Shown here one piece after another: positions 1-64,000 of a stretch of 64,000 bases of DNA. The notes beneath the pieces were generated by a model, which saw only the letters and a program-made list of their open reading frames with translations, ran no database searches and was not told the origin of the DNA. A program made the translations under genes and the position numbers. This DNA comes from Halobacillus hunanensis (GTDB lineage: Bacteria > Bacillota > Bacilli > Bacillales > Halobacillaceae). Location: NCBI RefSeq assembly GCF_900166655.1, contig NZ_FVZB01000005.1, forward strand, positions 124,001 through 188,000, in the 5' to 3' direction. How positions within the stretch are numbered: position 1 is the stretch's first letter; the number at the start of each line of letters is the position of its first letter.

Positions 1-1336
1 ACCCGATGTTCCCTGTATGATTGTGTCTTTCTACCACTACTATTTTAAGTTGGTCCTTATCAATGGAAGGGGTAAAATAACCGTCTTTAACATCTACGTT
101 TTCTATTAATTTATTGGTCGTTAATTGGTTAGGGATCACCTCGATAATATTCCCTTTTCCTGATTGACCGATCGGAATTTGCAGATCCTTTTGACTTAAA
201 TCAGGAATGTGCACACTATGTTTGAAGGGCTGATTTGTCTTAACTTTTGCTGGGAAATCGCCCGCATAGTCACCGTTATGGGCGACTAGCTGTCCTGATT
301 TATAGACTTGCTCGATTGTAATAGATTCCAACTCGTCCAAGAGTAAAAAGTCTGCATCATAACCAGGTGCAATCGCTCCTTTATCTTGTAACTTGTAACA
401 TTCAGCAGCGTTTAAAGAGGCCATTTGAATAGCAGATAGGGGTTCAATACCGTGTTGAATAGCTAAACGGACATTATGGTCAATACTGCCTTCCTCCACT
501 AAATCATCCAAATGTTTATCATCCGTACAAAACAAGCAGCGTCTTAAATTACTGTTATTTACGACAGGGATTAGTGTAGATAAATCCTTAGCAGCGGATC
601 CTTCTCGAATCAATAGGTACATTCCGCGCCTGAGGCGTTCTAATGCTTCCGAAGCAGTATGGCATTCATGATCTGTTTGAATTCCTGCTGATTTATATAC
701 ATTTATGGTATTTGTATCTAATCCAGCCAAGTGACCATCGATTTGCTTGCTATTGGAAGAGGCCGATATGATTTTATCAATGATCGAATCGTCGGCGTTT
801 TGCAAGGCAGGATAATCCATTACCTCAGCTAAACCGAGAACTCTGTTATGGTTGTAAAAAGGTTCCAAGTCCGCAGCGGTTAACTCGGCACCGGAATTTT
901 CGACTGAGGTAGCCGGTACACATGAGGGGAGCATAAAGAATACATCGAGCGGGATATGATCAGAATCATCCAGCATAAACTGAACTCCATCTTTGCCCAA
1001 AACGTTCCCTATTTCATGGGGATCTGTCACAACGGTGGTGACACCATGAGGAAGAACGACTTTCGCAAATTCAGAAGGCGTTACCATGGAAGATTCGATA
1101 TGTACATGCCCATCAATAAATGAAGGGCAAATATACAGGCCTTTGGCATCGATAACTTGTTTTCCTCGATAGTCCCCTACCCCAACAAACATTCCATCAG
1201 AGATGGCAAGGTCGCCTGTAATAATTTCCAAGTTGAATACATCGATGATCCGCCCGTTTTTAATGACAATGTCGGCAGGAATTTGTTTATTGGCAACTGC
1301 AATTCTTTTTGTTAATTTTTCTTTGTTTGCATTCAT
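1..1336 (-). CDS. ade: Adenine deaminase (3' end outside window)
   Basis: This enzyme deaminates adenine to hypoxanthine and ammonia in purine salvage. The visible 445 codons begin at ATG 1336, preceded by AAGGAGAAG; the C-terminus runs off the left edge. The amidohydrolase core is clear: an N-terminal IKNGRIIDV strand, the metal-binding motif FIDGHVHIESS, then a VVTDPHEIGNV segment, DHECHTASEALERL, and FCTDDKHLDDLVEEG, followed by the start of the Ade-type C-terminal domain. These match the long Ade/AdeC family (about 580 residues) rather than the short adenosine deaminase type. A purine riboswitch and terminator lie directly upstream, so expression should follow the intracellular purine pool. 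Family assignment is firm. Confidence 0.93.
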   Translation of the reverse strand, partial: MNANKEKLTKRIAVANKQIPADIVIKNGRIIDVFNLEIITGDLAISDGMFVGVGDYRGKQVIDAKGLYICPSFIDGHVHIESSMVTPSEFAKVVLPHGVTTVVTDPHEIGNVLGKDGVQFMLDDSDHIPLDVFFMLPSCVPATSVENSGAELTAADLEPFYNHNRVLGLAEVMDYPALQNADDSIIDKIISASSNSKQIDGHLAGLDTNTINVYKSAGIQTDHECHTASEALERLRRGMYLLIREGSAAKDLSTLIPVVNNSNLRRCLFCTDDKHLDDLVEEGSIDHNVRLAIQHGIEPLSAIQMASLNAAECYKLQDKGAIAPGYDADFLLLDELESITIEQVYKSGQLVAHNGDYAGDFPAKVKTNQPFKHSVHIPDLSQKDLQIPIGQSGKGNIIEVIPNQLTTNKLIENVDVKDGYFTPSIDKDQLKIVVVERHNHTGNIG

Positions 1337-1349
1337 GGATATCTTCTCC

Positions 1350-1384
1350 TTAAAAATAAAAAACCCCAGGAATCCCCAGGGTTT
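1350..1384 (-). terminator. Leader terminator of the ade riboswitch
   Basis: On the minus strand a stem of about 10 bp (AAACCCTGG pairing with CCTGGGGTTT, with two wobble pairs) is followed by a long T-run. It lies between the purine aptamer and the ade ribosome binding site, so it is the probable expression platform. Confidence 0.8.
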
Positions 1385-1395
1385 GACATAGAGAA

Positions 1396-1441
1396 GGAGA
1401 CTGGAGACTATACCAAATGATTGCATAAAACTCCAGTCTCC
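1396..1441 (-). other. Long hairpin between purine aptamer and terminator
   Basis: GGAGACTGGAG and CTCCAGTCTCC form a perfect 11-bp stem around a 24-nt loop, without a T-run. On the transcript the 5' arm follows directly on the aptamer's closing P1 strand and shares its G residues, so it competes with or stacks on P1. It may form part of the antiterminator switch. The structure is seen; the role is inferred. Confidence 0.6.
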
Positions 1442-1512
1442 CTCGTAGTCAAACCATTTACGGTAGTTTGGTAGAAACTTATGGACCCTATCTCCAATAT
1501 TATACGAGTGAA
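1437..1512 (-). promoter_or_regulatory. Purine riboswitch (guanine class by specificity base)
   Basis: The minus strand carries the purine aptamer: P1 arms CACTCGTA/TACGAGGG, P2 TGGA/TCCA with loop GATAGGG, the J2/3 element AAGTTTCTACC, P3 CAAAC/GTTTG with loop TACCGTAAATG, and the J3/1 segment GACTAC. The base that determines specificity (position 74 in xpt numbering) is C, the state that pairs with guanine or hypoxanthine; adenine switches carry U. It precedes adenine deaminase, whose product hypoxanthine could act as feedback ligand. The ligand class is inferred from the base. Confidence 0.9.
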
Positions 1513-1616
1513 TTAGTATAAATTTTTTAATGATATATTCACATTTTATAAGGCTTGTATAAAGACGTCAATGCTTTACTAAAAGTTGAAAAATTAGGTG
1601 TATTCCTTTGTAAAGG

Positions 1617-2027
1617 TTAGAGTTCTCCAGGTTTTGCTTCCGTAACATAGGTGCCTGCGATGAAGTCATGGATGGAGCGATTATCTTCTCTTAGTCCAAC
1701 CATAAAGGCGCTGACAATGAGTCCGATTCCAAGTGTTAACACATAAACGAGGCCAGCCACGATTAAACGCATGAACATCGTCCAGAGCCCAACATTTCTT
1801 CCGTCTACTTTCACGATTCGAATGCCCATAATTCTTTTCCCTACCACATATCCTTTCCAAAGCACGGGTACTATTAATGAATAGGGAAGAATAATAAGGT
1901 CGGTGTATGAACTGTCGAAATCCCAGCCAAACAGAATCATTCCTAATATAGCAATCGGTGTTATTACAAGGAGGGAGTCAAGTACATTAGCACCAAGCCG
2001 CTTCCAAAATCCTACTGATCGATCCAT
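1617..2027 (-). CDS. RDD family integral membrane protein
   Basis: A 136-residue polytopic protein with the RDD layout: an N-terminal GFWKRLGANVLDSLL segment carrying the R..D signature, about three hydrophobic spans (near residues 17-35, 43-60 and 85-112), the GKRIMGIRIV loop between spans, and a C-terminal DNRSIHDFIAGTYV tail. The conserved HD near the end (SIHDFIAGT) is typical of the family. The start is ATG 2027 behind AAAGGAAG. RDD proteins are small transporters or ion exchangers whose substrates are mostly unknown, though some have been linked to sodium tolerance. It stands alone between ade and the SDR gene. Confidence 0.85.
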   Translation of the reverse strand: MDRSVGFWKRLGANVLDSLLVITPIAILGMILFGWDFDSSYTDLIILPYSLIVPVLWKGYVVGKRIMGIRIVKVDGRNVGLWTMFMRLIVAGLVYVLTLGIGLIVSAFMVGLREDNRSIHDFIAGTYVTEAKPGEL

Positions 2028-2152
2028 AAAATCTTCCTTTCTAGTAACATAAGACTATTGTACGGTTTCGCGTGATTGTAATGCAATATAGACAGTTTCA
2101 TAACTCGTATAAAAAGGTACTGAAAGACATAGCTGAAAAGGAGGCGGAATTT

Positions 2153-2956
2153 GTGAGTAATATTTTTTCATGTGAAGCTCTTAAGGAAGGACATATACTG
2201 ATTACTGGTGCTACAGGAGGAATAGGGTGTGCCACAGCCAAAGCTGCTGTTCAAGCTGGTGCCCATGTAACGATCACTGGCAGGAGAGAGAAGAATTTAA
2301 ACGAGCTTAAGGATGAATGTGAACAGTTAAACGAGTCTGTACATGTATATGTACAGACCGCTGAACTTAATGATGAGAAAAATCGGTATCACCTAGTTGA
2401 ACAGGCGGTGAAGGAGAACGGGCCGATTACAGGACTCGTTAATTCTGCGGGCGTTGTCGGCGGTGGTACTCTCGACACTTTAATAGAACAAGACCTTCGC
2501 CAGGTGATGGAGTTAAATTACTTTTCTACTGTACTTTTCACACAACTTGTCTATGAAAAAATGAAGCCTCAGAAGGCAGGGGCCATTGTCAATTTATCCT
2601 CTTTATCAGGACTTCGTGGTACGCATGCAAACACATCCTATAGTGCCTCGAAGTTTGCAATAACAGGATTTACTCAATCATTTGCTGTGGAAGCAATAGA
2701 ACACAACATTCGGGTGAATGCTGTTTGTCCTGGGTATGTCGATACCGATATGGGCAGGGGCTCAATTGCCTCCAAAGGCGAGCGGAACAATCGGAGTTAT
2801 GAGGAGCAGTTAAAGGTGGCGGAAAACGGGATTCCTTCCGGGAGGATATCTACGGCTGAAGAAGTGGCAAATACGATTTTGTTTTTGTTGTCCGAGGCAG
2901 CCGGTAACATTGTCGGTGAGTCTATGAAAATTTCCGGTGGCAGTGTGATGAGGTAA
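2153..2956 (+). CDS. SDR family oxidoreductase
   Basis: A classical short-chain dehydrogenase/reductase of 267 residues. It shows the nucleotide-binding TGATGGIG glycine motif at the N-terminus, an NSAGV stretch equivalent to NNAG, the catalytic serine in NLSSLSG, the YSASK active site (Tyr and Lys), and VNAVCPGYVDTDM after it. It most resembles 3-oxoacyl-ACP reductase-like SDRs, but the substrate cannot be read from sequence. The reading frame is open further upstream to ATG 2072. The start chosen is GTG 2153 because a strong AAAAGGAGG lies 9 nt before it and the protein then begins just ahead of the Rossmann fold. Confidence 0.85.
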   Translation: MSNIFSCEALKEGHILITGATGGIGCATAKAAVQAGAHVTITGRREKNLNELKDECEQLNESVHVYVQTAELNDEKNRYHLVEQAVKENGPITGLVNSAGVVGGGTLDTLIEQDLRQVMELNYFSTVLFTQLVYEKMKPQKAGAIVNLSSLSGLRGTHANTSYSASKFAITGFTQSFAVEAIEHNIRVNAVCPGYVDTDMGRGSIASKGERNNRSYEEQLKVAENGIPSGRISTAEEVANTILFLLSEAAGNIVGESMKISGGSVMR

Positions 2957-3046
2957 AAAAATCCAGGTGGGCTGTTCCCAAACTGGAATAGTTTTGCTAT
3001 CCTTTAAATACAAGTTCAAATAATTTTCAACAAATTGAATAGGAAA

Positions 3047-3130
3047 AGCTAGGGGTGCCAGGCATGTGGCTGAGAGGAATAATTCCGACCCTTTGAACCT
3101 GATTTTGGTTAGAACCAGCGTAGGGAAGCT
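3047..3130 (+). promoter_or_regulatory. TPP riboswitch (THI box)
   Basis: The conserved elements of the thiamine pyrophosphate aptamer are all present in order: GGGGTGCC, GGCTGAGAG, ACCCTTTGAACCTGAT, GGTTAGAACCAGCGTAGGGAAG. The closing stem uses AGCT near 3047 and AGCT at 3127-3130. It lies ahead of the thiazole operon with a terminator in between, so TPP should switch off transcription. Confidence 0.96.
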
Positions 3131-3173
3131 TTCGAGGAAACTGCATGTATCGTGTATTGCATAAAGTAATTCG

Positions 3174-3206
3174 AAGCTCACCCTGGCGCGGGGTGAGCTT
3201 TTTTTA
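3174..3206 (+). terminator. Terminator of the TPP riboswitch
   Basis: AAGCTCACCC and GGGTGAGCTT form a 10-bp GC-rich stem followed by seven T. It is placed between the aptamer and the thiG ribosome binding site, as expected for a transcription-terminating thiamine switch. Confidence 0.9.
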
Positions 3207-3270
3207 TTGTCTAGCTTTCCATAGGGGAGCTTGCGCATGACTTTGGAAAAATTAACGAGGAGGAGATGTC

Positions 3271-4059
3271 ATGAAGGATCCGTTAATTATCGCAGGGGAA
3301 GAAATCGAAAGTCGTTTATTTACAGGAACAGGGAAGTTTGCGAACCACAGCGAGATGCGGGAAGCGATTGAGCGGTCTCATTCACAAGTGGTGACAGTCG
3401 CGATACGAAGGGTGGATTTAAGCGGTTCTGGCAAACATATCGTCAGCGATATCCCTGATGAAGCGACCTTAATGCCGAATACTTCAGGAGCAAGGACGGC
3501 TGAAGAAGCAGTACGGATTGCCCGGCTTGGAAAGGCTAGCGGAATGGGCAATTGGGTCAAAATTGAGGTCATTTCTGATCAAAAATATCTCCTTCCCGAT
3601 AACGAGGAGACGATTAAAGCAACGGAAATCCTGGTGGATGAAGGGTTTGTTGTGCTGCCTTATATGAGTCCTGATTTAATGGCAGCAAAGCACATGGAAG
3701 AGGCCGGGGCAGCAGCCATCATGCCCCTGGGATCCCCAATCGGTACAAATAGAGGGATCCGTATGAAAGAAATGATTCGGATAATGATTGATGAAATCAA
3801 AGTGCCCATTGTAGTGGATGCAGGGATTGGAAAGCCATCTGAAGCCGCAGAGGCGATGGAAATGGGGGCGGATGCTGTGCTTGTAAATACAGCGATTGCA
3901 ACGGCGGCAGCCCCTGTGGCTATGGCAAAGGCTTTTGATATGGCGGTTAGAGCTGGCAGGTTAGCTTATACGACAGGGCTTGGTCAATCATCGATTCAAG
4001 CGAATGCCTCCTCGCCGCTGACCGGATTTTTAACACCTACAGGAGGTGATCAATCATGA
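3271..4059 (+). CDS. thiG: Thiazole synthase ThiG
   Basis: ThiG (262 residues) condenses deoxyxylulose phosphate, dehydroglycine and ThiS thiocarboxylate sulfur to make the thiazole phosphate of thiamine. The N-terminal [10 protein letters not shown] motif, VTVAIRR (family VTVAxRR), the [17 protein letters not shown] loop, [31 protein letters not shown] and the [30 protein letters not shown] phosphate-binding barrel end are present in order. Note that the Schiff-base Lys is expected in the WVKIEV strand, which is intact. The start ATG 3271 follows GAGGAGGAG. It is first in a four-gene operon under TPP control and overlaps thiH by ATGA. Confidence 0.95.
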
Positions 4060-5159
4060 GTTTTTATAGCGTATATGAAAAGCTGAAAGATCATCCGATT
4101 CAAACAGAGTTTGACGAAGTGACTACGACTGATGTTGAAAGAGTTTTGCAAAAAGACAGGCTTACGAAGTTGGACTATTTCACTTTACTGTCTCCTGCTG
4201 CAGAAGGTTATTTAGAAGAAATGGCTCAGAAGGCACATCAAGCCACATTGCAGCACTTCGGCTATACGATGCAGTTGTTTTTGCCGCTGTATGTGTCTGA
4301 TTACTGTGTTAATACATGCAAATACTGCAGTTTCAGTGTCGATAACGTTTTTCCTAGAAGACGGTTAACGATGGAAGAAGTAGAGGAGGAAGCCAAGGCG
4401 ATTGCAGAGATGGGCATCGAACAAATAATCATCCTGTCAGGAGAATCCCGTATTCATTCGTCTGTTGATTACCTAACGAAAATTATGAAGGTGCTTAAGA
4501 AGTATTTTTCTTCAGTGGGACTTGAGGTTCAGCCGATGGATCAAGAGGATTATGAAAAATTGGCAGCGAGCGGAATTGATGCGCTGACGGTTTTTCAAGA
4601 AACATACGATGAAACGATATATCGTGACTTGCATACGAAAGGGCCAAAGCGATTTTACAAGTATCGTTTGGACACGCCTGAGAGAGGGTGTCAGGCCGGA
4701 ATGAGGTCTGTCACGATTGGGGCTCTGCTTGGTCTTGATGATTGGCGTAAAGAAAGTTATATCGCCGGATTACATGGGCATTATCTTCAAAATAAATATT
4801 TAGAAACAGAAATTGGCATGTCATTCCCGAGGGTTCAGCCGAATGCAGGAAGTTTTCAACCGGAAGTTCATGTGACAGACCAAAATATGGTCCAAGCTAT
4901 GCTCGCGTTCAGATTATTTCTACCAAGGGCAGGAATTGTACTCTCAACACGTGAAACACCTCAATTACGCAATGCACTGATTCCGCTAGGGGTGACAAAA
5001 ATGTCAGCTTCCTCTTCGACTGAAGTTGGCGGTTATGCTCAAGCTGAGGATACTCAAAGCCAGTTTGAGATTTCTGATGAACGTTCTGTGGAGGAGATTC
5101 GTCAACTGCTTCATACCAAAGGATATCAACCCGTTATGAAAGACTGGCAAATCGTGTAG
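4056..5159 (+). CDS. thiH: 2-iminoacetate synthase ThiH (radical SAM tyrosine lyase)
   Basis: ThiH (367 residues) cleaves tyrosine with S-adenosylmethionine and a 4Fe-4S cluster to give dehydroglycine for ThiG. The cluster motif CxxxCxxC is visible as [10 protein letters not shown] near residue 86, followed by the radical SAM barrel ([15 protein letters not shown]) and the family end with [13 protein letters not shown]. The gene overlaps thiG by 4 nt and tenI follows after 2 nt, so the operon is tightly coupled. Its use here is notable because B. subtilis instead uses the oxygen-dependent glycine oxidase ThiO for the same precursor. Confidence 0.94.
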
Positions 5160-5161
5160 AG

Positions 5162-5758
5162 ATGGAACTTCATGTGATCTCGAATGGCATTTGGCCAGTA
5201 AAGAAGTTTGTCGACAGCATCGCACCCCTTCAAAGTGAAGATGTATTCGTTCATTTTAGGGAAAAGCAAAAGCCTGCAGATGTTGTGGCGGAAGGAATAA
5301 ACGATTTGCAGAAACTAGGGTTTGCAGCTGGAAGAATTGTGGCGAATGACCGGGTGGATTTGGCCTGCTGCCTAGGGATAGGTGGCGTCCAGCTCTCCGG
5401 ACAAGGTTTGCGGGTATGGGATGTCCGGCAGAACTTCCCTGACTTGCGAATTGGAAAGTCTGTACACTCAATTGGTGAGGCTGAGCAAGCGGAATGTGAG
5501 GGAGCAGATTATGTGATGTTCGGTCACATTTTTCCGACGTTATCAAAAAAGGGCAAAAAGCCACAGGGGTTACAAGCGTTACATGAACTTACAAGTGCTG
5601 TGAAGGTGCCCGTCATCGCCGTAGGTGGAATCAAACCGAGGCATATGTCAGAGATAAAAAGGGCAGGAGCTGCAGGAGCGGCCGTTATTTCAGGATTGCT
5701 TGAAGCGGATAATGTGCAAGAAAAACTTGAAGAATATAAGAAAGGACGTGTCCAATGA
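5162..5758 (+). CDS. tenI: Thiazole tautomerase TenI
   Basis: This 198-residue TIM barrel belongs to the ThiE/TenI family. It fits TenI better than thiamine phosphate synthase: it begins MELHVISNG as B. subtilis TenI begins MELHAITDD, has the HFREK strand, NDRVDLA, IGKSVHSIGEAEQAE, ADYVMFGHIF with the histidine used by TenI for aromatising the thiazole, then VPVIAVGGIKP and AGAAVISGLL. The ThiE-specific SxHxGQ-like signature (here GGVQLSG) is not the synthase form. The position inside the thiazole operon agrees with a role in converting the ThiG product to its aromatic tautomer. The start is ATG 5162, 2 nt after the thiH stop. Confidence 0.87.
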   Translation: MELHVISNGIWPVKKFVDSIAPLQSEDVFVHFREKQKPADVVAEGINDLQKLGFAAGRIVANDRVDLACCLGIGGVQLSGQGLRVWDVRQNFPDLRIGKSVHSIGEAEQAECEGADYVMFGHIFPTLSKKGKKPQGLQALHELTSAVKVPVIAVGGIKPRHMSEIKRAGAAGAAVISGLLEADNVQEKLEEYKKGRVQ

Positions 5759-5958
5759 CTATACGTGTTAACGGTGAATCTTTTGCATGCCCAGAAAGTG
5801 TTGTAACGGTGACTGACCTTCTTGACTTTTACAAATTAGATGGGCGTATGGTTATTGTTGAATATAATCAAACGATCATTCAACGTGATTACTATCCGAT
5901 CGTCCACTTGAAAAACGACGATCAAATTGAACTGGTTCATTTTGTTGGTGGAGGATAA
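5755..5958 (+). CDS. thiS: Sulfur carrier protein ThiS
   Basis: A 67-residue ubiquitin-like protein ending in VGGG, the C-terminal diglycine that is adenylated by ThiF and converted to a thiocarboxylate. The beginning ITRVNGESF-like strand (IRVNGESFACPES), VIVEYNQTIIQRDYY and DDQIELVHFVGGG are typical. The gene overlaps tenI by ATGA and is last in the operon. No thiF lies in this operon; the ThiF/MoeB homologue at 54.2 kb is the local candidate for the activating enzyme. Confidence 0.93.
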   Translation: MTIRVNGESFACPESVVTVTDLLDFYKLDGRMVIVEYNQTIIQRDYYPIVHLKNDDQIELVHFVGGG

Positions 5959-6048
5959 GGTGTCTCACAAATTAGGGGCTTGCTGCATAAAGAAGAGCCA
6001 AAAATCAAAAGCTAATACAAATCGTGCCAGCAGAAAGGAGTCAAAGCC

Positions 6049-6201
6049 ATGAAGAATAAAGATAAGAAAGTGGACAACCAATTTAAAGAAAACAAGAATC
6101 ACGGAGAGCATCGAAATGGCCGCTTGAGCCAATTTAAGAACCATAATGATAAAAACGGAGAAGAGCCAAACGAATATATCAGCCATCAAACAGATGAGTA
6201 A
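6049..6201 (+). CDS. Small hydrophilic protein, 50 residues
   Basis: ATG 6049 follows a good AGAAAGGAG ribosome binding site at 8 nt. The 50-residue product is very rich in Lys, Asn, His and Glu, has no hydrophobic segment and begins MKNKDKKVDNQFKENKN. It lies directly downstream of thiS and ends just before a bidirectional terminator, so it could be read as the last cistron of the thiamine operon. No family is recognised. Very charged small proteins of this type are common in Bacillaceae, some of them sporulation-related, but nothing shows that here. Confidence 0.6.
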   Translation: MKNKDKKVDNQFKENKNHGEHRNGRLSQFKNHNDKNGEEPNEYISHQTDE

Positions 6202-6210
6202 AACAATGTT

Positions 6211-6249
6211 AAAAACAGACCCCTGGAGATTAGGTAGGGGTCTGTTTTT
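6211..6249. terminator. Bidirectional terminator
   Basis: AAAAACAGACCCC and GGGGTCTGTTTTT form a perfect 13-bp stem around a 13-nt loop between the end of the thiamine operon and the convergent phosphatidyltransferase gene. Both strands end in a T-run. Confidence 0.88.
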
Positions 6250-6829
6250 AATGTAAAATCTTCCTGGCTTCCATAAATCGCTGAACACCAGTGAATAGTT
6301 CAACAGCAAAGAAGGCAAACGTCGTCCAATATAGAATGCCAGGGAATAATAGCATCATGCTGAATAGGATGAACCCTTCCGACCGTTCAGCAAGCCCAGC
6401 TTGATAATAAAAAGATTTGACTCCGGCTTTTTCTGAAACTGCTCCAACCACTAAGAAAATGGTCATTGAGATAACAATGGAGACGCTTAATAGGAGGAGC
6501 GGCCACATCACCTCTGGATGAATATACGCAAGAGCAACAATAATAGAAACTTCCACAACACGGTCAAAAGTAATATCCATCACTGTACCGAATGAGGAGG
6601 TCTTTGTATGTCTAGCCATAGTACCGTCTACAGCATCTAGAAATCCAGAAAGCCACAATAAGCCCAATGCGATGACAGGCTGACCCATTATGTACAAAAT
6701 GCTCGTAGAAATTCCCAGTATAAAGGCTAGGATCGTAATTTGATTGGCTGACAGCCCTTTCTTCAGCAACCAGGTGGCCGTGTGATCGATGGAAGGCTGA
6801 ACCATTTTTCGCGCATGTGTATCTAACAT
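6248..6829 (-). CDS. CDP-alcohol phosphatidyltransferase family protein
   Basis: A 193-residue membrane enzyme that transfers a phosphatidyl group from CDP-diacylglycerol to an alcohol. The catalytic signature DAVDGTMARHTKTSSFG..MD..FD follows the D-x2-D-G-x2-A-R-x(n)-G-x3-D-x3-D pattern. About six hydrophobic spans surround it. The acceptor alcohol (glycerol phosphate, serine, inositol or other) cannot be assigned. The frame is open 17 codons further upstream, but ATG 6829 is chosen because a GAGGGGGAG site sits 6 nt before it. The upstream flank carries a half copy of the GGATGACCTGAGGTGG repeat. Confidence 0.85.
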   Translation of the reverse strand: MLDTHARKMVQPSIDHTATWLLKKGLSANQITILAFILGISTSILYIMGQPVIALGLLWLSGFLDAVDGTMARHTKTSSFGTVMDITFDRVVEVSIIVALAYIHPEVMWPLLLLSVSIVISMTIFLVVGAVSEKAGVKSFYYQAGLAERSEGFILFSMMLLFPGILYWTTFAFFAVELFTGVQRFMEARKILH

Positions 6830-6943
6830 AATAAGCTCCCCCTCAAACCCCCATGTAACGTTATTACAGTATAAATACAACCCTCGGCTATATCAAGGCA
6901 CCACTCTTATCATCCATTATTCGGAGTACCAGCTATTCAGATT

Positions 6944-6970
6944 ATCCATTATTTGGATGACCTGAGGTGG
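6944..6970. repeat. Degenerate copy of palindromic repeat family A
   Basis: The right arm TGGATGACCTGAGGTGG is exact, and part of the centre (ATCCATTATT) is kept, but the left arm has diverged. It lies between the phosphatidyltransferase and symporter genes. It shares the right-arm core with copies at 8547 and 28547. Confidence 0.75.
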
Positions 6971-7000
6971 ATGAATTTGTAATTTGAAATTTGCAAACAT

Positions 7001-7043
7001 AAAAGAGGCTACTTCCCTTTACGGAGGAAGCAGCTTCCTTTTT
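7001..7043 (-). terminator. Probable terminator of the symporter gene
   Basis: On the minus strand GGAAGCTGCTTCC can pair, with wobble pairs, to GGGAAGTAGCCTC and is followed by TTTTAT. It lies just after the end of the AGCS gene. The stem is imperfect. Confidence 0.55.
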
Positions 7044-7049
7044 TGGCTG

Positions 7050-8456
7050 TTAGTCTTCTTCTACGAAAAGTTTAACCTTTCTTTCTGTTGTTTTTTTCTT
7101 GAGTACTCTGTTTACATAGTCATCACTAATTGCTACGATTTCTTTATGGAGGAAAATGAGCGGTATAATGTTGGCCAATACGACAAAAGCAAGCATAATA
7201 TCGAGGAATTGCCATATTAATTGAAGTCCTCCTATTGCACCGATAAACGCTGAAACAATATAAACGACTCTCATCACTTTTGCTGCTTTTAAACCATACA
7301 AGTACTCGGCCTGTTTCTCACCATAGAAGACCAGCACGCCTACTGTAGTTATAATGAAGAATAATAGAAAGATGGACACGAAAGCGCCGCCAAATACATC
7401 ACCTAATTCAGTTGCAAAAGCAACATTAATCATATTAGATGCATTCTCTGCGCTAATCTCCTTCCAGGCGCCTGTTACTAAAACCACAAGTCCAGAAACT
7501 GTACAGATTACAATTGTATCGACAAATACACTAAAGATTCCCCACAATCCCTGTTTAGAAGGATGGTCCGTTTGTGCAGCTGAATGGGCAATTGGGGCAG
7601 TACCGATTCCAGCCTCATTAGAGTAAAGTCCACGCGCGACTCCCCAACGCAGTGCTTCTGCAATTCCCGCTCCTGCAAAGCCTCCGACAGCTGATATAGG
7701 TGTGAATGCGTTAGAAAATATTAAACCGAACACGTGCGGGATTTGATCAATATTTACGAAAATTACGAATAGAGCTACTCCTAGATAAATGATTACCATA
7801 GCTGGGACAATCTTATCCGTTACCTTGGCAATCCGTTTAATTCCTCCAAACACAACAAGTGCGATCAAGGCACACATAGCAAATCCAGTTATATACACGG
7901 GCCAGCCAAAAGCACCTTCTGTCTGTGTCGCAATGGAATTGGACTGCACCATAACGCTGGGGATCAATTCGATCATTAGGAAAAAAGCAAAAGCTGAAGA
8001 CACCCATTTCCAGCCGAGAGCCTTCTTTATGTAATATTGCGGTCCGCCGACCCAGACATTATCCTTATTCTTTTCACGGTACTTGATCCCGAGCATAACT
8101 TCCGCATACTTTGTGGCCATCCCAATCAATGCCACAAACCACATCCAGAATAGAGCTCCCGGTCCTCCTAAAGCAATCGCTACAGGGACCCCGACGATAT
8201 TTGTGGCACCTGCTGTTGAGGCTAAGGCTGATGTAAAGGCTTGAAAGGGAGAGATTGTTCCGGGATGTTTGTTCTTCTTAAAAATTTGCCCAACGGTTTG
8301 CTGAAGTACGTGACCAAAGAAACGGAATTGGAAAAACTTTAAGCGAATAGTAAGAAAAATCCCCCCGAAAATGAGAATAATGGATAGAAGATAAGTCCAT
8401 AAAAATGCTGATACGTCTGCTATTGCTGCTTCAAATAAACTCCAAATTTCAACCAA
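7050..8456 (-). CDS. Sodium:alanine symporter (AGCS family)
   Basis: A 468-residue inner-membrane carrier with 10-12 predicted spans that would import alanine, glycine or glutamine with sodium. Family marks are LKFFQFRFFGHVLQQ near residue 40, SPFQAFTSALASTAGATNIVGVPVAIALGGPGALFWMW (the family's signature with N and GG), the VWVGGPQYYIKKALG loop, and the RGLYSNEAGIGTAPIAHSAAQTDHP motif. The start is TTG 8456 behind GAGAGGGG. It is divergent from the flavin reductase gene, and the intergenic region contains a perfect palindromic repeat. Related to B. subtilis AlsT, but the substrate is not certain. Confidence 0.9.
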   Translation of the reverse strand: MVEIWSLFEAAIADVSAFLWTYLLSIILIFGGIFLTIRLKFFQFRFFGHVLQQTVGQIFKKNKHPGTISPFQAFTSALASTAGATNIVGVPVAIALGGPGALFWMWFVALIGMATKYAEVMLGIKYREKNKDNVWVGGPQYYIKKALGWKWVSSAFAFFLMIELIPSVMVQSNSIATQTEGAFGWPVYITGFAMCALIALVVFGGIKRIAKVTDKIVPAMVIIYLGVALFVIFVNIDQIPHVFGLIFSNAFTPISAVGGFAGAGIAEALRWGVARGLYSNEAGIGTAPIAHSAAQTDHPSKQGLWGIFSVFVDTIVICTVSGLVVLVTGAWKEISAENASNMINVAFATELGDVFGGAFVSIFLLFFIITTVGVLVFYGEKQAEYLYGLKAAKVMRVVYIVSAFIGAIGGLQLIWQFLDIMLAFVVLANIIPLIFLHKEIVAISDDYVNRVLKKKTTERKVKLFVEED

Positions 8457-8546
8457 GAAAAGAGCCCCTCTCTAAAGATGTTATGCCCGTATATTCCCTA
8501 TTTTTAATTCCATAAAACAGAATTGTGACAATTTTCTGTTTGGGTA

Positions 8547-8599
8547 ATCCTTCCACCTCAGGTCATCCATTTTATGGATGACCTGAGGTGGAAGGATTT
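8547..8599. repeat. Perfect palindrome, repeat family A
   Basis: Two exact 25-nt arms (AATCCTTCCACCTCAGGTCA and the following CCAT, and its complement) surround a TTT centre. The core CCACCTCAGGTCATCCA recurs at 6944, 28547 and 56717. It lies in the divergent intergenic region and ends 34 nt before the start of the flavin reductase gene, without a T-run on either side. Confidence 0.92.
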
Positions 8600-8633
8600 G
8601 GGTGTGGTATGATATGGGAGAGGGAGGACGTAT

Positions 8634-9233
8634 ATGATTATTCAGCAGGATCAGTTTCATGAACATAATATGAGTAAGCTTATAAAGGGGGCTGTTGTTC
8701 CACGGCCGATTGCCTGGGTATCCAGTATTTCCAGCAAAGGGGATCAAAATTTGGCGCCGTTCAGTTTTTTTACCGTCGCTTCCATGAACCCTATAACCCT
8801 TTGCTTTTCCGTGGGAGCAGAAGGCCGGACAAAGGATACATTGGTGAACATCAGAGAAACAGGACAGTTTGTCGTCAATATCGTATCCGAATCGCTCGCC
8901 AATCAGATGTATGAAAGCAGTAAAGCCTACGATTACCAAGAAGATGAATTCAAGAAAACAGGTCTAAAGGCAGCTGAGAGCAAGAGGGTTCAACCACCTC
9001 GGGTAAGTGAAGCACCAGTTAATATAGAATGTGAACTTGACCAGATCATTGAAATTGGAACGAATCATCTCATTCTTGGAAAAGTGGTGTGCTATCATAT
9101 CCAAGAAGATGTTTATATGGAAAGAGACAAAGTGGATCCCTTCAAACTTGCACCTGTCGGCAGGATGGCTGGTGATTACACATATATCAAAGAGTTCTAT
9201 AACTTGCCAACAACAGATAAGGATAATTCATAA
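8634..9233 (+). CDS. Flavin reductase-like domain protein
   Basis: A 199-residue FMN-binding split-barrel protein of the DIM6/NTAB (flavin reductase-like) family. It shows GAVVPRPIAWVSSISSKGDQNLAPFSFFTVASMNPITLCFS, the FMN phosphate and isoalloxazine contact region, KDTLVNIRETGQFVVNIV, ESKRVQPPRVSEAPVNIECEL and ILGKVVCYHI. Such proteins reduce or bind flavin and often serve monooxygenases; the partner is unknown. ATG 8634 is preceded by GAGAGGGAGGAC. The spacing from the family-A palindrome is only 34 nt. Confidence 0.88.
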   Translation: MIIQQDQFHEHNMSKLIKGAVVPRPIAWVSSISSKGDQNLAPFSFFTVASMNPITLCFSVGAEGRTKDTLVNIRETGQFVVNIVSESLANQMYESSKAYDYQEDEFKKTGLKAAESKRVQPPRVSEAPVNIECELDQIIEIGTNHLILGKVVCYHIQEDVYMERDKVDPFKLAPVGRMAGDYTYIKEFYNLPTTDKDNS

Positions 9234-9269
9234 TCACCTGCATCTTTTAGTAGATCAGGTGTTTTTTTA
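9233..9269 (+). terminator. Terminator after flavin reductase gene
   Basis: ATCACCTG and CAGGTGTTTTTTT form a 6-bp stem with a 15-nt loop and seven T. Confidence 0.75.
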
Positions 9270-9340
9270 CGGATTTTTTCTCTCAAATCGAATTTCTTAA
9301 AAAAAATACTTCTCAAACTTCATTTTGTTATATATACTAT

Positions 9341-9376
9341 CACTGTACTATGGTTATTAATACAGTTAGTACAGTG
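9341..9376. promoter_or_regulatory. Inverted-repeat operator of the YtrA-type regulator
   Basis: CACTGTACTA at 9341-9350 and TAGTACAGTG at 9367-9376 are exact 10-bp inverted arms separated by 16 nt, just upstream of the GntR/YtrA-type gene. Position and symmetry suggest an autoregulatory operator. Binding is inferred. Confidence 0.75.
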
Positions 9377-9396
9377 AGGTTTGAGGAGGTGTATTT

Positions 9397-9774
9397 ATGT
9401 TCGAGTTAGATATAAGGAGCCGTAAACCCATTTATGAACAACTTGTAGAAAAACTTAAACATCTTATTATTAATGACATTTTACAGGAAGATGAAAAGCT
9501 CCCGTCTGTTCGTGAACTGGCTCAACAGCTGACCATTAATCCCAATACTATACAAAAAGCTTATCGAGAACTCGAAACACAAGGATACACCTATTCTGTT
9601 AAAGGGAAAGGGAGTTTCGTTAATCCCGCTTCCCCATTTAAGGACAAGCAAAAAATAGGAGAAGTGCGGGCAGAACTAAAGAAGCTGTATGCAGAAGCGA
9701 TATATCTCGGTATGACGGTACAAGACATAAAGGCATTAGTTGATGAAGTAAAGGGGGGACCTGATCATGATTGA
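9397..9774 (+). CDS. GntR family regulator, YtrA subfamily
   Basis: A 125-residue repressor-type protein with an N-terminal winged helix-turn-helix (IRSRKPIYEQLVEKLKHLIINDILQEDEKLPSVRELAQQL, NPNTIQKAYRELETQGYTYSVKGKGSFV) and a short C-terminal dimerisation tail. This length and tail define the YtrA subfamily, which controls ABC transporter operons, in B. subtilis in response to cell-wall antibiotics. ATG 9397 follows GAGGAGG. It overlaps the downstream ATPase gene by 8 nt and a 10-bp inverted repeat lies upstream, so autoregulation of the operon is likely. The inducer is unknown. Confidence 0.9.
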   Translation: MFELDIRSRKPIYEQLVEKLKHLIINDILQEDEKLPSVRELAQQLTINPNTIQKAYRELETQGYTYSVKGKGSFVNPASPFKDKQKIGEVRAELKKLYAEAIYLGMTVQDIKALVDEVKGGPDHD

Positions 9775-10666
9775 GGTGAAGAACATCACTAAATCTTTTG
9801 CAAAAGATTTGGTTGTGAGCGATGTAAGCTTTCATGTGAAACAAGGGTCGATTTATGGGCTTCTTGGTTCAAATGGTGCCGGTAAAACGACTCTCATGCG
9901 TTTAATAAGCGGAATTCTAAAGCAGAACTCAGGTACGATACACATGTTTGGTGAAGACGTATTCGAGAATTTACGTGTAAAAAGCAGACTCGTCTTTATA
10001 CCGGATTCTCTTTATTTCTTTCCACAATACAATGTAAAACAGCTTGCCAAGTATTATAAGGAAATGTATCCAAATTGGAGTGAGGAACGCTACGAACAGC
10101 TCAAGAAGATCTTTAATTTGGATGAGAATAAGAAAGTACATCAGTTTTCGAAAGGCATGCAGAGACAAGTTGTGTTTTGGTTGTCAATGTCAGCAATGCC
10201 CGACATTTTAATTTTGGACGAACCGTTCGATGGCCTTGATGCCGTGATGAGAAGGAAAATTAAGAGTCTAATCATTCAAGATGTAGCAGAGCGTGCCATG
10301 ACGGTCCTTATTTCTTCTCATAATCTGCGGGAAGTAGAAGATATTTGTGACTACATAGGCATTTTGCACGAAGGGGAAGTGTTACTTCAGAGGGACTTAG
10401 ACGATTTAAAAACAGACATCCATAAAGTTCAGGTTGCCTTTAAAGACTTCGATATAGCTCCGCTTAAGCGCAGGCTGGATATTTTATATCATGAGAAACG
10501 GGGGAGTGTCTATCTTCTAATTGTTAAGGGAAATGAGGAGGAAATAAGCCATACGATTGAAAAGTATTCTCCTGTTCTGTACGATCGCCTGCCTCTAACT
10601 CTAGAAGAAATCTTTATTTATGAATTGGGAGGTGCAGGATATGCCATTGAAAACATCACCGTTTAA
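9767..10666 (+). CDS. ABC transporter ATP-binding protein
   Basis: A 299-residue ATPase with Walker A GSNGAGKTT near residue 37, signature segment FSKGMQRQV (a divergent LSGGQ), Walker B ILILDEPFDGLD and the H-loop ISSHNL. About 80 extra C-terminal residues follow, as in export-type ATPases of the CcmA/YtrB group. ATG 9767 is preceded by AAAGGGGGG and overlaps the regulator gene; the C-terminal coding region overlaps the start of the membrane partner gene. Likely exports or relieves a membrane-active compound together with the next protein. Confidence 0.9.
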   Translation: MIEVKNITKSFAKDLVVSDVSFHVKQGSIYGLLGSNGAGKTTLMRLISGILKQNSGTIHMFGEDVFENLRVKSRLVFIPDSLYFFPQYNVKQLAKYYKEMYPNWSEERYEQLKKIFNLDENKKVHQFSKGMQRQVVFWLSMSAMPDILILDEPFDGLDAVMRRKIKSLIIQDVAERAMTVLISSHNLREVEDICDYIGILHEGEVLLQRDLDDLKTDIHKVQVAFKDFDIAPLKRRLDILYHEKRGSVYLLIVKGNEEEISHTIEKYSPVLYDRLPLTLEEIFIYELGGAGYAIENITV

Positions 10667-12596
10667 AAAAGAGGTCATCAAACAAGATTTTAGAAATGTC
10701 GGCTGGATTGGAATCGTCTACTTAATCGGATTACTATTCACCTTGCCTCTTCAACTGGTGATGGACATGAACAATGAACACAGTAGAGAAATGTATTATG
10801 AAAATGGATTATTTGATCCAGTTTTCCTGTATGGAATTCAAATGATTTTACTATTTGTTCTGCCTGTACTAATGGCCATTTTTCTATTTCGTTACGTTCA
10901 TGTCAGGGGATCAGCTGACTTCATTCATAGTTTGCCAATTAAGAGAAGTTCATTATTTAACTATCATATTATCTCAGGAGCGCTTCTTTTAATTCTTCCG
11001 ATTTTAATTACAGGCGCCATTCTCTTTGTCTCTTATTTTATATGGGATGTAGGAAACTACTATACTCTCAGCGATTTAGGCTACTGGGCTTCTGTTTTTG
11101 CGGTATTCTCACTCTTTCTATTTATAACAAGTATTTTTGTTGGATCTCTAACCGGATTATCAGCTGTACAGGGTGTATTAACGTATGTTCTATTGTTATT
11201 CCCAGCTGGTATGTACGGATTAATTTCCTATAATCTGGAACTTTTCGTGAAAGGCTTTTCTGTTGATAAGGCGATGGCACAGGCTATTGAAAAATATTTG
11301 CCTCTTCTAGATTTTTTAATGTATCAACCTAGAACTCCGATCGGTATGGAGGTCAGTCCACCTGTCGATTCCACAAGTATAGTAGTTTATTTAGGTTTAA
11401 CTATTTTGTTATACGCGGCTTCCTTATTAATCTATCAAAAACGTAATATCGAGAACGGTAACCAGGCAATCGCTGTGCTCACTCTTCGGCCCGCTTTTAA
11501 ATATGGAGCTACCTTTTGTTTTATGCTGCTTGGAGGTATGTATTTTAGCGAATCTCAATTAAGCTACTCTTGGTTGTTTATCGGCTATGCTATTGGAGCA
11601 ATCTTTGGTTTTATCCTATCTGATATGCTTCTACAAAAAACATGGCGTGTTTTTCATATTCGTAAGTTGAAAGGATTAGGCAGCTATGCTGCAGTAGTTG
11701 TCATTCTCATATTAGCCCTGCCGATTATTGCCAGAGGGTATGAGTCGGCTGTACCAGCTAAAGATGAGATTAAAAATGTGTACATGGGCAGTAGTTATTC
11801 CGATTACCAAACGAAACGTGAATTAAGTGCTCCTCTAATTCACGGGTCAGACAACGTTGAGGCAGTAAGAAGAGTGCATGATGAGTTAATTGATGCAGCA
11901 AAACCGATGGAAGAGGGAAAACGTACAATCTTCTTAGCCTATGAATTAAATAATGGTGATAAGGTTTTTCGTGAATATCAGGTGAACCAACAACGAAGAA
12001 TTCCCTACATGGAAAAGGTCTATAGCAGTGAAGAATATAAACGGATGACTTATGATGTATTTCAATTAGCTCCTTCAAAAGTAGATCAGTTAACGCTGCA
12101 TCCCCCCATGTCGGAAGAGGGGCCAGTAAGAATTACTGACAATGAAGAAGTAACCCGTGCCTTACAGCTAATCAAGAAAGATATCCTAAGCCAATCCTAT
12201 CGAAAGCCTAACAGGTTTGCTACAGGTCTGGATATCGGGATAGGCTACGAGAATTATAACGTTCAACTCTCCACAAGTTTTACGAACTTTAACCAATGGC
12301 TTAAGGATGAAGGTTTATATGATCAAGCGTACCTGCAAGCGAAGGACGTGCATAAAATAGAAGTCCTCAGGGTGAGTTCAGAAGCGAGAAAAGGGGAAAG
12401 TCCGTTTGATATCTTACTAAGGGAAAATGGTTTAGAAACATCGGACAAAGAAAAGATTGCTGATGTGATTTCTGCCGCAAATGATGTAGGTGACGGTTAC
12501 CTGATTGGTTTTTACCAAAGCGAGGATGAAATTTCTACGATCGCTAATCTAGAAGCAGGTGAAGCACCAGATTGGATTACGAATCATTTTAAATAA
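10641..12596 (+). CDS. ABC transporter permease with large extracytoplasmic region
   Basis: A 651-residue membrane protein. The first half carries about eight to ten hydrophobic spans (starting GWIGIVYLIGLLFTLPLQLV) and contains HSLPIKRSSLFNYH, a segment typical of YtrC/YtrD-like ABC-2 permeases. From about residue 370 the protein is hydrophilic and would lie outside the membrane. The frame also opens at 10620, but ATG 10641 is chosen for its GGGAGG at 10 nt. It overlaps the ATPase gene by 26 nt. Substrate unknown. Confidence 0.8.
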   Translation: MPLKTSPFKKEVIKQDFRNVGWIGIVYLIGLLFTLPLQLVMDMNNEHSREMYYENGLFDPVFLYGIQMILLFVLPVLMAIFLFRYVHVRGSADFIHSLPIKRSSLFNYHIISGALLLILPILITGAILFVSYFIWDVGNYYTLSDLGYWASVFAVFSLFLFITSIFVGSLTGLSAVQGVLTYVLLLFPAGMYGLISYNLELFVKGFSVDKAMAQAIEKYLPLLDFLMYQPRTPIGMEVSPPVDSTSIVVYLGLTILLYAASLLIYQKRNIENGNQAIAVLTLRPAFKYGATFCFMLLGGMYFSESQLSYSWLFIGYAIGAIFGFILSDMLLQKTWRVFHIRKLKGLGSYAAVVVILILALPIIARGYESAVPAKDEIKNVYMGSSYSDYQTKRELSAPLIHGSDNVEAVRRVHDELIDAAKPMEEGKRTIFLAYELNNGDKVFREYQVNQQRRIPYMEKVYSSEEYKRMTYDVFQLAPSKVDQLTLHPPMSEEGPVRITDNEEVTRALQLIKKDILSQSYRKPNRFATGLDIGIGYENYNVQLSTSFTNFNQWLKDEGLYDQAYLQAKDVHKIEVLRVSSEARKGESPFDILLRENGLETSDKEKIADVISAANDVGDGYLIGFYQSEDEISTIANLEAGEAPDWITNHFK

Positions 12597-12619
12597 TTGT
12601 GAAGAAAGGAAACATAAAG

Positions 12620-13147
12620 ATGGAAGAAGATTTTGATGGAATCTATCTGCACTATTATAACAGAGTCTATTATGCAGCTTACCGAGTGACAAAGGAAAAA
12701 CGCTCTGCAGAGGACGTTCTTCAGGAAACGTTTATAAAAGCCTATCGAAATCTTAACCAGCTTAAAGATGGGGAGAAAATCGGGGCATGGTTGTCTACTA
12801 CTGCTACCCGAACGGCTATTGATCTTTTGCGAAAAGAGAGAAAGTACGTTGTAACAGAGGTCGAAGAAGTGTCACCCCCAGCAGGTGAAGCTGCTTTGCT
12901 TCGTTCGACCGTAGAAGAATCTTGTGAGGAGCGTGCAATAGAAGAAGAGGTATGGCAAAAAACTAATACCTTGTCTCCGAAATTGAAGGAGATCTTTAAG
13001 ATGAAATATTACTTTTATTATAAGGAGGCTGACATTGCTGAACAACTACAGTTATCACTTTCGGCTGTGAAATCAAGGCTCCACCGAGCAAGAAATTACA
13101 TGAAAAAACATATGGAAGGTCTGATCGGACAAGATCAAACGGCATAA
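12620..13147 (+). CDS. ECF-type RNA polymerase sigma factor
   Basis: A 175-residue sigma-70 family protein with region 2 (HYYNRVYYAAYRVTKEKRSAEDVLQETFIKAYRNL) and region 4 (LSPKLKEIFKMKYYFYYKEADIAEQLQLSLSAVKSRLHRAR). It begins 24 nt after the ABC permease, with ATG 12620 behind AAAGGA. No anti-sigma factor gene follows; a strong terminator comes at once. It is probably cotranscribed with the YtrA/ABC genes, which would place a transcription initiation factor under the same stress signal. Target promoters are unknown. Confidence 0.88.
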   Translation: MEEDFDGIYLHYYNRVYYAAYRVTKEKRSAEDVLQETFIKAYRNLNQLKDGEKIGAWLSTTATRTAIDLLRKERKYVVTEVEEVSPPAGEAALLRSTVEESCEERAIEEEVWQKTNTLSPKLKEIFKMKYYFYYKEADIAEQLQLSLSAVKSRLHRARNYMKKHMEGLIGQDQTA

Positions 13148-13172
13148 AAAAACCCGCTTTTGGCGGGTTTTT
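13144..13172. terminator. Bidirectional terminator
   Basis: AAAAAACCCGC and GCGGGTTTTT pair around TTTTG between the convergent sigma factor and lipoprotein genes, with T-runs on both strands. Confidence 0.9.
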
Positions 13173-13692
13173 AAATTTCAGGAGTCGGCGTGGGTTCGGC
13201 ATAACCTTGTTTGTATTGAGCATCGATGTCCTCTCGGATTTCCTCCACTGATTTGCCGTTTTGGTAGTCAATCATAGCCTGAGCGGCAATTTCAAGACAT
13301 ACTCCACACTTTGTTCCATGTTCGTCCCAAACAATGGCCCCGTTTTCTTTGTTTTCATGTATAAAACAGTCGTAGTTATTTTTATGGCCGACAGATTCAC
13401 CACAGCCGCAATAACATGGCATTTGTTCTAATAATTCTTTATGCTGAGAAGCTGATGTATAGATAAGCTGCATATTTTCAGGTTTGCTTTTTAAAAACTC
13501 CGGCATCACTTCGTAACTCGGTGTTTCAACTCGTTTATCCCCCATTACCATGTGGCTGGAATGTTGTTGGGACTGAGTTTCAGGTTGCGAGGGGGATGAG
13601 GTATGCTGTGATTCTTCTGTATGATTGCTTGAACAACCCGTTAGTAAACTGCCTAACAAAAAAGCGCCTGCGATCAAAAGCTTTTTTTTCAT
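13171..13692 (-). CDS. PCYCGC-motif lipoprotein
   Basis: A 173-residue exported lipoprotein. The signal peptide ends in LLTGC, with Cys20 as the lipidation site, followed by a Ser/Gln/His-rich linker. The mature domain carries MPCYCGCGESVGHKNNYDCF and later GTKCGVCLEIA, giving seven cysteines in two clusters, and ends EPTPTPEI. This matches the Bacillaceae family named for its PCYCGC motif; a metal-binding or redox role is plausible but not established. ATG 13692 follows AAAGGAGAATG. It is convergent with the sigma factor gene. Confidence 0.85.
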   Translation of the reverse strand: MKKKLLIAGAFLLGSLLTGCSSNHTEESQHTSSPSQPETQSQQHSSHMVMGDKRVETPSYEVMPEFLKSKPENMQLIYTSASQHKELLEQMPCYCGCGESVGHKNNYDCFIHENKENGAIVWDEHGTKCGVCLEIAAQAMIDYQNGKSVEEIREDIDAQYKQGYAEPTPTPEI

Positions 13693-14015
13693 TCATGCAT
13701 TCTCCTTTCAGGTAACACTCGCTTCTATCTTAGACGCTATCAAGCTGGAGAGCAAGCAGGTAATCAAAAGTTCGAAAATTAGACATGGAGGAATTTCTAA
13801 CCTTAGCTGCCCATTTATCATACAAAATGAATCAGGCTGATAGAAAAAAACGATCACCTTATGTGGGCCTGGAAAGTCGGATGCCCACTATAAATTCAAT
13901 ATGTATATTTGGGGAATAATCAAAAAGGCAGGAGGATTTGTATTACGGACAGATGTTCAATCATGCAAATATAAGGGTATAACAACTAGACAAATCATAA
14001 GGAAGAGGTGAATGT
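13693..14015. other. Intergenic region, no gene recognised
   Basis: No reading frame with a ribosome binding site was found. One imperfect hairpin is visible at 13859-13892 (TTATGTGGGC pairing to GCCCACTATAA), without a T-run. The ribosome binding site of the next gene (GGAAGAGGTG) lies at its right end. Confidence 0.5.
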
Positions 14016-14288
14016 ATGCGAAACATCCTAAAAGAGGGCGATCAATTTGTGATGAGGGAAGAAGGCAACCGTATTGCAGAAATTTCTGTTGTTCCCTCGG
14101 GGAGTGACCGGCTTATTCTAGATCATACCTTTGTTTCGGAAGCGCATCGTGAGGAAGGGATTGGCGAAAAGCTCGTGGAAAGGGTTGTCGAATTTGCCCG
14201 TGAGGAGAATAAAAAGATTATCCCATTATGTTCTTTTGCAAAGAGTGTGATGGAGCAAAATAAGGCTTATCAGGATGTTTTAAATTAG
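14016..14288 (+). CDS. Short GNAT-like N-acetyltransferase (YjdJ type)
   Basis: A 90-residue protein of the minimal GCN5-related fold. It has a beta strand LILDHTFVSEAHREEGIGEKLVERVVEFARE, where the EEGIGEKL segment corresponds to the acetyl-CoA pyrophosphate loop, then KIIPLCSFAKSVMEQNKAYQDVL, a C-terminal signature of this short family. Typical members are 90-100 residues, so it looks complete. Substrate unknown. ATG 14016 follows GGAAGAGGTG. A terminator comes 15 nt after the stop. Confidence 0.82.
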   Translation: MRNILKEGDQFVMREEGNRIAEISVVPSGSDRLILDHTFVSEAHREEGIGEKLVERVVEFAREENKKIIPLCSFAKSVMEQNKAYQDVLN

Positions 14289-14302
14289 TCCTTTTTCAAA
14301 AT

Positions 14303-14345
14303 AAGAAACCTCCCCGAGCTCTTCAGCATGCAGGGAGGTTTCTTT
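14303..14345. terminator. Terminator after GNAT-like gene
   Basis: AAGAAACCTCCC and GGGAGGTTTCTT form a 12-bp stem around an 18-nt loop. Confidence 0.8.
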
Positions 14346-14366
14346 AGGCCCGCAGGACGCGGGATA

Positions 14367-14402
14367 GTTCGGTGTTTCCATGCATTTTGAACTTAACCGA
14401 AC
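14367..14402. repeat. GTTCGGT hairpin repeat, family B, copy 1
   Basis: GTTCGGTGTT opens and GAACTTAACCGAAC closes a hairpin-forming unit; the same outer sequences occur at 19815-19853 with a different centre. Here the inner stem is weaker. It lies between the GNAT terminator and the iron-binding lipoprotein gene. Confidence 0.75.
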
Positions 14403-14459
14403 TTTCTTTATCTCGTTTTTAAACTAGCTTCCGCAGTCGTGTCCATCAGCGCTTAATCC

Positions 14460-15416
14460 TTATTTAGTCAGAGTTTTGACGATTTTATCAATCGACATAC
14501 TATGAGCGATTACGCCATCAATCGTCCAGTGACTAGGTTTATTCATGATATAAACTTGATCGTTTTTAGCAGCAGGAATACTCTGCCAGACGGAACTGTT
14601 CTTCAGAGTTTCTAATCCTGCTTCTCCTTCAGAGCCAATTAAAAATACATGATCTGCTTTAAGCTGGCCTAACTTTTCTAGTGATATAGGCTTCCATTGT
14701 TCGCCTGCCTCAGGGAGGTTTTTAACAAATTTGGGTTGGGTAACTCCCATTTCGTTATAGACTACCTCGGCAATATAGCGGTTATTTTCAAATACAAAAA
14801 ACTGGTCTCCTATCGTCCATACGAAGGCGACTGATTCATCTCCGATTGCTTTCTGCAGGCTTGCTTTAGCCTCTTCCACTTTCTTGTCAAAATCAGCAAG
14901 TACTTGTTCAGCTTTATCTTGTTTTCCTAAAATGTCACCCATTTGTTTCAACTGCTTTCTCCAGTTTGAACTCACCTTCTCTTTGTATACATAAGTTGGG
15001 GCAATTTTGCTGTAATCTTCGTAACTGCCGTTTTGTAATGAGGATGGGGAACTGAAAATTAGCAGATCCGGGTTATGTTTAAGTACTTGTTCGAGCGGCA
15101 TATCCCAGGCAATCTTAGGAACTCCTTCAAGCTGTGGCTGCAAATAGTCTAGAACGTCGTTACCGATGGACCATTGAGCAGCGGGAGTCACTCCAAGAGC
15201 TAGTAAGGAATCTTCTAAGTAGGGAGCGATAATTCTTTCTGGCTCAGCCGGGATAGTGACTTTACCGGATGCATGTTCAAGGGTACGTTCTTTACTGGCA
15301 TTTTCCTCCTTCTTAGTTGAATCAGATGAACCTTCCTCACTGCCGCTTCCGCAGGCTGTGATGAAAGTTAAAACAAATAACAAGCTAAACAATAGACTTA
15401 TTTTTTTATTAAACAT
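14460..15416 (-). CDS. Iron-siderophore ABC transporter substrate-binding lipoprotein
   Basis: A 318-residue lipoprotein that would capture a ferric siderophore at the cell surface. The signal peptide ends FITAC with lipidated Cys22, followed by a Ser/Glu/Lys linker. The class III binding-protein fold is marked by TIPAEPERIIAPYLEDSLLALGVTP, QLEGVPKI, LKHNPDLLIFSS, an alpha-helical backbone rich in Lys and Glu, and VYIMNKPSHWTIDGVIAHSMSIDKIV. The start ATG 15416 follows TTAGGAGG. It is divergent from its permease genes; two Fur boxes lie between them. Siderophore type (hydroxamate, catecholate or citrate) cannot be assigned. Confidence 0.9.
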   Translation of the reverse strand: MFNKKISLLFSLLFVLTFITACGSGSEEGSSDSTKKEENASKERTLEHASGKVTIPAEPERIIAPYLEDSLLALGVTPAAQWSIGNDVLDYLQPQLEGVPKIAWDMPLEQVLKHNPDLLIFSSPSSLQNGSYEDYSKIAPTYVYKEKVSSNWRKQLKQMGDILGKQDKAEQVLADFDKKVEEAKASLQKAIGDESVAFVWTIGDQFFVFENNRYIAEVVYNEMGVTQPKFVKNLPEAGEQWKPISLEKLGQLKADHVFLIGSEGEAGLETLKNSSVWQSIPAAKNDQVYIMNKPSHWTIDGVIAHSMSIDKIVKTLTK

Positions 15417-15448
15417 GAGGTTCCTCCTAAGTAATGATGGTCATATAC

Positions 15449-15467
15449 GATAATGATAATCATTTTC
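15449..15467. promoter_or_regulatory. Fur box 1
   Basis: GATAATGATAATCATTTTC matches the 19-bp consensus GATAATGATAATCATTATC at 18 positions. It lies 33 nt upstream of the binding-protein start and should repress that gene when iron is sufficient. Confidence 0.92.
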
Positions 15468-15546
15468 ATTTGATCAGTCAAATCTTATTTTAGTATGGGG
15501 ATAAAACCTTGAATTATGAGAAAGAGAATTATATACTAGTTTAAGT

Positions 15547-15565
15547 GATAATGATTCTCATTATA
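15547..15565. promoter_or_regulatory. Fur box 2
   Basis: GATAATGATTCTCATTATA matches the Fur consensus at 16 of 19 positions and lies 51 nt upstream of the first permease gene, so each divergent unit has its own box. Confidence 0.88.
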
Positions 15566-15615
15566 GATAAAATAAATGATTTAATGGCTGTTGGAACTAG
15601 AGAGGGTTGAATGAA

Positions 15616-16650
15616 GTGGGAGAAATAGATAAGGCTCACATAGAAGGGCTAACGAGCCGCTTTTTCCGAGCGGGAATAATTTTCGTGGGTGGTTTTTTCG
15701 CCCTGATTTTATCACTGGGGGTTTCAGTGGCACTGGGTGTAACAGATATCAAGCTAGCAACGGTGTGGCAAGCTGTCTTTGCTTTTAATCCAGAGCTGAC
15801 AAACCATCAGGTCATTAGAGAGTTAAGACTGCCGAGGGCGATTGCTGCTGCCCTTACCGGAGGGTTTCTAGCGGTTTCGGGGGCCGTGATGCAGGGGCTC
15901 ACTAGAAACCCGCTTGCCTCTCCTTCAATTATGGGCGTGACTCACGGGGCTGCTTTTGCTTTGATCATAGCGCTTGTCTTTTTCCCGGCTGTCAGCAATC
16001 TGGGCATGACGCTTGCCTCCTTTATTGGAGCTGGAGCAGGGGTGATTCTCGTGTTCGCCGTCGGTTCCTTTTCAAAAGGGGGACTTACTCCAGTTAAGCT
16101 GGCTCTTGCTGGTGTAGCAGTAGGCGGTATGCTTAGCTCGCTTTCCACAGCTATTTCACTACATTTCCAAGTCGCAAAACAAATGAGTTTCTGGTATGCA
16201 GGGGATCTATCCAGTACCAGCTGGACATCCGTGCAGCTATTGTTGGCAGCTGGGGCTGTTGGATTACTATTGGCGGTAATCATATCGAGAGCTGTGACCA
16301 TTCTAAGTTTAGGGGAAGAGGTCTCAAAAGGATTGGGACAGAACACGCTTGTCGTTAAGGCACTTGGGGTGATCGTCGTGCTTGTCTTGACGGGTGCAGC
16401 TGTGTCAGTAGCAGGAACTGTTGGGTTCCTCGGACTGGTGATTCCTCATATAACTCGTTTTCTCGTTGGAACTGATTATCGTTTAATTATACCGGTATCA
16501 GCTGTGCTTGGCGGTTTGCTGCTCGTGCTTGCTGATATGGGCGCTCGACTGATAAATGCTCCGTATGAAACACCGGTGGGAGCCATTACGGCTTGTATTG
16601 GTGTGCCTTTCTTTCTTTATCTGGCCCGCGGAGAAAGGAGCGGGTTATGA
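15616..16650 (+). CDS. Iron-siderophore ABC transporter permease (FecCD family), subunit 1
   Basis: A 344-residue BtuC/FecCD-type permease with about nine to ten spans. Family motifs are LRLPRAIAAALTGGFLAVSGAVMQGLTRNPLASPSIMGVTHGAAFA, GLLLAVI..LSLGEEVSKGLGQNT, VAGTVGFLGLVIPHITRFLVGTDYR and the DMGARLI..PYETPVGAITACIGVPFFLYL end. The frame is open to TTG 15607, but GTG 15616 is chosen because AGAGGG lies 9 nt before it. It overlaps the second permease by ATGA and pairs with it and with the ATPase at 26853. Confidence 0.9.
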   Translation: MGEIDKAHIEGLTSRFFRAGIIFVGGFFALILSLGVSVALGVTDIKLATVWQAVFAFNPELTNHQVIRELRLPRAIAAALTGGFLAVSGAVMQGLTRNPLASPSIMGVTHGAAFALIIALVFFPAVSNLGMTLASFIGAGAGVILVFAVGSFSKGGLTPVKLALAGVAVGGMLSSLSTAISLHFQVAKQMSFWYAGDLSSTSWTSVQLLLAAGAVGLLLAVIISRAVTILSLGEEVSKGLGQNTLVVKALGVIVVLVLTGAAVSVAGTVGFLGLVIPHITRFLVGTDYRLIIPVSAVLGGLLLVLADMGARLINAPYETPVGAITACIGVPFFLYLARGERSGL

Positions 16651-17672
16651 TGGAACAGCTTTCCTTACAAAACAGAAGCCGCTTTTGGTGGACGATGGGC
16701 AGTTTACTTGTACTAATTGTGGTCATGCTGCTAGTCAGCTTAAATACTGGAGTTGTCCAAATTGCCCCGATGGATGTCATGCGGACATTGTTTGGATTCG
16801 GGAATGAAAGGCAGGAACTGGTGTTATTTGATTTCAGGCTTCCAACTATTACTATTGCTTTGTTAGTTGGAGCTGGGTTTGGAATTTCCGGTGCCATCCT
16901 GCAAGGAGTCACCCAAAACGAATTGGCAGACCCGGGGATATTAGGAATTAACACGGGAGCGGGATTGGCTGTTGTCGTGTACATATTCTTTTTTCAAAGC
17001 TCACTGGCCAATATTAGTGGACTTGGTGTTTATATTCTCCCTTTATTTGCATTGATCGGAGCGTTTGCAGCGGCTGTGCTCGTGTATCTTTTAGCATGGA
17101 AAAAAGGAGTTAACCCTGTAAGGTTGATTCTAGTTGGGATTGGGGTTAACGCGGGATTTAGCGCTGCTTTAATTATTTTTCAAATAAAAATGAATCCGCA
17201 AGATTTCACGCAGGCTTTAGTCTGGCTGTCAGGAGACATTTGGGCTTCAAACTGGAGCTTCGTCATCGCTCTATTTCCTTGGATTATAGGTTTGATCATA
17301 TACAGTATGTATAAATCGCCTGTTATCAATATATTAAATTTAGGAGATCAAATGGCTGTGGGGCTGGGTGCGCGAGTTGAACGAGAACGTCGGCTGCTTC
17401 TTTTGCTGGCGGTAGCCATCGCGGGTTTATGTGTAGCGGCAGCAGGAGGAATTGCATTTCTTGGCTTGATTGCCCCACATATTGCCCGGAGGATAGTTGG
17501 TCCTAAGCATCAACAGCTGCTCCCAGTCACAGCGTTACTAGGAGCTCTCATATTACTTGCGGCTGACACGATTGGGAAGAATATTATTGCTCCTGCTGAA
17601 ATCCCGGTTGGTATTGTAGTCACCATTGTTAGCACACCTTATTTTCTCTATCTGCTTATGAAAACGAAATAA
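16647..17672 (+). CDS. Iron-siderophore ABC transporter permease (FecCD family), subunit 2
   Basis: A 341-residue FecCD-type permease. Family marks are FRLPTITIALLVGAGFGISGAILQGVTQNELADPGILGINTGAGLAV, LNLGDQMAVGLGARV, AAAGGIAFLGLIAPHIARRIVGPKHQQLLPVTALLGALILLAADTIGK and PAEIPVGIVVTIVSTPYFLYLL. ATG 16647 is preceded by GAAAGGAG at 6 nt and overlaps the stop of subunit 1, which indicates translational coupling and a heterodimeric membrane channel. The oxidoreductase gene follows after 15 nt in the same Fur-controlled unit. Confidence 0.92.
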   Translation: MMEQLSLQNRSRFWWTMGSLLVLIVVMLLVSLNTGVVQIAPMDVMRTLFGFGNERQELVLFDFRLPTITIALLVGAGFGISGAILQGVTQNELADPGILGINTGAGLAVVVYIFFFQSSLANISGLGVYILPLFALIGAFAAAVLVYLLAWKKGVNPVRLILVGIGVNAGFSAALIIFQIKMNPQDFTQALVWLSGDIWASNWSFVIALFPWIIGLIIYSMYKSPVINILNLGDQMAVGLGARVERERRLLLLLAVAIAGLCVAAAGGIAFLGLIAPHIARRIVGPKHQQLLPVTALLGALILLAADTIGKNIIAPAEIPVGIVVTIVSTPYFLYLLMKTK

Positions 17673-17687
17673 AAGGAGACTGGACGT

Positions 17688-18677
17688 ATGAGTGAACTTT
17701 ATGATGTAACAATAATTGGCGGAGGAACGACAGGGCTTTATACGGCTTTCTATAGCGGCATGCGTGATTTGAAAACGAAAGTCATTGAATATCAGCCGGA
17801 ACTTGGCGGCAAAGTCTCCTTTTTCTACCCGGAGAAAAAGCTCTATGATGTAGGCGGCTTTCCTGGGGTGCTGGGAGAAGATTTGGTTGTCAATGTGAAG
17901 GAACAAGCGTTAAGCGTTCAGCCGACCATCGTAACGGGGGAGAAAATTACAGACTTTGAGAAGCAGGAGGATGGGACAATCGTGTTGACGGCTTCTACTG
18001 GTGAACAGCATTACACAAGAACCGTGATTGTGGCATCAGGATTAGGAACGTATGACATGCGTCCTCTAGATGTGGAAGGAAGTCACTTTTATGAAGGTAA
18101 TCATATCCACTATACGATCCAGAACCTTATGCAGTACACAGGTCAAAAAGCTGCTGTCATTTCGGAGAATCGGGTTGGTTTAGATTGGGCTCTAGCTCTT
18201 GAGAACGTGGCTGCTGAAGTTCATCTCATCAATCGCGGGGCAGAATTTAAAGCTGTTTATGAAAATGATTTGGAAAAGCTGAAGCAATCAGGCGTCCATG
18301 TTCATATGGAAGCGAAAGTAGAAAAGCTGGAAGGTACAGAATCGGAACTGGAAGGAGTTATTCTCGACAACGGGAAGCAAATTCAGACGAACCATTTACT
18401 CGTTTATGAAGGGCTTCAAATTGATAAAAGTTTGTATGACCAATGGGGGTTAGTCACAGACAAGGGACGACTTCCTGTAGGCACTGATATGGCAACTTCA
18501 ATGGAAGGTGTATTTGTTGCAGGGGATGCAGCTGTTTATCCGAGTAAAACGATGTTGATTGCTTCCGGTTTTAATGAGGCCATGACGGCCGTAAACAGTG
18601 CCAAATCATTTATTGATCCAAAGGCTAAATCGCAAGTATATAGTACGGTGATATATAAACATGGCAACAACGAGTAA
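17688..18677 (+). CDS. FAD-dependent oxidoreductase, ferredoxin-NADP reductase type 2-like
   Basis: A 329-residue two-dinucleotide-binding-domain flavoprotein in the iron operon, similar in layout to YumC/YcgT and the staphylococcal siderophore reductase IruO. The FAD site is intact: YDVTIIGGGTTGLYTAF at the N-terminus, ELGGKVSFFYPEKKLYDVGGFP, and VEGVFVAGDAAV near the end with Asp for FAD. The NAD(P)H domain is unusual: where relatives have GGGDSAxDWA, this protein reads VISENRVGLDWALALE, and the following NRGAEFK replaces the usual HRRDxFR for the 2'-phosphate. It may reduce iron released from the siderophore, but its electron donor is in doubt. ATG 17688 follows AAAGGAG. Confidence 0.85.
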   Translation: MSELYDVTIIGGGTTGLYTAFYSGMRDLKTKVIEYQPELGGKVSFFYPEKKLYDVGGFPGVLGEDLVVNVKEQALSVQPTIVTGEKITDFEKQEDGTIVLTASTGEQHYTRTVIVASGLGTYDMRPLDVEGSHFYEGNHIHYTIQNLMQYTGQKAAVISENRVGLDWALALENVAAEVHLINRGAEFKAVYENDLEKLKQSGVHVHMEAKVEKLEGTESELEGVILDNGKQIQTNHLLVYEGLQIDKSLYDQWGLVTDKGRLPVGTDMATSMEGVFVAGDAAVYPSKTMLIASGFNEAMTAVNSAKSFIDPKAKSQVYSTVIYKHGNNE

Positions 18678-18763
18678 TATTTCTCCTAATCTTCTGTTCT
18701 ATTAAAGGTACTTAAGGTAGTGTAAAGCTATACAATCTTTAGTAGTAAGAGAGGAATGAAGTA

Positions 18764-19267
18764 ATGAATCCATTATTGTCAAAGCAGTACGAGTTTCATA
18801 TCTGGGCTTATGAAAAAACGTTTAGGCATATAAAGGGTCTCCCGGAGCATATTTTCGACAAGGAAATAGAAAATGGATTTCCTTCGTTATCTCAGGTGTT
18901 TGCCCATGTGTACCTCGTCGATAACATTTGGCTTGGAACCATCACAGAAAAAAGCTTTGATGAAATACGCAGCTCTATCGGGCAGTGGACAGAAGAAGCC
19001 CAGGTGAACAGCATCGTTGAAATGGAGAAATGGTTTGGTCATCTTGCTCAACAGTACAGGAATTTTCTCCATGATAAACAAGGAGATAGGGTGATCAGGG
19101 TTGACCACCCTGAGTTTGGAAGTTTGACCGCAACCTATTCCGACCTTCTCCAGCATGTTGTTAATCATGGTACCTATCATCGGGGAAATATTACTTCCAT
19201 GCTGCGCCAGATAGGTTATGAAGGTGTGTCGACTGATTATCTATTTTACTTATATGAGATAGAGTAG
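18764..19267 (+). CDS. DinB family protein
   Basis: A 167-residue four-helix protein of the DinB/YfiT superfamily. The metal-binding histidines fit FAHVYLVDNIWLG near residue 46 and VNHGTYHRGNITSMLRQIG near residue 128, the latter being the HxxxHRG motif. It is probably a metal-dependent thiol (bacillithiol)-type transferase, a role known for several DinB-fold proteins; the substrate here is unknown. ATG 18764 follows AAGAGAGGAATG. It is monocistronic, with a terminator 42 nt after the stop. Confidence 0.85.
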   Translation: MNPLLSKQYEFHIWAYEKTFRHIKGLPEHIFDKEIENGFPSLSQVFAHVYLVDNIWLGTITEKSFDEIRSSIGQWTEEAQVNSIVEMEKWFGHLAQQYRNFLHDKQGDRVIRVDHPEFGSLTATYSDLLQHVVNHGTYHRGNITSMLRQIGYEGVSTDYLFYLYEIE

Positions 19268-19308
19268 CTTCTATAGGTGATGGTATGGTAAAGAAATATA
19301 ATACACAT

Positions 19309-19345
19309 AAAAAGGGGACCACAGGCTAATCGGTGGTCCCTTTTT
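19309..19345 (+). terminator. Terminator after dinB-like gene
   Basis: AAAGGGGACCAC and GTGGTCCCTTTTT pair around AGGCTAATCG. Confidence 0.88.
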
Positions 19346-19424
19346 ATGTGTGCACTTGCCAGTTAATCATCATTCTGGAAAGCCTGATATACAATCGTTC
19401 ATAATCTATTAACGTTCTTACTTA

Positions 19425-19890
19425 AGAAGAAGTTGGACTTGCTACACCTGTTTCGATATAAGAGCGGACAAGCTGCCATTGATTGTTGATCAACTTAAAT
19501 ATGTGAAGTATAGATGAGGGGCCGCTTCTTCTCCTTCGATAACCGGAGAAAGATAGAAGCTGGCCAGCCATTCGTCGTCCTTCAATTTTGTGATAGAGTG
19601 ATCCGTATATTTCCACTCCATATCCATGTCAGCAAAATGGTCGGACGCCTGCTTCCACCCTTCGATAGACTCTTGGTATGAGTAATCTGTTACTTCACCA
19701 TCTCTTATTTCTCTAGCTTCTAGATCCCTCGATATAACCTTTCTTAAATATGTAAGATCATGTTGGCTTGAACGGTCTTTAAACTGTTCATAGGCACTAC
19801 AGGATGTGGGGGTCGTTCGGTGTTGGCACACGACGTGCCGAACTTAACCGAACATCCTTGAACACTGAAAATGATAGTTGCTCGCTCCAT
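19425..19890 (-). pseudogene. Frameshifted, repeat-interrupted gene of an NTF2/SnoaL-like protein
   Basis: Two minus-strand frames together encode one small-barrel protein. Frame 1 reads SAYEQFKDRSSQHDLTYLRK through WKYTDHSITKLKDDEWLASFYLSP and then stops; the other frame continues with SSILHIFKLINNQWQLVRSYIETG. A one-base shift near 19520 would join them. The W-x-LVRSYI end and preceding IFKL strand resemble NTF2-like/SnoaL domains. At the 5' end a family-B GTTCGGT hairpin (19815-19853) lies where the N-terminus should be. Upstream of it, ATG 19890 behind GGAAAGGAG starts MERATIIFSVQGCS, possibly the remains of a lipoprotein signal. The pseudogene call is well supported, the original function is not. 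Confidence 0.65.
19815..19853. repeat. GTTCGGT hairpin repeat, family B, copy 2
   Basis: GTTCGGTGTTGGCAC and GTGCCGAACTTAACCGAAC form a bulged hairpin with inner stem GGCAC/GTGCC and outer stem GTTCGGT/ACCGAAC; flanking AGGATGT/ACATCCT extends the pairing. The outer sequences match 14367-14402. It sits inside the 5' part of the broken gene. Confidence 0.82.
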
Positions 19891-20011
19891 TCACTCCTTT
19901 CCTTCTATTCTATCATTATTCTCTCATGCTATTTTAATCCAGACCTCATCATAAATTTATTTTCTATTGTTAGATTCAACATGAGAAATATTTTCCACGG
20001 AGGGATATAAA

Positions 20012-21220
20012 ATGAAAGTTGTGATGATACCATCGGGTTTCAAAGAGTGTTTGGATCCATGTGATGTAGCCGCAGCAATGGAGAAAGGGGCACGTCGCTT
20101 TAATGACGACTTTGATGTTGAGGTTGTGCCAATGGTTGATGGAGGGGAGGGATTTGCGGAAACCCTCATTGGCTTAAAAGGCGGAGAGTTGATTTATAGA
20201 GAGGTAACGGGGCCAGTAGGAGAAAAGATCATAAGTTATCTTGGAGTCTTCGTTGAAGGTAATAGAAAAACAGCTGTTATTGAAATAGCAGCTGTAGCCG
20301 GATTGAAGCTTGTACCTCAGTTTTTAAGAAACCCATTACAAACAACATCATATGGCGTTGGAGAATTGATTCTTTCAGCGCTCGATCTAGGAGTAGATCA
20401 TATTCTGATTGGATGTGGAGATTCCGGAATATCTGATGGTGGTGCCGGAATGGCCCAGGCATTGGGGGCAAGGTTTTACGATCAGGAACATCTGCCTTTA
20501 TCAATTAAAGGTGGGGGCGACCTCATCAAGGCTCGTTATATTGATCCTGGCAACTTAGACAAGCGATTGGGTGAAACCCAGATTGATGTTGCTTGTAACT
20601 GGCAGAATGTCTTATGCGGTGAAAAAGGTGTTGCCCGTGTTTTTGGTCCCCAAAAGGGAGCGACAGGGGAGCAAGTTGAACTGTTAGTGGAAGCTCTAGA
20701 CCATTATGCATGTCTTATTGAGGAGGCGGTATCGAAGGATGTCCGATCGTTGCCAGGAAGCGGCGCCTCAGGTGGATTGGGGGCTGGTCTAATCGCCTTT
20801 GCGGGAGCTGTTTTACATCCAAGGTTCGATCTTATCGGAAATTACATTGATATTGAACAAGCGATAACTAAAGCAGATATCGTCATTACAGCGGAGGGCA
20901 GCCTGGATTCCCAGACAATATCCGGGAAAGTTCCATCCGAGGTTGCTCGCATTGCTAAAGTTCACAATATACCTGTCATCATTATTACAGGGACAATAGG
21001 AAAAGGGGCAAAATTAAATTATCGTGCAGGTATTGATGCGTACTTAAGTATTACTCAAAAGCCGACTTCTCTTAAAAAAGCAATGAAAAAAGCACCACAG
21101 TGGATCGAAGAATGCACAGAAACTGTATTAAGGCAGGTCATCATAGGTTATCAATTGGCTGAAAAAAAGGGTGGTGCATTATATGCTCAGCGGAATGGAC
21201 GGGTATTACAAAAAAAGTAA
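20012..21220 (+). CDS. Glycerate kinase, type 1 (GarK/GlxK family)
   Basis: A 402-residue enzyme that phosphorylates D-glycerate with ATP. Family motifs in order are MIPSGFKECLDPCDVAAAMEKG, VPMVDGGEGFAETL, AVIEIAAVAGLKLV, LIGCGDSGISDGGAGMAQALGARF, LCGEKGVARVFGPQKGAT (family G..GAA..FGPQKGA), SGGLGAGLIAFAGA, DIVITAEGSLDSQTISGKVPSEVA. ATG 20012 follows GGAGGG at 8 nt. The C-terminus extends about 20 residues beyond the usual end and overlaps the start of a DASS-type carrier gene, which suggests uptake and phosphorylation of glycerate or a related hydroxyacid. Confidence 0.93.
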   Translation: MKVVMIPSGFKECLDPCDVAAAMEKGARRFNDDFDVEVVPMVDGGEGFAETLIGLKGGELIYREVTGPVGEKIISYLGVFVEGNRKTAVIEIAAVAGLKLVPQFLRNPLQTTSYGVGELILSALDLGVDHILIGCGDSGISDGGAGMAQALGARFYDQEHLPLSIKGGGDLIKARYIDPGNLDKRLGETQIDVACNWQNVLCGEKGVARVFGPQKGATGEQVELLVEALDHYACLIEEAVSKDVRSLPGSGASGGLGAGLIAFAGAVLHPRFDLIGNYIDIEQAITKADIVITAEGSLDSQTISGKVPSEVARIAKVHNIPVIIITGTIGKGAKLNYRAGIDAYLSITQKPTSLKKAMKKAPQWIEECTETVLRQVIIGYQLAEKKGGALYAQRNGRVLQKK

Positions 21221-22643
21221 TGAACTCAATGTCTATTCGTTAATGGCTCAATTATCCACTAAAACATTCTTTGCAATTAGTTTACAAATCCTCATTTTCA
21301 TATTGGTACTGGAGATAGATGATCTGACTTATAAGGGTAAGGTTTCTTTAATAGCCTTCCTATTTGCCATGGTGTATTGGATCACAACAAAAATCCCTGC
21401 AGGGTTTGTAGCGATGGCAGCCATTGTCTGCATAATTTTAATGAGAGCGGCAGACGAAGAATTGTTGTATCAGGCACTGGCTCAGGAAGTGGTGTGGCTG
21501 ATGATTGGAGCATTTATCATCGGGGAAGCGGTTAAAAATTCCGGACTTGGAGATCGGCTGTGTCAATTCATTATGAATAAGGCTAATAAAAAGGGTAACT
21601 TGCTTTTTGCTCTTGCACAGATATTACTCGTTTCAGCATTTTTTATTCCATCCACCTCAGGAAGGGCAGCGTTATCCTTGCCCATCGTAAGGCAAATAAG
21701 CAAGGGGTTTCATATCGAGGAGAAAAGAGCCTTGGCGATAATTGTACCTGTAGTTATTTTAATGAGCACTTCTGCAACGTTAATAGGGGCCGGTTCGCAT
21801 TTAATTGGTGTCGCATTGCTTGAAAGCACAACGAATCAGTCAATTTCTTATGTTCAATGGTTGGTATGGGGAGTGCCTTTCACTCTTATTGTGACTCTGT
21901 CCACCTACTTAATTGCAAAATGGCTATTGTGGCCAAAAAGTACTGAAGAGGAAGAGGTTCATAGTTATTCTGTTGATCATACTACCAGAAGTAAAAAGCC
22001 TATGGATGAAAAGGAAAAAAGGGCATTAACCCTAATTGCAGTACTGACCCTTGGGTGGATGACACAAGGGCTTCATGGGTATGATATAGGATTTGTTACG
22101 ATAATGGGAGCCTTATTATTTATGGCTCCCAGTTATGGTGTGATTAGCTGGGGGCAAGGTATAAAGTCCGTTTCTTGGCACTTAATTGTATTTGTTGCTG
22201 CAGCCACAGCCATGGGAAATGTGCTAGTGGACACAGGAGTAGTAGAATGGATGGAAGGAGAAATGATCTCAGTCTTGCATTTATTTGAGAATGCACCGGA
22301 ATGGGTCATTATCTTTGTTATTTTACTTGTTACGGTGACAAGTCATTTGTACATTCACTCTCACACTACACGTGCAGTGATTTTTATTCCGAGTTTAATT
22401 GTTTTCAGTGAAACGATGGGGTTTAGTCCTTCAGCGGTAGTTTTTTTAAGCCTGGTTGGTATGAATTATTGCCTAACGTTCCCTGTCAGCTCTAAAGCAC
22501 TGCTAATTTATTATGAAGAAGATGAACTTTCGTTCGATGCTGAGAAATTATTCAAATTAAGCTTCGTACTCATGCTTCCTTATATCTTGCTTATGATGAT
22601 ATTCTATTTTACTTATTGGAAATGGACAGGCATGCACCTATAA
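21183..22643 (+). CDS. SLC13/DASS family anion permease
   Basis: A 486-residue membrane carrier with about 12 spans. It shows ALAQEVVWLMIGAFIIGEAVKNSGLGDRL, an SNT-like motif region FFIPSTSGRAALSLPIV, MSTSATLIGAGSHLIG, and a second repeat with LIVFVAAATAMGNVLVDTGV and HLYIHSHTTRAVIFIPSL. These are the paired substrate and sodium sites of the divalent anion:sodium symporter family. The start is uncertain: ATG 21183 is chosen because AAGGGTGG lies 8 nt upstream, overlapping the kinase gene by 38 nt; ATG 21195 or 21243 are alternatives. Glycerate or a dicarboxylate is the likely cargo from context. Confidence 0.82.
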   Translation: MLSGMDGYYKKSNELNVYSLMAQLSTKTFFAISLQILIFILVLEIDDLTYKGKVSLIAFLFAMVYWITTKIPAGFVAMAAIVCIILMRAADEELLYQALAQEVVWLMIGAFIIGEAVKNSGLGDRLCQFIMNKANKKGNLLFALAQILLVSAFFIPSTSGRAALSLPIVRQISKGFHIEEKRALAIIVPVVILMSTSATLIGAGSHLIGVALLESTTNQSISYVQWLVWGVPFTLIVTLSTYLIAKWLLWPKSTEEEEVHSYSVDHTTRSKKPMDEKEKRALTLIAVLTLGWMTQGLHGYDIGFVTIMGALLFMAPSYGVISWGQGIKSVSWHLIVFVAAATAMGNVLVDTGVVEWMEGEMISVLHLFENAPEWVIIFVILLVTVTSHLYIHSHTTRAVIFIPSLIVFSETMGFSPSAVVFLSLVGMNYCLTFPVSSKALLIYYEEDELSFDAEKLFKLSFVLMLPYILLMMIFYFTYWKWTGMHL

Positions 22644-22675
22644 ATATTCAAAGTTCACAAAGGCTCATCGTCCCC

Positions 22676-23620
22676 TCATTCGTACTCAGTTCGGAACATA
22701 TTTAACTGCAGGTCCTTAGATAATTTCTTAATAAGAGCACCCCCAGCTGTACTGTTTCCTTTTTTGTCAATCGCGGGTCCAACAACGCCTATACCCATAC
22801 GGCCTGGTACAGCTCCAATAATACTGCCAGAGACACCGCTCTTACACGGGAACCCAGCTTCAACAGCGAATTGCCCGGAGGAGTTATACATTCCTGAAGT
22901 CATCATAATAGCTTTCACGGTTCGCAAGTGGTGGGGAGGGATTAGCTTTTCGTGGCTGCCGGGTGCTTTTCCACCGCGAGCCAAAAAAAGGCCGACTTTC
23001 GCAAAGTCATCGCAGCACATCATCACAGCATTGATGCGGAAATAGAGGTCAAGGGCTTCTTCTACATCTGTAATGAGGGCTCCAGTGCTTTGCATGAAAT
23101 AGGCTAAAGAGCGGTTCCGTGCTCCGTTTGCGATCTCGGCCTGATATACTTTTTCATCCATTTCGAGGTTTGGATTATTCGTTAGGTTTCTTAAAAAGTG
23201 TAAATAACGTTCAAAGCGGTTATCGTTATTGCCGCCTTTTATTAAGGAGCAAACAGCAATTGCTCCAGCATTCACCATAGGATTAAAAGGTTTAACTTCG
23301 TCATGAGATTCAAGGGCACTAATGGAATTAAACATCTCCCCAGTAGGCTCCATACCAACCGCTTGAAAGACTCGTTCCTTGCCAAAGTCCTGTAAGGCAA
23401 GCATGAGCGCGATGATTTTGGATGTGCTTTGCATAGGGACTTTATGCGATGAATCACCGGCTGTGAATTGATCCAGGGGTGGTGTAATGATAGATATCCC
23501 CAATTTATCTCTTAATGTCTCGTCAAAATTAGGAAGTGCCGTATTTACATGTCCATTAACGGCATAAGGTCTGCTGTCTTCAATTACTTTGTTCAAATAG
23601 TCGTTTGATAGTTGTTTCAT
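22676..23620 (-). CDS. glsA: Glutaminase
   Basis: A 314-residue serine-dependent glutaminase converting glutamine to glutamate and ammonia. The catalytic SxxK motif is QSTSKI, preceded by FTAGDSSHKVPMQS; further family segments are GMEPTGEMFNSI, PFNPMVNAGAIAVCSLI, RNRSLAYFMQSTG, MTSGMYNSSGQFAVEAGFPCKSGVSGSIIGAVPGRMGIGVVGPAID and KGNSTAGGALIKKLS. The frame is open 37 codons upstream, but ATG 23620 with AAGGAG at 7 nt is the clear start. It is divergent from the ArsR-type gene. Usual family length is about 305-330. Confidence 0.95.
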   Translation of the reverse strand: MKQLSNDYLNKVIEDSRPYAVNGHVNTALPNFDETLRDKLGISIITPPLDQFTAGDSSHKVPMQSTSKIIALMLALQDFGKERVFQAVGMEPTGEMFNSISALESHDEVKPFNPMVNAGAIAVCSLIKGGNNDNRFERYLHFLRNLTNNPNLEMDEKVYQAEIANGARNRSLAYFMQSTGALITDVEEALDLYFRINAVMMCCDDFAKVGLFLARGGKAPGSHEKLIPPHHLRTVKAIMMTSGMYNSSGQFAVEAGFPCKSGVSGSIIGAVPGRMGIGVVGPAIDKKGNSTAGGALIKKLSKDLQLNMFRTEYE

Positions 23621-23743
23621 AAGATAACTCCTTAGTTTAGGTGGTAGAGATATGTACCCTATTATGGTAAAACTAATTACTTTTAAAGTTCTCCTAATTT
23701 GATTTGACAATTCATGGATTTCATATATCATTTAGTTAAATAA

Positions 23744-23758
23744 TTTTTACCGTAAAAA
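23744..23758. promoter_or_regulatory. Candidate operator upstream of the ArsR-type gene
   Basis: TTTTTACCGTAAAAA is an exact dyad around one C, placed immediately before the regulator's ribosome binding site. The half TAATTTTTACYG recurs at 24409-24428 in front of the MFS gene, which suggests that the same protein binds both. Inferred. Confidence 0.55.
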
Positions 23759-23770
23759 AGGAGTTAACCG

Positions 23771-24385
23771 ATGAAAGACATACAACTGCTAACCACCCAT
23801 GATCAGCTCAAAACATTAAGTGATCCTTTTCGTTCTCAATTGTTGCTTCGCCTAATGGAAAAACCCATGACAGGACAGCAATTATCAGAGGTTTTTGACT
23901 TATCAAGGGCTCGAATTCATTATCATTTAAAAGAACTTGAGAAAAATGATTTGGTCCATATTGTAAAAAAGGAAGAAAAGAACGGAATTGTCCAGAAATT
24001 TTATCAGTCGGTATCACGTGGTTTTGTTGCGGATCGCTCATTGCTGCCTCATACAGAGGAGATGAGTGAATCTATTCGACAGATGATGATTAATATGTTG
24101 GATCGCTCGCAAAGACGGGTGTTAAGTGCACCGGAAGAAGCCTTACATGAGGGAACCGGTTCTCAAGACCCAACGGATTGGAAATATTTATCGGCATCAT
24201 TCGAATTCAAGGCGACAGAAGCTGATTTCAAAGCCTGGCAGAAAAAATATTTTGCGTTGATGGAGGAGTTAAATGATATACAGAAGCAGACTCCATCGCC
24301 AGATGCTAAAACGTATTATTTTCATTCATTAGGGATTCAAGTTGATGAACCATTATTTGAAAAAAAGTCTGAAGAAGAAAGCTGA
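23771..24385 (+). CDS. ArsR-type winged-helix transcriptional regulator
   Basis: A 204-residue regulator. The N-terminal winged HTH reads LKTLSDPFRSQLLLRLMEKPMTGQQLSEVFDLSRARIHYHLKELEKNDLVHIVKKEEKNG. A C-terminal domain of about 110 residues (from the helix ESIRQMMINMLDRSQ to the end) distinguishes it from minimal ArsR proteins and probably binds an effector or makes a dimer. ATG 23771 follows AAAAGGAG. It precedes an MFS exporter in the same orientation with a matching palindrome between them, so it probably controls both. Confidence 0.85.
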   Translation: MKDIQLLTTHDQLKTLSDPFRSQLLLRLMEKPMTGQQLSEVFDLSRARIHYHLKELEKNDLVHIVKKEEKNGIVQKFYQSVSRGFVADRSLLPHTEEMSESIRQMMINMLDRSQRRVLSAPEEALHEGTGSQDPTDWKYLSASFEFKATEADFKAWQKKYFALMEELNDIQKQTPSPDAKTYYFHSLGIQVDEPLFEKKSEEES

Positions 24386-24408
24386 CTCAGGCTTTTCTTT
24401 TTTCAGCA

Positions 24409-24428
24409 CAGTAAAATTATTTTTACTG
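24409..24428. promoter_or_regulatory. Palindromic operator upstream of the MFS gene
   Basis: CAGTAAAATTATTTTTACTG is a 20-bp dyad with 8-bp arms CAGTAAAA/TTTTACTG. It lies 32 nt before the transporter start and shares ATTTTTACYG with the dyad before the ArsR-type gene. Confidence 0.65.
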
Positions 24429-24459
24429 AATTACTTTTTTTATCTGAGAGGTGGTTACG

Positions 24460-25722
24460 ATGGAGGGATTGCAAGCAGCGAAGGAATTGGAGTGCTCGAG
24501 ACGTTCGTTATTTAAGACTAAATCATTTGTTATGTTATGGGTGGCTTCTTTATTTTCTAGTTTAAGCATGTCTATATTTATGTTTGTGCAATCGTGGTAT
24601 GTGGTGCAAGGATTAGGGCTCGAGACTGCTTTAGGCATAGTACTTATTTCTCTGTCTGTTCCGAGAATCATTTTTATGATGGTGGGGGGTGTGCTTTCCG
24701 ATCGAAAGGACCAGGCAAGAATTATGTTTTGGTCAGATTTATCTAGAGCTTCCCTTGCTTGTGTGCTGGCTATCTTGTTTGTATTTGCCCATCCGCTCCC
24801 CATTTGGGTGTTGGGCGTTAACGCAATAGGGTTTGGAATACTGGGAGGGCTCTTTGAACCTGCGCGGGACTCGATTTTACCAACTGTGGTTGAACCGCAA
24901 ATGCTCACACGGGCAAATTCGGTTCTTCAAGGGACCATGCAGACAGCTCTTTTTGCCGGACCATTACTTGCCGGTGTCATTCTAGGTATAGCTGGGTACG
25001 GAACATTATTCTTACTTATCGGTAGTTTATTGGTGTTGGGATCATTGTGTGTAGTATTCGTCAACACTGATAAAGCAAAAAAAGGGATTACAGAGCAATC
25101 CAATAAGCGTCCCGGATTTTGGGTTCAATTAAATGAGGGAATTACGTATTTATGGAGTTCAACACTGCTTAGAGCGTTGTTTATTGCAGCGATTATTGTA
25201 AACTTCTTTATGTCAGGTCCGTTGTTCATGGGTCTGCCCATTTTCGTTGAAGGCGTCCTTGATGGCAATGCTCTTGATTACAGTTACGTGCAAGGTGGTT
25301 TAACATTTGGGATGATTCTTGGTTCGGTCATCATGGGGATCATTAATCTCCGTAGAAAACGAGGCTCCTATGCTCTATTTTTGATGGCGGCTCAGGGAAT
25401 TATCATGATATTATTCAGCCAGGTCAACATGGTTTGGCTGGCGGTAGGGGTTATTATCTTCGTTGGACTGCTGAATCCTGCAATCAATATACCGCTAATC
25501 TCCATGATTCAAGAATACACTGATCCAGACAAAATAGGCCGAGTGATGAGCCTGATCCGAATGGCCTCCTTTGGATTAATGCCGCTATCTTATGCAGCGG
25601 TATCTTTCTTACTTAGACTGGAAATTTCTATTCAAGTGATTCTCTTTTGGAGCGCCTTTCCATTAATGATTAGTGTGGTTGTGCTGTTTGCCTGTTTTCC
25701 AGTCCTTCGGAAAGAGAATTAA
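24460..25722 (+). CDS. MFS transporter (drug/siderophore-efflux-like)
   Basis: A 420-residue major facilitator with 12 spans, of the MFS_3/enterobactin-exporter-like group. It carries ASLFSSLSMSIFMFVQSWYVV in span 1, GGVLSDRKDQARIMFWSDLSRA between spans 2 and 3 (the A-motif loop), GLFEPARDSILPTVVEPQMLTRANSVLQGT, and DPDKIGRVMSLIRMASFGLMPLSYA in the second half. ATG 24460 follows GAGAGGTGG. The neighbouring ArsR-type regulator and shared operator suggest induction by a toxic compound or metal. Substrate unknown. Confidence 0.87.
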   Translation: MEGLQAAKELECSRRSLFKTKSFVMLWVASLFSSLSMSIFMFVQSWYVVQGLGLETALGIVLISLSVPRIIFMMVGGVLSDRKDQARIMFWSDLSRASLACVLAILFVFAHPLPIWVLGVNAIGFGILGGLFEPARDSILPTVVEPQMLTRANSVLQGTMQTALFAGPLLAGVILGIAGYGTLFLLIGSLLVLGSLCVVFVNTDKAKKGITEQSNKRPGFWVQLNEGITYLWSSTLLRALFIAAIIVNFFMSGPLFMGLPIFVEGVLDGNALDYSYVQGGLTFGMILGSVIMGIINLRRKRGSYALFLMAAQGIIMILFSQVNMVWLAVGVIIFVGLLNPAINIPLISMIQEYTDPDKIGRVMSLIRMASFGLMPLSYAAVSFLLRLEISIQVILFWSAFPLMISVVVLFACFPVLRKEN

Positions 25723-25728
25723 AATGGT

Positions 25729-25782
25729 AGACCAGGTCATCCTTACATTGGGTTACATACCAATAATTGTATGACCTGGTCT
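25729..25782. repeat. Inverted repeat with core GGATGACCTGGTCT (family A variant)
   Basis: AGACCAGGTCAT at 25729-25740 pairs exactly with ATGACCTGGTCT at 25771-25782, with a 30-nt centre. The 14-mer GGATGACCTGGTCT is present as reverse complement here (25729-25742) and directly at 26705-26718. It may act as a terminator between the convergent MFS and methyltransferase genes. Confidence 0.72.
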
Positions 25783-25808
25783 TCCAATTATTTGCATTAA
25801 AGTGAAGC

Positions 25809-26579
25809 TTAAAGTTTCCTTGCTTTGACCATCCATTCGTCTATTGAGAATTCAGTGATTTCTCCAGCCTTTTGCTGAACAGCAAAGTACGTTTTTACAG
25901 CAGCATCTGCGTTCTGTAAATAGTTCGTTACTTGGTCTTTATCAGTTTCATCTTCAAGTGTCCGATTCAACCAATCGGTAAATGGCAGCTTTTTTTTGCG
26001 TTGTAATTGATGTTCAAGCTGAAATCCATTTTCTCTAAATAATTTTTCCCATTGAGAAATCTTCAATGCTTTAACATGACTGTGATCTCTCATTTTTTCG
26101 AGTGAATTGTAGAAGTGATCCAGTTCATCGTCTTCCGGGGCTATATTATCGATCATAAGAAAATATCCGCCTTTTTTTACTACACGCTGAACTTCTGAAA
26201 TAAATCGTTCAGGGTGAGGAAAATGGTGTGGGGCAATCCTGCATGTTACGATATCGAAGCTTGATTTGAGAAAAGGCAGTTCCTCTGCGTCGGCAATTAC
26301 ATAGTGGATGTTATCAAATAATGACAAGTGAGAAGCTGTATTCTCAAGCATTTGTTCGGTTAAATCAGTTGCAAACACAGTCTTCACATCAGGGCTTAAT
26401 TGCCGGGCGACATGTCCCCCGCCTGTTGCAATGTCTAAGGCAGACCATGCAGGATCCGGCTTAAGCCACTCTGTAATTAAATTCAAATCTGTCTGGTTGT
26501 TATGAACCTGGCTCTGCACGTAAGCTTCATTATTTTTAGAAAAGGTCTCCTTCACACGTCGTTTAGTCTCATCTTTCAA
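25809..26579 (-). CDS. Class I SAM-dependent methyltransferase
   Basis: A 256-residue methyltransferase of the UbiE/Methyltransf_11 type. The SAM site is visible as ALDIATGGGHVARQLSP (motif I), TDLTEQMLEN (motif II acidic residue), DAEELPFLKSSFDIVTCRIAPHHFP (motifs III-IV) and EVQRVVKKGGYFLMIDN. The substrate is unknown. The frame continues upstream into a hydrophobic stretch beginning at ATG 26675, which is unlikely to be real; TTG 26579 behind GGGTGG is preferred, giving a start at LKDETKRRVKETF. The gene is flanked on both sides by the 14-bp sequence GGATGACCTGGTCT in inverted orientation. Confidence 0.82.
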   Translation of the reverse strand: MKDETKRRVKETFSKNNEAYVQSQVHNNQTDLNLITEWLKPDPAWSALDIATGGGHVARQLSPDVKTVFATDLTEQMLENTASHLSLFDNIHYVIADAEELPFLKSSFDIVTCRIAPHHFPHPERFISEVQRVVKKGGYFLMIDNIAPEDDELDHFYNSLEKMRDHSHVKALKISQWEKLFRENGFQLEHQLQRKKKLPFTDWLNRTLEDETDKDQVTNYLQNADAAVKTYFAVQQKAGEITEFSIDEWMVKARKL

Positions 26580-26704
26580 AATTCGCCACCCGCTTTCGAG
26601 AAATGTGTTACTTCTATTGTAAGCAATTGAATAGAATAAGGATAATACACAAATTAAATATAGAATGATAAACAAAGCTTATTGTTAATGAAATGGAAAT
26701 GAAT

Positions 26705-26718
26705 GGATGACCTGGTCT
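26705..26718 (+). repeat. Half copy of GGATGACCTGGTCT repeat
   Basis: An exact 14-bp match in opposite orientation to 25729-25742. It lies between the methyltransferase start and the Fur box of the ATPase gene. Confidence 0.65.
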
Positions 26719-26786
26719 GGAAATTGGAAGTTGGATACTATCAATACGTCTTGCACTTGTCGGAAAAATACTTTATACTTTTCAAT

Positions 26787-26805
26787 GATAATGATTTTCA
26801 TTATC
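26787..26805. promoter_or_regulatory. Fur box 3
   Basis: GATAATGATTTTCATTATC matches the Fur consensus at 17 of 19 positions, 48 nt before the ATPase start, close to a TATACT -10-like element at 26774. Confidence 0.9.
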
Positions 26806-26852
26806 GTGATAAAAATAATTCTCATGTTTACATATATAGGGAGGATTTTTGC

Positions 26853-27683
26853 ATGGCAAAGCTAACAACTAAACATGTAGATATTGCTTATGGTGACCAT
26901 CGAGTGGTGGAAGATTTAACATTGGATATTCCTGAAAATAAAATTACATCTATTATAGGACCAAATGGATGTGGTAAATCCACCATCTTGAAGTCACTTG
27001 CAAGGATCCAATCTGTTAACAGTGGCTTTGTATATCTGGATGGCAAGGCTATTAAGAAAGAGTCATCGAAGCAAATAGCAAAGAAGATGGGGGTATTACC
27101 TCAGTCACCTGAAGCTCCTAATGGGCTGACGGTTGCGGAACTAGTTTCTTATGGACGCTTTCCCCATCAAAATGGTTTTGGCAAACTAACCAAACATGAT
27201 TTTGAAATCATACAGTGGGCGATTCAAATTACAGGAGTTTCCGAATTTGAAAACCGTCCCATCGACTCCTTATCCGGAGGGCAGCGTCAACGTGTATGGA
27301 TAGCTATGGCTTTAGCTCAGGAAACGGAAATTCTAATCTTGGATGAGCCAACGACCTATTTAGACCTTGCTCACCAGCTCGAGGTCCTCCAGTTGCTTGA
27401 ACGGTTAAACAAAGAAGAAGGCCGGACGATTGTGATGGTCATTCACGATTTAAATCAGGCCGCCAGATTTGCTGATTATATTGTAGCCATTCATAAAGGG
27501 GAGATCATCAAAGAAGGTACACCCGAAGAGGTTATCGAGAAAGACGTGCTTCGAAACGTATTTCAAATTGATGCAGAGGTCGTTACGGACCCAAGAACAA
27601 AGAAGCCGGTCTGCCTTACTTACGATTTAGTAACTGAACAATCGCGTACCTATACAGAAGATAAGGTCGTTGCATTTATGTAA
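26853..27683 (+). CDS. Iron-siderophore ABC transporter ATP-binding protein (FecE/FhuC type)
   Basis: A 276-residue ATPase with Walker A GPNGCGKSTILKSL, Q-loop VLPQSPEAPNGLTVAELVSYGRFPHQ, signature LSGGQRQRVWIAMALAQ, Walker B ILILDEPTTYLDLAHQ and H-loop VIHDLNQAARFADY. The YGRFPHQ and TTYLD segments are typical of ferric siderophore ATPases. The frame opens 50 codons earlier through the promoter; ATG 26853 after AGGGAGG is the start. It has its own Fur box and is the missing ATPase for the permeases at 15.6-17.7 kb. Confidence 0.94.
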   Translation: MAKLTTKHVDIAYGDHRVVEDLTLDIPENKITSIIGPNGCGKSTILKSLARIQSVNSGFVYLDGKAIKKESSKQIAKKMGVLPQSPEAPNGLTVAELVSYGRFPHQNGFGKLTKHDFEIIQWAIQITGVSEFENRPIDSLSGGQRQRVWIAMALAQETEILILDEPTTYLDLAHQLEVLQLLERLNKEEGRTIVMVIHDLNQAARFADYIVAIHKGEIIKEGTPEEVIEKDVLRNVFQIDAEVVTDPRTKKPVCLTYDLVTEQSRTYTEDKVVAFM

Positions 27684-27685
27684 AT

Positions 27686-27725
27686 GAGAAACCCCTGGGC
27701 TGACAACAAGGCCCAGGGGTTTCTC
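27686..27725. terminator. Terminator after siderophore ATPase gene
   Basis: GAGAAACCCCTGGGC and GCCCAGGGGTTTCTC form a perfect 15-bp stem around a 10-nt loop. Confidence 0.88.
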
Positions 27726-27782
27726 TGTATTCACTTCATAGCTTATTTCTCTCCTCATATACTAGTCCAAGGGGGAAAAACT

Positions 27783-28265
27783 ATGCGATTGCTGCAGGAA
27801 TTTAGGGAATTTGCTGTCAGAGGAAATGCGGTAGATATGGGTGTTGGAGTTGTTCTGGGAGCAGCCTTCAGCGGGCTGATCGATTCGTTTGTTTCGGATA
27901 TATTATTACCACCCATCGGGGTGATTCTAACGAAAATGAACTTTGAGAATCTCTACATTAGTCTTACAGGGGAAACGTTTGCATCGTTAGCTGAAGCGAA
28001 AGTTGCTGGTGCAGCTACCATAAATTATGGAATATTTATTACAGCTTCCATTCGCTTTCTTCTCGTATTATTTACCGTTTTTCTCGTAGTAAGGCAAATC
28101 AATCGTTGGAGAAAACCACATAAGAGTCCAATGGATTCTTTGATGAAAAAGGAATGCCCTTATTGCTGTTTGCCAATTCCTCAGCCTGCTATTGTTTGTC
28201 CAAATTGTGCTAGTACATTATCTAATGAAGAATCAGAGCAAAGTCCGCGTTGGTTTGTTAGATAA
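27783..28265 (+). CDS. mscL: Large-conductance mechanosensitive channel MscL with C-terminal zinc ribbon
   Basis: A 160-residue MscL that opens under hypo-osmotic shock. The N-terminal helix LLQEFREFAVRGNAVDMGVGVVLGAAFSGLIDSFVSDILLPPIG contains the gate-lining first span; INYGIFITASIRFLLVLFTVFLVVRQINRWRKP is the second. Instead of the usual charged helical tail, it ends with two CxxC pairs (ECPYCCLPIPQPAIVCPNCAS), a rubredoxin-like zinc ribbon. ATG 27783 follows GGGGGAAAAA; an earlier in-frame ATG at 27684 lies inside the preceding terminator and is rejected. The osmotic role fits the suspected halophilic lifestyle. Confidence 0.93.
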   Translation: MRLLQEFREFAVRGNAVDMGVGVVLGAAFSGLIDSFVSDILLPPIGVILTKMNFENLYISLTGETFASLAEAKVAGAATINYGIFITASIRFLLVLFTVFLVVRQINRWRKPHKSPMDSLMKKECPYCCLPIPQPAIVCPNCASTLSNEESEQSPRWFVR

Positions 28266-28290
28266 TTAACGTTCATGAGGCCTCAGCCTT

Positions 28291-28431
28291 CTAGTTAGTA
28301 TGGTCTTCACACTTCTTTGAGTGTTCTTCGGCTATCCAATTAATAAATTGTAATTCTTCCTTTTTCAGTGATCTCTCAAGTTTAGACTCGAATTCTTCAA
28401 TCAGAGATTGATAAAAAGCTTCCTGATTCAC
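28291..28431 (-). CDS. Small acidic protein, 46 residues
   Basis: GTG 28431 is preceded by AGAGGTGA at 7 nt. The product is alpha-helical and charged: NQEAFYQSLIEEFESKLERS then LKKEELQFINWIAEEHSKKC, with a single Cys near the end. The EELQFINWIAEEH segment looks like a short conserved helix seen in small Bacillaceae proteins, but no family can be named. It stands alone after mscL on the opposite strand. Confidence 0.65.
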   Translation of the reverse strand: MNQEAFYQSLIEEFESKLERSLKKEELQFINWIAEEHSKKCEDHTN

Positions 28432-28546
28432 AATTGGGTCACCTCTCAGGTGTTAATGTTTAATAGTGCTTCGTGCTTACTTTAACATAAAATGTGCATA
28501 AATAGTGCATCCTTATTAATTGTTTATATAAAGTTTAAAGTATGGA

Positions 28547-28601
28547 AAAAACCCCCACCTCAGGTCATCCAATAATTGGATGACCTGAGGTGGGGGTTTT
28601 T
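28547..28601. repeat. Perfect palindrome, repeat family A, terminator-like
   Basis: Two exact 27-nt arms, containing CCCCCACCTCAGGTCATCC and its complement, surround a single A. The centre core is shared with 8547-8599, but here the outer arms are A5C5 and G5T5, so the element looks like a very strong terminator in both directions. It lies downstream of the decayed DUF3231 gene. Confidence 0.92.
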
Positions 28602-28609
28602 GGTAATTT

Positions 28610-29156
28610 CTACTTTTTTTGGTTGGATGGTTCAGGTACTTGGAATAGTTCCTCGAGCCAACCGTTTTTTATCATTAAATCTACTCCGTCCTTGGCATAA
28701 AGACCAATTTCCACAGACAACCTTTGGTAGGTAAACATCAGATCATATCGCATGCTTGCAGTTGATGCGGACGAATAATTAGCTTGTCCCGCTGAGCTCA
28801 GCATCGTCATTAAGAAAACGATTAATCGGTTGGTAAACACAGGGGTAGTTGATTTTGTAATCATACAGCTTGATGGAAGAGCAGGGTTACTATCAGATTC
28901 TTCTAAGGTATTGGCAAAAGGTTTTTCTATGTCTTTTTGAGATTTGCTTTCCTTTTTCCATATAAGGTTGTATCTCTTTCGATGTCGTTGTTTGTGCAAA
29001 TGCCTTGCATAATACTTCACCGATCAAGTTCGTTTTTGTATTTTCAAACAAGTGAGTGATTTCAACGGTATTTAGGGAACGCTTGTGGAAAGGGCTAAAA
29101 TATTTATGGGATTCTACATATTTTGTCTCATTCTCTAGCCCTGAGCAGGCTACCAT
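28610..29156 (-). pseudogene. Truncated, frameshifted DUF3231-family gene
   Basis: Two overlapping minus-strand frames together cover only the second half of a DUF3231 protein. Frame 1 (start 29156) reads SLNTVEITHLFENTKTNLIGEVLCKAF and EIQPYMEKGKQISKRH; the other frame continues with SCMITKSTTPVFTNRLIVFLMTMLSSAGQANYSSASTASMRYDL and YAKDGVDLMIKNGWLEE. Intact DUF3231 proteins are about 330 residues with two similar four-helix halves, so the first half is missing and a shift near 28930 breaks the rest. Family members are found in spore-formers; function is unknown. Confidence 0.78.
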
Positions 29157-29350
29157 ATTTCTTCTTCAGTTTCCGATCGTTTCTTAATTTTAACTTCCTC
29201 CCTGAACAGCAGAATGAAAGGTATAATCATAAGCCAAAAAATATAAATAAATATAAAAAATTTCGCAAACCCTTCCAATAGAAAAAATACACAAACGAAG
29301 AACGCTGTGAGTATTAATAATGGGCTGGTATATATCAGGACTTGAAACAT
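29150..29350 (-). CDS. Small membrane protein, 66 residues
   Basis: Two hydrophobic spans are visible (TSPLLILTAFFVCVFFLL and FFIFIYIFWLMIIPFILLF), followed by a charged cytoplasmic tail EEVKIKKRSETEEEIW. ATG 29350 is chosen behind GGAGGGAAC; an ATG six codons upstream lacks a site. Its stop overlaps the first codons of the decayed DUF3231 remnant. No family is recognised. Confidence 0.6.
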   Translation of the reverse strand: MFQVLIYTSPLLILTAFFVCVFFLLEGFAKFFIFIYIFWLMIIPFILLFREEVKIKKRSETEEEIW

Positions 29351-29500
29351 TGGTTCCCTCCTTATCATTTTCTCCTATTATCCTTTCCTTACTGGTATAA
29401 ATTATTACTATGGGGTGAAAGATAAATATAGCTAATTATGTACCATTCATACGTGCAACATAAGTAAAAGACAGCATGGTGTAGAAGAAGGAGATTTCTA

Positions 29501-31030
29501 ATGTTTAACTGGTTGAAGAAAAAGAAGGGGAAAAAAGACAATCGAGATACTCAAAAAGAGCTGCTCAAAAATAAGCAGCAAGAGCAGTCCTTTCAAGGGT
29601 TATTTGAATTGGCGAACCATTCTAAGGATTTTGTCGTTTATCATCATACTGGACGGACTAAATGTGTTCTTTCCTATTATAAGACTCTTAGTGGCTCTAA
29701 ATTTCTCAATGACTCTATTTTACCCCCCTTAAAAAAACATACGTTATTCACGTTAGAAGACATAAAAGAAAAAGTGCCTGTCGAAAACGCCTATATCACA
29801 AATGATTTGAAGAAGATTAAAGAAAATATCACCCAGGGATTCGTCATAATTAGATTGAATGAAAAGGATGAAGAAGTTCTTCTTATCCCAGCCACGAAAA
29901 ATGAGGGGCGATCCATTAGTATTCCGGAAGTAGAGTACAGTGTGGTGGGGCCAAAGGAAGCGTTTGTAGAAAATTTGGATCAGAATATGAATCTTATTCG
30001 AAAACGTTTGCCCATCCCAGAGTTAACGATGAGGGAAGTATCCGTTGGGAACCTAACTAAAACACGGATAGCGGTTGTGTACGTCGATGGGATTGCTAAT
30101 AACGAAAACGTTAATACCGTTCTCCAGCGTTTAGACGATATTCAGTATGATCAGATTATTGACAGTTCTTTTATTACCCAAATGATATCGGATAACTCTA
30201 ACTCTCCCTTTCCGCAATCATTAGATACTGAACGACCGGATCGTGTAGTTGGAACGCTTGTAGAAGGAAAGATTGGCATCGTAGTAGACGGATCACCGCA
30301 TGCTTTAACCGTGCCGACTACAATCACTGAATTCTTCTCATCTTCAGATGATTACTTTTTACCATGGCATTTAGCAACAGCCTTCCGTTTGATCCGACTA
30401 TTTGCAATTTTTTTCTCCGTATTAAGTACACCTTTATATGTAGCCATCTTAACGTATCACCATGAAATGATTCCTCAGGAGCTTCTAGCGACGATAAGTT
30501 CCTCAAGAGCTGATATCCCTTTTCCACCAATTCTTGAGGTAATCATCCTCGAGCTAACGATAGAATTATTAAGGGAAGCCGGGGCACGTCTCCCAAGTAA
30601 AATCGGCCAAACCATTGGTATTGTTGGCGGTATCGTTATTGGGACAGCCGCAGTTGAGGCCGGCCTTACTAGTAATGTGCTGTTAATTACAGTCGCATTA
30701 GCAGCGCTCGCGTCGTTTACAACACCGGTCTATCAAATTGGTAATACGGTCCGTCTTGTTCGTTTCCCTTTTATCGTTGGAGCACAAATGTGGGGATTAA
30801 TTGGGGTTTCGATGTGTATGGGGATATTTCTAGGGCACCTTATGAATTTGCAGTCGATCGGAAGACCCTTTTTCGCACCTTTATATCCGCTTAGGTTTCA
30901 TGACTTGAGAGATGCATTTATACGTTTGCCATTTAACCAGCAAAAGAAACGGCCTATGCAAATGCGACCGGTCCATTCAGCCCGATTTAATCCGGAATTG
31001 GTTAAGGGAAAGAGGGATATTGATGAATAA
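29501..31030 (+). CDS. Spore germination protein, GerA family (germinant receptor subunit A)
   Basis: A 509-residue receptor subunit of the inner spore membrane. The N-terminal domain (about residues 1-270) starts with a Lys-rich segment, carries GSKFLNDSILPPL and later RIAVVYVDGIANNENVN, SSFITQMISDN, PFPQSLDTERPDRVVGTLVEGKIGIVVDGSPHALTVPTT, the classical GerA signature. A C-terminal region holds about four to five spans (AIFFSVLSTPLYVAILTYHHEMIPQELLATISSSRADIPFPPILEVIILELTIELLREAGARLP). ATG 29501 follows GAAGGAG. It overlaps the gerB-type gene by 8 nt. Germinant is unknown. Confidence 0.94.
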   Translation: MFNWLKKKKGKKDNRDTQKELLKNKQQEQSFQGLFELANHSKDFVVYHHTGRTKCVLSYYKTLSGSKFLNDSILPPLKKHTLFTLEDIKEKVPVENAYITNDLKKIKENITQGFVIIRLNEKDEEVLLIPATKNEGRSISIPEVEYSVVGPKEAFVENLDQNMNLIRKRLPIPELTMREVSVGNLTKTRIAVVYVDGIANNENVNTVLQRLDDIQYDQIIDSSFITQMISDNSNSPFPQSLDTERPDRVVGTLVEGKIGIVVDGSPHALTVPTTITEFFSSSDDYFLPWHLATAFRLIRLFAIFFSVLSTPLYVAILTYHHEMIPQELLATISSSRADIPFPPILEVIILELTIELLREAGARLPSKIGQTIGIVGGIVIGTAAVEAGLTSNVLLITVALAALASFTTPVYQIGNTVRLVRFPFIVGAQMWGLIGVSMCMGIFLGHLMNLQSIGRPFFAPLYPLRFHDLRDAFIRLPFNQQKKRPMQMRPVHSARFNPELVKGKRDIDE

Positions 31031-32141
31031 ACATTCGAGCTCTATTGAAGGCCTCTCCATCCCTGAAAACCTCCTGATCACACCAACATATGTCTTTTTC
31101 TTAATCCATGCGATGCAAGTTGGCGTGGGGATATTGGGGTTTGAAACATATATCGCCAAATATGCTGGTTTTGATGCATGGATTTCGATACTACTAGGCG
31201 GTTTAGGGATTCATGTACTGTTATGGATGATTTACCATATTCTTCAGGATAGTAAAGGAGATATCGTATCAGTTCATAAGAATATATTCGGTAAATACCT
31301 TGGCGGTTTTTTCAGTTTAATGTTTAGCCTCTATTTCCTGCTGCTAACTTTAACAGTACTCAGATCATATATAGAGGTAATTGAAGTATGGATTTTCCCT
31401 GAGTTGCAGCTTTGGCTATTTACATTTGTATTTGTTCTAATTGTCTATTACTTTGTGAAAAGTGGATTCCGTGTCGTTACCGGTTTATGTCTGATCAGTG
31501 TTATTTTGGCGCTTCCCATTTTACTCCTAAAATTCTTTCCCATTTTGGAGGGAGATGTGATGAATCTCTATCCAACCGTTGACCATAGTGTTGGAGAGAT
31601 TCTTCGAGGCACGCAAAAGAGCGTGCTTAGCTTTCTCGGGTTTGAATTATTATTAGTTTTCTATCCCTTCATAAAAAACCCGCATGCTTCTAAAAGTTGG
31701 GCCCATTTCGCTGTGTTTTTTACAGTCTCTATATACTTAATCACAGCCATTGTATCGTTTGTTTATTTTAGTGAAGGTCAGCTGCAATATGTCATCTGGG
31801 GGACTATCACCCTTTGGAAAATTGTTGAGTTTCCATTTATTGAACGGTTTGAATATATCGGTATTGCCATGTGGTTCTATGTTGTCTTGCCGAATATAGC
31901 TTTGGCACTATGGGCAGCAAGCCGGATTCCAAAACGTGTTCTAAAGATTAAACAAAAATATGTGCTGGCCCTATTTAGTATCATTCTTATTGTGGTATGT
32001 TGTATGTTTACGGATCGTCAGGCTATTGACAAGCTCAACAGTGTGACCAGTAAAATCGGGCTTTACGTATTGTTGTACATACCCGTTTTATTCGTTCTAT
32101 CGAAAATCATGGTTAAAGTGAGGAATCGAGATGAAGCATAA
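31023..32141 (+). CDS. Spore germination protein, GerB family (germinant receptor subunit B)
   Basis: A 372-residue ten-span protein of the GerB/APC-like family, the transporter-like subunit of the germinant receptor. It opens with ENLLITPTYVFFLIHAMQVGVGILGFETYIAKYAGFDAWISILLGG, typical of GerB, and contains FPILEGDVMNLYPTVDHSVGEILRGTQKSVLSFLGFELLLVFYP. The frame is open 37 codons upstream inside gerA; ATG 31023 behind AAAGAGGG is preferred. It overlaps both neighbours, so the three subunits are translated together in the forespore. Confidence 0.93.
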   Translation: MNKHSSSIEGLSIPENLLITPTYVFFLIHAMQVGVGILGFETYIAKYAGFDAWISILLGGLGIHVLLWMIYHILQDSKGDIVSVHKNIFGKYLGGFFSLMFSLYFLLLTLTVLRSYIEVIEVWIFPELQLWLFTFVFVLIVYYFVKSGFRVVTGLCLISVILALPILLLKFFPILEGDVMNLYPTVDHSVGEILRGTQKSVLSFLGFELLLVFYPFIKNPHASKSWAHFAVFFTVSIYLITAIVSFVYFSEGQLQYVIWGTITLWKIVEFPFIERFEYIGIAMWFYVVLPNIALALWAASRIPKRVLKIKQKYVLALFSIILIVVCCMFTDRQAIDKLNSVTSKIGLYVLLYIPVLFVLSKIMVKVRNRDEA

Positions 32142-33216
32142 GTGGTTATGTCCAACAATCATCGCATCGTTAATGTTACTTACAAGTTGTATGCCTAATG
32201 TCAGTGTGGAAGATGCAGCAATTGTCCAAATAGCCGGGTATGATTTTGTTAATAAAGATAAAGTAAAAGGAACTTTTGCGGTTGCCCAGTATACTAAAAG
32301 TGAGCAGAAGACATCTGCTAACGAAGTCTCCCTAACGACCACGGCTAATACTATTAAAAATGTCCATGCTAAGCTCCAAAGACAATCTTCCAGGCCAATA
32401 TCGACCGGGAAGTTGACGATCGTTTTATATGATAAGGAACTTGCTAAGAACGATATGTCCAAGTTTATTGACTCCTTAAGCCGCGACCCAAGAATTGGCA
32501 GAGATATTCTACTCGCGATTGTAGATGGAAATACGGAAAAAATGATTAAAACAGAATATAAACAAAACAATACGACAGCAGCTTATATGAAGGGTATGAT
32601 CGAGCATAATATGTATAGCAACTTCCCAAATACAAACTTGCACAATTTCATGCAATCCTATTTTGGAAAGGGGGTTGACTCCTTTCTTCCTCTTCTAGAG
32701 AAAGTAAACAGTCATATAAAGATTAAAGGAATTGCATTTTTGAGTGACGGTCGTTTAGTTCATTCGGTCCCTTATTCAAAAAGCTTATTCTTTAAAATGA
32801 TGAAGGAAGATGTAAGAGAGGGAATGCAGGAAATGAACTTCCAGGGGGAAGGAATTATGATGGAAAGTATCAATTCAAATGTGGATATTCATATTAAAGG
32901 AAACACAGAGAACCCTGAATTTATAGTTAAAATCAAGGTGAGAGGCATTATCAACGAAATTTCGAATTTGGCCAGTGCTTCAACCCCTCCTCTCGTTGAG
33001 AAAATGGAGAAGAGCTTCACCAAATTCTTCGAAAAGAATTGCCAGGCGTTAATTCATGAGTTTCAGGAACAAAATATTGACCCTGTTGGTTTTGGGAATG
33101 TCTTAAAGAACCGCAGAAGAAATGTGGATATGAAAAAATGGAAGGATCAATACCCTGAAGTACCGATTGACGTGAAAGTAGAATTAGAAATTACCGAAAC
33201 AGGAATATCATCTTAA
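32131..33216 (+). CDS. Spore germination lipoprotein, GerC family (germinant receptor subunit C)
   Basis: A 361-residue lipoprotein of the germinant receptor. The signal peptide ends LLTSC with Cys20 lipidated. The GerAC domain follows: VEDAAIVQIAGYDF, TTTANTIKNVHAKLQRQSSRPISTGKLTIVLYDKELAKN, SLSRDPRIGRDILLAIVDG, GVDSFLPLLEKVNSHIKIKGIAFLSDGRLV, and the C-terminal segment DPVGFGNVLKNRRRNVDMKKWKDQYPEVPIDVKVELEI. It overlaps gerB by 11 nt. Together with the two preceding genes it makes a complete gerA-type operon, direct evidence that the organism forms spores. Confidence 0.94.
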   Translation: MKHKWLCPTIIASLMLLTSCMPNVSVEDAAIVQIAGYDFVNKDKVKGTFAVAQYTKSEQKTSANEVSLTTTANTIKNVHAKLQRQSSRPISTGKLTIVLYDKELAKNDMSKFIDSLSRDPRIGRDILLAIVDGNTEKMIKTEYKQNNTTAAYMKGMIEHNMYSNFPNTNLHNFMQSYFGKGVDSFLPLLEKVNSHIKIKGIAFLSDGRLVHSVPYSKSLFFKMMKEDVREGMQEMNFQGEGIMMESINSNVDIHIKGNTENPEFIVKIKVRGIINEISNLASASTPPLVEKMEKSFTKFFEKNCQALIHEFQEQNIDPVGFGNVLKNRRRNVDMKKWKDQYPEVPIDVKVELEITETGISS

Positions 33217-33223
33217 GCAAAAG

Positions 33224-33253
33224 TGGACACAATTTACTAAGATATTGTGTCCA
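33224..33253 (+). terminator. Terminator after the ger operon
   Basis: TGGACACAAT and ATTGTGTCCA form a perfect 10-bp stem followed by TTTCTTTC, 7 nt after the gerC-type stop. Confidence 0.7.
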
Positions 33254-33328
33254 TTTCTTTCGGAAGTGTTAAAAGTCAGCTTAAACATTTCCCGGGAAAT
33301 AACGACTTGGTTTAACAAAATTCGAAAA

Positions 33329-33525
33329 GAGGCTGAAATAAAATGGAATGAAGCATAAAATGATCCGAACTTATTAAAAATCAGTTCGGATCATTTGTGT
33401 GTCAAGTAAGGACTTTTACCATAGCTCCGGCAAAACACTTCGCTTTCCGAGGAAGCTGAGGCTTGTGCTTTTCTCGCAGGGTATTCCATAATTTGATATC
33501 ATTGCTTAACTTATGTCACAGCCTC
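33329..33525. repeat. About 200-bp intergenic repeat, family C, copy 1
   Basis: The unit runs from GAGGCTGAAATAAAATGGAA to TTATGTCACAGCCTC, with terminal inverted repeats GAGGCTG/CAGCCTC. It contains a GATCCGAAC..GTTCGGATC hairpin, ATTTGTGTG, and AAACACTTCGCTTTCC, all of which recur in the same order at 44588-44866. It codes for nothing recognisable. It looks like a non-autonomous mobile or MITE-like repeat, here shortened in its GC-rich centre. Confidence 0.75.
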
Positions 33526-33535
33526 CGAAAACTAA

Positions 33536-33964
33536 TTAACAGTATTGGTTATAGGCGGTAGTTAAGTTGTGAATAATGTCCTCTACATCATGGTCTTCAA
33601 TTTCTTCACGAGGTATGAAGTGAAGGACTTGTCCGTTCTTTAAAAGGGCCATGGATGGTGAGGAGGGTTCATACCCTTCTAAATAATCGCGCATGCGGCT
33701 AGTTGCTTCCCTGTCTTGACCAGCAAATACGGTTACCAGGTGCTCGGGTTTCTTCTCATTTTCCAGCGACTCTCTTGCGGAAGGGCGCGCTAACCCGGCT
33801 GCACATCCACACACGGAGTTGATAACGACGAGGGATGTTCCTTCTGTTGAACTGATAAACTCATCGACGGACTCCGGTGTCGTTAACTCGGAAAAACCAG
33901 CATTGGTCAACTCATCTCTCATAGGTTGGGATATTTCCTTCATATAAGCTTCATACGGATTCAT
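33536..33964 (-). CDS. Bacilliredoxin, BrxA/BrxB (YphP/YqiW) family
   Basis: A 142-residue thioredoxin-fold protein that removes bacillithiol from mixed disulfides on proteins. The active-site CxC appears as VVINSVCGCAAGLARP; family segments MNPYEAYMKEISQPMRDELTNAGF, LVTVFAGQDREATSRMRDYLEGYEPSSPSMALLKNGQ and VLHFIPREEIE are present. ATG 33964 follows TTGGAGG. An upstream in-frame start would run into the CvfC gene and is rejected. It is 14 nt downstream of the CvfC gene and probably cotranscribed with it. It implies that the cell makes bacillithiol. BrxA versus BrxB cannot be decided. Confidence 0.93.
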   Translation of the reverse strand: MNPYEAYMKEISQPMRDELTNAGFSELTTPESVDEFISSTEGTSLVVINSVCGCAAGLARPSARESLENEKKPEHLVTVFAGQDREATSRMRDYLEGYEPSSPSMALLKNGQVLHFIPREEIEDHDVEDIIHNLTTAYNQYC

Positions 33965-33978
33965 TAAAAAACCTCCAA

Positions 33979-35115
33979 TTATTTTTGTTTTGTAGCTTGA
34001 GTCATTTGATGCCACACAGAACCTTTTGCTTCTTTACCGCCTTCAATCCGTTCAATAGCCATATTGATCTGCATGCGAACTTCAAATTCAGGATCTTCCG
34101 CAGCCTTTTTCAGGGCGGGCAGAGCAGATTCATCGCCCAACTCATAGAGGAACATGGCTGCTCGCCATCTTACTAAGCGGTTACGGTCGGCCAATGAGTC
34201 GATCATTTCAGGAATTGCTTCTTTCAAGCCTAAATCAGATAAGCAGTCTCCAGCAGTTCTTCTCACCGTCACGGTCTTATCTTTCAAGGCTTTGTATAGA
34301 TAGGGGAGAACTTCTGGTTCCTCAATCATCCCTAAATACGCTGTGGCTAGGCGTCGAATGGAGGATTTCTCATCACTTAGAGCTTTATCTAAAACAGCTA
34401 AATCCTCTATTGTCGGATCCATCCGGTCAAGTGCTGCATAACGCACTTTCCAATCAGGGTTATTCAGAGCGGCCAGAGATACTTCCTGACCTTTGGCGGT
34501 CTCAGGTTTACTCGGATTTTCTTCGAAAGCTAGTGTAACTAACGTCTTCAATCGTTCTTCATCGTAACTAGCTGTAAGTTCTTCTTTAACCTGCTCGCCA
34601 ACTTCGCCTGGATCACCATAACGCGGACTTTGTTCCACCCACTTCCGTTCCATAATCATATTGGGAGATGCTGGTGCGGCTTCCATAGCTGCTTCCGTAA
34701 ACATCTCAGGCAGTCCAACACGTATTTCTTTGTCGCCGTCTTCCAGCTTTACTTGCATGGGAATCCCGCGAAACATTTGAATAAACACTTTTACTTCTCC
34801 AAAAGAATCGTCAAGAGTTTCCTCGTCACTTTGACTCGTATCATCTCCTGTTTTCTCTGAGCCGAAAACGGCCCGAACTTCTGGCAAAATGGTCTCCCAG
34901 CTTACTTTAGGGTGTCTTTCTAACGCGATAAAATCGGCCACGTGATACAAGCCCTTAACTCCTTCAATCTCAAAGAGCTGTGAGATGAAGGCAGGAGCAG
35001 TATCGAAATTATCTCCTTGTTTATAGTTACGGGTATCGCCGCTTGGCAGTTCCTCATTTAGGTTGATCTTCATCGAGTTAGGGCTGGGTGTCGGCTCGAT
35101 CGACACGATCTTCAT
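33979..35115 (-). CDS. CvfC family protein (YpgR-like): NFU N-terminal domain plus HEAT repeats
   Basis: A 378-residue cytoplasmic protein. The N-terminal 90 residues form a scaffold protein Nfu/NifU N-terminal-like domain (MKIVSIEPTPSPNSMKINLNEELPSG, FISQLFEIEGVKGLYHVADFIALERHP), a middle region follows, and the C-terminal part holds HEAT-like repeats (WKVRYAALDRM, SSIRRLATAYLGMIEEPEVLPYLYKALKDKTVTVRRTAGDCLSDLG, RLVRWRAAMFLYELGDESALPAL). This order matches conserved virulence factor C. Its molecular role is not settled; the fold suggests an iron-sulfur or protein-scaffold function. It leads an operon with the bacilliredoxin gene. Confidence 0.88.
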   Translation of the reverse strand: MKIVSIEPTPSPNSMKINLNEELPSGDTRNYKQGDNFDTAPAFISQLFEIEGVKGLYHVADFIALERHPKVSWETILPEVRAVFGSEKTGDDTSQSDEETLDDSFGEVKVFIQMFRGIPMQVKLEDGDKEIRVGLPEMFTEAAMEAAPASPNMIMERKWVEQSPRYGDPGEVGEQVKEELTASYDEERLKTLVTLAFEENPSKPETAKGQEVSLAALNNPDWKVRYAALDRMDPTIEDLAVLDKALSDEKSSIRRLATAYLGMIEEPEVLPYLYKALKDKTVTVRRTAGDCLSDLGLKEAIPEMIDSLADRNRLVRWRAAMFLYELGDESALPALKKAAEDPEFEVRMQINMAIERIEGGKEAKGSVWHQMTQATKQK

Positions 35116-35283
35116 AGTTTAATCCCCTCCAGACATTCTTTACATTGATTTTATCAAAGAAGTATAGCCACTTCCATTGATAGGCATGTGGAAGTATTGG
35201 AAAAAATAGGTTGATATTCAATTTGCAAGGGTGTTATATTACACGGGTAGAGGAATAAAATGGAACGAGGGGGGGACGAGCGG

Positions 35284-38200
35284 ATGAGGGAGCTTTCTCG
35301 TGAGCAGCGTGAAGAAGAATTTCGTAATGAATTAAGAGAATTGAGGGAGAAGCTGTACATAAATGCGGATGAGTACAGACGAGTACTTGAAGCGCACGAA
35401 CAATATGTGAAGAGTCAATACATAGAAGATGAAACCGTTGATAAACAGATGAAGGTACCGGAAGAATTAGTTTCAAAACCGATAGTAATAAAGGAGAAAC
35501 CAGTAAAACCGGCTAAACCAAAAAAAGAAAAGACAAAAGAGCAAGTGCGTGAGAGAAACATCACGTGGTCTTTAATTCTGGGTGTTGTTCTTTTACTCAT
35601 TAGCGGACTAGTTGTAGCGACTAGTCAGTGGGATCAAATGGGACCAGTAATGAAAGTGTTCTCTATTTCTTTTGTTTCTCTGTTCTTCTTGGGTTTAAGT
35701 TATATTTCAAGAAAATATTTACGAATCGAACAAACTGCTTTTGCCTTTCTCACGCTTGGAAGCCTGCTTGTGCCCATTGTAGTCCTTGCAATTGGCTATT
35801 TTGAGCTACTTGGTAGTTATTTGTCTCTCGATGGCCAAGGACGATATATTTTAGGAATAATGGGAGCGGCAATTCCGCTGCCACTTTATATTAAAAATGC
35901 TTTTAATCATCAATCTCGATTATTCGTATGGATCTCGTTTATATTCCTATCCCTTACGGCTGGTTTTACTCTTGGGGCTTTAAATCTCTCGGTAGATGCC
36001 TTTTACCTGCTATTAATGCTGTTTAACGCGGTTTTACTATTTCTCTATCATCGTTTCAAAAAGAAAAGCATATGGAAGTTGTTTACAAAGGAAATGCCAT
36101 TATATGCTCAGGCTAATATGATTTTGTCCACATTGCTGATGCTTATACTGTTTGAAAATGAATTGATGTACAGCTTTAATCTTTTTCTGACTGCAGGACT
36201 CTATATGGCTATGGTTTTTGTATATAAAACGAAAGAGTATCAATTTGTTTTTTCAATATTATTTGCCTACGGAGTGTATCAACTGGTAGAACATTCGCCT
36301 TTGCAAGCTGCTGATTATGTGGTTTATACCTCTGCTGGTATGCTCTACCTTGGATTTGCCTACGCTGCTCGCCATCATGCGTTTATGAAGCAAGCCTTTC
36401 TGTACACGAGTGGGGTCATCTCATTCTTCGCTTTTATTTATGTGAGTTATGAAGGAATCTTACTCCAGGCAGAAGAGGGGTCGGTTTTGCTTCTGTCAGC
36501 TTATCTGATTGTAGCTATTAATTATGGAATACTTGCTTATTTAACGAAACAACAAGTTTTTGAATATCTCACACCAGTGTTTATCTTTGCGGCTGCCTGG
36601 CAGCTATGGGTGGTTATTAATCTGAGCTGGCTGAGTATAGAACTGTTTATGTTTCTAGTGGCAGGGGCTATGCTGCTTTACCTTGGTTTATGGACGAAGC
36701 TTAAGTGGTTCCAGCCTATTAAAGAAAGCAGCTTTTATGAAGCTGTTGTCATCATGGTAATTTGTATTGGCTTTGGAGCTCAAACGAATGAATACGGTGC
36801 GACAGCTGTTATGTTGTTTCTATTCGGAGTATGTGCTTTTTTATCATTTAAGAAATCTGCCGGTAAAGAAGTGTTAGAGTTCGCAGAATGGGGATTTCCA
36901 GTGAGCTGGCTTTTATCTCTTGTTATGATTTATTTTGTTTTGGCTAATCACATTACTGGACTAAGGGATGGATATGGGGAAGCTGCTCATTTAGCCCTTA
37001 GCGGACTGTTATTATTAGCCGTAAGTGTCGGATTGGGATTGATTAAAGAAGAAAAATTGTCTACGTCCATGTTTTATATTGGTCAATCTGCGTATGCCTT
37101 GTCTATCTTCTTCTTACTTAATGGTACAGTCGCAGAGTCAGACTGGTTACGTTCGTTAATTCTGTTGGGAGGGGTCAGTGTATTTACGTGGCTGGTTCGA
37201 CGATCAGCTGTTTCTCAGCTCTGGATTATCGTTTCATTAACGGTATTATCGTTTTATGTATCGCTTATTCCATTGTTGTCATTACAAGAGCTGCCTGACC
37301 TATTAATGTTTCTAATTGGTGCTCCTGTGCTGCTTATTGGGATCGGGTATTTTGGTGCTAAAAAATGGTCTGAAGTGAACTCGTATTTCTTCTGGGTCGC
37401 TCACGGTGCTATGGTGGTTCTAATTGGTATTATTTTGCTGGAACAGACCATTTCTATGAGGTTAACACCCTTTATTCTAATTATACCAATAGCAGTTTAT
37501 CTCTATAGCTGTTTGATTAATAAGCAGGAATGGCAAGTGAAATTGTTCCTTTATGCCAGCTTCACAGTCTTGTTCTTTCTGATTACTAATACAGGTCTCT
37601 ATTATGCTTTATTTGAATTCATGTCGATGGAATATACTTTCTTGATTACGAGCGTTATCCTCTCCCTGGTTTGGTATGGTACATCTGAGGTATGGAAAAG
37701 ACGAATAGAATGGTATGTTATCCCTTTTTCCATCTTGGGATTGTTTACCTTAATTTATCAGACCGCTCAACTTCATATCATAGAAATAGTACCGATTCTT
37801 GCCTACGTAGTGTTAATCTGCTTTTTTACAAGGGTTCGAAAGTGGTCAGTTATTACGATTTTACCTCTCGCAGGGACCATGTCCATGTGGGGAGAATACC
37901 GTGATGGAATAGAAACTCCTATCTTGCTCCTTCTTTTAGTTATCAGTTTCGCTTTGCTTACTGGATTAGGAAGGTTCTTGCATAGTTACTTAATTGTAAA
38001 AAAGGAAAAAAGATTGGTGGTAGATAGCTTTTCATGGGTAGCTCTCCTCTATATTCCCTATTATGCTATGTTCTTGGAGAGGGGTTTGACGATTTGGCTT
38101 CAAGTTCTGCCGTGCTTCCTGCTGAGTATTTGGCTGATTTTGAACCGGTCCAGTTGGGAGTCTCGACGGGTATCGCCTTTTTTTGAAACGTTAGGTGTAT

Positions 38201-38709
38201 TGAGTATCTATCCTGCTTACTTGCTTATTATGGAGGAATACGGTCACTTATGGACTGATTTAATAGACGCCGAGCTGCAAGTTCTGCCGCTTATCGGGGT
38301 ATTGGTTTTCCTGAGTCGGCATACTTGGCCCGAATATAAGAAGGTGATGAATCATGTACAGCTTGGATTATTGTTGGCCATCTCTGCGTTTTTAGTAGTA
38401 GATGCTATATGGAGTCATACCATCTGGGATGCATGGATTATTGGCAGTCTCTCCCTGATTTCTTTGGTGATTGGAATGCAGCTCAGAATTAAATCCTACT
38501 TTTTCGTGGGCTCAGGAGTATTGATTTTTAACGTGATCTACCAAACCCGTCCATATTGGGGGAACTTACCTTGGTGGGTTTACCTGCTTCTCGCCGGTTT
38601 CCTGTTGATAGGGATTGCCAGTTACAATGAATGGCAAAAACAGAAAGACCATAAACCTCTGGAAGAAAAGGTTAAACGAGTTCTTGCCGCTTTTAAAAAA
38701 TGGAATTAG
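35284..38709 (+). CDS. Giant polytopic membrane protein, 1141 residues, unknown function
   Basis: The protein starts with about 80 charged, probably coiled-coil residues (RELSREQREEEFRNELRELREKL, EYRRVLEAHEQYVKSQY), then a Lys/Pro linker (KPVKPAKPKKEKTKEQ) and about 30 hydrophobic spans to the end, with only short loops. WSLILGVVLLLISGLVVATSQWDQM opens the membrane part and resembles the DUF2157/DUF2339-like giant membrane proteins of Firmicutes. ATG 35284 is chosen because GAGGGGGGG lies 8 nt upstream; ATG 35260 has no site. An ABC exporter follows about 100 nt downstream. No enzymatic motif or substrate hint is seen. Confidence 0.75.
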   Translation: MRELSREQREEEFRNELRELREKLYINADEYRRVLEAHEQYVKSQYIEDETVDKQMKVPEELVSKPIVIKEKPVKPAKPKKEKTKEQVRERNITWSLILGVVLLLISGLVVATSQWDQMGPVMKVFSISFVSLFFLGLSYISRKYLRIEQTAFAFLTLGSLLVPIVVLAIGYFELLGSYLSLDGQGRYILGIMGAAIPLPLYIKNAFNHQSRLFVWISFIFLSLTAGFTLGALNLSVDAFYLLLMLFNAVLLFLYHRFKKKSIWKLFTKEMPLYAQANMILSTLLMLILFENELMYSFNLFLTAGLYMAMVFVYKTKEYQFVFSILFAYGVYQLVEHSPLQAADYVVYTSAGMLYLGFAYAARHHAFMKQAFLYTSGVISFFAFIYVSYEGILLQAEEGSVLLLSAYLIVAINYGILAYLTKQQVFEYLTPVFIFAAAWQLWVVINLSWLSIELFMFLVAGAMLLYLGLWTKLKWFQPIKESSFYEAVVIMVICIGFGAQTNEYGATAVMLFLFGVCAFLSFKKSAGKEVLEFAEWGFPVSWLLSLVMIYFVLANHITGLRDGYGEAAHLALSGLLLLAVSVGLGLIKEEKLSTSMFYIGQSAYALSIFFLLNGTVAESDWLRSLILLGGVSVFTWLVRRSAVSQLWIIVSLTVLSFYVSLIPLLSLQELPDLLMFLIGAPVLLIGIGYFGAKKWSEVNSYFFWVAHGAMVVLIGIILLEQTISMRLTPFILIIPIAVYLYSCLINKQEWQVKLFLYASFTVLFFLITNTGLYYALFEFMSMEYTFLITSVILSLVWYGTSEVWKRRIEWYVIPFSILGLFTLIYQTAQLHIIEIVPILAYVVLICFFTRVRKWSVITILPLAGTMSMWGEYRDGIETPILLLLLVISFALLTGLGRFLHSYLIVKKEKRLVVDSFSWVALLYIPYYAMFLERGLTIWLQVLPCFLLSIWLILNRSSWESRRVSPFFETLGVLSIYPAYLLIMEEYGHLWTDLIDAELQVLPLIGVLVFLSRHTWPEYKKVMNHVQLGLLLAISAFLVVDAIWSHTIWDAWIIGSLSLISLVIGMQLRIKSYFFVGSGVLIFNVIYQTRPYWGNLPWWVYLLLAGFLLIGIASYNEWQKQKDHKPLEEKVKRVLAAFKKWN

Positions 38710-38816
38710 AAGCAGCTTCGACAATATATTTCATGAAATTAGAAGATCTGTGAAACATAATTAAGCCTTGTTCGTAGAATAGGTGGACATGGAAAGAAAG
38801 GGAGGGGTTTTTGGTA

Positions 38817-39737
38817 ATGTCGGAACCCGTAATGAAGTTAAAAAATCTTAAAAAAACGATAAGCAATAAACCGATTATTAAAGGGTTGGACTTTGAGATT
38901 TATAGTGGTGAGGTATTTGGTTTCCTTGGACCGAATGGGGCAGGGAAAACGACTACTATCCGAATGATGGTTGGGCTTATGAGCATGACAGATGGAGATG
39001 TCATGATTAAAGGTCACAGTGTGAAAACCGATTTTAAAAATGCAGTTCGTCATGTGGGGGGAATTGTAGAAAACCCGGAAATGTACCCATTTATGACAGG
39101 GTGGAAGAACCTCGTTCATTACTCAAGGATGATCCCGGGTATTAGCAAAGACAGAATACAGGAGGTTGTACGTCTCGTTGGGCTTGAAAAAAGAATTAAA
39201 GATAAAGTATCCAAATATTCTTTAGGGATGAGACAGCGACTTGGGATTGCCCAGGCTCTTTTACACAATCCTTCCATTCTTATTCTTGATGAACCCACTA
39301 ACGGATTGGACCCTTCAGGAATTCGTGAAATTCGTTCCTACATAAGAAGACTGGCGGCTGAAGAAGGTGTGGCTGTTATTGTCTCCAGTCACATTTTATC
39401 TGAAATGGAAATGATGTGTGACCGCATAGGTATTATTAAAAACGGGGAGCTTGTTTCGATTCAGTCTGTACAGGACGCTTTGCAGCAATCAGATCAAAAA
39501 GAAGTAGCGCTTGAGGCAGAGCCTATGGATCAAGCCTTTCAGGTGCTGCAGCAACTGTTAGAGGGAACTGTAAGTCAAGGCGGAAGTGAGTTACTGTTTT
39601 CAATCGAGAGAACGGAGATTCCGAATGTTATCCAGAAACTTGTCGAACAAAATATTAATATCTACAGCGTGAACGTGAACCGTTCTACCTTGGAAGATAA
39701 ATTTCTAGATTTGATCGGAGAGGGAACCATTGAGTAA
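38817..39737 (+). CDS. ABC transporter ATP-binding protein (export type)
   Basis: A 306-residue ATPase of the bacitracin/lantibiotic exporter-like group. Walker A is GPNGAGKTTTIRMMVGLM, the signature is YSLGMRQRLGIAQALL, Walker B ILILDEPTNGLDPSG and the H-loop VSSHILSEMEMMCDRIG. The C-terminal 80 residues form the usual extension. ATG 38817 is preceded by GGGAGGGG at 9 nt. The coding region overlaps the membrane subunit gene by 8 nt. The group exports peptides or moves lipids; the substrate here is unknown. Confidence 0.9.
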   Translation: MSEPVMKLKNLKKTISNKPIIKGLDFEIYSGEVFGFLGPNGAGKTTTIRMMVGLMSMTDGDVMIKGHSVKTDFKNAVRHVGGIVENPEMYPFMTGWKNLVHYSRMIPGISKDRIQEVVRLVGLEKRIKDKVSKYSLGMRQRLGIAQALLHNPSILILDEPTNGLDPSGIREIRSYIRRLAAEEGVAVIVSSHILSEMEMMCDRIGIIKNGELVSIQSVQDALQQSDQKEVALEAEPMDQAFQVLQQLLEGTVSQGGSELLFSIERTEIPNVIQKLVEQNINIYSVNVNRSTLEDKFLDLIGEGTIE

Positions 39738-40686
39738 TTTTATCCAGTTAGTTAAGAATGAGCAAATGAAAACATATTCCCAGATAGCTACATGGGTTAT
39801 GTATATCGTATTAGCGGTCTTTATTATTGGGTTTGGTGTTTTTATGAAGGTAGATCAAACTATTATGGATGATGGGCAAACCACAGATGGAAATTGGAAA
39901 CAGGAATTGCAAGCTGAGAATGAACAGCTTCGTCAACAAGCTAAGGAACAGGAATTTGTCGCATCCATGAATGAAAAGCAAATCGCAATGAATGAATATC
40001 GGATCGAAAATAGTGTGGAGCCGGGCGGATATGATGTTTGGAATTTTGTTCAGGATAATAGGACGAATATTTCCATTATCAGTCTTCTGACGATTATTGT
40101 GGCAGCGGGTATGATTGCGAATGAATTTAAATGGGGTTCCATTAAATTACTGCTTATCAGGCCCATCTCCCGTACGAAAATATTAGCCTCTAAATATGTT
40201 TCTGTGCTAGTATTTGCCATGACCATGTTATTATTTTTATACGTACTATCGTTCCTGACAGGTTCTGTTTTATTTGGCTTTGAAAACTTTATGGAACCTT
40301 ATTTATACTGGAAAGGGGAAGACATTCAACAAGCCCCGATCTTCCAATTTACGTTGGCGCAATACCTGCTAAGCTCTGTGAATTTAGTTATGATGGCAAC
40401 TTTTGCATTTATGATTTCTGCTATATTCAGAAATAGTTCACTTGCGATAGGGGTCGCCATTTTTCTGATGATGGCAGGAAATTCAATTGTCGGTTTCTTT
40501 AGCGATAAAGAGTGGGCCAAATTTATTTTGTTTGCTAATACAAATTTGAATCAATTTTTTACAGGAACACCAATTATTTCAGACTTAACCTTGTCTTTTT
40601 CTGTATCAGTGCTTATGGTTTACTTAGTCTTGTTCCTTGGTTTATCCTGGTTTTTCTTCTCCAAGCGGGACATCACGAATGCTTAG
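39730..40686 (+). CDS. ABC-2 type transporter permease
   Basis: A 318-residue membrane subunit with one span near the N-terminus, a long extracytoplasmic loop rich in Gln and Glu (KQELQAENEQLRQQAKEQEF, about residues 45-100), then five spans including ANEFKWGSIKLLLIRPISRTKILASKYVSVL, the typical ABC-2 segment. The start is TTG 39730 behind GAGAGGGAAC, overlapping the ATPase gene. The loop may sense or bind the transported compound. It forms an exporter with the preceding ATPase. Confidence 0.87.
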   Translation: MSNFIQLVKNEQMKTYSQIATWVMYIVLAVFIIGFGVFMKVDQTIMDDGQTTDGNWKQELQAENEQLRQQAKEQEFVASMNEKQIAMNEYRIENSVEPGGYDVWNFVQDNRTNISIISLLTIIVAAGMIANEFKWGSIKLLLIRPISRTKILASKYVSVLVFAMTMLLFLYVLSFLTGSVLFGFENFMEPYLYWKGEDIQQAPIFQFTLAQYLLSSVNLVMMATFAFMISAIFRNSSLAIGVAIFLMMAGNSIVGFFSDKEWAKFILFANTNLNQFFTGTPIISDLTLSFSVSVLMVYLVLFLGLSWFFFSKRDITNA

Positions 40687-40708
40687 TCAATAAAGGAGTG
40701 TAAGTCAT

Positions 40709-41158
40709 ATGAAAAGAATTGTAGAAACCGTGTTTGTAGTAATCGGATTGCTTATTTATGGAATTACTACTGCTTTGAGCTTTGTTTTCCTCAATATACA
40801 GGATAATGAAGGATGGAGAGCAGAAATGCAGAGTATGTTGGATTCAGATCCCAACCTCGAACAAGCTCAAATCTCTGTTGATCAAATTATGGAAGGTGTA
40901 GCTTCTGTGACTTGGTTGATTATCATTTCTGCTTTAGTGGCAATTATCCTGGGAATCCTAGCTATTGTTTTCCTTAAAGGAAATAAGAAGCCGAAACCAG
41001 CCGGCATTATCCTGATCATTACAGCTGTCGTTACAACAGTTGGGACAATCGGATTTGGATTGTTCGGAGGACTTGCTTTCCTAATTGCCGGAATAGTTAC
41101 TTTAGCAAGAAAAGGAAAGAAGCCATTGGAAGAGGAAAGCTCTTCTGTAAATTACTAA
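40709..41158 (+). CDS. DUF4064 family membrane protein
   Basis: A 149-residue protein with four hydrophobic spans: residues 7-30, then a 40-residue outside loop (NIQDNEGWRAEMQSMLDSDP), and three further spans from TWLIIISALVAIILGILAIVFLKG to FGGLAFLIAGIVTLARKGKKP. This arrangement matches DUF4064. ATG 40709 follows AAAGGAGTG and begins 22 nt after the ABC permease, so it is probably a third member of that operon. Function unknown. Confidence 0.8.
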   Translation: MKRIVETVFVVIGLLIYGITTALSFVFLNIQDNEGWRAEMQSMLDSDPNLEQAQISVDQIMEGVASVTWLIIISALVAIILGILAIVFLKGNKKPKPAGIILIITAVVTTVGTIGFGLFGGLAFLIAGIVTLARKGKKPLEEESSSVNY

Positions 41159-41258
41159 TGCATAAGACCTGTACTGCGGAGAGAGGGTTTTACCCGAACT
41201 TCCTGATAGGAGAGCAATTTCTCGTGGTCACTAATTATGTAAATATTTAAAAAACGGA

Positions 41259-41287
41259 TTGACAGGAGATAGTATAGCTATTATGAT
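41259..41287 (+). promoter_or_regulatory. Sigma-A promoter of the SAM-riboswitch operon
   Basis: TTGACA at 41259-41264 and TATGAT at 41282-41287 are separated by 17 nt, an almost ideal vegetative promoter, about 25 nt before the start of the riboswitch aptamer. Confidence 0.82.
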
Positions 41288-41316
41288 AGGGTCTAATCAT
41301 TCAATTAAATAACGAT

Positions 41317-41420
41317 ATCTTCTTATCAAGAGAGGCGGAGGGACTGACCCTATGAAGTCTCGGCAACCAGCGTTTGCATGGTGCCAAATTCAGTGGATTG
41401 CATCCGAAGATAAGAAGGTC
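41317..41420 (+). promoter_or_regulatory. SAM-I riboswitch (S box)
   Basis: The S-box pattern is complete: ATCTTCTTATC opens P1 and GATAAGAAGG closes it, with AGAGAGGCGGAGGGACTGACCC, CTATGAAGTCTCGGCAACC, GGTGCCAAATTCAG in order. It should stop transcription of the sulfur-scavenging genes when S-adenosylmethionine is plentiful. Confidence 0.95.
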
Positions 41421-41455
41421 GTGTTAGTACGGATGTTTGCCCTCTGCTATATACG

Positions 41456-41491
41456 CCCTTTCTTGCTTCGTGAAGCAGGAAAGGGTTTTTT
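41456..41491 (+). terminator. Terminator of the SAM riboswitch
   Basis: CCCTTTCTTGCTTC and GAAGCAGGAAAGGG form a 14-bp stem (one wobble) around GT, followed by TTTTTT. Confidence 0.9.
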
Positions 41492-41500
41492 AATTGAATG

Positions 41501-41534
41501 AAAAAAGGCAAAAGGTGCTGCAACACCTTTTGCC
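41501..41534 (-). terminator. Terminator on the antisense strand of the SAM leader
   Basis: GGCAAAAGGTG and CACCTTTTGCC form a perfect 11-bp stem with a 6-nt loop. The T-run (six T) exists only on the minus strand, so it would stop transcripts running leftward, although no minus-strand gene is visible to its right. Confidence 0.72.
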
Positions 41535-41651
41535 GGACTGATCATTTAAGTCCTTCCCGCCTAAGGGAAATACGGACATTTACGACCATTATTCTTAATG
41601 TATCATGGCCGTATTGTGTCCGTCTACTTTAAGAGAGGAGACGGTTTAATT

Positions 41652-42740
41652 ATGGGAGATTTAAAATTTGCTTATTGGGTTCCAAATGTAAGTGGAGGGC
41701 TAGTGGTTTCAAAGCTGCCCCAGCAAACGGATTGGAGTTTTGAGGCGAATAAAAGATATGCTCAAATTGCTGAGGATTCGAACTATGATTTAGCTTTATT
41801 ACAGACGAGGTTTTTTGCAAGCTATGGAGCTGAAAACCAGCTTGAGGCAATTACATTAGCTTCAGCGCTGGCAGCTGTTACAGACCGTTTACAGCTGATT
41901 TCTGCGGTTCATCCTGGTTTATGGCATCCGGCCGTGTATGCGAAAATGTTGTCGACGCTGGACCAAATCAGCGAGGGGAGAGCCGCAGTTAATGTAGTGA
42001 GCGGTTGGTTTAAACAAGAATTCACTGGATTCGGTGAACCTTGGCTAGAGCATGATGAACGGTACCGCCGTTCAGAAGAATTTATTCGTGTGCTGCGTGA
42101 ATTCTGGACTAAAGAAAAAGCTGCGTTTAGCGGTGACTTTTACAAAATAAATGATGCACCATCCAAACCAAAACCTGTTCAAGGAGGGGAGCTCCCTATT
42201 TTCCAAGGGGGGAATTCTTCAGCAGCTAAACAGATGGCAGCGCGTGTTTCAGATTATTACTTTATGAATGGAAATACACTAGAAGGATTCAAAAAGCAAA
42301 TTGATGAGGTGCGTGAACTGGCACAACAAGAAGGACGCGAGGTGAAATTCGCTGCACATGGTTTTGCAATTGTGAGGGACTCTGAAGAGGAAGCCTATCA
42401 ACAGTTAAACGATATCGTTCATGCTGCAGATGAGGACGCTGTTGAGGGGTTTAAGCAATCTGTAAAAGAAGCGGGGCAATCCACACAGGACAAGCAAGGG
42501 ATGTGGGCTAATTCCAGTTATAAAGATCTGGTGCAATATAATGACGGCTTTAAGACGGGATTGATTGGTACCGCTGAACAGGTAGCGAATCAAATCATCG
42601 AGTTGAAGAAAATCGGAGTCGATCTGATTCTTACCGCACACTTTCATTATGAACAAGATCTTGAGCGCTTCGGAAAAGAAGTGATTCCGCTTGTAAAAGA
42701 GAAGGAAGCAAAGCTTAAAGCTGAAGGAGTTTTGGCATGA
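41652..42740 (+). CDS. sfnG: Dimethylsulfone monooxygenase-like flavin-dependent enzyme (SfnG type)
   Basis: A 362-residue bacterial-luciferase-fold (LLM class) monooxygenase. It shows KFAYWVPNVSGGLVVSKLPQQTDWSFEANKRYAQIAE, LLQTRFFASYGAENQLEAITLASALAAVTDRLQLISAVHPGLWHPAVYAKMLSTLDQISEGRAAVNVVSGWFKQEFTGFG, the FMN and active-site region of the SsuD/SfnG group. SfnG uses FMNH2 to oxidise dimethylsulfone to methanesulfinate, releasing usable sulfur further on. ATG 41652 follows AGAGAGGAG. The SAM riboswitch upstream and the FMN reductase overlapping by ATGA both support a sulfur-scavenging role; alkanesulfonate is the alternative substrate. Confidence 0.85.
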   Translation: MGDLKFAYWVPNVSGGLVVSKLPQQTDWSFEANKRYAQIAEDSNYDLALLQTRFFASYGAENQLEAITLASALAAVTDRLQLISAVHPGLWHPAVYAKMLSTLDQISEGRAAVNVVSGWFKQEFTGFGEPWLEHDERYRRSEEFIRVLREFWTKEKAAFSGDFYKINDAPSKPKPVQGGELPIFQGGNSSAAKQMAARVSDYYFMNGNTLEGFKKQIDEVRELAQQEGREVKFAAHGFAIVRDSEEEAYQQLNDIVHAADEDAVEGFKQSVKEAGQSTQDKQGMWANSSYKDLVQYNDGFKTGLIGTAEQVANQIIELKKIGVDLILTAHFHYEQDLERFGKEVIPLVKEKEAKLKAEGVLA

Positions 42741-43327
42741 AGGTTTTAGGCTTGTCAGGAAGTGTGACGTTGAGCTCGAAGACGTGGATTTCCGTTAAAC
42801 AAGCTATTGAAGCGGCTAAAGAAGCTCTTCCTGGTGCTGAAACAGAGATTGTGCATCTCGGTGAATACGATACGGTGCTATGTGATGGACGTGATCCCTC
42901 ATTATACGAAGGAGATACAAAAGCACTCATAGACTTAATTGTTGAAGCTGATGCACTGATCATTGGAACACCTGTCTATCGAGCTTCATTGACAGGGGCT
43001 TTGAAGAACGTCTTTGACATAATACCAAACGACTCGTTAAGAGGAAAGGCAATTGGTTTTATTGCGTCTGGAGGCAGCTATCACCATTATTTAGTGATTG
43101 ACCACCAGTTGAATCCGCTTGCTAATTATTTCCGAGCCCATGTTATACCAGGCGGAGTGTATGTTCATAATGGTCATTTTAGTGAAGGGGAACTGGTGGA
43201 TGAAGATGTCAAAAGCCGTTTATATCAATTAGGTAAAGCAACTGTTCAATTAACGGGTAACCTTCAAAATAAAGACTTTGAGATTCAACAGCCTTCAATT
43301 CCAAGGCGAAGACTGCACCAAACTTAA
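42737..43327 (+). CDS. NADPH-dependent FMN reductase, monooxygenase partner
   Basis: A 196-residue flavodoxin-fold reductase. LGLSGSVTLSSKTWISVKQ forms the phosphate loop, DALIIGTPVYRASLTGALKNVFDIIP the flavin contact region and GKAIGFIASGGSYHHYLVIDHQLNPLANYFRA the dimer region, as in SsuE/MsuE-type enzymes. It should supply FMNH2 to the monooxygenase encoded 4 nt upstream in overlap. The operon ends at a strong terminator directly after the stop. Confidence 0.9.
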   Translation: MKVLGLSGSVTLSSKTWISVKQAIEAAKEALPGAETEIVHLGEYDTVLCDGRDPSLYEGDTKALIDLIVEADALIIGTPVYRASLTGALKNVFDIIPNDSLRGKAIGFIASGGSYHHYLVIDHQLNPLANYFRAHVIPGGVYVHNGHFSEGELVDEDVKSRLYQLGKATVQLTGNLQNKDFEIQQPSIPRRRLHQT

Positions 43328-43364
43328 AAAAGAAGTGCTGGACTCATGCCAGCACTTCTTTTTT
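43325..43364. terminator. Bidirectional terminator
   Basis: AAAAAAGAAGTGCTGG and CCAGCACTTCTTTTTT form a perfect 16-bp stem around ACTCATG between the convergent FMN reductase and CxxCxGxG genes. Confidence 0.92.
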
Positions 43365-43541
43365 CTAATCTAAGATACGGTTTGTGTCATCTACATCGGC
43401 TGGCTGTCGATTAGCTACATTTGTACCCTGAGGCATGAATCCATCACCATTACAAATTTTACAAGTATAATGCCATTCTTCATCGTCCATAAGCAGTCCT
43501 CGACCGTCACACGCTAGACAAGCCTGATCTCTACTAGGCAC
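43365..43541 (-). CDS. Small CxxCxGxG zinc-finger protein, 58 residues
   Basis: GTG 43541 follows a strong AAGGAGGAG at 6 nt. The product carries CLACDGRG and CKICNGDG, two CxxCxGxG motifs spaced as in one zinc-binding unit of the DnaJ cysteine-rich domain, followed by a polar tail ending NRILD. This resembles stand-alone DnaJ-type zinc fingers such as anti-TRAP, which regulate by protein contact, but no family member can be named with certainty. It stands alone, divergent from the FNT channel gene. Confidence 0.75.
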   Translation of the reverse strand: MPSRDQACLACDGRGLLMDDEEWHYTCKICNGDGFMPQGTNVANRQPADVDDTNRILD

Positions 43542-43674
43542 AGGATCTCCTCCTTGATAAGGGTATTGTGATTAGTAATGTGCGCTTCTAGTCCCAAAAA
43601 TATACCCAAGAAGAGAAAATAGGTTATCCGTTTCGGGAAATCGGGTATAGCAGAAGAATTGGAGGGTGAGACCT

Positions 43675-44568
43675 ATGGCTAATGAAGATAAAAATGAACA
43701 GGATATTACATCTAGCGGGCCTGTAGATCGCCCAAGCCGTCAATTCTATATTCCATCCCAAATCATCGAAGAGTTTGGAGAAAAGGGAAGGGATCATTTA
43801 AATAAACCATTTAGCGGTCAATTTTTACTGGCTATGACGGCGGGTTCGTTTATGACATTCGGAGCTGTTTTTTCCATCCTATTAGCAGTAGGTGTGGAAA
43901 CGAAAGGGATCTATCACTTACTGTCCGGTTTAGGATTCGCAGCAGGTTATGCGATGGTTTTCATTTCAGGAGCCGTACTGTTCACGGAAATTAACGTTCT
44001 CCTGCCATCCTATTTGTTTAATAAAGCCAATCTTATGAAAAAGACCATCTATCGTTTCTGGGGCGCCACTTATATTGGCAACATTATTGGAGCTTTCTCA
44101 GTTGCGGTATTAATTCAAATGTCAGGATCGCTCGCACCAGAATTTTATTCAGAGCTTTCGGTGTATTTGGATCATAAAATGAAGTTTTTAGACCATGGCG
44201 TGAAAGGTTGGTTTGAAGTGGTTATATCAGGAATATTGGCCAACTGGCTTATCGGCATGGCAGCTTTTTTGACAACTGCAGCCCGGGATTTTACCGGTAA
44301 AGTTTTAGGAACTATGCTCCCGGTAGTCTTATTCGTTGCAGGTAATTTCCAGCACAGTGCTGCCAATATGGGATACTTTAGTATGGGGGTTCTGGCTTCG
44401 GATCAATATACGTGGTATCAATATATTCTCTTTAATCTTATTCCGGCAAGTATTGGCAACCTAATTGGCGGTGCCATACTGGTATCACTATTATTTTCAT
44501 ACGCCTACAAGGAAGATATCCAAACTTCTTTGGGACAAGGTAAACAAAAAAAGAAACAAAACCATTAA
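43675..44568 (+). CDS. Formate/nitrite transporter (FNT) family channel
   Basis: A 297-residue pentameric-channel subunit with six spans after a 40-residue hydrophilic N-terminus. FSGQFLLAMTAGSFMTFGAVFSILLAVGVETKGIYHLLSGLGFAAGYAMVFISGAVLFTEIN is the FNT first half; FVAGNFQHSAANMGYFSMGVL contains the central pore histidine of the family, and LIPASIGNLIGGAILVSLLFSYAY the last span. Substrate may be formate, nitrite, hydrosulfide or acetate. The frame opens at GTG 43666, but ATG 43675 after GGAGGGTG is preferred. It is monocistronic. Confidence 0.9.
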   Translation: MANEDKNEQDITSSGPVDRPSRQFYIPSQIIEEFGEKGRDHLNKPFSGQFLLAMTAGSFMTFGAVFSILLAVGVETKGIYHLLSGLGFAAGYAMVFISGAVLFTEINVLLPSYLFNKANLMKKTIYRFWGATYIGNIIGAFSVAVLIQMSGSLAPEFYSELSVYLDHKMKFLDHGVKGWFEVVISGILANWLIGMAAFLTTAARDFTGKVLGTMLPVVLFVAGNFQHSAANMGYFSMGVLASDQYTWYQYILFNLIPASIGNLIGGAILVSLLFSYAYKEDIQTSLGQGKQKKKQNH

Positions 44569-44587
44569 AGTAAAGTTTTTCATAAAC

Positions 44588-44866
44588 TGAGGCTAGGACA
44601 AAATTGAATAAAGCATCAAATAATCCGAACGATTCGTTCGGATTATTTGTGTGCTAAGAAAGGATTTCTGCTTCGCTCCGTCAAAACACTTTGCTTTCCG
44701 TGGGCGGCTGTTGAGCCTCCTTGTGCTGGCGCCCAAGGAGGTCTCACCTAGGCCTGTCCTCCTACAGTAGTCTACGTATTTTGACTACGCTAATGATCTG
44801 CATTTATACTATTCATCTTTTTATCGTTCGCTTTTGAAATCATTACTTTACTTATGTCTCAGATCT
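44588..44866. repeat. About 280-bp intergenic repeat, family C, copy 2
   Basis: The unit begins TGAGGCTAGGACAAAATTGA and ends TTACTTATGTCTCAGATCTT. It contains AATCCGAAC..GTTCGGATTATTTGTGTG, then AAACACTTTGCTTTCCGTGGGC, a hairpin with TTGTGCTGGCGCCCAAGGAGG, TCTACGTATTTTGAC and TTACTTATGTC. Copy 1 at 33329 shares the ends and several internal blocks. This type of noncoding repeat, with GCTTTCCGTGGGC, is widespread in Bacillaceae intergenic regions. Confidence 0.78.
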
Positions 44867-44886
44867 TATGGTTTGATTGAGAATGG

Positions 44887-46350
44887 TTAAGCCTTTTGTG
44901 GAACTTGTAAACCTAAACCTTGTGCTACCCGAGTTCCGTATTCAGGGTCTGCTTTGTAGAAATGTTCAATCTGGCGAAGTTTCACTTCATCTCTTTCTAC
45001 AGGCTTCATGGAATCAACAATGTTTTGAACGAGACGAGTTTGTTCATCTTCACTGAGTAAACGGTAAAGGTCTCCGGCCTGAGTGTAATGGTCATCATGG
45101 TCATAACTCACACTGTCCGCAAGTCCAGAAACCTCATAGGCAGCTTGTTTGTTTTCAGGTTGTTCAGCAGGCCCTCCGAGGCTGTTTGGTTCATAATTCG
45201 GAGCACCGCCTCCGTTGCCATCAAAACGCATAAAGCCATCTCGCTGATAATTGTGTACCTGAGCTCTCGGCCGGTTAACAGGAAGTGCTTCATGGTTTGC
45301 TCCAACACGATAGCGGTGTGCATCAGAGTAAGCAAACAGTCGGCCTTGCAGCATTTTGTCAGGAGAGACATCAATTCCAGGTACCAGTGCACCAGGTGAA
45401 AGAGTTGCCTGTTCTACTTCTGCAAAGTAATTCTCCGGATTCTGATCAAGAACCATACGCCCCACCTCAATAAGAGGATAATCTTTTTGTGACCATACTT
45501 TCGTTACATCAAATGGGTCAAAGCGATACGTGTTTGCATCCTCAATCGGCATAATTTGTACATATAACTTCCATGCAGGATAGTCGCCATTTTCAATTGC
45601 TGCATACAAGTCTTGTGTATGGAAATCAGGATTTTCCCCAGCTAGACGTGTGCCAGTAGCTTCGTCCATATTTTTTACTCCTTGTTCTGTTCTGAAGTGG
45701 TATTTTACCCAAACAGAATCGCCATCAGCATTTGTCCATTTGAACGTATGGCTGCTGTAACCATGCATATGTCTATACGTAGCTGGAATGCCACGGTCAG
45801 AATGAAGAACCGTCACCTGGTGCAGCGATTCCGGTGAAAGCGAGAAGAAATCCCAGACTGCATTTGGGTCTTTCAGGTTCGTAGCTGGGTTCCTTTTTTG
45901 TGTGTGAATAAAGTCCGGGAATTTAATAGCATCTCTTAGGAAAAAGACTGGTGTATTGTTCCCGACCATGTCGTAGTTGCCGTCTTCTGTATAAAACTTT
46001 AATGCAAATCCGCGAGGGTCACGTACGGAATCGGCAGAGCCTTTCTCACCGGCAACTGTTGAAAATCGTGCAAACATCGGAGTGCGTTTGCCGACCTCGT
46101 CCAAAAACTTGGCCTTCGTGTGAGCAGTTACATCATTGGTCACTTCAAAATACCCGTGAGCTCCTGCACCTTTTGCATGGACAACGCGTTCAGGAACACG
46201 TTCGCGGTTAAAGTGAGCCAGTTTTTCTAATAAATGTACATCTTGTATTAAAGTGGGTCCTCTTGACCCAGCTGTGATGGAGTTCTGGTTGTCACCGACT
46301 GGTGAGCCGGCGTTGTTTGTTAAATGTGGTTTACGATTATGATCTGTCAT
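44887..46350 (-). CDS. katA: Monofunctional heme catalase
   Basis: A 487-residue small-subunit catalase that breaks hydrogen peroxide to water and oxygen. The distal signature [20 protein letters not shown] contains the active His, [22 protein letters not shown] holds the conserved distal Asn region (GNN..FFLRDA), and [14 protein letters not shown] is the proximal heme motif with Tyr ligand. Length fits clade 3 catalases of Bacillus. ATG 46350 follows AAAGGGG. The PerR box upstream implies induction by peroxide. Confidence 0.96.
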
Positions 46351-46421
46351 TATTTCGGTCCCCTTTCAACATTTGCTACACTAATTATTATAATGTAAAT
46401 TTAGTAAAAATCAATATTTAT

Positions 46422-46436
46422 TTATAATAATTTTAA
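46422..46436. promoter_or_regulatory. PerR box upstream of catalase
   Basis: TTATAATAATTTTAA matches the PerR consensus TTATAATNATTATAA at all but one fixed position, 72 nt upstream of katA. A second, weaker AT-rich dyad (TAATTATTATAAT) is at 46382-46394. Confidence 0.82.
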
Positions 46437-46598
46437 ATAGAGTGATGGGCGAATTGGTGAAGGTGCTTTGTGGAAGGTTTTTAAAAGTTATGTGGAAAAA
46501 ATTGATAAATATCTTAACTCTGCAATGTGTATTGACTATCAATTAGTCTTGTATATTTTCAATTGTACATAATGTTATTCATAAGAAAAACAAAGTGC

Positions 46599-47069
46599 TT
46601 ATTCAAATAATAAAACTTCCGGGTCCTTGTTATAAGTATGAACAAGCATAGCATGAAGTTGTCCGCGATGGTGGTACATATGCGCGATAATTTCAAGAAG
46701 CCACTCAAAACGTGTGTAGGCAACTCCCCACCAGGAAGTCGTTTGTGTGAATAAGTCTTTTTCTGAGTAGCTATCAAATTGCTCTTTTAGTAATGAGAAA
46801 TGTTCATATAAAGCATCTGATATTTCGCTCTTTGTCGTTAATGTAATAGAACTGTACAAGATAATCATGTCTTCCTCGGAAGATTCCTCCAGTACTTTAC
46901 CATCGGCGAAGGGGATCATAGCTAAATGTGCAAGGGTTTCACCAATTGAGAACTTACCCTGCGTAGGTCGAAACGCCAAATCTTCTTCTGATAACTGACC
47001 AATAATTTCAGAAAGGGAAGCAATGACAACTTCTAATTGATGAAAAGCATTATGGCAATATATATTCAT
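46599..47069 (-). CDS. DinB family protein (second in window)
   Basis: A 156-residue four-helix DinB-fold protein. It shows HNAFHQLEVVIASLSEIIGQLSEEDLAFRPTQGKFSIGETLAHLAMIPFADG and the C-terminal metal motif IIAHMYHHRGQLHAMLVH. These provide the three histidines of the family. It differs clearly from the DinB protein at 18764. Possible roles are thiol-dependent transfer or isomerisation; the substrate is unknown. The start ATG 47069 lies behind AAGGGG. Confidence 0.84.
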   Translation of the reverse strand: MNIYCHNAFHQLEVVIASLSEIIGQLSEEDLAFRPTQGKFSIGETLAHLAMIPFADGKVLEESSEEDMIILYSSITLTTKSEISDALYEHFSLLKEQFDSYSEKDLFTQTTSWWGVAYTRFEWLLEIIAHMYHHRGQLHAMLVHTYNKDPEVLLFE

Positions 47070-47154
47070 GGGAGAACCCCTTTTAATAGATGGTGGTAAA
47101 TTTATATTTCTATATGTGCCTGGTAAATTCCTGTCTTATTGTAAAAATATTCAT

Positions 47155-47187
47155 TAAAAAGAGGCTGCCGATTGCTCGGTCAGCCTC
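47155..47187 (-). terminator. Terminator of the receptor-pheromone operon
   Basis: On the minus strand GAGGCTGACCGA and TCGGCAGCCTC pair around GCAA, followed by TTTTTAAT, 13 nt after the precursor stop. Confidence 0.88.
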
Positions 47188-47199
47188 GCTCTAATGGTA

Positions 47200-47412
47200 T
47201 TAACCCATACCAGGATCACCAGGGTCTACATATGATGGTCCCTCCGTCGCGGTAAGTTCACTAGAACCCATTCCTGGGTCACCTGGATCTACTGCTAACT
47301 CGATCGATCCCATACCAGGATCACCGGGATCATATACGAAAGCACTGTAACCTGTACCGAAAGCACCCAATAAAACCAACGTTAAAAATGAAACAGAAAG
47401 TATCTTTTTCAT
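47200..47412 (-). CDS. Secreted peptide-pheromone precursor with three DPGDPGMG repeats
   Basis: A 70-residue protein encoded 4 nt after the AimR-like receptor. Residues 1-24 form a Sec signal peptide: Lys-Lys, a hydrophobic core (ILSVSFLTLVLLGAF), and a likely cleavage after YSA. The rest contains DPGDPGMG three times, at residues 28-35, 42-49 and 63-70, the last copy being the exact C-terminus, as in other RRNPP pheromone precursors. Spacers are SIELAV and SSELTATEGPSYV. All base differences among the three repeat-coding segments are synonymous. ATG 47412 is chosen for AGGAGG at 9 nt; the site overlaps the receptor stop, implying coupled translation. The mature form may be the octapeptide or its C-terminal GDPGMG. 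Confidence 0.83.
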   Translation of the reverse strand: MKKILSVSFLTLVLLGAFGTGYSAFVYDPGDPGMGSIELAVDPGDPGMGSSELTATEGPSYVDPGDPGMG

Positions 47413-47416
47413 AAAG

Positions 47417-48454
47417 TTATTCCTCCTGATTGGTGTGATGGATTCGCTCCAAATAGTAAAGAGGCAATTGGGCAAAAAAATGATCGCCGTATTCCTGAAT
47501 GAACCTATTATGGGCTCGCTTTAGCATTATTCGATCTTCCCTTGCCAGGCCTAAATAGCTTTCTTGGAACGGTGTTAATACAGATAGCTTTGAAAGAATG
47601 GACTCTGCCGTGTTTCGATCATTATTAGCAATAGCTAAATGAGCTGTCTCAACTGGGTCAGGCGTTGTAATGTTTAGTGTTCTTTTGTGAAAAGCTGAGA
47701 TAAAAGGGATCGTATAATTTTGAATCGATGTAATAACCTTATTTAGTTGATTTTCGCGGGCAATGCTAAGTCCTGCATAAGCATAGCCGATTGATAAATC
47801 GTAATCTTCGTAGAGATGGCATAGCGCCAAGTTGTGGTTCATTCCACTTTGTTTCCGTGGTGAAAGGTCTGTGTTAAGAACTTTATAAATATACTTTTTA
47901 GCTAAAAGAATGTTATTAGTCTTCCAATAATGCTGAAAAAGTAGTTCATCAAATCTCAATTTCATATAGTAGTAGAATAAAGGTTCATTAACGTGCAAGA
48001 GGGCGTCATAGCACTCATCTACATATTTATCTAATCCTGTGTACTGTTTACTATCATAGTAAGCATAGACTAAGGTGAATAAATGAAGACATCTCAAGGA
48101 TGGGTGACTGAAGGAAAGTGTCTGCAACCATTCTAAATCTTCATTAGTCAAGGGCTTTGAGTAACGAGTTAATAGAATTTGATATAACAAAGGGACTTCA
48201 GAATTATCCTGAGTAGTAGAGAGAGCTTCATCCAATTCCTGGAAAAAGTCGTTCATATAGAGAAATTCATAACTTGCCAGCTTGTCTTCTGTCTTAACAT
48301 GCGCGCTTGAAAGACAATAGTTCTTCGTAGCTTCAGCAGCTTCTTTACTCGAAGTGTGTCTAAGCTGATCATGATAGACTTGGTAAATTGTCGACACTTC
48401 GTTCATATGGGCTTGGCTTAATCTACTAGGTTCAATAACCTTATGACTTACCAT
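47417..48454 (-). CDS. AimR-like RRNPP peptide receptor, no evident N-terminal HTH
   Basis: A 345-residue helical-repeat protein. Its C-terminal FFAQLPLYYLERIH closely resembles the end of phage SPbeta AimR (FFIKLPLLELEKM), and ATKNYCLSSAHVKTEDKLASYEF resembles the AimR segment KDYCLNLDVKTKAARSALEY. TPR-like helices fill residues 60-330 (HLFTLVYAYYDSKQYTG, MNHNLALCHLYEDYDLSIGYAYAGLSIARENQLNKVITSI). AimR proteins are about 386 residues with an N-terminal DNA-binding HTH; here the first 45 residues lack one and no HTH frame is found upstream. ATG 48454 lies behind GAGGG. Binding of the downstream peptide is inferred from family and gene order. Confidence 0.82.
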   Translation of the reverse strand: MVSHKVIEPSRLSQAHMNEVSTIYQVYHDQLRHTSSKEAAEATKNYCLSSAHVKTEDKLASYEFLYMNDFFQELDEALSTTQDNSEVPLLYQILLTRYSKPLTNEDLEWLQTLSFSHPSLRCLHLFTLVYAYYDSKQYTGLDKYVDECYDALLHVNEPLFYYYMKLRFDELLFQHYWKTNNILLAKKYIYKVLNTDLSPRKQSGMNHNLALCHLYEDYDLSIGYAYAGLSIARENQLNKVITSIQNYTIPFISAFHKRTLNITTPDPVETAHLAIANNDRNTAESILSKLSVLTPFQESYLGLAREDRIMLKRAHNRFIQEYGDHFFAQLPLYYLERIHHTNQEE

Positions 48455-48577
48455 GATAATCCCTCAACCTTTCTCTACTATAGGTTTAGTATAAAACTAT
48501 TATTTACCATTACAAGTGATTTGACAATACAACAGAAAACTTCCTAATAAACGACAATATTCCCTGGGAAATAAGGA

Positions 48578-48608
48578 TTGACTCTAACGTAACGTTAAAG
48601 ATAACTGT
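48578..48608 (+). promoter_or_regulatory. MerR-type promoter/operator without a visible regulon gene
   Basis: TTGACT at 48578-48583 is followed by the exact dyad TAACGTAACGTTA (48585-48597) inside the spacer, and a weak -10 (AACTGT) at the 19-nt spacing typical of MerR-activated promoters. It points away from the receptor gene. No gene with a MerR regulator is in the window. Confidence 0.5.
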
Positions 48609-48724
48609 AAATTGGAATAGATTTTTGTTGGAGAAAAAATCAGAATGAAGTCGAATGGCTGCTGCGTTCATATAGACTATAGTTTATAGCAAAAATATAA
48701 TTCCCGCTATAAAGGGGTTTTTTG
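48609..48724 (+). other. Short orphan transcription unit or leader-peptide remnant
   Basis: After the MerR-type promoter a 14-codon frame starts at ATG 48644 behind TTGGAG and encodes MKSNGCCVHIDYSL. It ends in a hairpin TTTATAGC/GCTATAAA (48683-48713) followed by GGGG and TTTTTT. This could be a small RNA, a leader peptide or the remains of a deleted gene. The rest of 48725-48861 shows nothing recognisable. Confidence 0.35.
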
Positions 48725-48861
48725 TTTAGTCATAAATGAATATTTGCGTGTTTTTAAGAACATGTCGAATGTTTATTCGACAAAAAATAAGCACCCATTT
48801 CCTCTAAATGGGCACCTGTGTATCTAAATTAATTTATAAGGTGGAAAACAGGGGATCAATG

Positions 48862-49005
48862 CTAACAGACTAACCCGTTACGCCTTTTAATGTACCCAAG
48901 TTTTATGATGTTAGAACCGCTCTCGTACATGTGTAATTCATCTGTGTTTCTGTCCTTAGTCCAACGTACGTCTAAAAGGGAAAGATTGTTCTTTCCTCCA
49001 TCGAT
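48862..49005 (-). CDS. Possible 47-residue protein starting at ATC
   Basis: A minus-strand frame of 47 codons is preceded by a full-strength AGGAGGTGA placed 6 nt before ATC at 49005. If ATC acts as start, the product reads MDGGKNNLSLLDVRWTKDRN onward, with ESGSNIIKLGYIKRRNGLVC at the end, which looks protein-like. A TATATT -10-like box lies upstream. ATC is a very rare start codon, so this may equally be a gene inactivated by ATG to ATC change. No family is recognised. Confidence 0.4.
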   Translation of the reverse strand: MDGGKNNLSLLDVRWTKDRNTDELHMYESGSNIIKLGYIKRRNGLVC

Positions 49006-49132
49006 AAAGCGTCACCTCCTATCAACAGTTTTAATATATACTAATAATAACGCTTTCATAAACTGCGGTAAATGATTTAATTTCAGGCTGGACGGGAATA
49101 GAAATATAGATTAGAAGGAGGTCGAGTTAAGA

Positions 49133-49762
49133 ATGGATGAATTAAAAGCAATCATATTAAACGCTTCACTTAAGAAGAGTGATGAACCATCTAATACAGC
49201 AGCGTTAATTGAGAAAGTCACTGACATTTTCCAAGAAGAAAAAGTGGGATATGAAATGGTGCGTCTTGCTGACTACAATTTAAGGTATGGTATTAGTGAT
49301 GATTTAGGAGATGGAGATGAATGGCCGGCAATTTTTCAAAAGATTAAAGAGGCCGATATAGTTATAGTAGGAACTCCTATATGGCTGGGGGAGAAGAGTA
49401 GTTTAGCTGCATTAGCTATCGAACGAATTTATGGAGGGGCAGGACAGACAAATGATAAAGGGCAATCGATCTACTATAACAAGGTAGGAGGTGTGGTGAT
49501 CACCGGCAATGAAGATGGAGCTAAAACAGCAGCCAGATCAATTCTTTATGCTCTTTCCCATGTAGGGTTTGTTATCCCGCCTAATGTTGACACGTATTGG
49601 CTTGGGGAGGCTGGACCAGGTCCGTCTTATATGGAAGCAGAAGGCGGCGTAAACGAATTCACAGATAAACATGCCACGATGGAAGCCTATAACTTAATCC
49701 ACCTGGCAAGAATACTGAAGAACAACCCTATACCTGCAAAAGGCAATACAGCAGATAGCTAA
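49133..49762 (+). CDS. NAD(P)H-dependent FMN reductase family protein
   Basis: A 209-residue flavodoxin-fold protein. KAIILNASLKKSDEPSNTAALIEKV gives the FMN phosphate loop, EADIVIVGTPIWLGEKSSLAALAIERIYG the flavin-binding loop, and YYNKVGGVVITGNEDGAKTAARSILYALSHVGFVIPPNVDTYWLGEAGPGPSY the conserved C-terminal half of the WrbA-like/iron-sulfur flavoprotein group. The reaction is probably reduction of quinones or flavin; not known precisely. ATG 49133 follows GAAGGAGG. It is followed by the GlcD-type gene after 75 nt. Confidence 0.87.
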   Translation: MDELKAIILNASLKKSDEPSNTAALIEKVTDIFQEEKVGYEMVRLADYNLRYGISDDLGDGDEWPAIFQKIKEADIVIVGTPIWLGEKSSLAALAIERIYGGAGQTNDKGQSIYYNKVGGVVITGNEDGAKTAARSILYALSHVGFVIPPNVDTYWLGEAGPGPSYMEAEGGVNEFTDKHATMEAYNLIHLARILKNNPIPAKGNTADS

Positions 49763-49837
49763 TGGAATAGGAAGAAGGAATGGTTAAACATAGTCTGCTG
49801 CTCACTTACTATCTGATTTATGGTGGGAGGGATGAAC

Positions 49838-51238
49838 ATGGAGGATTGGATCACATCCATACAAAAGGAGTTACCTGCCAATCAAGTGATGACAGAATTA
49901 GCGGATCGTTACAGCTATAGCTTTGATGCGTCATTTGGGGAGTATTTACCAGAAGTCGTCGTTCAAGCGAAAAATAAATCGCAAGTCGTGTCGGTGTTGA
50001 AAATTGCTAATACTTATAAAATACCTGTGTATCCTCGAGGGCAGGGTACGTGCCTGAGTGGAGGGCCGTTACCGGTACATGGAGGAATCGTTCTCGATTT
50101 ATCCCAGTGGCCGGAATCTATTGATGTGTATGCTGATGATTTGACTGTTGTGGTCTCTCCAAGCACGCTGACTGCAAATATTAATAAAGCAGCGGAAAAG
50201 CATGGTCTAATGTACGCACCTGATCCCAGTAGCGCCCATGTGGCAACAATTGGAGGGAATCTGGCTGAAAACTCCGGCGGGCCGCGCGGTTTAAAATATG
50301 GAGTAACCAAAGACTTCGTACTTGGTCTCGAGGTTGTAACACCCGAGGGAGAAGTCATTCGTACAGGTGGTCAAACGATCAAAAACGTTACGGGTTTTGA
50401 TTTAACTAAACTGTTGGTCGGATCTGAAGGGACACTTGGGGTAATTACAGAAGCTACGCTGAAACTTATTCCAAAACCACCTGCTGTTCAAACACTGATG
50501 GCGGTCTTCGATGACATGCGTTTGGCAGGTAAGGCAATTTCGAAAACATTAACTTCAGGGGTCCTGCCGTCTAAGATGGAATTCATGGACCAGGCCTGTA
50601 TTCGTGCTGTTGAGAACTTTCAGCCTGCCGGTCTGCCTGTTAATGCCAGGGCAATTGTCATCATTGAGTTGGATGGACACCCTGAGGCTCTGAAAATCGA
50701 AAGAAGATTAGTAGAAGAAATTATGAAGGACCTTGGAGCCACAGACACAGTAATCCCAAAGTCGGATGAGGAAGCAGCAAAGATCTGGCACGCGAGAAAA
50801 CAAGTTTCTCCAGCGATTGCGAGGATCAAACCAACGAAGGTGTCTGAAGATGCAACAGTGCCGCGAAGCAAGATCCCCGATATGATGGATCGATTGCGGG
50901 AGATAAAGGAGAAGTACGAGGTAGAAGTAGTCGTCTTTGGGCATGCAGGGGATGGCAACCTTCATCCAAATGTTTTGTGCGATAAGCGTGATCAAGAGGA
51001 AATGGCCAGAGTAGAGCGGGCGGTTGAAGAACTTTTTCAAGCAGCGATTGAACTTGGTGGAACGTTATCCGGGGAACACGGTATTGGAACAATGAAAGCT
51101 CCTTTTATGGAGAGCGAGGTTGGACGAGTTGGCCTTAGCATGATGAAGAGGATTAAAGATAGCTGGGATCCAAATGGCATTATGAATCCAGGGAAAATCT
51201 TTGCCGAAAAGGGGCAGAAGTTGGTTCTTACGAAATGA
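49838..51238 (+). CDS. FAD-binding oxidoreductase, glycolate oxidase subunit GlcD type
   Basis: A 466-residue VAO-family flavoprotein that oxidises a 2-hydroxyacid, probably glycolate or D-lactate. The FAD domain carries YPRGQGTCLSGGPLPVHGGIVLDLSQW, YAPDPSSAHVATIGGNLAENSGGPRGLKYG and VTGFDLTKLLVGSEGTLGVITEATLKL; the cap domain ends with VVVFGHAGDGNLHPNVL and the family's ALGGTLSGEHGIG..K segment (LGGTLSGEHGIGTMKAPFM) and DPNGIMNPGKIF. Several ATG codons lie near the start; 49838 is chosen for GGGAGG at 7 nt. No GlcE or GlcF partner gene is adjacent. Confidence 0.88.
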   Translation: MEDWITSIQKELPANQVMTELADRYSYSFDASFGEYLPEVVVQAKNKSQVVSVLKIANTYKIPVYPRGQGTCLSGGPLPVHGGIVLDLSQWPESIDVYADDLTVVVSPSTLTANINKAAEKHGLMYAPDPSSAHVATIGGNLAENSGGPRGLKYGVTKDFVLGLEVVTPEGEVIRTGGQTIKNVTGFDLTKLLVGSEGTLGVITEATLKLIPKPPAVQTLMAVFDDMRLAGKAISKTLTSGVLPSKMEFMDQACIRAVENFQPAGLPVNARAIVIIELDGHPEALKIERRLVEEIMKDLGATDTVIPKSDEEAAKIWHARKQVSPAIARIKPTKVSEDATVPRSKIPDMMDRLREIKEKYEVEVVVFGHAGDGNLHPNVLCDKRDQEEMARVERAVEELFQAAIELGGTLSGEHGIGTMKAPFMESEVGRVGLSMMKRIKDSWDPNGIMNPGKIFAEKGQKLVLTK

Positions 51239-51272
51239 ATAATGACCTTAAGCGTCTTCATAAAGGCAAAGG

Positions 51273-51307
51273 AAAAATCGCCGGCTGTACAATAAGCTGG
51301 CGATTTT
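51273..51307. terminator. Bidirectional terminator
   Basis: AAAAATCGCCGGCT and AGCTGGCGATTTTT pair (one wobble) around GTACAATA between the convergent glcD- and murE-like genes. Confidence 0.88.
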
Positions 51308-51309
51308 TA

Positions 51310-52821
51310 TTAGACGGTTTCTTCCAATGTTGCCTTATTTGTAGAAAAATATTGTTCAATCACTTCGAGTTCTGAATAGGGTACTTTTTCATCACCGATT
51401 ATTTGATAGCCGCCAAAACCAATCCCTGTCAGCAGAACGAGATCACCAGGCTCTGCTAAATCAAAGGCATGATGGATGGCTTGTTCTCGGTATAGCCGTG
51501 AATGGATATCATTGTTATAAGGCTCAGTGAACCCTTTTAATACGTCATTTACAACTTCTTCCCGATCCGCAAAACCTGGCTGGTCGACACTAACAATAAT
51601 TTCGTCAGCCAATCCCTCGACTTCCTTGGCCATGAGCGGCCGTTTTCCGGGGGCTCGCAACCCTACTCCTGTAATCATTACAACCAGCTTTTTGTAAGGA
51701 ATCTCCTTTACAGCTCGCAGTACGTGAGAGAGAGCGTCAGGAGTGTGTGCATAATCGAGGACAATTTGGTAAGAAGCATCATGATCATCTACTATCTGAA
51801 AACGACCTTCTGGGCTTTTAACTTTAGGAATGACTGAGAGAATGTCCTTCAAGGTGAAACCTAACTGGTGGCATGAGGCTATAGCCGCTAACAGATTGGA
51901 CACATTGTATTTCCCGAAAATGGGGGCTTCAATCTTGTACATATCCTCTAGCGCTTGCAAAGTAAATGATGTCCCCTTATCAGAAAAATTTATATCTGTT
52001 GCTTTGAAGTCAGCCATTTCAGTAACACTGTAAGTTACAAAGGATCCCTCAAATGAATTGATAACCTCTTGGGCCATCCCCTTATCATCCACATTTATAA
52101 CCGCTTTTTCAGCTTGTTTGAAGAGTTTCATTTTTGCTAGTCTGTATTTCTCCATGGTTTTGTGAAACTCCAGATGTTCAGGTGTCAAATTCGTGTGGAC
52201 AGCCACATTGAATTCGATACCTTCAAGCCTTTTTTGATCCAAGGCGATCGAAGTTGATTCCAGAACGGCTGCTTGAATACCAGTTTGATGAAAGTGATGA
52301 AGGACATGATGGATGTCCGGCGCTTCAGGAGTGGTGGGGACAGTTTGCTTGAAATCTGTTTTTTTCTGATCGGTCCAAATCCCAGCTGTGCCAATAGAAC
52401 CCGTACGAAAAGATAAGGCATTCAGCATGGAATAAATATAGGATGTGACAGTCGTTTTACCATTTGTCCCAGTGACCCCTACTGTAGACAAGTGGTCTGC
52501 AGGTGAATTGAAAAAAGCTGTGGATAACCTGGCTAAGGCTTTCTTACTGTCATGGACCTTAATGAAACTGACATCGTTATCATAATATGAGTATCTGTTT
52601 AAGTGCGAAGAATCTGTCCCTACAATTGCTCTTGCCCCATTGTTTAAGGCTTCCTCTATATACAGGTGTCCGTCGTGATGGTCACCCCTTATACAGACAA
52701 ATACAGACCCGTTTGTCGCCTCTCTTGAATCATATACTATTGAGCTGACTGCCTGAAGCGAAGGACCATTTATCGTGCACGTTTCCAGGCATTCAGGAAA
52801 ATATATAGATGGAATGGTCAT
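51310..52821 (-). CDS. Divergent MurE-type UDP-MurNAc-tripeptide ligase paralogue
   Basis: A 503-residue Mur ligase. The N-terminal UDP-binding domain has VYDSREATNGSVFVCIRGDHHDGHLYIEEALNNGARAIVG; the central domain has the ATP loop TGTNGKTT, TNLTPEHLEFHKTMEKYRLAKMKLF with the carbamylated Lys region, and the C-terminal domain VLDYAHTPDAL and GKRPLMAKEVEGLADEIIVSVDQPGFADREEVVND. Several positions that are nearly invariant in MurE are changed: SSHALD is STSIALD, GGDRDRGKRP is GLRAPGKRP, and the specificity motif DNPR reads DQPG. It is thus unlikely to add meso-diaminopimelate in the standard way. The gene stands alone, outside a dcw cluster. ATG 52821 lies behind AAAGGGG. Confidence 0.85.
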   Translation of the reverse strand: MTIPSIYFPECLETCTINGPSLQAVSSIVYDSREATNGSVFVCIRGDHHDGHLYIEEALNNGARAIVGTDSSHLNRYSYYDNDVSFIKVHDSKKALARLSTAFFNSPADHLSTVGVTGTNGKTTVTSYIYSMLNALSFRTGSIGTAGIWTDQKKTDFKQTVPTTPEAPDIHHVLHHFHQTGIQAAVLESTSIALDQKRLEGIEFNVAVHTNLTPEHLEFHKTMEKYRLAKMKLFKQAEKAVINVDDKGMAQEVINSFEGSFVTYSVTEMADFKATDINFSDKGTSFTLQALEDMYKIEAPIFGKYNVSNLLAAIASCHQLGFTLKDILSVIPKVKSPEGRFQIVDDHDASYQIVLDYAHTPDALSHVLRAVKEIPYKKLVVMITGVGLRAPGKRPLMAKEVEGLADEIIVSVDQPGFADREEVVNDVLKGFTEPYNNDIHSRLYREQAIHHAFDLAEPGDLVLLTGIGFGGYQIIGDEKVPYSELEVIEQYFSTNKATLEETV

Positions 52822-52944
52822 TGGGTTATCCCCTTTCTATGGTAAGGAAATTTTTACATGAAAAATAGCCGTAGGGGTATATTCCCGGACATTCAAATTG
52901 TGAAACATGCTACCCAACGTAAGTCATAATTTAAAGGAAAGCAG

Positions 52945-52980
52945 AAAAAATCCCTTATGCATTAGGGGCATAAGGGGATT
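52945..52980 (-). terminator. Terminator after NADPH-dependent reductase gene
   Basis: On the minus strand AATCCCCTTATGC pairs with GCATAAGGGATT around CCCTAAT, followed by TTTTTTC. Confidence 0.82.
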
Positions 52981-52994
52981 AATAGGAGTATTAG

Positions 52995-53549
52995 TTATGA
53001 TTTAACCAGTTGGGCTTCTGTAAACAAAATAAATTGCTCGATGACTCCATCAATAAATTCAATTGTATCCTGGTCAGTAAGTTGACCTTGGTCATTTATC
53101 TTATTTTGCACGGAACCTATAAGGATTTCGTTTCCGGGCAAGACATTTGCTCCCATGCCCGGGGCGTTCAGGATTTGACGGAGCTGCATTTGTGCCCTTA
53201 CTGTACCAAGTGCGCCCATAGAAGCACCAGCAATAAATGTAGGTTTCCCGGCCATTTCACGACTTCCGCGAGATAACCAGTCCAGGGCATTTTTTAATAC
53301 GCCTGGTATCGAGTGATTAAATTCCGGTGTCACGACTAGATATGCATCAACATCACTTAATTCACTTTTAAAGCGTTGTACAGAGGCGGGGGCCTCATGC
53401 TCAATATCCTGATCATAATGAGCTATATCACGAATCGGAACAACGTTTATGTTTAAACGATCTTTATATCTTTCTTGAATGAAGTTTGTCAGTTTCATGT
53501 TATACGAATCTTTTCGAATGCTCCCGACAAGTGCTGCAACTTTAATCAT
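52995..53549 (-). CDS. NADPH-dependent FMN reductase/quinone reductase
   Basis: A 184-residue flavodoxin-fold enzyme of the NADPH_FMN_red family. VAALVGSIRKDSYNMKLTNFI forms the FMN phosphate loop with the usual GSxRxxS pattern; YLVVTPEFNHSIPGVLKNALDWLSR is the signature PEYN-S-PGxLKNAIDW (here with Phe for Tyr); GKPTFIAGASMGALGTVRAQMQLRQIL completes it. Such enzymes reduce quinones, azo dyes or chromate non-specifically. ATG 53549 lies behind GAGGAGG. It is monocistronic. Confidence 0.92.
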   Translation of the reverse strand: MIKVAALVGSIRKDSYNMKLTNFIQERYKDRLNINVVPIRDIAHYDQDIEHEAPASVQRFKSELSDVDAYLVVTPEFNHSIPGVLKNALDWLSRGSREMAGKPTFIAGASMGALGTVRAQMQLRQILNAPGMGANVLPGNEILIGSVQNKINDQGQLTDQDTIEFIDGVIEQFILFTEAQLVKS

Positions 53550-53847
53550 TGTAAAAAAATCCTCCTCAATAGTAACTAGTAGTAATTATAAAAAGTATGG
53601 GGAGAAAATTCTAGATATATGCTCACAGACAGGGTCTGTCCAAGCCCTGAGTCGAAAGCCCCTTTTTATAAGGCTTGGAGGCGTCAAATTCGAATTTGTA
53701 GAATATGGTCGAAAAATGGGTAAAAAAGGTTATAAAAAAGTGTTGCGTAACCCCCTCTATAAGGAGTAAAATTTCTTTAATTCCTAAGTTTTACTCATAA
53801 ATACTTCGGGAATTGATGTATATCCTACCAGAAAGGAGGTCACCACG

Positions 53848-54000
53848 ATGACTATGCTATATTCCAAGGCTCGTGAGCTATTTGATGAAGATTACAAAAA
53901 TAGCCCTGAAGCTAAGGAATCTAATGTGGCCGCTCCAAAAGTGAAGCGGACCATGAGCGGGAAACTTCTAATCCCATTCCGTAAAAATAAACGGAAGTAG
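53848..54000 (+). CDS. Small basic protein, 50 residues
   Basis: ATG 53848 follows a full AAAGGAGGTC site at 7 nt. The product starts MTMLYSKARELFDEDYKNSP, continues through a polar middle and ends in a basic stretch KLLIPFRKNKRK. No hydrophobic span and no known family. It precedes a possible 32-codon frame and the ThiF/MoeB gene. The region 53577-53847 before it contains no supported gene. Confidence 0.6.
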   Translation: MTMLYSKARELFDEDYKNSPEAKESNVAAPKVKRTMSGKLLIPFRKNKRK

Positions 54001-54026
54001 TGACTAAGAAGTGGTGACGTTTAGCT

Positions 54027-54125
54027 ATGAGAGAACAAATTAACAAATTAAAAGTGAATGAGCCATTGGCCGTTCCTTGGATCAGCGTCGTAGAGACAGT
54101 ACTGTCTTTAGGCGCTGATTTTTAA
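54027..54125 (+). CDS. Possible 32-residue peptide overlapping a terminator
   Basis: ATG 54027 follows GGTGA at 9 nt and encodes MREQINKLKVNEPLAVPWIS followed by a short hydrophobic end VVETVLSLGADF. The last third of the frame is the terminator hairpin 54081-54130, which makes coding uncertain. Family unknown. Confidence 0.35.
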   Translation: MREQINKLKVNEPLAVPWISVVETVLSLGADF

Positions 54126-54130
54126 TTTTT
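54081..54130 (+). terminator. Terminator upstream of the ThiF/MoeB gene
   Basis: ATCAGCG and CGCTGAT form the outer stem and AGACAGTACTGTCT an inner palindrome, followed by TTTTAATTTTT. Confidence 0.75.
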
Positions 54131-54217
54131 ATATAGATACGAAATATTGAAGGCAGAGAGTTGGACCGATTTTTGCTACACTTATACATAAAGGCACGAG
54201 ATAAAGGGGGAGAAGTT

Positions 54218-55234
54218 ATGAGTTCAGATCGATATTCACGACAAAAGTTGTTCGCACCTATTGGACAAGCCGGCCAGCAATTGATTAGTAAAAAACATGT
54301 AGTCATTATCGGAGCTGGGGCTTTAGGGACCAGTAGTGCAGAACAATTGGTTCGGGCCGGAATTGGCAGTGTAACTATAGTTGATCGTGATTACGTTGAA
54401 ATGAGTAATCTTCAAAGGCAGCAGCTTTATTCAGAGCAGGATGCGGAATTAAGGACCCCGAAGGCGATTGCTGCAAAGGAACGCCTGCAGCAAATTAACT
54501 CAGATGTATCGATAACGTCCCAGATTGCGGACGTGCAGCGTGAGGAGTTGGAGGAGCTTTTTCAAGAAGCAGATCTTGTTCTTGACGCAACTGATAATTT
54601 TGATACAAGGATGATGATCAATGATGTATCGCAGCTATACCAAGTACCGTGGATTTATGGGGGGTGTGTTGGGAGTTATGGGCTCAGCTATACAATTATA
54701 CCTGGTCAAACTCCTTGTTTACACTGCTTATTAGAGACTGTCCCGCTTGGTGGGGCAACTTGTGACACTGTCGGGGTCATAAGTCCTGCTGTCCAAATGG
54801 TTACAGCCCATCAGGTCACTGAAGCTTTGAAAATTCTCGTTGAAGATTTCGATTCTCTTCATCAGAAGTTAGTCTCCTTTGATCTATGGAACAATCAATA
54901 TACATCAATCAAAATGAATAATGTCAAAAAGGCGGATTGCCCAAGTTGCGGCGAGGATCCCAGCTTTCCTTTTTTATCACATGAGAACCAGACGAAGACA
55001 GTTGTGCTTTGTGGGAGAAATACTGTACAAATTCGTCCGGCTGTCAAACAAGACCTTAACTTGGAGTCTTTACGTGCACGACTGCATGAAGGAGATACAA
55101 CATTAAACCCCTTTTTATTGTCTTACCAAACAGGGGATCAGCAAATGGTCTTTTTTAAAGATGGTCGTGTACTAATTCACGGGACAAAAGATACTACAGA
55201 AGCACGTCGGCTTTACCATAAAATTTTAGGATGA
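54218..55234 (+). CDS. ThiF/MoeB family sulfur-carrier adenylyltransferase
   Basis: A 338-residue E1-like enzyme that adenylates the C-terminal glycine of ThiS or MoaD. It begins RYSRQKLFAPIGQAGQQLI, carries the ATP-binding VVIIGAGALGTSSAEQLVRAGIG, the DRDYVEMSNLQRQQLYSEQD segment with Asp, Arg and Gln of the adenylation site, LVLDATDNFDTRMMIND, and ADCPSCG as half of the zinc site; the other pair is CLHCLLE. A C-terminal domain of about 60 residues follows, as in B. subtilis ThiF and MoeB. ATG 54218 follows AAGGGGGAG. As no other thiF is in the window, it may serve ThiS of the 5.8-kb operon. Confidence 0.88.
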   Translation: MSSDRYSRQKLFAPIGQAGQQLISKKHVVIIGAGALGTSSAEQLVRAGIGSVTIVDRDYVEMSNLQRQQLYSEQDAELRTPKAIAAKERLQQINSDVSITSQIADVQREELEELFQEADLVLDATDNFDTRMMINDVSQLYQVPWIYGGCVGSYGLSYTIIPGQTPCLHCLLETVPLGGATCDTVGVISPAVQMVTAHQVTEALKILVEDFDSLHQKLVSFDLWNNQYTSIKMNNVKKADCPSCGEDPSFPFLSHENQTKTVVLCGRNTVQIRPAVKQDLNLESLRARLHEGDTTLNPFLLSYQTGDQQMVFFKDGRVLIHGTKDTTEARRLYHKILG

Positions 55235-55316
55235 ACGCTTAGTAGAAATAATCTGTGTTAATTTGAAGCTGCTGGGGGAACTATAAAGACAAAGGCATAA
55301 TAATAGGAGGAGTATG

Positions 55317-55412
55317 ATGGGTAAATTGATCAAGCGTTTAATTAAATACGGTCCAATGATCTATCCAATTATAAAGAAAATAATGAACAAACGCAGGTCA
55401 AAAAGATATTAA
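55317..55412 (+). CDS. Small cationic peptide, 31 residues
   Basis: ATG 55317 follows AGGAGG at 6 nt (ATG 55314 is a near alternative). The product MGKLIKRLIKYGPMIYPIIK continues with KIMNKRRSKRY; it has a net charge of about +11 and alternates hydrophobic and basic residues, with central prolines. Its own terminator follows after 3 nt. It could be a DNA-associated sporulation protein, a toxin-like peptide or a membrane-active peptide; nothing decides this. Confidence 0.55.
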   Translation: MGKLIKRLIKYGPMIYPIIKKIMNKRRSKRY

Positions 55413-55415
55413 CAT

Positions 55416-55446
55416 AATCGTGCCTTTTTAAAGGCATGATTTTTTA
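55416..55446 (+). terminator. Terminator after small cationic peptide gene
   Basis: AATCGTGCCTTT and AAAGGCATGATT pair (one wobble) around TT, followed by six T. Confidence 0.88.
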
Positions 55447-55508
55447 TTCATATGCTAGAATAATAGATATAGTAAATTATGGTTGAGGGTAATAAAGGGG
55501 CTGTAAAA

Positions 55509-56666
55509 ATGAATCGATGGGATGCAACACCGTTAATCCGCTTCTTTGGCGGGCGCAATTTGTTGTACATACTTGGGGTTATCCTTTTTATAGGAGTAAA
55601 TATATTAGTCTATACAAAAGTTTCTTTTATTTTCCACCCGCTCGTTGTATTTTTAGAAACCATTGCTTTACCTGTTATTCTAACCGTAGTGGCTTACTAT
55701 TTATTAAGGCCGCTCATCGGACTATTGGAGCGATTTCATATTAAAAGGATATGGGGGATCCTCATTACCCTTGTCCTGGTTGCGGGAATGATTACTTTTC
55801 TAGTTATCCTTATCATTCCTTTTCTGGAGAAACAGTTTATGAGTCTTGCCGAAGAACTTCCCCAATACTTGATGGAGATGGCGAACTCTATTGATGAATG
55901 GTTAAGAAATTCAATGTTCGCTGGTTACTATAATAACTTATTTACGGATGTTGGCAGTTTGGTTGACCGTTTGCCAGAGGATCTTTCCACTTTTGCAGGG
56001 TCGACGATCGAAGGGATTACGAACTTTATCTCTACATTAACCACGGTCATTATTGCGATCATCACTTTACCATTTATTTTATTCTATCTTCTTAAGGACG
56101 GGGAGAGGCTGCCAAGGATGATTCTCAGAGTGCTTCCTCCTAAAGTCAGACCTGAGATTTCCAGCGTTTTTAAAGGAATTGACCATCAGCTTAGTGCTTA
56201 CATCCAGGGGCAGATCATTGTAAGTTTCTGTATTGGTATTATGATGTATATTGGATTTATCATTATCGGGCTGGATTATGCGCTGCTATTAGCGGCAATT
56301 GCCAGTGTTACCAGTGTTGTTCCGTATCTAGGGCCAACGATTGCGATATTGCCTGCGTTGATCATTGCTATTGTAACATCGCCCTTTATGGTGTTAAAGC
56401 TGGCGTTTGTCTGGACCGCTGTCCAGCTTCTGGAGGGAAAATTTATTTCTCCGCAGATTATGGGGAAAAGTTTACACATTCACCCTGTTACAATAATTTT
56501 TGTCCTGCTGACAGCTGGCCATTTGTTTGGGGTGTTAGGAATTATTGTGGCGATACCGGGATACGCTATTTTCAAAGTGCTTGCTGTCCATTTATTCTAC
56601 TGGTTCCAGCTCAGGTATAATAAATATGTGAGAGAAGAAAAAGACCAATATGAGATACACAAATAA
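55509..56666 (+). CDS. AI-2E family transporter (YtvI/PerM-like membrane protein)
   Basis: A 385-residue protein with about eight spans. PLVVFLETIALPVILTVVAYYLLRPLIGLLERF is the first family block, LTTVIIAIITLPFILFYLLKDGERLP the second, and GLDYALLLAAIASVTSVVPYLGPTIAILPALIIAIVTSP..VQLLEGKFISPQIMGKSLHIHPVTIIFVLL..HLFGVLGIIVAIPGYAIFKVL the C-terminal signature. Some family members act as cation/proton antiporters in haloalkaliphiles, others export signals; the role here is undecided. The frame opens at 55479, but ATG 55509 with AAAGGGG is preferred. Confidence 0.9.
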   Translation: MNRWDATPLIRFFGGRNLLYILGVILFIGVNILVYTKVSFIFHPLVVFLETIALPVILTVVAYYLLRPLIGLLERFHIKRIWGILITLVLVAGMITFLVILIIPFLEKQFMSLAEELPQYLMEMANSIDEWLRNSMFAGYYNNLFTDVGSLVDRLPEDLSTFAGSTIEGITNFISTLTTVIIAIITLPFILFYLLKDGERLPRMILRVLPPKVRPEISSVFKGIDHQLSAYIQGQIIVSFCIGIMMYIGFIIIGLDYALLLAAIASVTSVVPYLGPTIAILPALIIAIVTSPFMVLKLAFVWTAVQLLEGKFISPQIMGKSLHIHPVTIIFVLLTAGHLFGVLGIIVAIPGYAIFKVLAVHLFYWFQLRYNKYVREEKDQYEIHK

Positions 56667-56691
56667 AGCCCGGGACTCCCGGGCTTTATTT
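56661..56691. terminator. Terminator after AI-2E family gene
   Basis: AAATAAAGCCCGGGA and CCCGGGCTTTATTT form a nearly perfect stem with a tight loop, overlapping the stop codon. Confidence 0.9.
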
Positions 56692-56716
56692 GTGTAAAGT
56701 TAAATTGTAAAAAAGT

Positions 56717-56744
56717 ACCACCTCAGGTCATCCAAATAATGGAT
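56717..56744. repeat. Truncated copy of palindromic repeat family A
   Basis: CCACCTCAGGTCATCCAAATAATGGAT keeps the left arm and centre of family A, but the right arm stops where the end of the GNAT gene begins 4 nt later. Confidence 0.78.
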
Positions 56745-56748
56745 AGTA

Positions 56749-57204
56749 TCATTCAGGAAGTCGTTTATAGTGATTGATCCATAAATTCGGTGCGGCTTGG
56801 GTGACTCCTGTCTGAATGAAACCTTCGTTCTCATAAAGTGTTTGAGCAGGGGAGTTGCCTTTCCCGGTAGTAACTATGAAAGTCGAGTTTGGAAACCTTT
56901 TGAATAACGATGACAATAACGATTTTGCAACTCCTTGCCTGAAATAGGCTGGGTCAACCACAAGGCGATGGATATCCACCAGGTTACCCCTCTTTTTCTT
57001 AAAAGAGATGAAGCCGATAAGCCTATCTTTTTGGAAACAGCCGAGAAATACTTCATCACAAGTCAGAACATCGATAACAGAATCATAAAGTCTCGGAATT
57101 TGGTCCGTTTGCAGAAGTTCTGCTTCCACTCGATAAGAAGGAATTTGAACAGTTAGGATTTGCCGAGCTATTTGTAGATGTTTATGATCTAATTTCGTGA
57201 TCAT
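56749..57204 (-). CDS. GNAT family N-acetyltransferase
   Basis: A 151-residue acetyltransferase. The central strands FLGCFQKDRLIGFISFKKKRGNLVDIHRLVVDPAYFRQGVAKSLLSSLFKRFP contain the acetyl-CoA loop RQGVAKSL (family Q/RxxGxG/A), and QTLYENEGFIQTG is the C-terminal helix motif. The acceptor is unknown. The frame extends 26 codons upstream, but ATG 57204 behind TTGGAGG is clear. The gene ends beside a truncated family-A repeat and is cotranscribed with or just downstream of the YeiH gene (22 nt apart). Confidence 0.88.
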   Translation of the reverse strand: MITKLDHKHLQIARQILTVQIPSYRVEAELLQTDQIPRLYDSVIDVLTCDEVFLGCFQKDRLIGFISFKKKRGNLVDIHRLVVDPAYFRQGVAKSLLSSLFKRFPNSTFIVTTGKGNSPAQTLYENEGFIQTGVTQAAPNLWINHYKRLPE

Positions 57205-57226
57205 TGTGTACCTCCAAAGAGTCATG

Positions 57227-58228
57227 TCATACGATAGCGTACGAAACAATAGATAATAGAATCGAAGTAATGACAACAGCAATTATAGGCTTGACCGCTT
57301 TATCTCGTAAATCATGCAGACTGATATTAACACCAAGGCCCACCATAGCCATTGTTAAGATAAACGAGGTCACGACAGAGACTGCATTGGTAAATGAATC
57401 AGGTACAGGAATAAAAGTACCTAACACGTAACTTCCTAGCAAGCTCATCACAATAAAACCGACTAAAAACCAGGGGAAGGCTGCTTGATTGTTGGATTCT
57501 TTGTTTCCCTTTCGCCCCATGATCCAAATGATGATCAGACTTACAGGTATAAGTAGAAATACACGTCCAAGTTTAGCAAGTAAAGCCATAGCCAGCCCAT
57601 TTTCTCCAGCAGGTGCTCCGGCCAATACTACGTTTGCCACTTCATGAAGGCTGAGCCCGGCCCACATGCCGTAAGCTTCTGCTCCAAGTGGAAGGAAGGG
57701 TCTCAATATCGTATATATTAATGCGAAAACGGTGCCAACAAATGAAATGATTCCTACGCTAATAGCTGTATCCTCTTCTTTTGCCTTCAGAATCGGGGAA
57801 ACGGCAGCGATCGCAGACGCCCCGCAAATACCAGTTCCGATCCCAATCAGCAAGGAAATGGAGCGGTCAGCTTTGAAGAGGCGGGCAAGCATCATCATCA
57901 CCCCAATTGCGAATAGAATGACGAACAGATCTCGTAAAAATAAAGCTGCTCCTTCATTTAAAATGACGTTGATATTAAGTTTGAGACCGAATAAAACGAT
58001 TGCGATCCGCAGCAACTTTTTAGTGGAAAACTGAATCCCTGTATGAATTTTGTCAGGGTACCCCAAAAAGTGCCGATACAACACAGCAATGAGAATAGAT
58101 GTGGCCAAAGGGCCAATCTGATTCAAACCTGGCAATAAAGCGAGGCCGTAACCGAACAATGCTAGTAAAAAAGTGAAGCCAATCCCTGATAACCAGGGAC
58201 CCATTTTATTTCCTTGATTAGCGAACAT
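57227..58228 (-). CDS. YeiH/UPF0324 family putative sulfate exporter
   Basis: A 333-residue membrane protein with about ten spans. It contains ATSILIAVLYRHFLG, RIAIVLFGLKLNINVILNEGA, LLIGIGTGICGASAIAAVSPILKAKEEDTAISVGIISFVGTVFALIYTILRPFLPL, GMWAGLSLHEVANVVLAGAPAGENGLAMALLAKLGRVFLLIPVSL and AMVGLGVNISLHDLRDKAVKPI, all typical of the family. Divergent from a CysL-like LysR gene 117 nt away, the same arrangement as yeiH-yeiE in enterobacteria, which suggests a role linked to sulfur compounds. The substrate assignment is a database convention and not demonstrated here. Confidence 0.9.
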   Translation of the reverse strand: MFANQGNKMGPWLSGIGFTFLLALFGYGLALLPGLNQIGPLATSILIAVLYRHFLGYPDKIHTGIQFSTKKLLRIAIVLFGLKLNINVILNEGAALFLRDLFVILFAIGVMMMLARLFKADRSISLLIGIGTGICGASAIAAVSPILKAKEEDTAISVGIISFVGTVFALIYTILRPFLPLGAEAYGMWAGLSLHEVANVVLAGAPAGENGLAMALLAKLGRVFLLIPVSLIIIWIMGRKGNKESNNQAAFPWFLVGFIVMSLLGSYVLGTFIPVPDSFTNAVSVVTSFILTMAMVGLGVNISLHDLRDKAVKPIIAVVITSILLSIVSYAIV

Positions 58229-58345
58229 AATTTAACCTTCTTTAATAATTGAGTATAAACATACTATACGATTCGGACTAGTTATTAGTAAAATAAAACT
58301 TTATAATAATAAGTATTAATAATTTTAATCATTAGGGTGAACTAC

Positions 58346-59245
58346 ATGGATTTTGAAGCGCTAAAAACGTATATCACGGTCGTCGAATTACAGAGTTTCA
58401 CAAAAGCATCGAAAACGTTAAATCTTTCTCAACCCACAGTAAGTTTTCATATTAAAAATTTGGAGAGTTTTTATCAATCGACGTTAATTGACCGTTCTCC
58501 GAAAAGATTCCAACTAACACAAACAGGGGAATTAGTCTATCAGCGAGCGCGCCAAGTATTAGGAGTAATTGATAAATCACGGACGGAAGTTAATGATTAC
58601 CATAATCAATTGCGAGGCTCTTTGCATATAGGCGCGAGTTATACGGTAGGGGAATATATTCTGCCTGGGCTGCTGAAGGTTTTTGACGAGAGATATCCAG
58701 AAGTTGACTTGGAGATTGAAATTGAAAATACAGAACGGATTAATCGGGGTGTTCAGCTGCATGATTTGGATATTGGCCTTGTAGAAGGGCAAGTCAGTGA
58801 AAGGGAGCTGGGCTCCGTTCCGTTTTTAGAAGACGAAATCGTTGTGGTCGTTCCTCTCGAACATTCCATACGCAAACAGGAAGAAGTGGGGTTTCATCAG
58901 CTTCAAGACCATACTTGGATTGGGCGTGAAGCAGGATCGGGAACACGGGCAGTGATGGATTCTATCCTTGAATCTTATAATATCCGTCCTCGCAAAATGA
59001 TTACGATTGGCAGTAATCATGGAGTCATCCAAGGAGTGAAACAAGGGCTCGGTTTATCTTTAATTTCAAAAACTGTTGTAGACCATTCCCATGCTCATCA
59101 TCATATTTATGAACTGCCCTTTATCAAACCGCCTACACGTTTCTTTTCATATGTGTTTCCGGCTTCAGAACAGGAACTGTCCAAAAATGCGGAAGTATTT
59201 ATTGAATTGATGGAGGAATTCTTTAATCTGCAAGGAAATCTATAA
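58346..59245 (+). CDS. LysR family transcriptional regulator (CysL/YeiE-like)
   Basis: A 299-residue regulator. The N-terminal winged HTH is MDFEALKTYITVVELQSFTKASKTLNLSQPTVSFHIKNLESFYQSTLIDRSPKRFQLTQTG; the effector domain includes GSLHIGASYTVGEYILPGLLKVFDERYPEVDLEIEI and WIGREAGSGTRAVMDSIL, characteristic of the CysL/YeiE branch. ATG 58346 follows TTAGGGTGA; a GTG at 58337 overlaps that site and is rejected. It is divergent from the YeiH gene and most likely controls it; the AT-rich gap contains TATAATAATAAGTATTAATA, a possible binding region. Confidence 0.9.
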   Translation: MDFEALKTYITVVELQSFTKASKTLNLSQPTVSFHIKNLESFYQSTLIDRSPKRFQLTQTGELVYQRARQVLGVIDKSRTEVNDYHNQLRGSLHIGASYTVGEYILPGLLKVFDERYPEVDLEIEIENTERINRGVQLHDLDIGLVEGQVSERELGSVPFLEDEIVVVVPLEHSIRKQEEVGFHQLQDHTWIGREAGSGTRAVMDSILESYNIRPRKMITIGSNHGVIQGVKQGLGLSLISKTVVDHSHAHHHIYELPFIKPPTRFFSYVFPASEQELSKNAEVFIELMEEFFNLQGNL

Positions 59246-59390
59246 TACCTGCATAATTTAGCTTGTTGAAGGGTATGTTAAAATTGGAGAAAAAGTTGAA
59301 ACATTTGAATGAGTCTTAACGTACACGATAGATGGGAACGATTAGGGGTGGCTCCGAGCCAAATTTTGCAATTTATACTGAGGTGAAAAC

Positions 59391-59483
59391 ATGAAGAGCC
59401 TGGACCAGTTCGTCGATTATTTGAAGACTCTGGGAGTTGAGGTAGAGAAAGTTTATAAAACACCGAAGGAAGAAACGAGATAA
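59391..59483 (+). CDS. Small protein, 30 residues
   Basis: ATG 59391 follows GAGGTG at 5 nt. The product reads MKSLDQFVDYLKTLGVEVEK and ends VYKTPKEETR; it is a charged, probably helical peptide without known relatives. It stands between the LysR gene and the convergent MFS gene. Confidence 0.5.
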   Translation: MKSLDQFVDYLKTLGVEVEKVYKTPKEETR

Positions 59484-59559
59484 TCGCAAAGCTTGCTTAC
59501 AACGTACTTAATTAGAACATATGTAAAAATGAGGTGTGCCTTAATGACATACCTCATTT

Positions 59560-60771
59560 CTATGCACTTTTTTCTGATGTAATTTTTATGAATAGAGGAT
59601 TGCGAGACTGATAGATGGACCAAAGCATTCCTAACCCAACTGGGACAAGCAGCGTCATAAATACGATATTTGCGTTAAACTTGGACGCAAGGATACCGAA
59701 CAATGGACCAGTGATGACAACAGATGTTTGGTTACATAACATACGAAAGCTTGACATTCTTCCATGATATTCTTTTTCCGTAGCTATTTGTTGAACAGAC
59801 TGCAACAGCGCTCTTACAAAAGAGGTGCCGACTCCTACGAAGAGAACAGCAATAAAGGCTATCCATATGTTTCTTGTAATGGCTAACAGGAGTAAACCTA
59901 AGGCTACGCTTGCAAGTGCATAAAACGCCAAATGGTTTTTCAACTTTCTCCACCACCAGGCACCTAATAACCCGGCTGTAATCCCTCCAATTGAAAAAGT
60001 AACATCGAGGAATCCGTAAATAAGCGCTGAACGATTTAAATACGCACTCGTGTACACAGACAGAAAACCAAGTGTTGTATGAAAGGTGAGCTGACCAAGC
60101 ATCATCATCACAAATAGACTATGAAGTATGGAATGACTCTTTAAGTAGGAAAATCCATCTTTTAACTCGGTGAAAAACCGCTGTTTTTTTATATGGTTCC
60201 GCTCAGGTGATGGTGTATAGGTCATTAGGAGAATGGAGAAGAAGGCCCCCAGGTAAAAGACGAGCACCATGGCCAAAGATAAAGGAATTTCAACCCAACT
60301 GGAAAAGAGTCCTCCTAAAGCAGCTCCTGCTAAACTTCCAGAAATGGTAGCTGTTCCTGATAATGAAAAAATCCTCGGTAACTCTCGTTGGTCAAAAACT
60401 TCAGCAACTAATGCTTGAAGTGATGGACGGAACAAGGAACCCGTAGTCTGAAGAACCATATGGGTGACGATAATCCACCATGGGGTGACCCAATCGTAAA
60501 CAAATGAGACAAGAAGCACGCTTAGAATGAACAGGTTCATTCCTCCTGCAAGGTTCGCAAGCATCTTACGATTATGTCGATCCACAATCACCCCGAAGAT
60601 TAAATTTGAAAATAACCCCGGAACGAAGCCTAAGCTGACAAATACCCCAGTAAATATGGCATTCTCAGTCCATTGAAAAAGAAACCAGGTAACAAGAACG
60701 AAGTACATTGCCCTTCCGCATTCATATAAAAAGTAGCCTGATAAAAGCTTGTTTCTATTTACGCGATTCAT
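59560..60771 (-). CDS. MFS transporter
   Basis: A 403-residue 12-span major facilitator. ENAIFTGVFVSLGFVPGLFSNLIFGVIVDRHNRKMLANLAGGMNLF carries the loop 2-3 motif (GVIVDRHNRK), VLQTTGSLFRPSLQALVAEVFDQRELPRIFSLSGTATISGSLAGAALGG continues the first half, and YGFLDVTFSIGGITAGLLGAWWWRKL starts the second. It belongs to the MFS_3-like group with efflux members. ATG 60771 follows GTGGGG. It is divergent from a LysR-type regulator gene, which is probably its controller. Substrate unknown. Confidence 0.87.
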   Translation of the reverse strand: MNRVNRNKLLSGYFLYECGRAMYFVLVTWFLFQWTENAIFTGVFVSLGFVPGLFSNLIFGVIVDRHNRKMLANLAGGMNLFILSVLLVSFVYDWVTPWWIIVTHMVLQTTGSLFRPSLQALVAEVFDQRELPRIFSLSGTATISGSLAGAALGGLFSSWVEIPLSLAMVLVFYLGAFFSILLMTYTPSPERNHIKKQRFFTELKDGFSYLKSHSILHSLFVMMMLGQLTFHTTLGFLSVYTSAYLNRSALIYGFLDVTFSIGGITAGLLGAWWWRKLKNHLAFYALASVALGLLLLAITRNIWIAFIAVLFVGVGTSFVRALLQSVQQIATEKEYHGRMSSFRMLCNQTSVVITGPLFGILASKFNANIVFMTLLVPVGLGMLWSIYQSRNPLFIKITSEKSA

Positions 60772-60879
60772 CCGAACACCCCACATTTTTAACCTAACTT
60801 CATCCTACCCCAGCTTATGAAATAAGTATAATATTGGATTATAATTAAAATTGATAAGAATAAGTTATAGGGGGATCTT

Positions 60880-61728
60880 ATGAGAATAGATGACTATCAA
60901 TTGCTTTTATATTTAAGAGAACATAAAACGATAAGAGCAACAGCGAAGAAAATACTTTTATCACAGCCCGCTATTACGCAACGACTAAAATATATAGAAG
61001 AATACTTCGGAGTGAAGATTTTCCTGCGTACACCAAAGCAGTTAGTTGTAACGGCTGCAGGTGAACAAATTATCAAACATGCTGAACAATTGCTTATCCA
61101 GGAAACTCAATTACATCATCAGCTGATCAAGTCAGTAGATGAGGTGGCGGGGACCCTGTCACTTGGTGTTTCTTCTTTAGTAAGTCAGCATTATCTTCCA
61201 ATGATTCTAGACGCTTATACGAAAGTTTATCCTAAGGTAACCATTGATTTAATTACAGGGGTAAGTGAAGAAATACGGCAGTCAGCTGCTGATTTTCATG
61301 TATCCATTGTTCGTGGAGAACCGCTCTTGGATTACAAATCTTATCACTTATTCAGTGACCAGCTTTATCTTTTTGACACGAAAGAAATCGGAAAGGAGCA
61401 ACGCCCATTTATTGAATTTAAAACGGATGCTGACTATCAAAAGCTGATAGAAGACTGGATGCTGGAACAAAAGAGTTTGAATATACGGCGCTCGATGAAG
61501 GTGGATCAGTTTGAAACAGCAAAGGAGTTAATGAAAATAGGGTTGGGGATGACGGTTCTTCCTAAGAGTATGGTGACAGAGGAGTTAATGAATTTACCTC
61601 ATCTATCATTAGAGGTAAATGGAAAACCGTTAGTCAGGGAAACGTGGTTGTGTGTAAAAGAGGGGATTTGTGCTCTTCCTCAAGTAGATGCATTTGTGGA
61701 TATGCTGGAGAATAAGTCGTGGATATAG
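60880..61728 (+). CDS. LysR family transcriptional regulator
   Basis: A 282-residue LysR protein with the HTH YQLLLYLREHKTIRATAKKILLSQPAITQRLKYIEEYFGVKIFLRTPKQLVVTAAGE and an effector domain (GTLSLGVSSLVSQHYLPMILDAYTKVYPKVTIDLITG..SIVRGEPL..IGLGMTVLPKSMV). It lies divergent to the MFS gene with a 108-nt AT-rich gap containing ATAAGTATAATATTGGATTA. ATG 60880 follows AGGGGGATC. It is shorter than usual for the family but complete. Effector unknown. Confidence 0.9.
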   Translation: MRIDDYQLLLYLREHKTIRATAKKILLSQPAITQRLKYIEEYFGVKIFLRTPKQLVVTAAGEQIIKHAEQLLIQETQLHHQLIKSVDEVAGTLSLGVSSLVSQHYLPMILDAYTKVYPKVTIDLITGVSEEIRQSAADFHVSIVRGEPLLDYKSYHLFSDQLYLFDTKEIGKEQRPFIEFKTDADYQKLIEDWMLEQKSLNIRRSMKVDQFETAKELMKIGLGMTVLPKSMVTEELMNLPHLSLEVNGKPLVRETWLCVKEGICALPQVDAFVDMLENKSWI

Positions 61729-61794
61729 AAGATAGGATCGTGCAAGTATAGAAAATTGCTGGATGATCTTCGGATCTTACTATAAAGCCAACTT

Positions 61795-61825
61795 GGAAAC
61801 TCCAATCAGCATGGATTGGAGTTTG
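61795..61825. terminator. Hairpin between LysR and P450 genes
   Basis: AAACTCCAATC and GATTGGAGTTT form an 11-bp stem around AGCATG between the convergent genes. No T-run follows, so termination is only probable. Confidence 0.5.
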
Positions 61826-61846
61826 AATGAGCGTGATCTCTCAAGT

Positions 61847-63097
61847 CTATTTCAGCTTTACGTTAGTCATTATGAATTTGCTCTTAGGCAGTGTAGGCAT
61901 CCTAACCATGCTATAGTTCAGGTTTTGCTTGGGCACTTCATAGTTAAGTTGACGTAAAAAGTTTAAGCTGGCCATCATGGCTTCAATCGTGGCCCATTCT
62001 CCAGGACACCGGTGATTCTTGTAATAGTCGCCGCCGCCTTGCGGAATCAAATCAAATAGGCCGCCATTCCAGTTTTTAAATCGTTTGGGAGAGAAAGCGT
62101 AGGGTTCCTTCCATAAGCGCGAATCGTGATTGGTTCCATAAATATCGAGCAACACTAACTGGCCTTCGTTAAAATGGCATTGATTCCAGATGAAACTGCG
62201 TCGTACACGAGCTCCTAAAAATGGCCCAAAAGGATAGTACCGTCGGACCTCCTGTATAAACATTCTTGTCCGGTCTTCACTACAATCCCTCAACTCATCG
62301 TACAGTTCAGGGTGTTTATGCAATGCTAAGGCACCGAATGTAATATAAGTGGCAATGGCTACAATGGGACGCAGCACATTAATTAACTCGATAGCTGCCA
62401 TGCTTATGTTCAATGGTTTGCCTTCCAGGTCTTTATGAAAGGCCATAGCATATGCGGCGCTTTCTTCATCTGCCTTTAATTTACCAGAACGGATTTTTTT
62501 AATAACTTGCCGAATCCATTTCTCTGCCCTGGCCCTTGCCTTTCTTCCCCGCCAATGTCTTGGCCCAACGGCTCCAAAAGCATCCACCATATTGGAAAAA
62601 TCAGCCTTTTGGGGGATTTCTGCTTCTTTAATTGGCACACCGGCCCATTCGCAAGCGGCCTGGCATAGCACTTCCTGTGCTTCATCGAACAGTACTATTT
62701 TATCTTTTTTCTTCCATTTGGCAGCTCGCTGCTCCCAATATTGTTTGGTTAGTTCACTGAGCTGTTGCAGTCTCGAATCTGTCATGAGTGACATAAAAAG
62801 CTGCTTGCGGTGTTCGTGAGGTGATCCATCCATTGTTTGAATTCCGATTTCACCAAATAATGTTTTTTGGATTCTTTTTGGGGCGGCACCATCCCGTTGA
62901 AATCGCTCTTTATCATAGAACATCTTTGCTGCTTCTTGACCTGCCATACAAATTACATTTTGCCCGAGCAGCCTCGTTTGAAAGAGGTCTGTTCCGTAGC
63001 GAGCAGTCCTCTTTGGGATGAATTGGTAACCTTCAGACAATAAAGTAATACTATGATCTAATCCTTTTTCGCGAGTGATATTATTGGATTTTTTCAT
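61847..63097 (-). CDS. cypC: Cytochrome P450, fatty-acid hydroxylase (CYP152/CypC type)
   Basis: A 416-residue P450 peroxygenase that hydroxylates fatty acids with hydrogen peroxide. The I-helix LINVLRPIVAIATYITFGALALHKHPE contains RP in place of the acid-alcohol pair, a hallmark of CYP152 enzymes that bind the fatty-acid carboxylate with Arg. QEVRRYYPFGPFLGARVRR is the ExxR region, GTNHDSRLWKEPYAFSPKRF follows, and GGDYYKNHRCPGEWATIEAM carries the heme-ligand Cys. B. subtilis CypC has about the same length. ATG 63097 is chosen for the GAAAGG at 10 nt; two earlier in-frame ATG codons have no site. Confidence 0.93.
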   Translation of the reverse strand: MKKSNNITREKGLDHSITLLSEGYQFIPKRTARYGTDLFQTRLLGQNVICMAGQEAAKMFYDKERFQRDGAAPKRIQKTLFGEIGIQTMDGSPHEHRKQLFMSLMTDSRLQQLSELTKQYWEQRAAKWKKKDKIVLFDEAQEVLCQAACEWAGVPIKEAEIPQKADFSNMVDAFGAVGPRHWRGRKARARAEKWIRQVIKKIRSGKLKADEESAAYAMAFHKDLEGKPLNISMAAIELINVLRPIVAIATYITFGALALHKHPELYDELRDCSEDRTRMFIQEVRRYYPFGPFLGARVRRSFIWNQCHFNEGQLVLLDIYGTNHDSRLWKEPYAFSPKRFKNWNGGLFDLIPQGGGDYYKNHRCPGEWATIEAMMASLNFLRQLNYEVPKQNLNYSMVRMPTLPKSKFIMTNVKLK

Positions 63098-63194
63098 GAG
63101 CAGCATTCCTTTCAACCGTATTTTGATCATTGTATTAATCTTCCCAAGAGTGGAAGCATTAAACTCCTTCAGTGTTTTTGAAAGTTTGTAAAAA

Positions 63195-63238
63195 ACAAAA
63201 AAACCGCTTCACCGTAAAATACGAGGAAGCGGTTTTTG
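63195..63238 (-). terminator. Terminator after the ehuA-like gene
   Basis: On the minus strand AAAAACCGCTTC and GAAGCGGTTTTTTT pair around a 15-nt loop, with a long T-run. Confidence 0.88.
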
Positions 63239-63250
63239 GCGTCTTTGCTT

Positions 63251-64000
63251 CTATAGGGTAGAACGGAATCGTTCCAGGAAGGATTGTAGACGGTCACTTT
63301 CTGGGTCCTCTAAGATTTGCTGAGGCGGTCCTTGTTCGGCAATTTTTCCTCCTTCAAGAAAAACTATTCGGTCCGCTACATCTCGTGCAAAATCCATTTC
63401 ATGAGTAACAAGGATCATAGCCATTTCGCCCTCCTTGGCAATGTCCTTAATGACTTCAAGCACTTCTCCAACAGTCTCCGGATCGAGCGCAGAGGTAACT
63501 TCGTCAAAGAGCATGACTTTCGGACGCATAACCACAGCGCGGGCGATGGCTACACGCTGCTGTTGCCCTCCTGACAATTGGGCTGGGTAAGAGTCAAGTT
63601 TATCTCCAAGCCCAACTTTAGTGAGCATTTCTTTAGCCCGTTGTTCGGCTTCTTCCTTAGAAACACCCAAGACGTTAATAGGGGCCGACGTGCAATTCTT
63701 CAAAATGGTCATATGGGGAAACAAATTAAAGTGTTGAAAAACCATCCCAATGTTTCCCCTTACCTGGCGCAAGTGTTTCTCATCAGCTGGAACGAGTTCC
63801 CCGTTTACTTCTTTATGCCAAAGTGGAGTGCCGTCGACATTGATGATGCCGGATGTTGGTTTCTCAAGTGTCATTAACATGCGGATGATCGTCGTTTTCC
63901 CGGAGCCACTTGGTCCGATCAGGGCAAGCTTTTCTCCGGGGGTCACTGTCAGGTTAATTCCATTTAGTACTTCAACATCGTCAAACGATTTGTGTACATC
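63251..64000 (-). CDS. ehuA: Amino-acid-type ABC transporter ATP-binding protein, EhuA-like (5' end outside window)
   Basis: The visible 250 codons lack the N-terminal start, since the frame runs to the window edge with [24 protein letters not shown]. Walker A is [18 protein letters not shown], signature [19 protein letters not shown], Walker [16 protein letters not shown]-loop [30 protein letters not shown]. The insert [46 protein letters not shown] and the form [10 protein letters not shown] resemble EhuA of ectoine/hydroxyectoine importers. Uptake of compatible solutes would fit a salt-adapted organism; other polar amino acid transporters of the family remain possible. Confidence 0.82.

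Follow-up and report, generated by a model that had tools for sequence, protein, structure and literature searches.

A chromosomal AimR-clan receptor without a helix-turn-helix and its probable pheromone precursor in Halobacillus hunanensis

A 64,000-nucleotide stretch of the Halobacillus hunanensis genome (the window; G000:C2:124001-188000, where G000 is the host's own genome) carries two adjacent genes, a receptor of the AimR clan and a short precursor containing three copies of an octapeptide, which taken as a whole are probably a host-chromosomal RRNPPA pheromone-receptor pair with a Rap-like output that does not involve DNA binding and is possibly linked to sporulation. The component claims differ in strength. 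It is very likely that the two genes form a receptor-pheromone pair, and we are similarly confident that the receptor is without DNA binding based on a helix-turn-helix (HTH), this domain being absent from both the sequence and the structural model. The role we consider likeliest, advanced tentatively from the position of the receptor lineage in related genomes, is control of sporulation or of some other density-dependent step in dormancy. The system is not arbitrium, and has the appearance of signalling by bacteria, not by phages. Comparisons below refer mainly to the host's family (44 genomes), in which 49 receptors were read, excluding further family matches in three genomes (G034, G041 and G043).

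The two-gene unit and its receptor

The receptor gene (47417..48454, minus strand, stop included) encodes 345 amino acids and the precursor gene (47200..47412, minus strand, stop included) encodes 70. The precursor start codon lies 4 nt past the receptor stop, and its ribosome-binding site, read from the sequence as AGGAGG (47422..47427, minus strand), overlaps the receptor 3' end. Behind the precursor stands an intrinsic terminator (47152..47196, minus strand), whose hairpin of -27.1 kcal/mol (z -8.1; 0 of 200 shuffles equally stable) was also picked up in a terminator scan. This strong terminator defines receptor and precursor as a two-gene unit among metabolic genes and sets apart the downstream DinB-family gene (46599..47069, minus strand), which we use as a synteny marker. 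The flanks are metabolic-looking: an SfnG-type monooxygenase, MurE and MoeB/ThiF exceeded their NCBIfam cut-offs, and an FMN reductase, a formate/nitrite transporter, a catalase and GlcD were the best matches of other flanking genes, all below the NCBIfam cut-offs. At 41598-43327 of the window, the SfnG-type dimethylsulfone monooxygenase adjoins the FMN reductase, forming a probable sulfone-utilisation pair.

The earlier note had called the receptor AimR-like, and this was confirmed by family models: Pfam PF22871 (AimR) matched with an E-value of 1.1e-37 (130 bits; cut-off 26.7), NCBIfam NF038310 (AimR) with 116 bits (cut-off 70) and PHROG 1728 with an E-value of 3.2e-32. In an HMM comparison with AimR, Rap, NprR and PlcR, the Pfam search at E<=1 returned AimR only; the HMMs of PlcR and NprR themselves were not matched, nor was RapH_N, on which ground Rap was rejected as the receptor family. 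The match starts past the HTH part in the two longer profiles (at 53 of 365 and 58 of 380 positions). A single-sequence search of solved structures with the receptor gave no match, and a profile of 40 relatives was needed; it listed 12 PDB sequences, ten of them AimR (E 2e-19 to 4.5e-14) and two chance matches (E 0.2 and 3.6). SPbeta AimR was found by this profile at E 2e-19, its residue 53 lying opposite position 29 of the window receptor. An AF2 model built from five sequences (mean pLDDT 88.3, pTM 0.81) has a low-confidence N-terminal tail with a short helix at residues 11-16, a helix at residues 22-31, and TPR helices thereafter. When this model was submitted to Foldseek, all 16 chains at E<=0.001 were AimR (TM 0.69-0.79 by query length), and Rap ranked behind them. 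RRNPPA receptors are cytoplasmic TPR proteins of 5-9 repeats; this fold is matched by HMM, profile and model, and the RRNPPA trait of a small propeptide of putatively secreted type next to the receptor is likewise present.

The HTH of SPbeta AimR occupies residues 1-59 (PMC6458997). Where AimR has its HTH helices, the window receptor has a short tail (residues 1-20; 48395..48454, minus strand) of low pLDDT, and the upstream frame is closed, its 348 codons from stop to stop leaving no in-frame room for an HTH. Lacking this domain, the receptor is unable to engage DNA in the manner of arbitrium AimR, and its output would most likely be contact with a protein partner, switched by the peptide as it is in Rap. 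It is nevertheless conceivable, if rather improbable, that the receptor still controls transcription, with the short tail binding DNA or a separate HTH protein serving as partner. The closest solved relatives of the receptor are transcription factors, TPR residues of AimR also touch DNA (PMC6458997), and a few tail residues are conserved (P9 in 49 of 49 family receptors, I7 in 45 and E8 in 44). However, only about 20 residues, modelled at low confidence with one short helix, stand in place of the first HTH helices; conservation over the whole tail is lower than in the remainder of the receptor (mean entropy 1.88 bits for residues 1-20 vs 1.58 for residues 61-340); and an AimR-type partner was rejected because the host genome yielded one AimR-family match, the receptor itself.

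Precursor, repeats and peptide pocket

The precursor opens with MKK and a hydrophobic stretch (12-residue Kyte-Doolittle mean 2.7), assigned by hydrophobicity only as a putative Sec signal peptide of about residues 1-24 (47341..47412, minus strand; cleavage site predicted). Three exact copies of DPGDPGMG follow (47308..47331, 47266..47289 and 47203..47226, all minus strand), the last of which ends the protein. The earlier note had described this arrangement and had held that all differences among the copies are synonymous and that selection therefore acts on the repeat peptide, and each of these points stood. The copies differ pairwise by 5, 3 and 5 nt, every difference being synonymous and at a third position; at least seven changes separate them, and with synonymous sites making up about 24% of the unit, the chance that seven of seven would be synonymous is about 4e-5. 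The coding pattern DPGDxGxG occurs 53 times in 31 of the 44 family genomes vs 0 for a reversed control pattern, and thus is not a product of chance. Purifying selection is evident for both genes in comparison with locus L038 (receptor, dN 0.019 and dS 0.304; precursor, for which dN/dS was computable against L038 only, dN 0.052 and dS 0.732).

In the available text of PMC6458997, GMPRGA and SAIRGA are given as AimR peptides and 17 AimR residues are named as peptide contacts. Seven of the 17 are identical in SPbeta AimR and the window protein (L171, L214, F251, E269, D324, F326 and L330), and N202 and N206 of AimR are replaced. Across the 49 family receptors, E170, K178, F251, E269, D324 and F326 are invariant and L211 and F327 are found in 48; E170, K178 and L211 differ from AimR. 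Near-invariance among these receptors accordingly marks 8 of the 17 contact positions vs 46 of the 345 positions overall (P 5e-4). The residue at the position of AimR N206 is K in all 49, a lysine that, as judged from sequence, might contact the acidic D of DPGD.

A DPG- or DPI-type peptide ORF lies at most 1.8 kb downstream of 37 of the 49 family receptors, being the receptor's own in 33 cases and that of a tandem partner receptor in four; for the other 12, no DPG- or DPI-type precursor was found within 1.8 kb. A scan of both strands nearer the gene gave a single hit on the opposite strand in the family, and this did not resemble a precursor. Exact-pattern copies number one in 19 of the 33 own precursors, two in 10, three in three and four in one, so that 14 of the 33 have two to four copies; the triple repeat singled out earlier is real at this locus but is one state of a range from one to four in the family. 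That tandem copies raise the signal yield per precursor is plausible. Counted by receptor over the 37, the peptides end in DPGDPGMG (10), DPGDGGIG (7), DPGDPGIG (4), DPGDGGMG (4), DPIDGGYW (4), DPGDGGYW (2) or one of six other sequences found once each. At L064, L066, L067, L069, L060 and L065, the DPIDGGYW or DPGDGGYW ends come with a C-terminal extension. The six receptors with GGYW ends are close relatives and, by eye, have Y174 and D208 in common; L073 also has both residues, yet is without a precursor. DPG-type peptides also accompany some HTH-bearing AimR relatives (e.g. DPGGGMG and DPGPGVG). Among other irregular loci, L136, L137 and L135 represent a precursor retained in G039 without a neighbouring receptor, a precursor retained in G034 although its receptor is fragmented, and an unlinked Sec-type two-copy precursor in G014, and at L040 (G008) the precursor leader and repeats lie in different frames.

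The peptide is also encoded apart from the receptor. When the host genome was compared with the three nearest by receptor identity (G006, G007 and G008), an unlinked mini-ORF of 28-39 codons whose last eight residues are DPGDPGMG was found in the host genome (L132:7419-7505, i.e. G000:C2:370418-370504, minus strand), G007 and G008, the latter two at L133 near 6995 (minus strand) and L134 near 6916 (plus strand). These ORFs are without a strong hydrophobic leader (12-residue mean 1.0-1.3 vs 2.6-3.5 in seven precursors compared). The site is identical in the host and G007, beside a WrbA-like gene, and different in G008; at the corresponding position in G006 and G008, a search with L132 recovered no such ORF. 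A clear ribosome-binding site accompanies the mini-ORF in the host and G008, and a weak one in G007. The predicted mini-ORFs may be leaderless signals or intracellular agonists.

Distribution, chromosomal sites and origin

Receptor matches are present in 58 of 199 related genomes. In the family, 40 of 44 genomes have profile matches, 39 of the close type and one (G012) a longer, distant relative, and the four genomes without a match all fall under one genus code, g6; with the type present in 39 of 44 genomes, the view of the pair as a single oddity was not borne out. Of the 49 family receptors, 48 have 57-59 residues before a common anchor and the remaining one has 55, through start choice; the number is 48-70 in most other clade members (36 in one, again through start choice), and 74-97 in rows labelled as HTH-bearing, which include SPbeta and phi3T AimR. 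In a tree built on the TPR core alone, whose rows were mostly chosen for similarity to the window protein or a strong family score, a sampling that favours this group, the HTH-less clade of 44 rows is supported at 100/100; 43 of these rows are HTH-minus by a length cut, the exception, L154, being a matter of start-codon choice. A first tree comprised 80 of 97 rows (17 dropped, namely 16 near-copies and L123) and needed two changes of the HTH label; the second, which gave this support, had 70 rows after 18 were removed, those of the family were reduced to 16 and 13 new ones were included, and it needed four. Outside the clade, short N-termini are found in L101, which is borderline, in L153 and L155, which form a separate lineage, and perhaps in another represented by L123; with L153 and L155, and maybe L123, lying outside, the AimR clan lost its HTH more than once. 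The HTH-short AimR-like genes at L155:7836-8192 and L153 after 7164 have repeat precursors of other kinds (TPSTSPRIQS repeats; YDVDFRVR three times). L123 holds a 320-aa AimR-family ORF with 15 residues before the anchor, and the precursor downstream ends in GFGRGA, as a classical arbitrium peptide would.

The 45 family loci occupy several chromosomal sites with differing neighbouring genes: 13 lie beside DinB, as in the window, 18 after a YdjM-like gene, seven near catalase and five beside an aminotransferase-like gene, and two are unplaced; the site gene names other than DinB and catalase are our own reading. Nine of the 13 DinB-site receptors (L042, L047, L051-L053, L055, L056, L058 and L041) are without an adjoining precursor, and all nine genomes encode a DPGD-type precursor elsewhere.

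Outside the family, profile-matching receptors were read from 23 genomes, which belong to two families by code (f13 and f36). In 20 of these genomes the HTH-less AimR-like gene is flanked directly by spoIIQ on one side and spoIIID on the other (example loci L090, L092, L094, L095, L156 and L183); in the other three, spoIIQ is followed by the contig end (G100) or the receptor is at another place (G044 and G090). SpoIID, SpoIIQ and SpoIIID were over the NCBIfam cut-off in the one locus tested in this way (L156), and the other loci were assigned by tblastn. By filter, a DP-type precursor was detected at five of the 20 spoIIQ-spoIIID loci and none at the other 15. Two precursors lie behind the receptor at L183 and at L156: one has a DP-type repeat four times over (in L183, identical copies of DPVEPPIK) and the other a single DPDxGGMG end (DPDTGGMG in L183). 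In the host genome and in G036, spoIIQ and spoIIID are adjacent with no receptor between them, and the host receptor is on another contig, so the link to sporulation is by descent only. Within the family, the receptor is found in 39 of 41 genomes with SpoIIID, which is present in the host, and in 0 of 3 without it, a weak co-occurrence because the three belong to one genus with small genomes.

These distributions bear on three further explanations. A decoy or eavesdropper, merely soaking up the peptide of others and thereby tuning another system, is quite unlikely. The precursor-less DinB-site receptors, each in a genome with a DPGD-type precursor elsewhere, would fit such a role, but with the DPGD-type pattern in 31 of 44 family genomes these distant precursors are partly expected, and the window receptor has its own precursor 4 nt away, with purifying selection on both. 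The host genome, moreover, is without a second AimR-family protein to tune, though its weak RapH_N match means that a Rap/NprR-type protein may exist there; elsewhere in the family genomes, RapH_N was matched in 30 of 44, in 25 over the cut-off.

That the pair is a relic of phage arbitrium and continues to steer lysogeny is highly improbable, even though the NCBIfam equivalog model would call the receptor a lysis-lysogeny pheromone receptor. PHROGs searches of the 10 flanking genes gave no named phage function (three of the 10 matched families without an assigned function), the HTH is absent and the host synteny recurs; tblastn at E<=1 matched no phage record, and none of eight pattern matches in viral contigs was a precursor. 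A profile search of viral contigs gave one weak locus (L127), and tblastn of plasmids gave two weak matches, one of them annotated as AimR family. Genomic context, the absent HTH and the phage searches led us to reject this origin. The remark in the earlier note that no phage genes lie around the pair holds for named functions, and of its two proposals, a host-encoded system agrees with the location on the host chromosome in recurring host synteny, whereas the broad clade, the same synteny and the spoIIQ-spoIIID block in relatives lend no support to domestication from a phage. Scarcely credible, finally, is a structural or metal-binding secreted protein with a coincidental neighbour: the precursor had no significant family match in NCBIfam, Pfam and PHROGs searches and Gly/Pro/Asp-rich repeats occur in structural proteins, but 33 of 49 receptors have their own nearby peptide ORF, the opposite-strand hit is single and not precursor-like, and the control pattern had 0 matches in 44 genomes.

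Proposed function and relation to known systems

If the window genes are a host-chromosomal pheromone-receptor pair, the precursor would be exported and cleaved extracellularly into DPGDPGMG or a shorter peptide, and this product re-imported by an Opp permease; the host genome has seven SBP_bac_5 (OppA-type) matches, one of them partial. The AimR-type pocket of the TPR superhelix, whose conservation is described above, would presumably receive the peptide, which would switch a Rap-like protein-protein contact. The place of the receptor lineage in the spoIIQ-spoIIID block of two related families points to sporulation or dormancy control as the likeliest role, and sporulation is also a Rap target. 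A bolder and doubtful extension is that these proteins are a second, independently evolved Rap-like family, in which an old, HTH-less host branch of the AimR clan times sporulation through DP-type peptides, secreted and often multi-copy. Placed between spoIIQ and spoIIID in two Bacillales families, it would have been relocated and multiplied in Halobacillus, and unlinked leaderless mini-ORFs ending in DPGDPGMG would feed the receptor from inside the cell.

Our results suggest that the AimR fold, known from phage decisions, has a large HTH-less bacterial branch parallel to Rap. Such a branch is relevant to the question of whether transfer ran from hosts to phages or the reverse; the former is proposed in the text available of PMC12700828. 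The pattern DPGDxGxG offers a testable peptide code by which salt-loving Bacillales may signal, perhaps when forming spores, and the NCBIfam label 'lysis-lysogeny pheromone receptor' is misleading for these chromosomal proteins.

The literature, as far as its accessible portions extend, already contains DPG motifs and a chromosomal cluster of AimR-like systems: the DPG motif is stated to be widespread in AimR and subfamily 08 peptides, candidate subfamily 21, placed within the AimR sequence tree, comprises chromosomal systems from Alkalihalobacilli, and loss of the HTH is described for Rap and subfamily 17 (PMC12700828), Paenibacillaceae subfamily 08/AloR being HTH-9TPR (PMC12700828; PMC10075063). 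Another partly accessible source describes AimR located outside prophages (propeptide identified in 11%) and as many as six pheromone copies per propeptide, AimR systems being among those named (PMC9765709), and the accessible part of a further one presents Phr105 as a tandem-pheromone propeptide, the case analysed being a Rap system with other peptides (PMC11343458). A literature search found no paper on AimR in Halobacillus; the partial texts searched made no mention of an HTH-less AimR branch, the spoIIQ-spoIIID position or leaderless mini-ORFs ending in DPGDPGMG, though the clade may already be listed elsewhere.

Compared by description only, and with the source available in part, the window receptor resembles subfamily 21 in being chromosomal and belonging to an AimR-related branch, and the two may overlap. 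It differs from subfamily 08/AloR, as characterised in the same partial texts, in having no HTH. With Phr105-type propeptides, as far as they are described there, the precursor has in common several identical mature peptides, predicted in the present case, per precursor. The pair is like Rap-Phr of Bacillus in combining a probable pheromone receptor devoid of an HTH with a secreted-type precursor downstream, but is without the RapH_N three-helix bundle, and the Foldseek TM to Rap is about 0.4. Arbitrium hexapeptides generally end in GA. With arbitrium AimR-AimP of the SPbeta-group phages, the pair shares the TPR fold, the family HMMs, 7 of 17 contact residues and a precursor directly downstream; it differs in having no HTH, no phage and three peptide copies, and its peptide is DPGDPGMG in place of a GA-ending hexapeptide of the GMPRGA/SAIRGA type.
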